Assembly: GCA_005223375.1 (NCBI GenBank)
Contig: RXOD01004838.1
Span: 1 to 17,808 of the forward strand
Direction: 5' to 3'
From: Amoebophrya sp. AT5.2
Lineage: Eukaryota; Sar; Dinophyceae; Syndiniales; Amoebophryaceae
DNA length: 17,808 nucleotides
Position 1 is the stretch's first letter. The number at the start of each line of letters is the position of its first letter. Below are positions 1 through 17,808 of the stretch, piece by piece. Made by a program: the position numbers and the translations under genes. Below the pieces are notes generated by a model that saw only the letters and a list, made by a program, of their open reading frames with translations, was not told where the DNA came from and ran no database searches.

Positions 1-1376
1 AGGTCCTTGCGGATGTTCCCCAGCCGGTCCCGCGTCTCGTTCAGCTCCAGCGACATCTGGCTCAATAACACGTTTTTGGATTCAATGTTTTGCTGCGTCT
101 CTTGCTCGCGGATTTTCTCCGCCACTGCCAGCCGCCGCTTCTCATACATCTCTTGCACCTGCAGCGTGTGCAGCCGCGACTCGGACTCTTGGACCTGGCT
201 GGTCATGTCCCTTACTAGCTGGCCTTGGTACTGGGTATGCGCCATCATTTGGTCCATGGTGGTTTGGGCTTCTTTCAGTTGCAAAAGCGTCTCGTTTCCT
301 TTGATCTGCAGCTCCTCATTCAGCGTCTCCATGCGCACGCGCTCGGCTCGCTCTTCCAGGATGCTGCGGTCGCGGACGCCCAGCTCCTCTCGCAGTTCCT
401 CGATGATGCGGTTTTTCGCGCCTTGCTCTGCCAGCGTGTTCTTGCGAGCCTGCTCCACCGCGTCGCACAGTCCCTCAATTTCCCTCGTTTTTTCGTTGAG
501 GTCCTGTCTGGCGGCTTGGAGGGCGTTCTCGAGGTCGAGCACCCGGCGGGTCTTGTTGGCGATCACCTTGGTCATGTCCGCGAGCTCGCCCCGCTTCGTC
601 TCCAACTCGCTCATTCTCTGCTGGTCTCTTAGTTCCAAATCCGCGAGCTCCTGATTGAGGGTCGCGATCGCAGTCTCGCGCTCCTTCAGCTGCTGCCGCA
701 TCTGCATGGCCTCCGTGTACATGCTGATTGCGCGGGCGCCGAGCTGCAGCGCGGAGATGTCGGTGTTCGCGGTGTCGATGGTGCTAATGGCTTGAATTTG
801 TCGTTCTTTCTGCAGCAAAATCTTCTCCAGGCTCTCCTTGTCCTGCCGCAATTGCGCCACCTCGGGTACGTCTGCCCCGTCTCCGCGGCGGGCCGAGGAT
901 AAAGAGGACGACTTCATTTGCAGCACTTCGTTACGGAGGACCTGGAGCTCGTCCATGAGGGTCTGAATTTGGGCGTTCTTCTCCGTCGCCAGATCGCTCA
1001 AGTCCCTCGACGTCGCGTTCGCCGCCCCGTAGTCTATCACGTGCTGCAGCTCCAGCAGCTGCTTGTCCCTGATCTCGAGGAGGCACTTGTAGAGCCGTAT
1101 TTCGCGGTCCCGCTCGTCGACTGCGAGGCTGACCACTTGTGGATTGCCGTAGTCATACCCCGCCTTTCCCGCCTGCAGCTGCTCGATGGCCTTGTCCCTG
1201 CTGGCCAGCACGGCTTCGAAGTGCTGGCTCTGCACCTGCAGTAGGTTCTCGTACTCCGTGGTCACGCTCCACAGCTTCTGGCTATCCTCTGCGTCGGCAG
1301 TTCCAGCAGCAGGCCGCATCTTGTTCATCACCGCAGAGAGCGAAGACGACGCGGAGGTGCCAGTCTCCAGATTCAT
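1..1376 (-). CDS. Long coiled-coil protein, N-terminal part (runs off the left edge)
   Basis: Read on the minus strand, one frame is open without a stop from the ATG at 1374-1376 to position 1, giving 458 residues; the 3' part is outside the window. The first 30 or so residues are Ser/Ala/Thr-rich (start MNLETGTSASSS). From about residue 35 the protein is rich in Glu, Gln, Lys, Arg and Leu with heptad spacing (for example QLKERETAIATLNQELADLE and LRDQQRMSELETKRGELADM), almost free of Pro, with a short Ser/Gly break near residues 155-170. This is the look of a long parallel coiled coil such as a centrosomal, flagellar or golgin-type scaffold, but no family signature is visible and I assign no function. 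The start is chosen because an in-frame TGA lies upstream with no other ATG between. Plus-strand open frames here are antisense shadows, rich in Ser and Cys. Confidence 0.8.
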   Translation of the reverse strand, partial: MNLETGTSASSSLSAVMNKMRPAAGTADAEDSQKLWSVTTEYENLLQVQSQHFEAVLASRDKAIEQLQAGKAGYDYGNPQVVSLAVDERDREIRLYKCLLEIRDKQLLELQHVIDYGAANATSRDLSDLATEKNAQIQTLMDELQVLRNEVLQMKSSSLSSARRGDGADVPEVAQLRQDKESLEKILLQKERQIQAISTIDTANTDISALQLGARAISMYTEAMQMRQQLKERETAIATLNQELADLELRDQQRMSELETKRGELADMTKVIANKTRRVLDLENALQAARQDLNEKTREIEGLCDAVEQARKNTLAEQGAKNRIIEELREELGVRDRSILEERAERVRMETLNEELQIKGNETLLQLKEAQTTMDQMMAHTQYQGQLVRDMTSQVQESESRLHTLQVQEMYEKRRLAVAEKIREQETQQNIESKNVLLSQMSLELNETRDRLGNIRKD

Positions 1377-2487
1377 CTTCGGCTCCTTCACGGAGCTCGG
1401 AGTCGAGGGGAAAAGAAACAACTGCAAGACGTAGACATCAACACTGCCACTGTAAGTGACGAGTTCAGCCACATTACTTCACGTCTTTGAAATAGCATCA
1501 CAACCATGCATCGGCCTTGCGATTGGGATCGGTTATAAATCAATGAAGTTGTTCTTTGTTGAAATCCAAATCAATGATGCCTATTTGCGTGACCACTACA
1601 GCGCTAAGTTTCAAATTTATTCCGTTCTCTTCTACTCTCGACATCCCAATGAATTATTGTGTACTTATTATTTTTTGATCATCGCTCTGCTCGCGCCCCT
1701 TATTCGAGTCTGAATCTGAATCGTGTTTTCCGCTTCAGAGCTGCACCTCTCGTAGAATCTGCACAAGAAGTCATTTTCCTTCATTCACGACACGACTTCG
1801 ACTACACCTTTCCGTTCGCTCCTGCTCCTTTTCGCTGTAGCTCGCGGCACTGGTAACGATGAAGAACATGCCGGGGCAAAAAAACATTTCCGGAGCTGCT
1901 CCTTGTTGTTCTCTACCCCTCTGTCCTGACCCCTTCTCAGGAGGAAGACCTCGCGGAGGCTCTCTTTGGGTGAACGTCGGAGGTATTCGTGCTACGTCCA
2001 TGCCATGCTTTATGTTTTCGTATCAATTTTGGTTTCTCGAAATAAAGAACTCATCGTGGCAGACCGCGAGATCCTTTTTACTCACGCGGCAGCCCCCGAT
2101 GGTGAAGCCACGGTTTTGTGCTTGCGTCGTAATTTTTGCTCACGCTACAGCCGATGGTGAAGCCACGGTTTTGTGCTTGCGTCGTAAATCTGTAGATTGA
2201 TAAGCTAAAGTCAATGTCAATGAACCACTGGTATAGTTAGTGTTGCTCTATGATGAGAGAGTCCTCATTGGACATGAAAAAAAATTAACGCTGAAGAAAT
2301 AAAAAAATTTAAGGTCGGCGACCGAACTACTTAAGTAGAGGTCGATGTCTCCGCCGCCAGTACAGTGCGTCAACAGACCAGCACTGCAATGGGCTCGCTG
2401 GTCGGACCGCCGGTGATGACTTAGGCGCTGGAGGCGGAACCCCGTCGTATCAATATCAATCTCTCGTCCCGTACAGCTCGTAGCTGC
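1377..2487. other. Intergenic region, coiled-coil gene 5' side and peroxiredoxin 3' side
   Basis: About 1.1 kb between two minus-strand genes. It is AT-richer than the coding flanks, for example around 1480-1700 and 2270-2330. Short open frames occur on both strands, but none shows a recognisable motif or convincing amino acid composition. It holds a two-copy tandem repeat (2075-2188) and a perfect 12-bp palindrome, ctacttaagtag, at 2327-2338. The promoter and 5' leader of the coiled-coil gene and the 3' UTR of the peroxiredoxin must lie here. No TATA box or poly(A) signal could be assigned. Confidence 0.5.
2075..2188. repeat. Two-copy tandem repeat, unit about 55-58 bp
   Basis: The two copies are about 2075-2132 and 2133-2188. 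A 35-base core beginning gatggtgaagccacgg and ending cttgcgtcgtaa is identical in both. The first copy carries three extra bases (the run of C before gatgg), so the offset changes from 58 to 55 inside the unit. Both copies also share the leader tttttRctcacgc. The repeat lies between genes, and the ATG in each unit opens no conserved frame. It looks like a recent local duplication. Confidence 0.85.
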
Positions 2488-3372
2488 CTAGATATAGCCC
2501 AAGACGCCGCCCTCCTGGTTGAAGGCGCCAACGCCCTCCATGGTGGGGGTGAGTCCCTTCTTCCCGAGCTTCCAGCTCGCCGGACACACCTGCTTGTTGC
2601 CGTCCGCGATCGACTTCTCGTGGAACTGCAAACCGTCCAGCAGCCGCAGAGGCTCGTCCAAGTTACCTGTATTCATTCAAAATTTGTCGTCCTCGTGGTA
2701 CACCATCAATCATGGCATCGTACTAGCATAGTAAGCTATTTGGTTACTACTTACTAGCGGCTCTAAGTGAGGTAGTACTAAAAATCATCGGAAAAATGTA
2801 GAAAAGGTAAAAATCGGTACGTCCAAGGGGGTCGCAGTTCTTGTGCTCCGCTCGGACGATGCCGTCCTTGTCGATCAAGAACACGCCGCGGGCGCACAAG
2901 CCGTCCGGCTGCAGGACGTCGTACGCGGCCGCGATCTCCTTCGTCTTGTCGCCAATCATGGGGTACCTTTAGAATTAATTTGAGGTTCTACAACTTGTTG
3001 TAACCAGATAGCTGAGAAATTGAAATAGATAACTTAGAAGAAAAGAACTAGATCTAGAGAGAAAGGTGGTGGAGCATCGGTATACTTGATGTCTCCGATG
3101 CCTCCGAGTTCTTTCGGCAGCAGCTTCCAGCCCTTGTGTGCGTGGTGGGTGTCCGTGGAAACGCCCAGAATCGCGCAGTTACGCTTCTCGAATTCGGGAA
3201 GGAGTTTGTCGAAGCCCGGGACCTCCGACGCGCAGACGAAGGTGAAATCAGCCGGCCAGAAAAAGAGAATCACGTACTTGCCCTTGTAGTCGGAGAGCGA
3301 CACCTCCTTGAAAGAATTGTCCGGCATGCAAGCCAGGCACGTAAACGCGGGAGCCGCCTGGTCGATCAACAT
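2488..3372 (-). CDS. PRX: Typical 2-Cys peroxiredoxin (AhpC/Prx1 type), three exons
   Basis: Thiol peroxidase that reduces H2O2 and alkyl hydroperoxides using a peroxidatic and a resolving cysteine; normally thioredoxin-linked. Exons on the minus strand are 3372-3086, 2966-2821 and 2666-2488, giving 203 residues, the usual length (about 195-205). The introns are GT-AG with consistent phase. Residues 37-47 contain the active-site block PADFTFVC: Pro40, Thr44 and peroxidatic Cys47. Arg122 and Arg145 are candidates for the conserved arginines; the latter sits in PLGR. The resolving Cys172 is in QVCPASWK near the C-terminus. A GGIG motif is present near residue 91 (GGLG in hyperoxidation-sensitive enzymes), but the tail ends in GYI without the usual YF motif. 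The residues after Cys47 are A-S-E instead of the usual P-T-E. No targeting peptide is seen, so it is probably cytosolic. The ATG at 3372 gives the family-typical N-terminus MLIDQAAPAF; a CAG 13 bases upstream could be a cis- or trans-splice acceptor. Confidence 0.93.
2667..2820 (-). other. Peroxiredoxin intron 2 (154 bp, GT-AG)
   Basis: The donor is CTTGGAC|GTACCGA and the acceptor AATACAG|GTAACTT. Splicing rebuilds PLGR-NLDEPLRLLDGLQF, the conserved segment of typical 2-Cys peroxiredoxins. The octamer CTTGGACG occurs on both sides of the intron (2820-2827 and 2655-2662). Confidence 0.92.
2967..3085 (-). other. Peroxiredoxin intron 1 (119 bp, GT-AG)
   Basis: The donor on the minus strand reads ATCAA|GTATACC and the acceptor TTCTAAAG|GTACCCC. 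Removal joins AA and G to give the family-typical DIKYPMIGDK. Pyrimidine-rich stretches lie in the first half of the intron. A GTA triplet follows both junctions. Confidence 0.92.
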
Positions 3373-4061
3373 CTTTTCGTCTTGTCTGCGCCAGGTATTA
3401 GAAGTGTCTGGGTAGTAGTAGAAATGATAACGTAAAAAAGAGCCTTTTGTTCTCTTCAGAGTCACTGGCTTTTTCTTTTCGGGAAGAAAATAAATGCGCA
3501 AAAAATTATTTTCGCTGTCACAGCCTCCAATGCATCTTGGTTCGTCAATTTGTTTAGTTATGATCAAGATCATTTTTCAGGACGGGATCGATGGATTCAG
3601 GATCTTGTCGTCGCATTTGTGTGGCATCTGCGATCCGGAGGCGCAGAACCTCTTCGTCACGATCGCGGAGAGGTCTTTCTCGAGGGCTGCTGTTCACCAC
3701 ATTTCTTGCGGCATCCCCGACGCAGTGAAACTCGACAGCGGGCGACGAAAGTCATGTGTGAGCGGTGCGTCACATTCCGAGTATTGCGGATTCAATCGAG
3801 AATAAAAATACGGTCAACTACTACAGTGGCGCAGCAGAGTTTGCAATCGAAACATGTGACATTGATTCGTGTTGCTTTGCTTGAAGGACGTGGTTGTTCC
3901 GGAGAGGGAAATAGGCTAAGGCTCTTCGATGGTCCGCGCCGAATCGCTACCAGACGGCGAAGTGGAGCCTTCAGTTTCATCTCACATGACCAGCTTAAGC
4001 GGCGCGTAGCGACCCTAAGTAACTTGACATCGGCCCGACAACTCCGAGGAGGAGCTTTTAG
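3373..4061. other. Intergenic region between peroxiredoxin 5' end and zinc-finger gene 3' end
   Basis: About 690 bp holding the peroxiredoxin promoter and 5' leader and the zinc-finger 3' UTR. Several open frames cross it on both strands, including a 171-codon plus-strand frame at 3550-4065. None has a recognisable motif, and the longest overlaps the real zinc-finger exon in antisense. No RNA gene or repeat was seen. Confidence 0.5.
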
Positions 4062-5918
4062 TTAGCGTCGGCGTCGCGAGTCGGCCCTGCCCCCACCGCG
4101 CGGCGGCGTGCGGGATCTAGCGCGGCCTCGTGCCCGTGAGTCGTCCCTCCCGCGGCCTCCTCCATCTCGCCCCCTCGGCTTGTCACACCCGCACGCGAAG
4201 CAGCGGTCCCGACTCGCAAAAACGAGCGCGTCGCAGCGTGGCTGCGTGATTTTTTTTTTCGATGAGATTCAGTTTGTCGTGGCTGTTGCCGTCGCGCTTA
4301 TGATCTTTTTCATCAGCGCGAACCTAAATATTCTTGATCTCTCTCTCTCTCTGCTACGTCCAAACAAAAAAGGAATCTTTCCCAGAATAAATTAAACACG
4401 GAACATTAGTGCATGAAGTTGGCGCTACAGTTACACTCCGTTTTGCGAAAAATGGGCGAAATGCTAGTGCTGAATAGAACAGCGAACGGATTTCAGTACG
4501 CAAAACCAATCGCCGGGCAGCGCCTTCTTTCCCTTGCCCTTGCCCCCGTCCTTACCGTCGTCATAGCGGTCCTTCCCTTTGAAGCCGCCGCCTTTCGGGT
4601 ACCGTTTTGGCGCTGAACACTTGAAGCAGCGGTCGCGCGAGGCGAAATTCATCGCATCACACGAGTCGCAATACCAGTCGCCGGGCTGTCAATATTCGTG
4701 AGGTGATGTTGGGTTCACTTCGTTTTCATGAGATTGACAGTATTGCTTCAGATTTAGGGACTCAAATTGACAAAAACTTTAGTTAAATATTTTGCATATA
4801 TTGGGCAAACGAAGGCGCAGCAGCAGCCTGCGAAGCGGCGGCGGAGCGCGGTCGTTGGGTCGGATTAGCGGAACGGCCAAGCCTCAAGCCATTCAGCCAT
4901 TCAATCAAACCAAATGAATCATGAGCAGGTTGTAGATTTGAGTCTTGCAAAATGAAATACTGCAGCTAAAAATCGCACAGTACTCACATTAGCTAAGCTC
5001 CTACTGCAAAACCACACCCCCACGCAGAAGTAGATCGTGTACCAGGCAGGAAAGCCCACTGCTCGAGACATCGCATCGGTCTTCGTCACAGCAGGCGAAA
5101 TGCTTGGTGGGCGGCTGGGGCGGGCAGCCAACAGGCGGGGGGCAGCAGCGCGCTTGAGCATCCACGGACAGTGTAGTCCGATAGGCTTGATCATCATGGG
5201 CGCACGCGCATCCGCAGGCAACACGGACACCGGCTGTGGACTACAGCTACGGTTCATCTTCAGCAGGCGCGCGCATCCTGTAGATCGTGTACAGGGGCGA
5301 TCCGGCATTGATCTGGCAGCTGCTGGGCAAAAAAGCGCCGGGCTTAGTTTCGGCGACACGATCTGGCAAAAGTCTGTTGCAGCAGACAGCTCGTGCCACT
5401 GGCGGGGCTCAGTAGCAGGGCTCCTTGCATATCCATTTTAGCCTCGGGCGGGGCGTGAAGGTCGCGTGCGGCACGGCAGCAACTGCTTCGGGGCTGGGCG
5501 GCTTCGGGCACTGGCGTGTTTCTGTTTGCGCTGTGGCCGCGCCGGTTTGGTGTGTTTCTACTCCTTTCACAGCCACGCGGACGCCGCGCCACAGGGCGCC
5601 TCTGATCAGCTCTGCGCTGAGCAGCCGGTCACTTCCATTTCAATCATGTGATATTAGATAGATGTAGTAGGAGTATACGCGAAACTCGGGTCCTCCTTTT
5701 CCGGCTTTGAAGGGAAACTCGGGTCCTCCTTTCAAACCCTTGCCGCCCTTCGGCGAACGGTCACGGCCTCCGGAGCGGGAGCGCGAACGGCTAGGACCGC
5801 GGGAGCCGTTTTTTGTCGACCCGCACTTGAAGCACCGATCCTTCGAGGCGAAAACCATGGTGCCGCAGTTGGGGCAATCCCAATCCCCGTCACGACGTTC
5901 TTGTGGAGGCCCACCCAT
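4062..5918 (-). CDS. Protein with three RanBP2-type zinc fingers and RS/RG-rich linkers (ZRANB2-like), three exons
   Basis: Exons on the minus strand are 5918-5679, 4685-4500 and 4241-4062, all in phase 0, giving 201 residues. Each finger has the W-x-C-x2-C-x10-C-x2-C spacing of zf-RanBP. Finger 1 has W13, C15, C18, C29, C32; finger 2 has W84, C86, C89, C100, C103; finger 3 has W140, C142, C145, C156, C159. Finger 3 is split by intron 2 between its first two cysteines, and only splicing restores it. The linker after finger 1 is RS-rich (SRSRSRS at 43-49), that after finger 2 is Gly/Lys-rich, and the tail is RG/RS-rich and ends in RRRR. Fingers of this type in ZRANB2 bind single-stranded GGU-containing RNA, and RS domains bind splicing factors, so a nuclear RNA-processing role is inferred. 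The Asn after the second cysteine, important for RNA contact in ZRANB2, is kept only in finger 2 (Asn93); fingers 1 and 3 have Val. The ATG at 5918 has a good context; an in-frame ATG at 6047 would add a less protein-like extension. Confidence 0.85.
4242..4499 (-). other. Zinc-finger gene intron 2 (258 bp, GT-AG) with A10 tract and AG microsatellite
   Basis: The donor is GGTTTTGC|GTACTGA and the acceptor ATCACGCAG|CCACGC. Removal joins GDWFC to PRCDALVFASRDRCFACG, completing finger 3. On the transcribed strand an A10 run (plus-strand T10 at 4250-4259) lies just upstream of the acceptor, where a pyrimidine tract would be expected. A short (AG)n run (plus-strand CT at about 4336-4352) lies mid-intron. 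Confidence 0.85.
4686..5678 (-). other. Zinc-finger gene intron 1 (993 bp, GT-AG)
   Basis: The donor is GAGTTTCGC|GTATACT and the acceptor ATATTGACAG|CCCGGCGAC. Joining gives KGGPEFR-PGDWYCDSC in phase 0. It is far longer than the other introns. Its ends are AT-rich, while about 5040-5640 is GC-rich with short repeated words: gtagatcgtgta at about 5031 and again at about 5281, and the inverted core acacgatct near 5354. Open frames of 130-150 codons cross it on both strands without a recognisable motif. A nested element or an unrecognised exon is possible. Confidence 0.7.
5681..5733. repeat. 20-bp direct repeat at the end of zinc-finger exon 1
   Basis: The sequence gaaactcgggtcctcctttt at 5681-5700 recurs with one change at 5714-5733, a 33-bp period. 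It encodes two copies of KGGPEF in the linker. The donor site of intron 1 follows directly after the second coding copy. Confidence 0.85.
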
Positions 5919-7264
5919 AGTGATGATGTTTGTTCTTGGTGCGTCTGACTGTTGTTGATGTTGTCCTCTGTAGAAGTAGATGTGCTTCTGGCTCCTCCTT
6001 GCGGGATGTTCAAACTCTCTCCACCAAATCCAAATCCAATACCCCAACCTGCAAGATGGAGGAGTTTCTCGATTACGACCGTAGTGTCACCACCTCTACC
6101 TGTTCACCACCACAACCACCAGTCAACAAGGTCGATGATGCGTGCGTGCAGAGGGTGCTGTTCTGTTTTGATCGAGGTCGTGCCCGGGAGTGACGCGATG
6201 CAAATTTGGGTGATCTTGGCTTGCTGTTGATGCTGCCGCGGTCCTTGTGCCTTCTCGGATAATCATTTCCGTTCAGGTCGTGTAGTTTTACGATCTACGC
6301 AGCAACCCCCCAGCATCAGCAGTCTGCTCATACTTCCACCAGCTGTCCTGCCTCTTCACCTGTCTTGCTTACAACGACGACCCATCACTGACAATTGACG
6401 TTTAGTACGAAGTCTGGATGGCCCAGCTGTGATCGATGGCGTTTCTTGATGAACATCTTCATCGAGGACAACCTGCGGTCTCCAGCTCATCTCTGCAGCT
6501 CCACCCACTGCTACTTTCAAATTCTCAATGAGCACAGCGGCCTTTAGCTTTATCGTCTTCGTCATCACGCTAGCTGCACATGACGTTGCACTGGTGGAGC
6601 TGGAGGCGTCACACGTGGAGGATGAGCCTCGAAGTCCATGGAAGCAGCGAAACTCGTACCGAGAGTCTCCTGCCTTTTGCTTTTCTGCCGCAGCATTGAC
6701 ATCCGCTCCCGCGGGCGACAACGAACTGCTACACAGGGGTGCCCCGCCCTCGCCGCACTTTATTGTTGCCGGCAAAAGTAAATGGCGCCGCGGAGATTTT
6801 ATTTCCGTCCCGACAGACAGCGAAAACTCGGGTCGGAGCGAGAAGATAGCAGGAACGGTGGGTTGGCTGTAAATTTTGCTTGCACGCCGGGTCGTGCGAA
6901 TGCGTCAGCGTCAAATTAAGTGCTAACTGCAAAGAACGCCAGATTTTCAGAATCCATCACAATTTCAGGCGGGGAATTCATCGATTATGTGGACCCTAGC
7001 TGGAGGATTATAATAAGAAAGATTATACAAGAATTCTTCTTGATCCGTGATGGGGATCGTGACGAGGTGAAAGACAGCCGTGCTGGAACATCTCAGGCCG
7101 TTGCGTTGCGTTGCATTTCACGAGAAAAAGTTCGCGCGCACCTGCAACCACCACCAGACAGGGCGGGAGGGCGATCGGATTCAGGCAGAAGATTCTTCTG
7201 GTAGCACAGTGAGCAAGCACGAAACTGATTCAGTCCACAATAAGAATTCATCAAGAAAAGAAAC
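5919..7264. other. Intergenic region upstream of the zinc-finger gene
   Basis: About 1.35 kb between two minus-strand genes. It contains the zinc-finger promoter and 5' leader, including a minus-strand stretch of CAAC/CAGAC-like bases just before the ATG at 5918. Open frames occur on both strands. The only one with any protein-like sign is the plus-strand frame at 6528-6872, listed separately at low confidence. A minus-strand frame at 6356-6775 lacks an ATG near its beginning and shows no motif. No RNA gene was found. Confidence 0.45.
6528..6872 (+). CDS. Doubtful small ORF with a hydrophobic N-terminus
   Basis: This 114-codon frame begins with a true ATG. The first 22 residues, MSTAAFSFIVFVITLAAHDV, look like a signal peptide or signal anchor, and the remainder is polar with no motif I recognise. 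It would be the only plus-strand gene in the window, against the one-way order of all the others. A possible donor lies near its end (ACG|GTGGGT, about 6857), and another plus-strand open frame covers 6920-7204. I cannot distinguish a real short gene from chance in this compositionally mixed region. Confidence 0.2.
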   Translation: MSTAAFSFIVFVITLAAHDVALVELEASHVEDEPRSPWKQRNSYRESPAFCFSAAALTSAPAGDNELLHRGAPPSPHFIVAGKSKWRRGDFISVPTDSENSGRSEKIAGTVGWL

Positions 7265-8275
7265 TTAGTGATCGGAAGATAACCGCCCGTTTGCCGTTTC
7301 TTTCACCAACCAATCGCGGCGAAGATCTTCCGGTAGCTGTTCCCACTGCGCACGCCGGCGAAGCAGCCCGTGCCGGATGGCCTCCACGACAACTTCTCGT
7401 CTCACGCGCACCCCGTCCGGGAAGGCGTTTCTGTCTTCCCAATCGGTGAGGAGTCCTACCTTCATGGCCATACGGAGCACGTCGCCATCCTGCCGGAACG
7501 CGCCCGGGAGCTGGTCCCACTGCGTGCGCGTTAAGACGTTAATGGCTGGCACGACCACAGCTAGCATCGCGCGCACCTCCTCTGGGAAAACGCCGCGGTC
7601 GTCCCAATCCAAGCGAAAAGGCTGTTCCATAAGCAAGGCCTGCAACACGCCTGTGTCCTGACGAACCCCGGGCGGAAGCTGGTCCCACTGCGCGCGGGTT
7701 GTAAGCACCGAATTGTGGATGGCAACGCGAACCACCCCTGGGATCGCGCGGACATCTTCCGGAAAATCTTCCGCATTGGTCCAATCGGTGAGGATCTTCT
7801 TCTGTATCGCAAAAATTACGATAACTTCGAGACGCCGAGTCGCGGCCGGAAGTTGCTCCCACTCACTACGGCTCCGGAGCAGCTTCCACCCCATGGCGGG
7901 CTTGAGCACGACCGGGCTGTGGCGCACCCTGTCGGGAACTCTATCGAGGTGGCTCCACGCTTTGAACTTTCCGGAATGAATTCCTCTCACGACTTGCTCC
8001 GCGGTGGGCTCCCAGGTGCGCGTTGCGACCGACACTCGCCGGAGCTGCCCGACCTCGCGCAAGCTGAGAACGTGCTTCCCAATCTCGTGAGCGATCCTGC
8101 CACTCGACAAGGCTCGCGTGACAGGTTCGGCAACAGCGTCAGCCGCTTGCTCAACAGGCGGCTCGGTAGTGGGAGCCAGGAACTTGCTTGATGCGACGGC
8201 CGAGAACGCGCGAAGAAAGACGGCCAGCAGAAGCGACCGGGCCCAAGACGCGCCCGGACAGCCGTAGGCGCCCAT
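7265..8275 (-). CDS. Secreted or membrane-targeted DUF4116-like repeat protein
   Basis: Single open frame of 336 residues from the ATG at 8273-8275 to TAA at 7265-7267. The N-terminus (basic Arg13, then LLLAVFLRAFSAVASS) looks like a cleavable signal peptide ending near residue 30. From about residue 90 the protein is built of four degenerate repeats of 55-59 residues. Each has two half-motifs: (F/V)P-x2-VR-x4-VV-x2-AI at 113, 171, 230 and 285, and W(E/D)QLP-x3-R at 139, 197, 253 and 311. The half-motif '(L/F)P..(L/V)R.(D/R)..VV..A(I/M)' resembles DUF4116 repeats, which are abundant in dinoflagellates and other protists and have no known function. That assignment is by eye. No catalytic residues or transmembrane helix beyond the N-terminus are visible. 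A likely cis- or trans-splice acceptor CTGCAG lies about 65 bases upstream of the ATG. Confidence 0.75.
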   Translation of the reverse strand: MGAYGCPGASWARSLLLAVFLRAFSAVASSKFLAPTTEPPVEQAADAVAEPVTRALSSGRIAHEIGKHVLSLREVGQLRRVSVATRTWEPTAEQVVRGIHSGKFKAWSHLDRVPDRVRHSPVVLKPAMGWKLLRSRSEWEQLPAATRRLEVIVIFAIQKKILTDWTNAEDFPEDVRAIPGVVRVAIHNSVLTTRAQWDQLPPGVRQDTGVLQALLMEQPFRLDWDDRGVFPEEVRAMLAVVVPAINVLTRTQWDQLPGAFRQDGDVLRMAMKVGLLTDWEDRNAFPDGVRVRREVVVEAIRHGLLRRRAQWEQLPEDLRRDWLVKETANGRLSSDH

Positions 8276-9088
8276 GATGTCTTTTGGAAATCGAGGTGAT
8301 GAATTGCGCTATGACTTGGAACAATGGCGCTGCCCTGCAGCGGAAACACTATACGACTTACGCACTCGCTCCTCCAACTGCAGGTGAATCGAAATAAGTA
8401 CTGTTCATCCGTAGATAAAGCAAATTTAGCTTTAGATTTTTGTCTGCTGGAGGAGACCCGATGTTAAACTATAACGGAGAACAGTACCGGTGCTCCAGGT
8501 TACAAGGGTATAGTTACGATTATTAGGTTAGCAGTGGGTATTAGTGCCCAGGCTAGAAAAGCCACTTTGACTGTCTTCATTGGTAGAAGTGTCAGCATTC
8601 GTTTGTTCATATTCCAGGATCGTACCACTAGTATTTATTTACCGATACTGCTGGATCACGGCATGTTATTTTGGGATCTTATGATGATCGGAGCCAAACA
8701 CCCGAACGAGATCGGAGCACACATTTGGTTCCCTGGCGAGAGTGTTCGGCGTTTGGCGTTTCACTACCACACAGGAGACTGCGTCGAATTTCTCTTCTGC
8801 GAATCGATCGAGTTCGATCGAAGGGCAGCCAGACCTTCGCTGTATAAGTCTTCGTCGCAAAATGTGACCAGAGAGTTCGATATCGATGGATCACGCAGAG
8901 GGCGTCTTGTTGAAACTGGTACTATACAATGTGCGAGCACGGTGAGGTACACGCCGGGGACGGGGCATTGAGTCTGAAAAGCTCGACCTCGACAGCACGC
9001 ATGCAAGTCTAGGTCTACTTCGTGAAATTAGATAGTAGTAGTGGTCCTGTACAGAGAAATAAGAGATTTAGTTGCGCCTGGCGCTTTT
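8276..9088. other. Intergenic region between the kinase 3' end and the repeat-protein 5' end
   Basis: About 810 bp. A plus-strand frame at 8534-8971 (145 codons) starts only at GTG and matches nothing I recognise; minus-strand frames here are short. It must contain the 3' UTR of the kinase gene and the promoter of the DUF4116-like gene. No repeat or RNA gene was seen. Confidence 0.45.
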
Positions 9089-12000
9089 TTAGTCCGGGCT
9101 TAGCAGGTTTAGGGTGTGCAGCAAATCGTTCTCGCTGGGGTTGTAAGTGCCGAACCTCCCGCTTTCCACACGCGCCTTCATTTCGCGAACGTACCTCAAC
9201 AGGCTGCGCAACCCGAACAGGTACCCCTCGTCCCTGTCGACTTCTTGTTCCGCTCGCACGCAGACGAACTTGCCTTTTTTTTTTTCGCGGTTTTCGAGCA
9301 ACTTCGCGCGCAGCTCCCTCCGCTTCTTCGTCTCTGGCAGCACGGGTCCTCCGGTCGCCCCCGGTAGTTGGTCAGCCTGATGATCTTCGTCTTCCTCCGC
9401 TTTTTCAGTGGCGCTAGGGGCGGCCGTCACCAGGCTCCTTTGCGTTTGTCGGTTTGTGGTCGCCATCCGATGCCTTTCCATTTCCTTGAGTCTTGCCTCC
9501 TCGTATTCGGCTCCATCGAATTTTTGGACCTCATCCTTGTCGTTAGCGCCGTCGAACAGCTTTGCCAACTTTCTGTCCACCTCCGCGTCGTATCGCCGAA
9601 AGTCCTCGAAGTTAGCCTTGGTGATCTGCAGTTGCTCAGGAAGCTGCGCGCGAAGTTCGTCTTCAGGATGGACTTCGTGCGGAACACGCTCAGCTGCTGT
9701 TAGAGGTCACGAAAACCCATCTGGTGATCCATCTCGTGAAAATGTGACGAATGGCCCAGAAATTGGCGAGGGACCACGCCCGGCAGAGCATGGGAACCAA
9801 CGGGCACTGGTTCCCGAGCGCGAGCACTACGGGGCAGCCTGCTGCTGCATCACGGCCCATTCCGTCCGGCAGATGTCGAAGCTTTCCCTGTGGTTCACTA
9901 CGAAGCCTATGCGGCACTCCTAGGGTTGGCACTCCTGCACAAAGAAACGCCACCACGCCCCGAAGAGCAAGCTAGCCACGAACTGCAAGGCCCCGGCGGT
10001 GGTCCCGCGTCCGGCGAGCACCAGAGCCACACCGTTCCAACATTTTCACGAGATGCTACTAGAGATGCGTTTTCGTGAGCCTTAATGCTGGTTTCGTGTC
10101 CCTTTCGACTTCTTGTTCCGCTCGCACGCCATGAGACGAAGAAGCGGAGGGAGCTGCGCGCGAAGTTGCTGCAGAAGCTTCAGGATGGACTTCGTGCGGA
10201 ACACGCTCAGCTGCTGGTTTCGTATCAAGGGACCAGCGATGGTAAGTGGCCGACACTCTGGTGAGTGCTGCGTAATCGGTCCCCACTTGGCGATGGCGGA
10301 TTTTTGCCCTAGGTCGGCGCGAGTGCGCAAGGCGCTCTGAGCCAGTAGCTAGAATCAACGGCGCTGGAAGACGAGCAGTATGAAGGCAGGGCAAAATCAT
10401 GGGGCACCTAGAGTGGCGCTTTCTTGTTCGCTGCGTGGTGGTGCAAGGTTGCCAGGGTTGCCGACCGCGGAAGGCCGCGGTTTGTCCTAGTACTGCAGGG
10501 GAATCCAATTCCAAAAAAGCCCCGCAAAAATTTCACTTACAGGCACTTGCCACCTGGTCCCGACATAAGTTGCTTCTTCGCGCGGAACAAGATGTCCATG
10601 CACGTCTTCCTCTTCCGCCCGAACCCCATGATCCATTTGTTTCTGGTTCATCGCGTTCTGCTTGTGCTCGATCGGAAACGCATGCGCAAAATCGATCAGG
10701 TAGACCCAGAGGGTCGCTAGGGGGTCGGCCATATCGTAGACGAACAGCAGCGACGACGAAAACAGCTTGTAGCAGGGTGCCGTTTTGAGGATTAGGTAGA
10801 TCTCGCCGAGGAGTGTTTCCACCTTGGAGAGCATCTGCAGTTTCAAAACCTTGTTTTTCTCCGCGTCCGCGAAATCGGGACTAGCCTCCAAGAACTTGTC
10901 CAACACCTGCTTGGAGGAAGCGTGGCCGTCTTTCTTGTTCGGCTTCGGGTTCGCGTTCGGGGCAGGTTTCGTTTTGTCGGCCGTGTCGTCCTCCTCGGAC
11001 GAGTTCGCAGTTTTTATTCTGGCGGATGTTGTTGATGGTGAAGTTGCCCCTGCCGCGGCGGCAGTCGTGCTGGCAGCCGTCGCTGCGACGGATGTAGCGG
11101 CCGTGGCAACAGTCGCGCGGTCTAGCGAGGAAGAACTTTCTTGCGACCACGGCTGCTGAGATTTCGTCTGGGAGGTACTCGTCGTCGTCCTCGTCGTACT
11201 GCCGGCGCTTCCCGGCTCCTTCTCCTTCCCCAGCGCCAACCTGCGCGCCCGGTTCGCGTTTTCGAAGGTGATGTCCTCCACGAACTTAAAGAAGATCTCG
11301 AGTGCGTGCAAAACGGTGCGCTCGTCGAGCTTAAGGCCCCACTGGGAGTCCTTTTTGGAGACGCGAATGATCTTCTCCATCTTTCTCGTGCTCGCCGATG
11401 CTCCTGTCGGGGGCGGTCCTGGTCCATCGAAGTTGCCGCTGTTCCGCGTCGACGGATTGGCACTTGGGTAGGCCGAGGGGGGCGATCCGGTGGAGGTCGC
11501 CTCGCCGACACTCTCTGGGCAGATCGCGGACGACGACGTCGGCGGACTCCTCAAGTTCACAATTTTCTCAAGCGAACTCGCCTTGCTTGACCGCTGGTAA
11601 GGAACCAAAGTGGTTTCGGGCCTCGTCGGGGGGCTTTTTAATATCCTGGCTTCCTCACGACCACGGCGATCTGCTTCTTCGGGAGAATCTTCTGGATTGT
11701 TCCGGCCGTGCGGTGGTTGGGCAGAAACAGGATCACTGCGGGGGGACAATGGGGGCACGAAAGCAGGGGCGTCCACTGGTTTCGTGTCCACCGGTAGTTG
11801 ATGTGTGGTTAGCATACCAGTGCCCAACGACGACCCCAGCGCGGCTACTTCTTTCGTCGCTCTCCGCGACGAGCGTCCCGACGCGGGAGACCACGAGCGA
11901 CCGCTCCCAGCAGGAGCGGGGTTTTGTTTGAAGTGCAGCCGCATGATTCGCGTGAACTTCATGCCGACGACGCGAAATCCCAACTTCGACTGCAACGGGT

Positions 12001-15000
12001 ACTTTTCGATGCATTTTTGCTTCTTGCTCTGGCTCGCCAGCGGGTCGTAGGTTTGCTGCCCGATCTTGATATCGCACACGCAGGGCAGCACCATGCCCCA
12101 CGTGACGTCCTCCAACACCAAGTACGTGTTCGCGAGCCGCCGCCGTTTCTGGTCGCGGTGGTGCTCGTCCTGGAACAAGTTCGACCGCGACCCGGAGGGC
12201 GCTCCCGCTGGGCCATGATGGCCATAATATCCGTACCCGGCGTGGTAGCTCCCGTGATAGTATCCGTACAGATTCGTGGTGGTGGGCCGCGCGCCTGCGC
12301 CTGCGGCACTTGGTCCGGTATACGAGCCCGCGCGCCTGCCGCCGACATACAAGCCCCCCCGCCGTTGTTCCGGGGCAGGTCCACGCACACCACTTGCGGG
12401 CGAGCCCGAACCCCCGCAGGTGCCGTGCGTGGACCTGCCCCGCGCGCCGGCCCCCGGTGCCGCGTGAGAGATCGAGCTGCGCATGTGCGGCAGCGACCGA
12501 ATGCGGGAGACCCCGAGTGGCCTACTCGAAGACGAACCCGTGGCAGCATTGTGTAGGTGGAACCCACCGCCCGGCAGGGGTGGGGGGCCACCTCCGGGGT
12601 TCGACATGTTCGTTGATTCTTCACTGAAACAGCCCGCTTGACTGCCGGCGTTCGACAGTTTGCTCCTACCGTCCAGCATTCTCAACATGCCTCCTTTTAG
12701 GTCGCTGGCAGATGCAGTCGAGGGGTGCTGGTTGCTGCTTTCTAGTTTATGACGGTGGATGAAGGACGAGTTGTAGCCATAGCCGCGCCCGAAGCCGGAC
12801 GCCGAGCGCGAATGGTGTACACGAGCCGGCGAATTTCCATTCGCCCCCGGCCGATCTGGGCTTGATGAAGACGCTGCTGCTGCATCTTCAAGCCCTGTTC
12901 CTACGGCCGGGTCGCCAGCAAAAGTGAAGGTGCGATCGCGCGGCGACGACAGCTGCGTCATGCGATTGAGCAAGGTCGTGTCCCGCGGGGTGTACAGTGG
13001 ATCGATATTGTAGGAGGCCGTAACGCTCGTCACGGACTGGGGGGAGTCTTCCGTACCCTCGCCATCGGAAGCGGGGTCGCTGAACAGAGACATGCTTTGA
13101 ATCACGTGGGTCTCCGGCAGCTCACCAGCAGTGTTCAGGCGGCCGGGATCATTATTCCGGACCAGCGGGAGGTGGTCGCTCTTGAGAAAGTGTAGGGGGG
13201 GCAGGAGACCACCGGTTTGTTCCGCGACCGCGATACCGTCCTGCGGGGACAACACGCGGGGACCCGCAACCTCAGGAAGGCCAGCCGTACCCGCGGGGCT
13301 TTGGCGATGGTGCGGGGGCAGGTACCGGCGATCCCTCCTCCGGCTCGGGGAATCCTGGAGGGCCTGCACCTCACCGCTTCTGACAAAATCGGTAAGTTCG
13401 GACCTATCTTCCTGATCTGCGCTGTTTGCGCGGTCCTTTTTTGCGCCAGCCCGCATGGACGCTTCATCTGCTACTAGGAAATCATCCACGCGACCGCGAA
13501 TTGGTGGAGCTCGTGGAGACAGTCTGCGGTCATCGTCCACTTGCGTGGCTGCGATCTTGCTGGTACTGCCGAATCCGGGGAGCGTTCGCACAACGCCAGG
13601 AGCGGCTATGTTCGCTGCCGCAGCTGCTCTGGGCCCTCTCCCCGCGTACGGGCCCAGTCGAACCACATTCGGGTCGTCCTCATCGGCATCCATCACATTG
13701 TTCTCCTCGGCGACGCGGATTTCGTGGTCACTTCTGTCGTCCTTCTCCTCTTCGCTTTGTGGTAATTCCACCTCTTCCTCCCGTATCGTAGCGGGACTGT
13801 TTATCGTCGGCGGCGAGCGCAAGTTCGATTCTTTACTTGACCGCCGACCTGCTGCGCCAACCACGTTTAGCGTCCTTGCCGGAGAGGCCGTGGCTGTCGT
13901 TTGCTGCTTCCCCGGTGACGAAAAAGACGAGGGCGCGCGCTGCAATATGGGCGAATGCCATGGGTGTGCTGGATCATTCTCACGCCCGTCATTAACGGCT
14001 CCATCGTTGTTCAACTCCCCGATCCCATGGGGGCCGTTCGTCAGCTCGGTGTTGCGCGATCTCCTGCCGCTCTCCACTTCGCCACCTGGGTGGTCCAGAT
14101 CAACACTCCCGCCCCCGTCATCTGCAGGACCCAGGCCTAGCATTCCCGGTGCGAAATTCAGTACTCCTTCCCCGACGTAGTACGAGTCCAAACTGCTCGG
14201 AAACCTTGTTCCTCCTTCTTCACCCCCGTCTCCGGTGCTCTTGTTTCGTGCAGACGTTGCCAGCGGCTCCTGGCCCGTGTCACTCGCTGGCGAACTCAAC
14301 ACCAGGCTGCCGACCAACGATTCGACGTCCGAGAAGTGCTTTGCGTAGTAGTCTGCCTCGTACCCGAAGTCGTTGTATTCGGTCCACGGAATGCCTCCAC
14401 GAAAGCTGTCGAAGTAGCTATCCAGTGCGCCTGGTACTAGAGCGGGACCACCTGCGCTGCCCCTGCTGTCCTCCTCCGTCACCTCCTCCGCAGTTGTACC
14501 GGTGCCGGTTCGCGTGTCGATGTCATGTACCTGCTGGCTTCGCCTGCGGTTGACTTCCCGGATCATACCGTGGTCACCGTCTCCTGCATCGGTCATCGTC
14601 TCCTGTAATAATATTGAAGGTCCTGGTGGCTGTATCTTCTCGCCGGGTCCCTGCGTTGGCTCGGACGTCATGCTGCGAGTGTACACCTTCGCGAGATTTT
14701 CAAAGTAGGTGTTGTCGTGCTCATCTCGCGCCTCGCCTTCCTCCGAAAAGCCGCTATCCTCGCCGTCCATCGTGATCGTCCGTTGGGGTGCTACAGGTTT
14801 CGCCGACTTGGACTTGCCGCCGGAACCGCTGCTGTGGGAGTTTTTTCGCCCGAACATCTTGGCGGAGTTGCTTCCCCCGAGCTTGCTGGCCGCTCCTGCC
14901 GGTAAAGGTCCTCCGTTCAACCCGAACTGCACCAGCTGGAGGTCCTCCGTTACCGCCGCGATCGAGTTCATCTCCCCGATCGAGTCTTCGATCGGAACTA

Positions 15001-17651
15001 ACCGCGGTTCTTCCCGGCCGGTCGTTGTCGCGCGCGTAAGCTTGTAGTCGAAGTCGCGGTGGTCGTTAACGATCACGTTTTTCGTGCCGGTCAGAGCGAT
15101 GTCGGAAAGTATGGGGGACGACGGATCGAACAAGAGGTCCTCCAGGGGACCGACGGATAGCGACGGATTATGGTCGCCGCCTCGGCGCGGGCTCTCCGAT
15201 CGGCCGCCCACCTCCTCGTTCACATCATGATTACACCGCTCTGAAGATGATGCTGCGGCTGCTGGCGATTTCTGCTTTGATGCCCCCACCTCTGTTCGGT
15301 TTGGCTCGCCCAAGTCATCGTCATGCTGTTGTTCCTCGTCCTCGTGGTCCTCCCTGCTGCGGGTGCGCGTACGAGCGAGGAGCGCGGCGTACTGCACTGC
15401 CGAGAAGGCTTCATTCAGGTTCACGCTGCTAGCGGGAATTGGTTGCGTGTCCCACACAGTACTCGACGAGGACACAGAAGCACCGGTCAATGTCCGCTCC
15501 TGCACCAGAGCGGGCTCCTCGCGCGGCACTTGTGCCGTCTCCGAAAAGGGACCGGTGGACGTCGCAGCGACCGTGCCCCGCGCTGGCGTTGCCCCCGCAG
15601 GAGGAATTTCTATTTGTGGGGGGTCTCGTTCTGGGGTGTCTGACGTGTTCATCTGCACCGAAGCCACTCGCTTTTCGACTTCTTTTTCCACTGGTGCTTC
15701 CGCTACGGAAAAGGTGACTGCGGGGGCAGCGCCATCGGCGGTTGAGGGTGGACGCGGAGCGCAGTCGCGTTTTGCATCGGCCTCGTCGCTTCCCTGCGCT
15801 TGTGATTGTGATGTTGGTTCCTCTTGCGACAGGACGTCCAGCGTAGCAACGACGAGCCTAATATTCTGATCCGCGACTCCCGAAGCAGAGCTGCTGTCGC
15901 CTGATTTCTTTTCGGCCACTTCTTCAGGAAGTCTCTTGTTGCTGAAATGGACACCCGCGGTGCCGACGTCGCCGATTTTGGTGAGCGGCGCAAACGCTCC
16001 CTGCGAAGTAGATGAGCCCCCGTCGCTGTGGTCCGCAGATTTAGTCTGTGCTCCACCAGGAGCACCTGCCCGCAGTGGAGGATCAAACTTTCGAGGGGTT
16101 GGACTTGGGGGACTTCTTCCCGACGTCGTGACCATGTCCGGAGAGCTGCGACTCGCATGGATTATTCCCGGCGGGAAAATTTCGCTTGCGCGAGCCGCAC
16201 ATGGGCGTTGCTTCGACGGCGAGCAGACGTTGTTCAATCTTGTCGTGGTCATCTGTTGGGGACCAGCGCCGTCGCGCTGAAGATCTGGAAGTGCGATGCG
16301 AATCAATTAAAGATGAAATAGTACAAACCATCGCGTACTGGAAAAAAGTTATGTACATCGCCCCAAGTTCCAGTCGATGTCGTCGAGGCTCATTCTGGTT
16401 GACGACGACGAGCCGCTGTCTTTGTTTACCGGTGCCCAGGTGTAGCACGATTGCCCCGTCACCAGTCTCGTCAGTGTGCGTTCCTCGCCGCTTATGCAAC
16501 GGAAATGTGTCCGTGTGGGTGTCCCGAAAAAGTAAAAGAACGCAGGGAGGAGCTTCGTGAAGTCTATGGCTCGTGGGCCAAATTTCCTAGAGCTCAATAG
16601 GTCCCGCTCCCAGTCTGAATGTCAAGGAAGCTGGGATATATTTCGTCGGGGTGTACTAGCAGCGAGTTAGGACACGGCATACTGTGCGGGAAAGGTTCTG
16701 CTCGGGGTCCGAATCAAAGTCTCCTGTCCGACGCACCTCCCCGACACACAGCTAGCCATCGGAGACTACGAGTACGAGCGCAACCATCTTCCCGAGCTCC
16801 TGAGAAATAAGTTGGACACCAAGACAAATTTCCTCTGCATACCGAAGACCGTGTCGGACTGGTGCTGGTCGTTCAAAAGCTGGAGCTTCATCAGGCTACC
16901 GCTTGACGCGGTCGTGGTGCCCCCCTGCTGAGCGGTGCTCCCCGCCGCCGTGCCGACGCTCAATCCCGACGATCCGCCGGCCGTGCTGAGCCTTTGGTGA
17001 AAGTGATCTGGGCCTTCGGCCGCGCGGCCGCCGCCGCGGCCACTGCCATGTTGATGGGGAAACAGTGTCGATGGGAGACTGCCGGGAGACCCAGTGGAAG
17101 TGTTGGTTGAGTACTCGATGCGCTGGATCAGCTTCTTCCGCTGGTCCTTTCCGTAAAACTTGGGAAGAAACTTCAACAGCGTCAGAGGGGGCGCGGAAGG
17201 CTGCTGATGGCATTGATGGGCGAGGTCTGCTTCAGGGGGATAGGCAAAGGGGGCTTCGAAAGTAGCGCTACTGGCGCCGGCCAACAGCGAGGACGTGGTT
17301 GCCGTGAACTGGCTGGTCTTGTTTGTGCTGGCGTCGTTGTTCGTCGTGACCCCGCTGTCAGCGGCGAGCGTGCTATCAGTAGGGTCATTTTTAGGCAACA
17401 CGGGCGAAGTCGCATCTTCCGCCCCCGCTGCAGGAGGAACCAGATTCTCGCGGCCCCCGCCCTGCTTATTTCCAGCAGCACGTCCGCCGTCGAATTGGTT
17501 GTTCATGAAACGGTAAAATTCGTACTCGATCCGCCCCCGCGACTTCGTCCGTCCCTCGGCCTGCTCCCGCTCCGACAAACCCAGCCACGGCTTGTAAACG
17601 CGGCCGTTGTTTACAGGTTGGGTTTGTTCATATTTCGAAAAACATTCATAT
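9089..17651 (-). CDS. IPMK: Giant inositol polyphosphate multikinase-like protein (IPK family), at least four exons, probably 5'-partial
   Basis: The IPK family phosphorylates inositol polyphosphates, feeding IP4/IP5 and pyrophosphate signalling. Proposed exons (minus): 17651-16843, 16284-10541, 10430-10086 and 9694-9089, about 2,500 residues. Family blocks occur in the right order: NGRVYKPW (17585-17608, candidate ATP-site Lys), EYEFYRF (about 17509-17529), FLPKFYG (17150-17170), LEDVTWGM (about 12095-12118), the catalytic PxxxDxKxG as PCVCDIKIG (12059-12085) followed by QQTYDPLAS and KYPLQSKLGFRVVGM, SSSLLFVYD (about 10730-10760), LIDFAHAF (10673-10699) and DEGYLFGL (9209-9232). Between these lie long Ser/Gly/Pro/Arg-rich disordered insertions: about 1,490 residues between FLPKFYG and LEDVTW, and about 310 between DFAH and DEGY. 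QTYDPLAS and the DFAHxFP..DEGY pattern favour the multikinase over the hexakinase branch. Exon A's 5' limit is uncertain, and the expected N-terminal GH motif is not seen, so further exons probably lie beyond the right edge. The junction between the second and third exon is the least certain. Confidence 0.82.
9695..9699. repeat. Target-site duplication, left copy (tgctg)
   Basis: This pentamer matches 10086-10090 on the other side of the element. In the element-free duplicate it occurs once (10212-10216), as expected for a target duplication created on insertion. Confidence 0.75.
9700..9744. repeat. Left terminal inverted repeat of the introner-like element
   Basis: A 45-bp end sharing 35 positions with the reverse complement of 10041-10085. 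The mismatches cluster at positions 4-7 and 24-30; the blocks tcacgaaaac and catctcgtgaaaatg are fully conserved. Sequence similarity stops sharply after position 45. Confidence 0.85.
10041..10085. repeat. Right terminal inverted repeat of the introner-like element
   Basis: Inverted partner of 9700-9744. The outermost bases are TTA on each end (read inward from each side). No similarity continues into the flanks apart from the tgctg direct repeat. Confidence 0.85.
10086..10090. repeat. Target-site duplication, right copy (tgctg)
   Basis: Direct repeat of 9695-9699. On the coding strand it reads CAGCA. Because the junction repeat is identical, the exact splice point can slide over five bases, and none of the positions gives GT-AG, GC-AG or AT-AC ends. 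Confidence 0.75.
10101..10226 (-). repeat. Tandem coding duplication (126 bp, 42 codons) in the kinase gene, upstream unit
   Basis: The unit encodes DTKPAAERVPHEVHPE, then an Ala/Ser-rich stretch, then VRAEQEVER. It is followed directly by a second unit that starts DTKPA, is interrupted by the introner-like element, resumes AERVPHEVHPE at 9694 and ends VRAEQEVDRD at 9230-9261. The DNA blocks are 10178-10216 versus 9661-9699 (39 bp identical) and 10098-10129 versus 9230-9261 (31 of 32). The middle of the upstream unit (10134-10170) is an inverted copy of 9297-9333. Confidence 0.85.
10431..10540 (-). other. Kinase-gene intron B (110 bp, GT-AG), acceptor provisional
   Basis: The donor CAAGTGCCT|GTAAGTG is the best consensus donor in the window. 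The acceptor CCACCACGCAG|CGAACAAG is the one that fits phase 0 into the frame leading to the C-terminal kinase motif; another phase-0 option is GCTCAGAG near 10330. The intron contains a short perfect hairpin, accgcgg-aagg-ccgcggt, at 10464-10481. Confidence 0.55.
12371..12442. repeat. Long hairpin inside the kinase coding exon (72 bp)
   Basis: The 18 bases cggggcaggtccacgcac at 12371-12388 are perfectly reverse-complementary to 12425-12442. After a 2-base mismatch, 12391-12400 pairs with 12413-12422 with one mismatch, leaving a 12-base loop. The hairpin lies in the Gly/Arg/Ser-rich insertion just N-terminal to the catalytic motif and is 24 codons long, so its loss or splicing would keep the frame. 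Confidence 0.85.
16285..16842 (-). other. Kinase-gene intron A (558 bp, GT-AG)
   Basis: The donor is GTCTTCG|GTATGCA and the acceptor CACTTCCAG|ATCTTCAG. Both are phase 1, giving DTVF-D-LQRDGAG across the junction. The 5,744-base exon that follows has no early ATG requirement, because its frame opens upstream of any Met (first ATG at 16252). An internal exon is possible: a minus-strand frame at 16349-16597 contains a candidate donor GCGAT|GTACATA. I left it in the intron for lack of a family match. Confidence 0.65.
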
Positions 17652-17808
17652 CTCAAAACACGCGGCCCGCCGCCGCGTCTTGCGTCTTTTTGTGCTATGC
17701 GTTGCAATATGCTCTGAATCCCCCTAGCCTAGTGGTGGCGATCTCCTACTCGCATGGCAGCTCCAGTCCGAAAGGGGCAGAACTAGGATAGCGCCAGATA
17801 GCTAGGGC

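Follow-up and report, generated by a model that had tools for sequence, protein, structure and literature searches.

Introners of the A25 type in Amoebophrya have inverted-repeat ends that begin with TTA and two purines, with a conserved G ending the repeat. Their inverted repeats are 8–20 nt long, direct repeats of 3–5 nt lie at the exon boundary, and a hairpin fold has been proposed for them (Farhat et al., 2021; PMC7789003). Introners elsewhere in eukaryotes bear, like the elements described here, the signature of non-autonomous DNA transposons and make introns within exons, as far as the excerpted text of that survey goes (Gozashti et al., 2022; PMC9860276). Dinoflagellate introners have been treated as well (Roy et al., 2023, as cited in an excerpt of PMC11453091). 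In the SOS splicing of animals, as relayed in an excerpt of PMC13247085, a transposon likewise leaves the message outside GT-AG splicing (Zhao et al., 2026). For strain AT5, introns were reported to be 99.98% GT-AG (PMC7789003), and the odd elements were inferred, in the excerpted text of a 2025 paper, to occur in only part of the genus (PMC12005148). No report of introners in AT5 was found in the literature, which, in the portions available, describes AT5 introns as canonical.

The stretch of DNA analysed here, 17,808 nucleotides in length and referred to below as the window, carries in an inositol polyphosphate kinase gene one member of a class of elements that recurs in the same genome. These elements are probably transposons of the introner superfamily, copies of which would be removed from the message as the element plus one copy of its target duplication, by directional splicing that acts on asymmetric tips. 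They resemble the A25 type in their TTA-plus-two-purine ends, the direct repeat at the boundary, the non-canonical dinucleotides at their predicted boundaries, the proposed hairpin fold and the strain-specific families. They differ from it in arms of up to 46 bp, as against 8–20 nt, in a duplication that is sharply 5 bp, and in asymmetric tips with a locked orientation.

The genome is neither that of A25 nor that of A120 and is likely AT5-like. Its GC content is 57% in the window and 57% in a 50-kb sample of the genome, compared with 55.9% in AT5, 47.8% in A25, and 51.2% in A120 (PMC7789003). The 2025 genome of a Karlodinium parasite is 65.2% AT, and the accompanying table, in the excerpt available, gives AT5 as 54.5% AT, at odds with the 55.9% GC given in two other papers (PMC12005148). 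The A25 and A120 orthologues of a phosphatase encoded at one sister locus (L062, discussed below) are 70–74% identical to its protein. The elements fit the published A25-type introners of Amoebophrya, here in a genome that resembles that of AT5.

An inverted-repeat element in the kinase gene

On the minus strand, from which the kinase gene is read, the element has the layout CAGCA-TTAAGG...CTCTAA-CAGCA (Table 1). An earlier note on this DNA had described a transposon-like intron with inverted termini and a tgctg pentamer on either side, and this description was borne out: both pentamers are exact, and the arms, given in the note as 45 bp with 35 matching positions, extend to 46 bp with 36 matches. 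The inverted ends start with TTAAGG and TTAGAG, that is, TTA and two purines, as in A25-type introners. The 5-bp duplication, the inverted ends, and the related copies in the same genome also uphold the note's assignment of the element to the Amoebophrya type of introner. With terminal inverted repeats and a target duplication of fixed length, both features of MITEs, it is best explained as a non-autonomous TIR DNA transposon. A scan of the window for an exact 5-bp duplication combined with TTA-starting inverted ends (11/14 positions) matched this element alone and gave no match in 20 Markov shuffles. When the ends could start with any bases but had to match at 12/14 positions, nothing was found in the window.

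The duplication allows six sliding excisions, with the ends TT-CA, AT-GC, CA-AG, GC-CA, AG-AC, and CA-AA. None of the six is GT-AG, GC-AG, or AT-AC, as the earlier note had held for every sliding position; this applies to the element alone and not to the longer intron of a gene model, P0002, discussed below. Excision of the element with one pentamer does bring TKPA and AERVPH together in frame and leads on to the DEGYLFGL motif; such a restoration is automatic wherever an insertion into open sequence has duplicated its target.

Table 1. Coordinates of the element, its surroundings in the window, and related copies in the same genome
Feature	Position in the window, or contig	Strand	Length	Target duplication
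Introner element, subfamily A	9700..10085	- (sense strand of the kinase gene)	386 bp	
Target duplication copy, 3' side	9695..9699			TGCTG (sense CAGCA)
Target duplication copy, 5' side	10086..10090			TGCTG (sense CAGCA)
5' terminal arm in sense, starts TTAAGG	10040..10085	-		
3' terminal arm in sense, ends CTCTAA	9700..9745	-		
Inositol polyphosphate kinase gene, open frame (Pfam IPK, 1.1e-28), upstream of the element	10487..16306	-		
Last kinase exon in gene model P0002 (LPEQLQITK...DEGYLFGL...SPD)	9089..9643	-		
GT-AG intron of gene model P0002 (predicted); holds the mosaic and the whole element	9644..10624	-	981 bp	
Exact copy of 9661–9699; second, empty target-site copy	10178..10216		39 nt	
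Exact inverted copy of 9297–9334, in the mosaic upstream of the element	10133..10170		38 nt	
Near copy (97%) of 9230–9261, in the mosaic	10098..10129			
Complete copy	C2506		287 bp	GAACA
Complete copy	C1155		370 bp	GAAAT in sense
Complete copy	C2398		477 bp	CACAA/CAAAA
Complete copy	C1247		224 bp	GATCA/GATCC
Further copies	C973, C2199			decayed

Related elements and their common signature

A search for other copies, which the earlier note had proposed as a check, found the element matched 11 times across 8 contigs, counting the window itself, in an incomplete assembly of 50.7 Mb and 2759 contigs. Truncated copies and copies at contig ends (C359, C141, C2029, C1286, and C178) were left unscored. 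A second subfamily was recognized at C973 and C2199, with unlike arms, the same tips, and exact duplications (GCCGA and CGGTG, respectively). The earlier claim that the termini define a family was thus narrowed: the asymmetric tips TTAAGG and CTCTAA and the 5-bp duplication are common to subfamilies with unlike arms, whereas the 45-bp arms mark one subfamily only. At each of two loci, two introners of different subfamilies lie within about 1 kb in one gene, at 808–1227 and 1367–1674 of L043 (C973) and at 761–1212 and about 1403–1803 of L049 (C2199). By eye, the C2199 gene resembles an MFS-type transporter.

Searches with the pattern TTAAGG...CTCTAA found 115 places at 342–372 bp, 114 at 372–402 bp (the two lists overlap by at least two places), and 42 at 282–312 bp. 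Controls with the pattern written backwards gave 98, 102, and 86 places, respectively, about equal to the signal or higher, and a symmetric-end control, TTAAGG...CCTTAA at 342–372 bp, gave 3 places against 115, with 128 in its own backwards control. Because the controls were as high and motif frequencies differ between them, raw pattern counts carry little weight and the duplications were relied on instead. Among 28 scored places, taken from the first 30 of the 115 in contig order after L060 and L079 fell outside the coordinate filter, 19 had an exact 5-bp duplication and 2 a match of 4/5, giving 21/28 with at least 4/5. Applied to two of the length bands, which together hold 229 places, this proportion suggests, by extrapolation, well over a hundred introners in this genome.

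Scans for the duplication were also carried out with shuffled controls. A scan specific for the ends found 6 exact-duplication matches, against 0–1 per shuffle in ten shuffles; five of the six were the window or loci chosen for their likeness to the element, and L033 was the only chance find. A generic scan for target duplications with terminal inverted repeats over 147 kb of loci showed no clear excess of 5-bp duplications (0, 11, and 5, against 0–3, 3–8, and 2–7 in four shuffles), the reason being that positions 4–5 of the two tips do not mirror each other. Duplications of 3–4 bp in the same 147 kb numbered 8 against 0–4, 36 against 17–22, and 92 against 46–65, with 0 against 0 in one strict setting. 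This excess could represent further introner kinds or merely local repeats, and some of the matches are plainly the latter.

The signature of the class was assessed on 37 pooled candidates (9 read by hand and 28 from the pattern), with the main counts drawn from the 28 of these 37 whose duplications match at 4/5 or better. In these 28, the two flanking copies match at 27, 28, 27, 28, and 26 elements across the five positions of the duplication and at 2–15 of 28 outside it, so that the duplication is sharply confined to five positions. Coding potential was scored separately for each flank with a codon model whose training set comprised 27 long open frames totalling 46 kb, the long frames of the window itself among them. 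After removal of the element with 5 bp, the flanks agree in strand and frame in 23/28 cases, where about 1 in 6 is expected by chance, and in 10/10 cases where both flanks score above 8. The agreement is the same 23/28 on removal of the element plus 2, 5, or 8 bp and falls to 0–1/28 at plus 0, 1, 3, 4, 6, or 7 bp. By joint score, 27/28 copies lie in the sense orientation, a few of them weakly, the exception (L067) being weak too, and retention would introduce an in-frame stop in 27/27 sense copies. These counts of frame, orientation, and stops indicate that most of the elements lie in exons, that their orientation is locked, and that the genes could function only if the elements were removed. 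Among the nine candidates outside the main counts, with duplications below 4/5, frame is kept in four with a decayed or no clear duplication (C973A, C2199A, L052, and L069) and is not kept in five.

The asymmetry of the tips is built into the pattern searches, and its independent measure comes from only nine copies found without the end pattern, two of which (C973A and C2199A) had their ends placed by eye. Eight of the nine start with TTAAGG and one with TTACGG, and in all nine the fifth position is G in the 5' arm but A in the 3' arm. Canonical excision is possible in only 6/24 elements with an exact duplication, five by AT-AC and one by GT-AG. The other 18/24 have no canonical pair, unlike the introners of other eukaryotes, whose examples in the excerpted survey carry or recruit splice sites (PMC9860276). 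The earlier note had suggested that the inverted repeats could fold the ends together, and an element's own arms are indeed predicted to pair in 24/24 elements, at −22 to −49 kcal/mol. The own 3' arm is a stronger partner than the median of the other elements' 3' arms in 22/24 cases, falls below the median in L077, and is the best partner in only 6/24. Since the own arm is rarely the best partner and arms are alike within a subfamily, duplex strength alone proves little.

Repeats straddling the copies in the window and at C2506 had prompted the idea that repeat mosaics accompany insertion. Such repeats are present in only 3/28 elements (C1042, C2506, and L053), and the idea was given up as a general rule. 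At L053, the introner is straddled by an exact 38-nt direct repeat. A patchwork at 181–482 of L030 (C330) has an exact 39-nt direct repeat and inverted repeats of 23 and 17 nt and shows no visible introner.

Probable removal from the message and its possible routes

At sister loci, removal of the element with one duplication copy restores conserved proteins. These include a PP2A-type phosphatase (junction EESNATPVR|CPVTVIGDIHGQF), a centrin (KLGDK|ETREG), and an axonemal dynein heavy chain (EKDLAAAM|PALEAA), each of which aligns to a solved structure without a gap at the junction, as does BBS2, restored at a subfamily-A copy, with a one-residue gap five residues upstream. In the best 120 of 422 phosphatase homologues, P0004 among them, no gaps occur in the 25 residues around the junction. 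P0004, the protein from an MMETSP transcript, is the best phosphatase homologue, and the L062 locus matches it at 340/340 aa in four exons. The first gap relative to P0004 consists of the 367-bp introner plus one 5-bp copy (TGCGG), for which canonical excision is impossible; the other two, of 159 and 150 bp, are GT-AG after a two-base slide. Removal of an element together with one duplication, as proposed in the earlier note, is therefore seen at this sister locus. The transcript evidence comes from this one locus, with a source known by its MMETSP name only: one phosphatase message is without the introner and without two ordinary introns, and its donor strain might lack the insertion.

Were the elements plain MITEs that knock out genes, the phosphatase transcript would have come from an insertion-free strain, and it could indeed stem from a different isolate. 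This explanation is nevertheless very improbable, as the genes that hold the copies are strongly conserved and have both flanks in frame, the orientation of the copies is fixed, and the frame persists in four of the nine candidates with weak duplications. Removal from DNA instead of RNA, in some nuclei or stages, would resemble the loss of internal eliminated sequences in ciliates. Alveolate relatives do eliminate internal DNA sequences, and the excision is precise and leaves one duplication copy. However, 27/28 copies share one orientation with respect to the gene, which is unexpected for strand-blind excision, and the published A25 and A120 introns derive from RNA-seq junctions (PMC7789003), so that this route is scarcely credible.

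An RTCB-ligase pathway like that of animal SOS splicing, which cuts transposons from mRNA and ligates with RTCB according to the excerpted source (PMC13247085), could excise the elements with no spliceosome. The elements are transposon-derived, bear inverted repeats, and would be excised non-canonically, all of which agrees with such a pathway. Nonetheless, no RtcB match was found in the 50.7 Mb, where the assembly is incomplete and an intron-broken gene could escape; 9/14 control genomes were matched. Unlike SOS splicing as described in that excerpt, the elements here are also orientation-locked and spread over many genes. The orientation lock and asymmetric tips would constitute a directional signal, superfluous for a reader of a symmetric duplex, and the RTCB route is judged improbable.

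The favoured reading, directional splicing on the tips, would proceed as follows. The copies, probably non-autonomous TIR DNA transposons of the Amoebophrya introner superfamily, insert mostly in coding exons, with a 5-bp duplication and with the TTAAGG end nearly always on the 5' side of the message. The arms would pair in the pre-mRNA and bring the two duplication copies together, directional machinery, most likely a modified spliceosome, would read the asymmetric tips, and the exons would be joined within the duplication. The tips may act through a likeness to consensus signals, TTAAGG to the donor GTAAGT (+2 to +5) and CTCTAA to a branch-site core. Because of the orientation lock, a spliceosome-like reader is preferred to one that recognizes a symmetric duplex and to excision from DNA. 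Searches of the genome for U1 and U2 snRNA gave no match, whereas U6 snRNA gave two strong genes (C954:5337–5443, 107 bits; C1707:2594–2699, 106 bits) and a U1-70K domain was found. Nothing is drawn from the missing U1, because U2 is also unmatched while U6 and U1-70K were found.

It is a tentative and rather doubtful extension that Amoebophrya as a genus, the "GT-AG only" lineage included, possesses a second, directional removal route for transposon-derived introns, which would act on the same transcripts as GT-AG splicing but recognize, in place of splice dinucleotides, the target duplication together with asymmetric tips that pair. If the genome is that of AT5 or close kin, as is likely, the "GT-AG only" picture of AT5 may be an annotation artefact. 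The signature of a 5-bp duplication, TTAAGG...CTCTAA, and sense orientation makes such introns easy to find, and genes with both kinds of intron offer a direct test of the change from transposon to intron without splice dinucleotides.

The window copy and the kinase message

The 5' flank of the window element is a patchwork of local repeats, and the 180 bp upstream of the element have a coding score of −4.1 in the frame used by the earlier note, the lowest left flank among the 28 elements. The EukProt gene model g16289.t1 (P0002) is identical to the window in blocks of 690/690, 453/453, 184/184, and 271/273 residues; its first block gives a gapped alignment at 63%, and its residues 1–165 have no match to the window. 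P0002 splices MDHG to LPEQLQ by GT...AG, taking out 10624–9644. The donors of the model are weak, and GTAAGT at 10540–10535 is unused. The low end of the kinase open frame is probably intron. P0002 also cuts 756 bp (13996–13241) and 444 bp (about 11881–11441), lengths divisible by three, out of a frame that is open throughout, and it is possible that GT-AG introns are over-predicted in it.

According to this model, the window copy would be a passenger, removed together with the mosaic inside one canonical kinase GT-AG intron. This explanation, to which slightly less than an even chance is assigned, gains from the near-identity of P0002 to the window in the four blocks and from a mosaic that has no coding signal in the earlier frame. 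P0002 may, however, be an ab initio prediction, given its weak donors and its cuts from open frame, and it ignores the GTAAGT; the element is also oriented like the exonic copies, though the chance of that is even. Two protein searches with pieces of the kinase found no kinase transcript: the first returned P0002 and the A120 orthologue, and the second, a weak test that used P0002's own junction as query and could detect only proteins of about 154–490 aa, returned nothing.

With respect to the splice proposed in the earlier note, removal of an element with one duplication stands by the sister copy, whereas the splicing of the window copy itself is opposed by the rival 981-bp intron, the lowest left flank, and the lack of a transcript in these searches. 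Independent removal of the window copy is plausible, with about even chances, and would join ACGAAACCAGCA to GCTGAGCGTG across the element; otherwise, the copy is carried within the longer GT-AG intron.

Elsewhere in the window, an exact 37-nt direct repeat occupies 2096–2132 and 2151–2187, 55 bp from start to start. An open frame at 3034–3573 on the minus strand contains FWPADFTFVCASE and resembles an exon of a 2-Cys peroxiredoxin.
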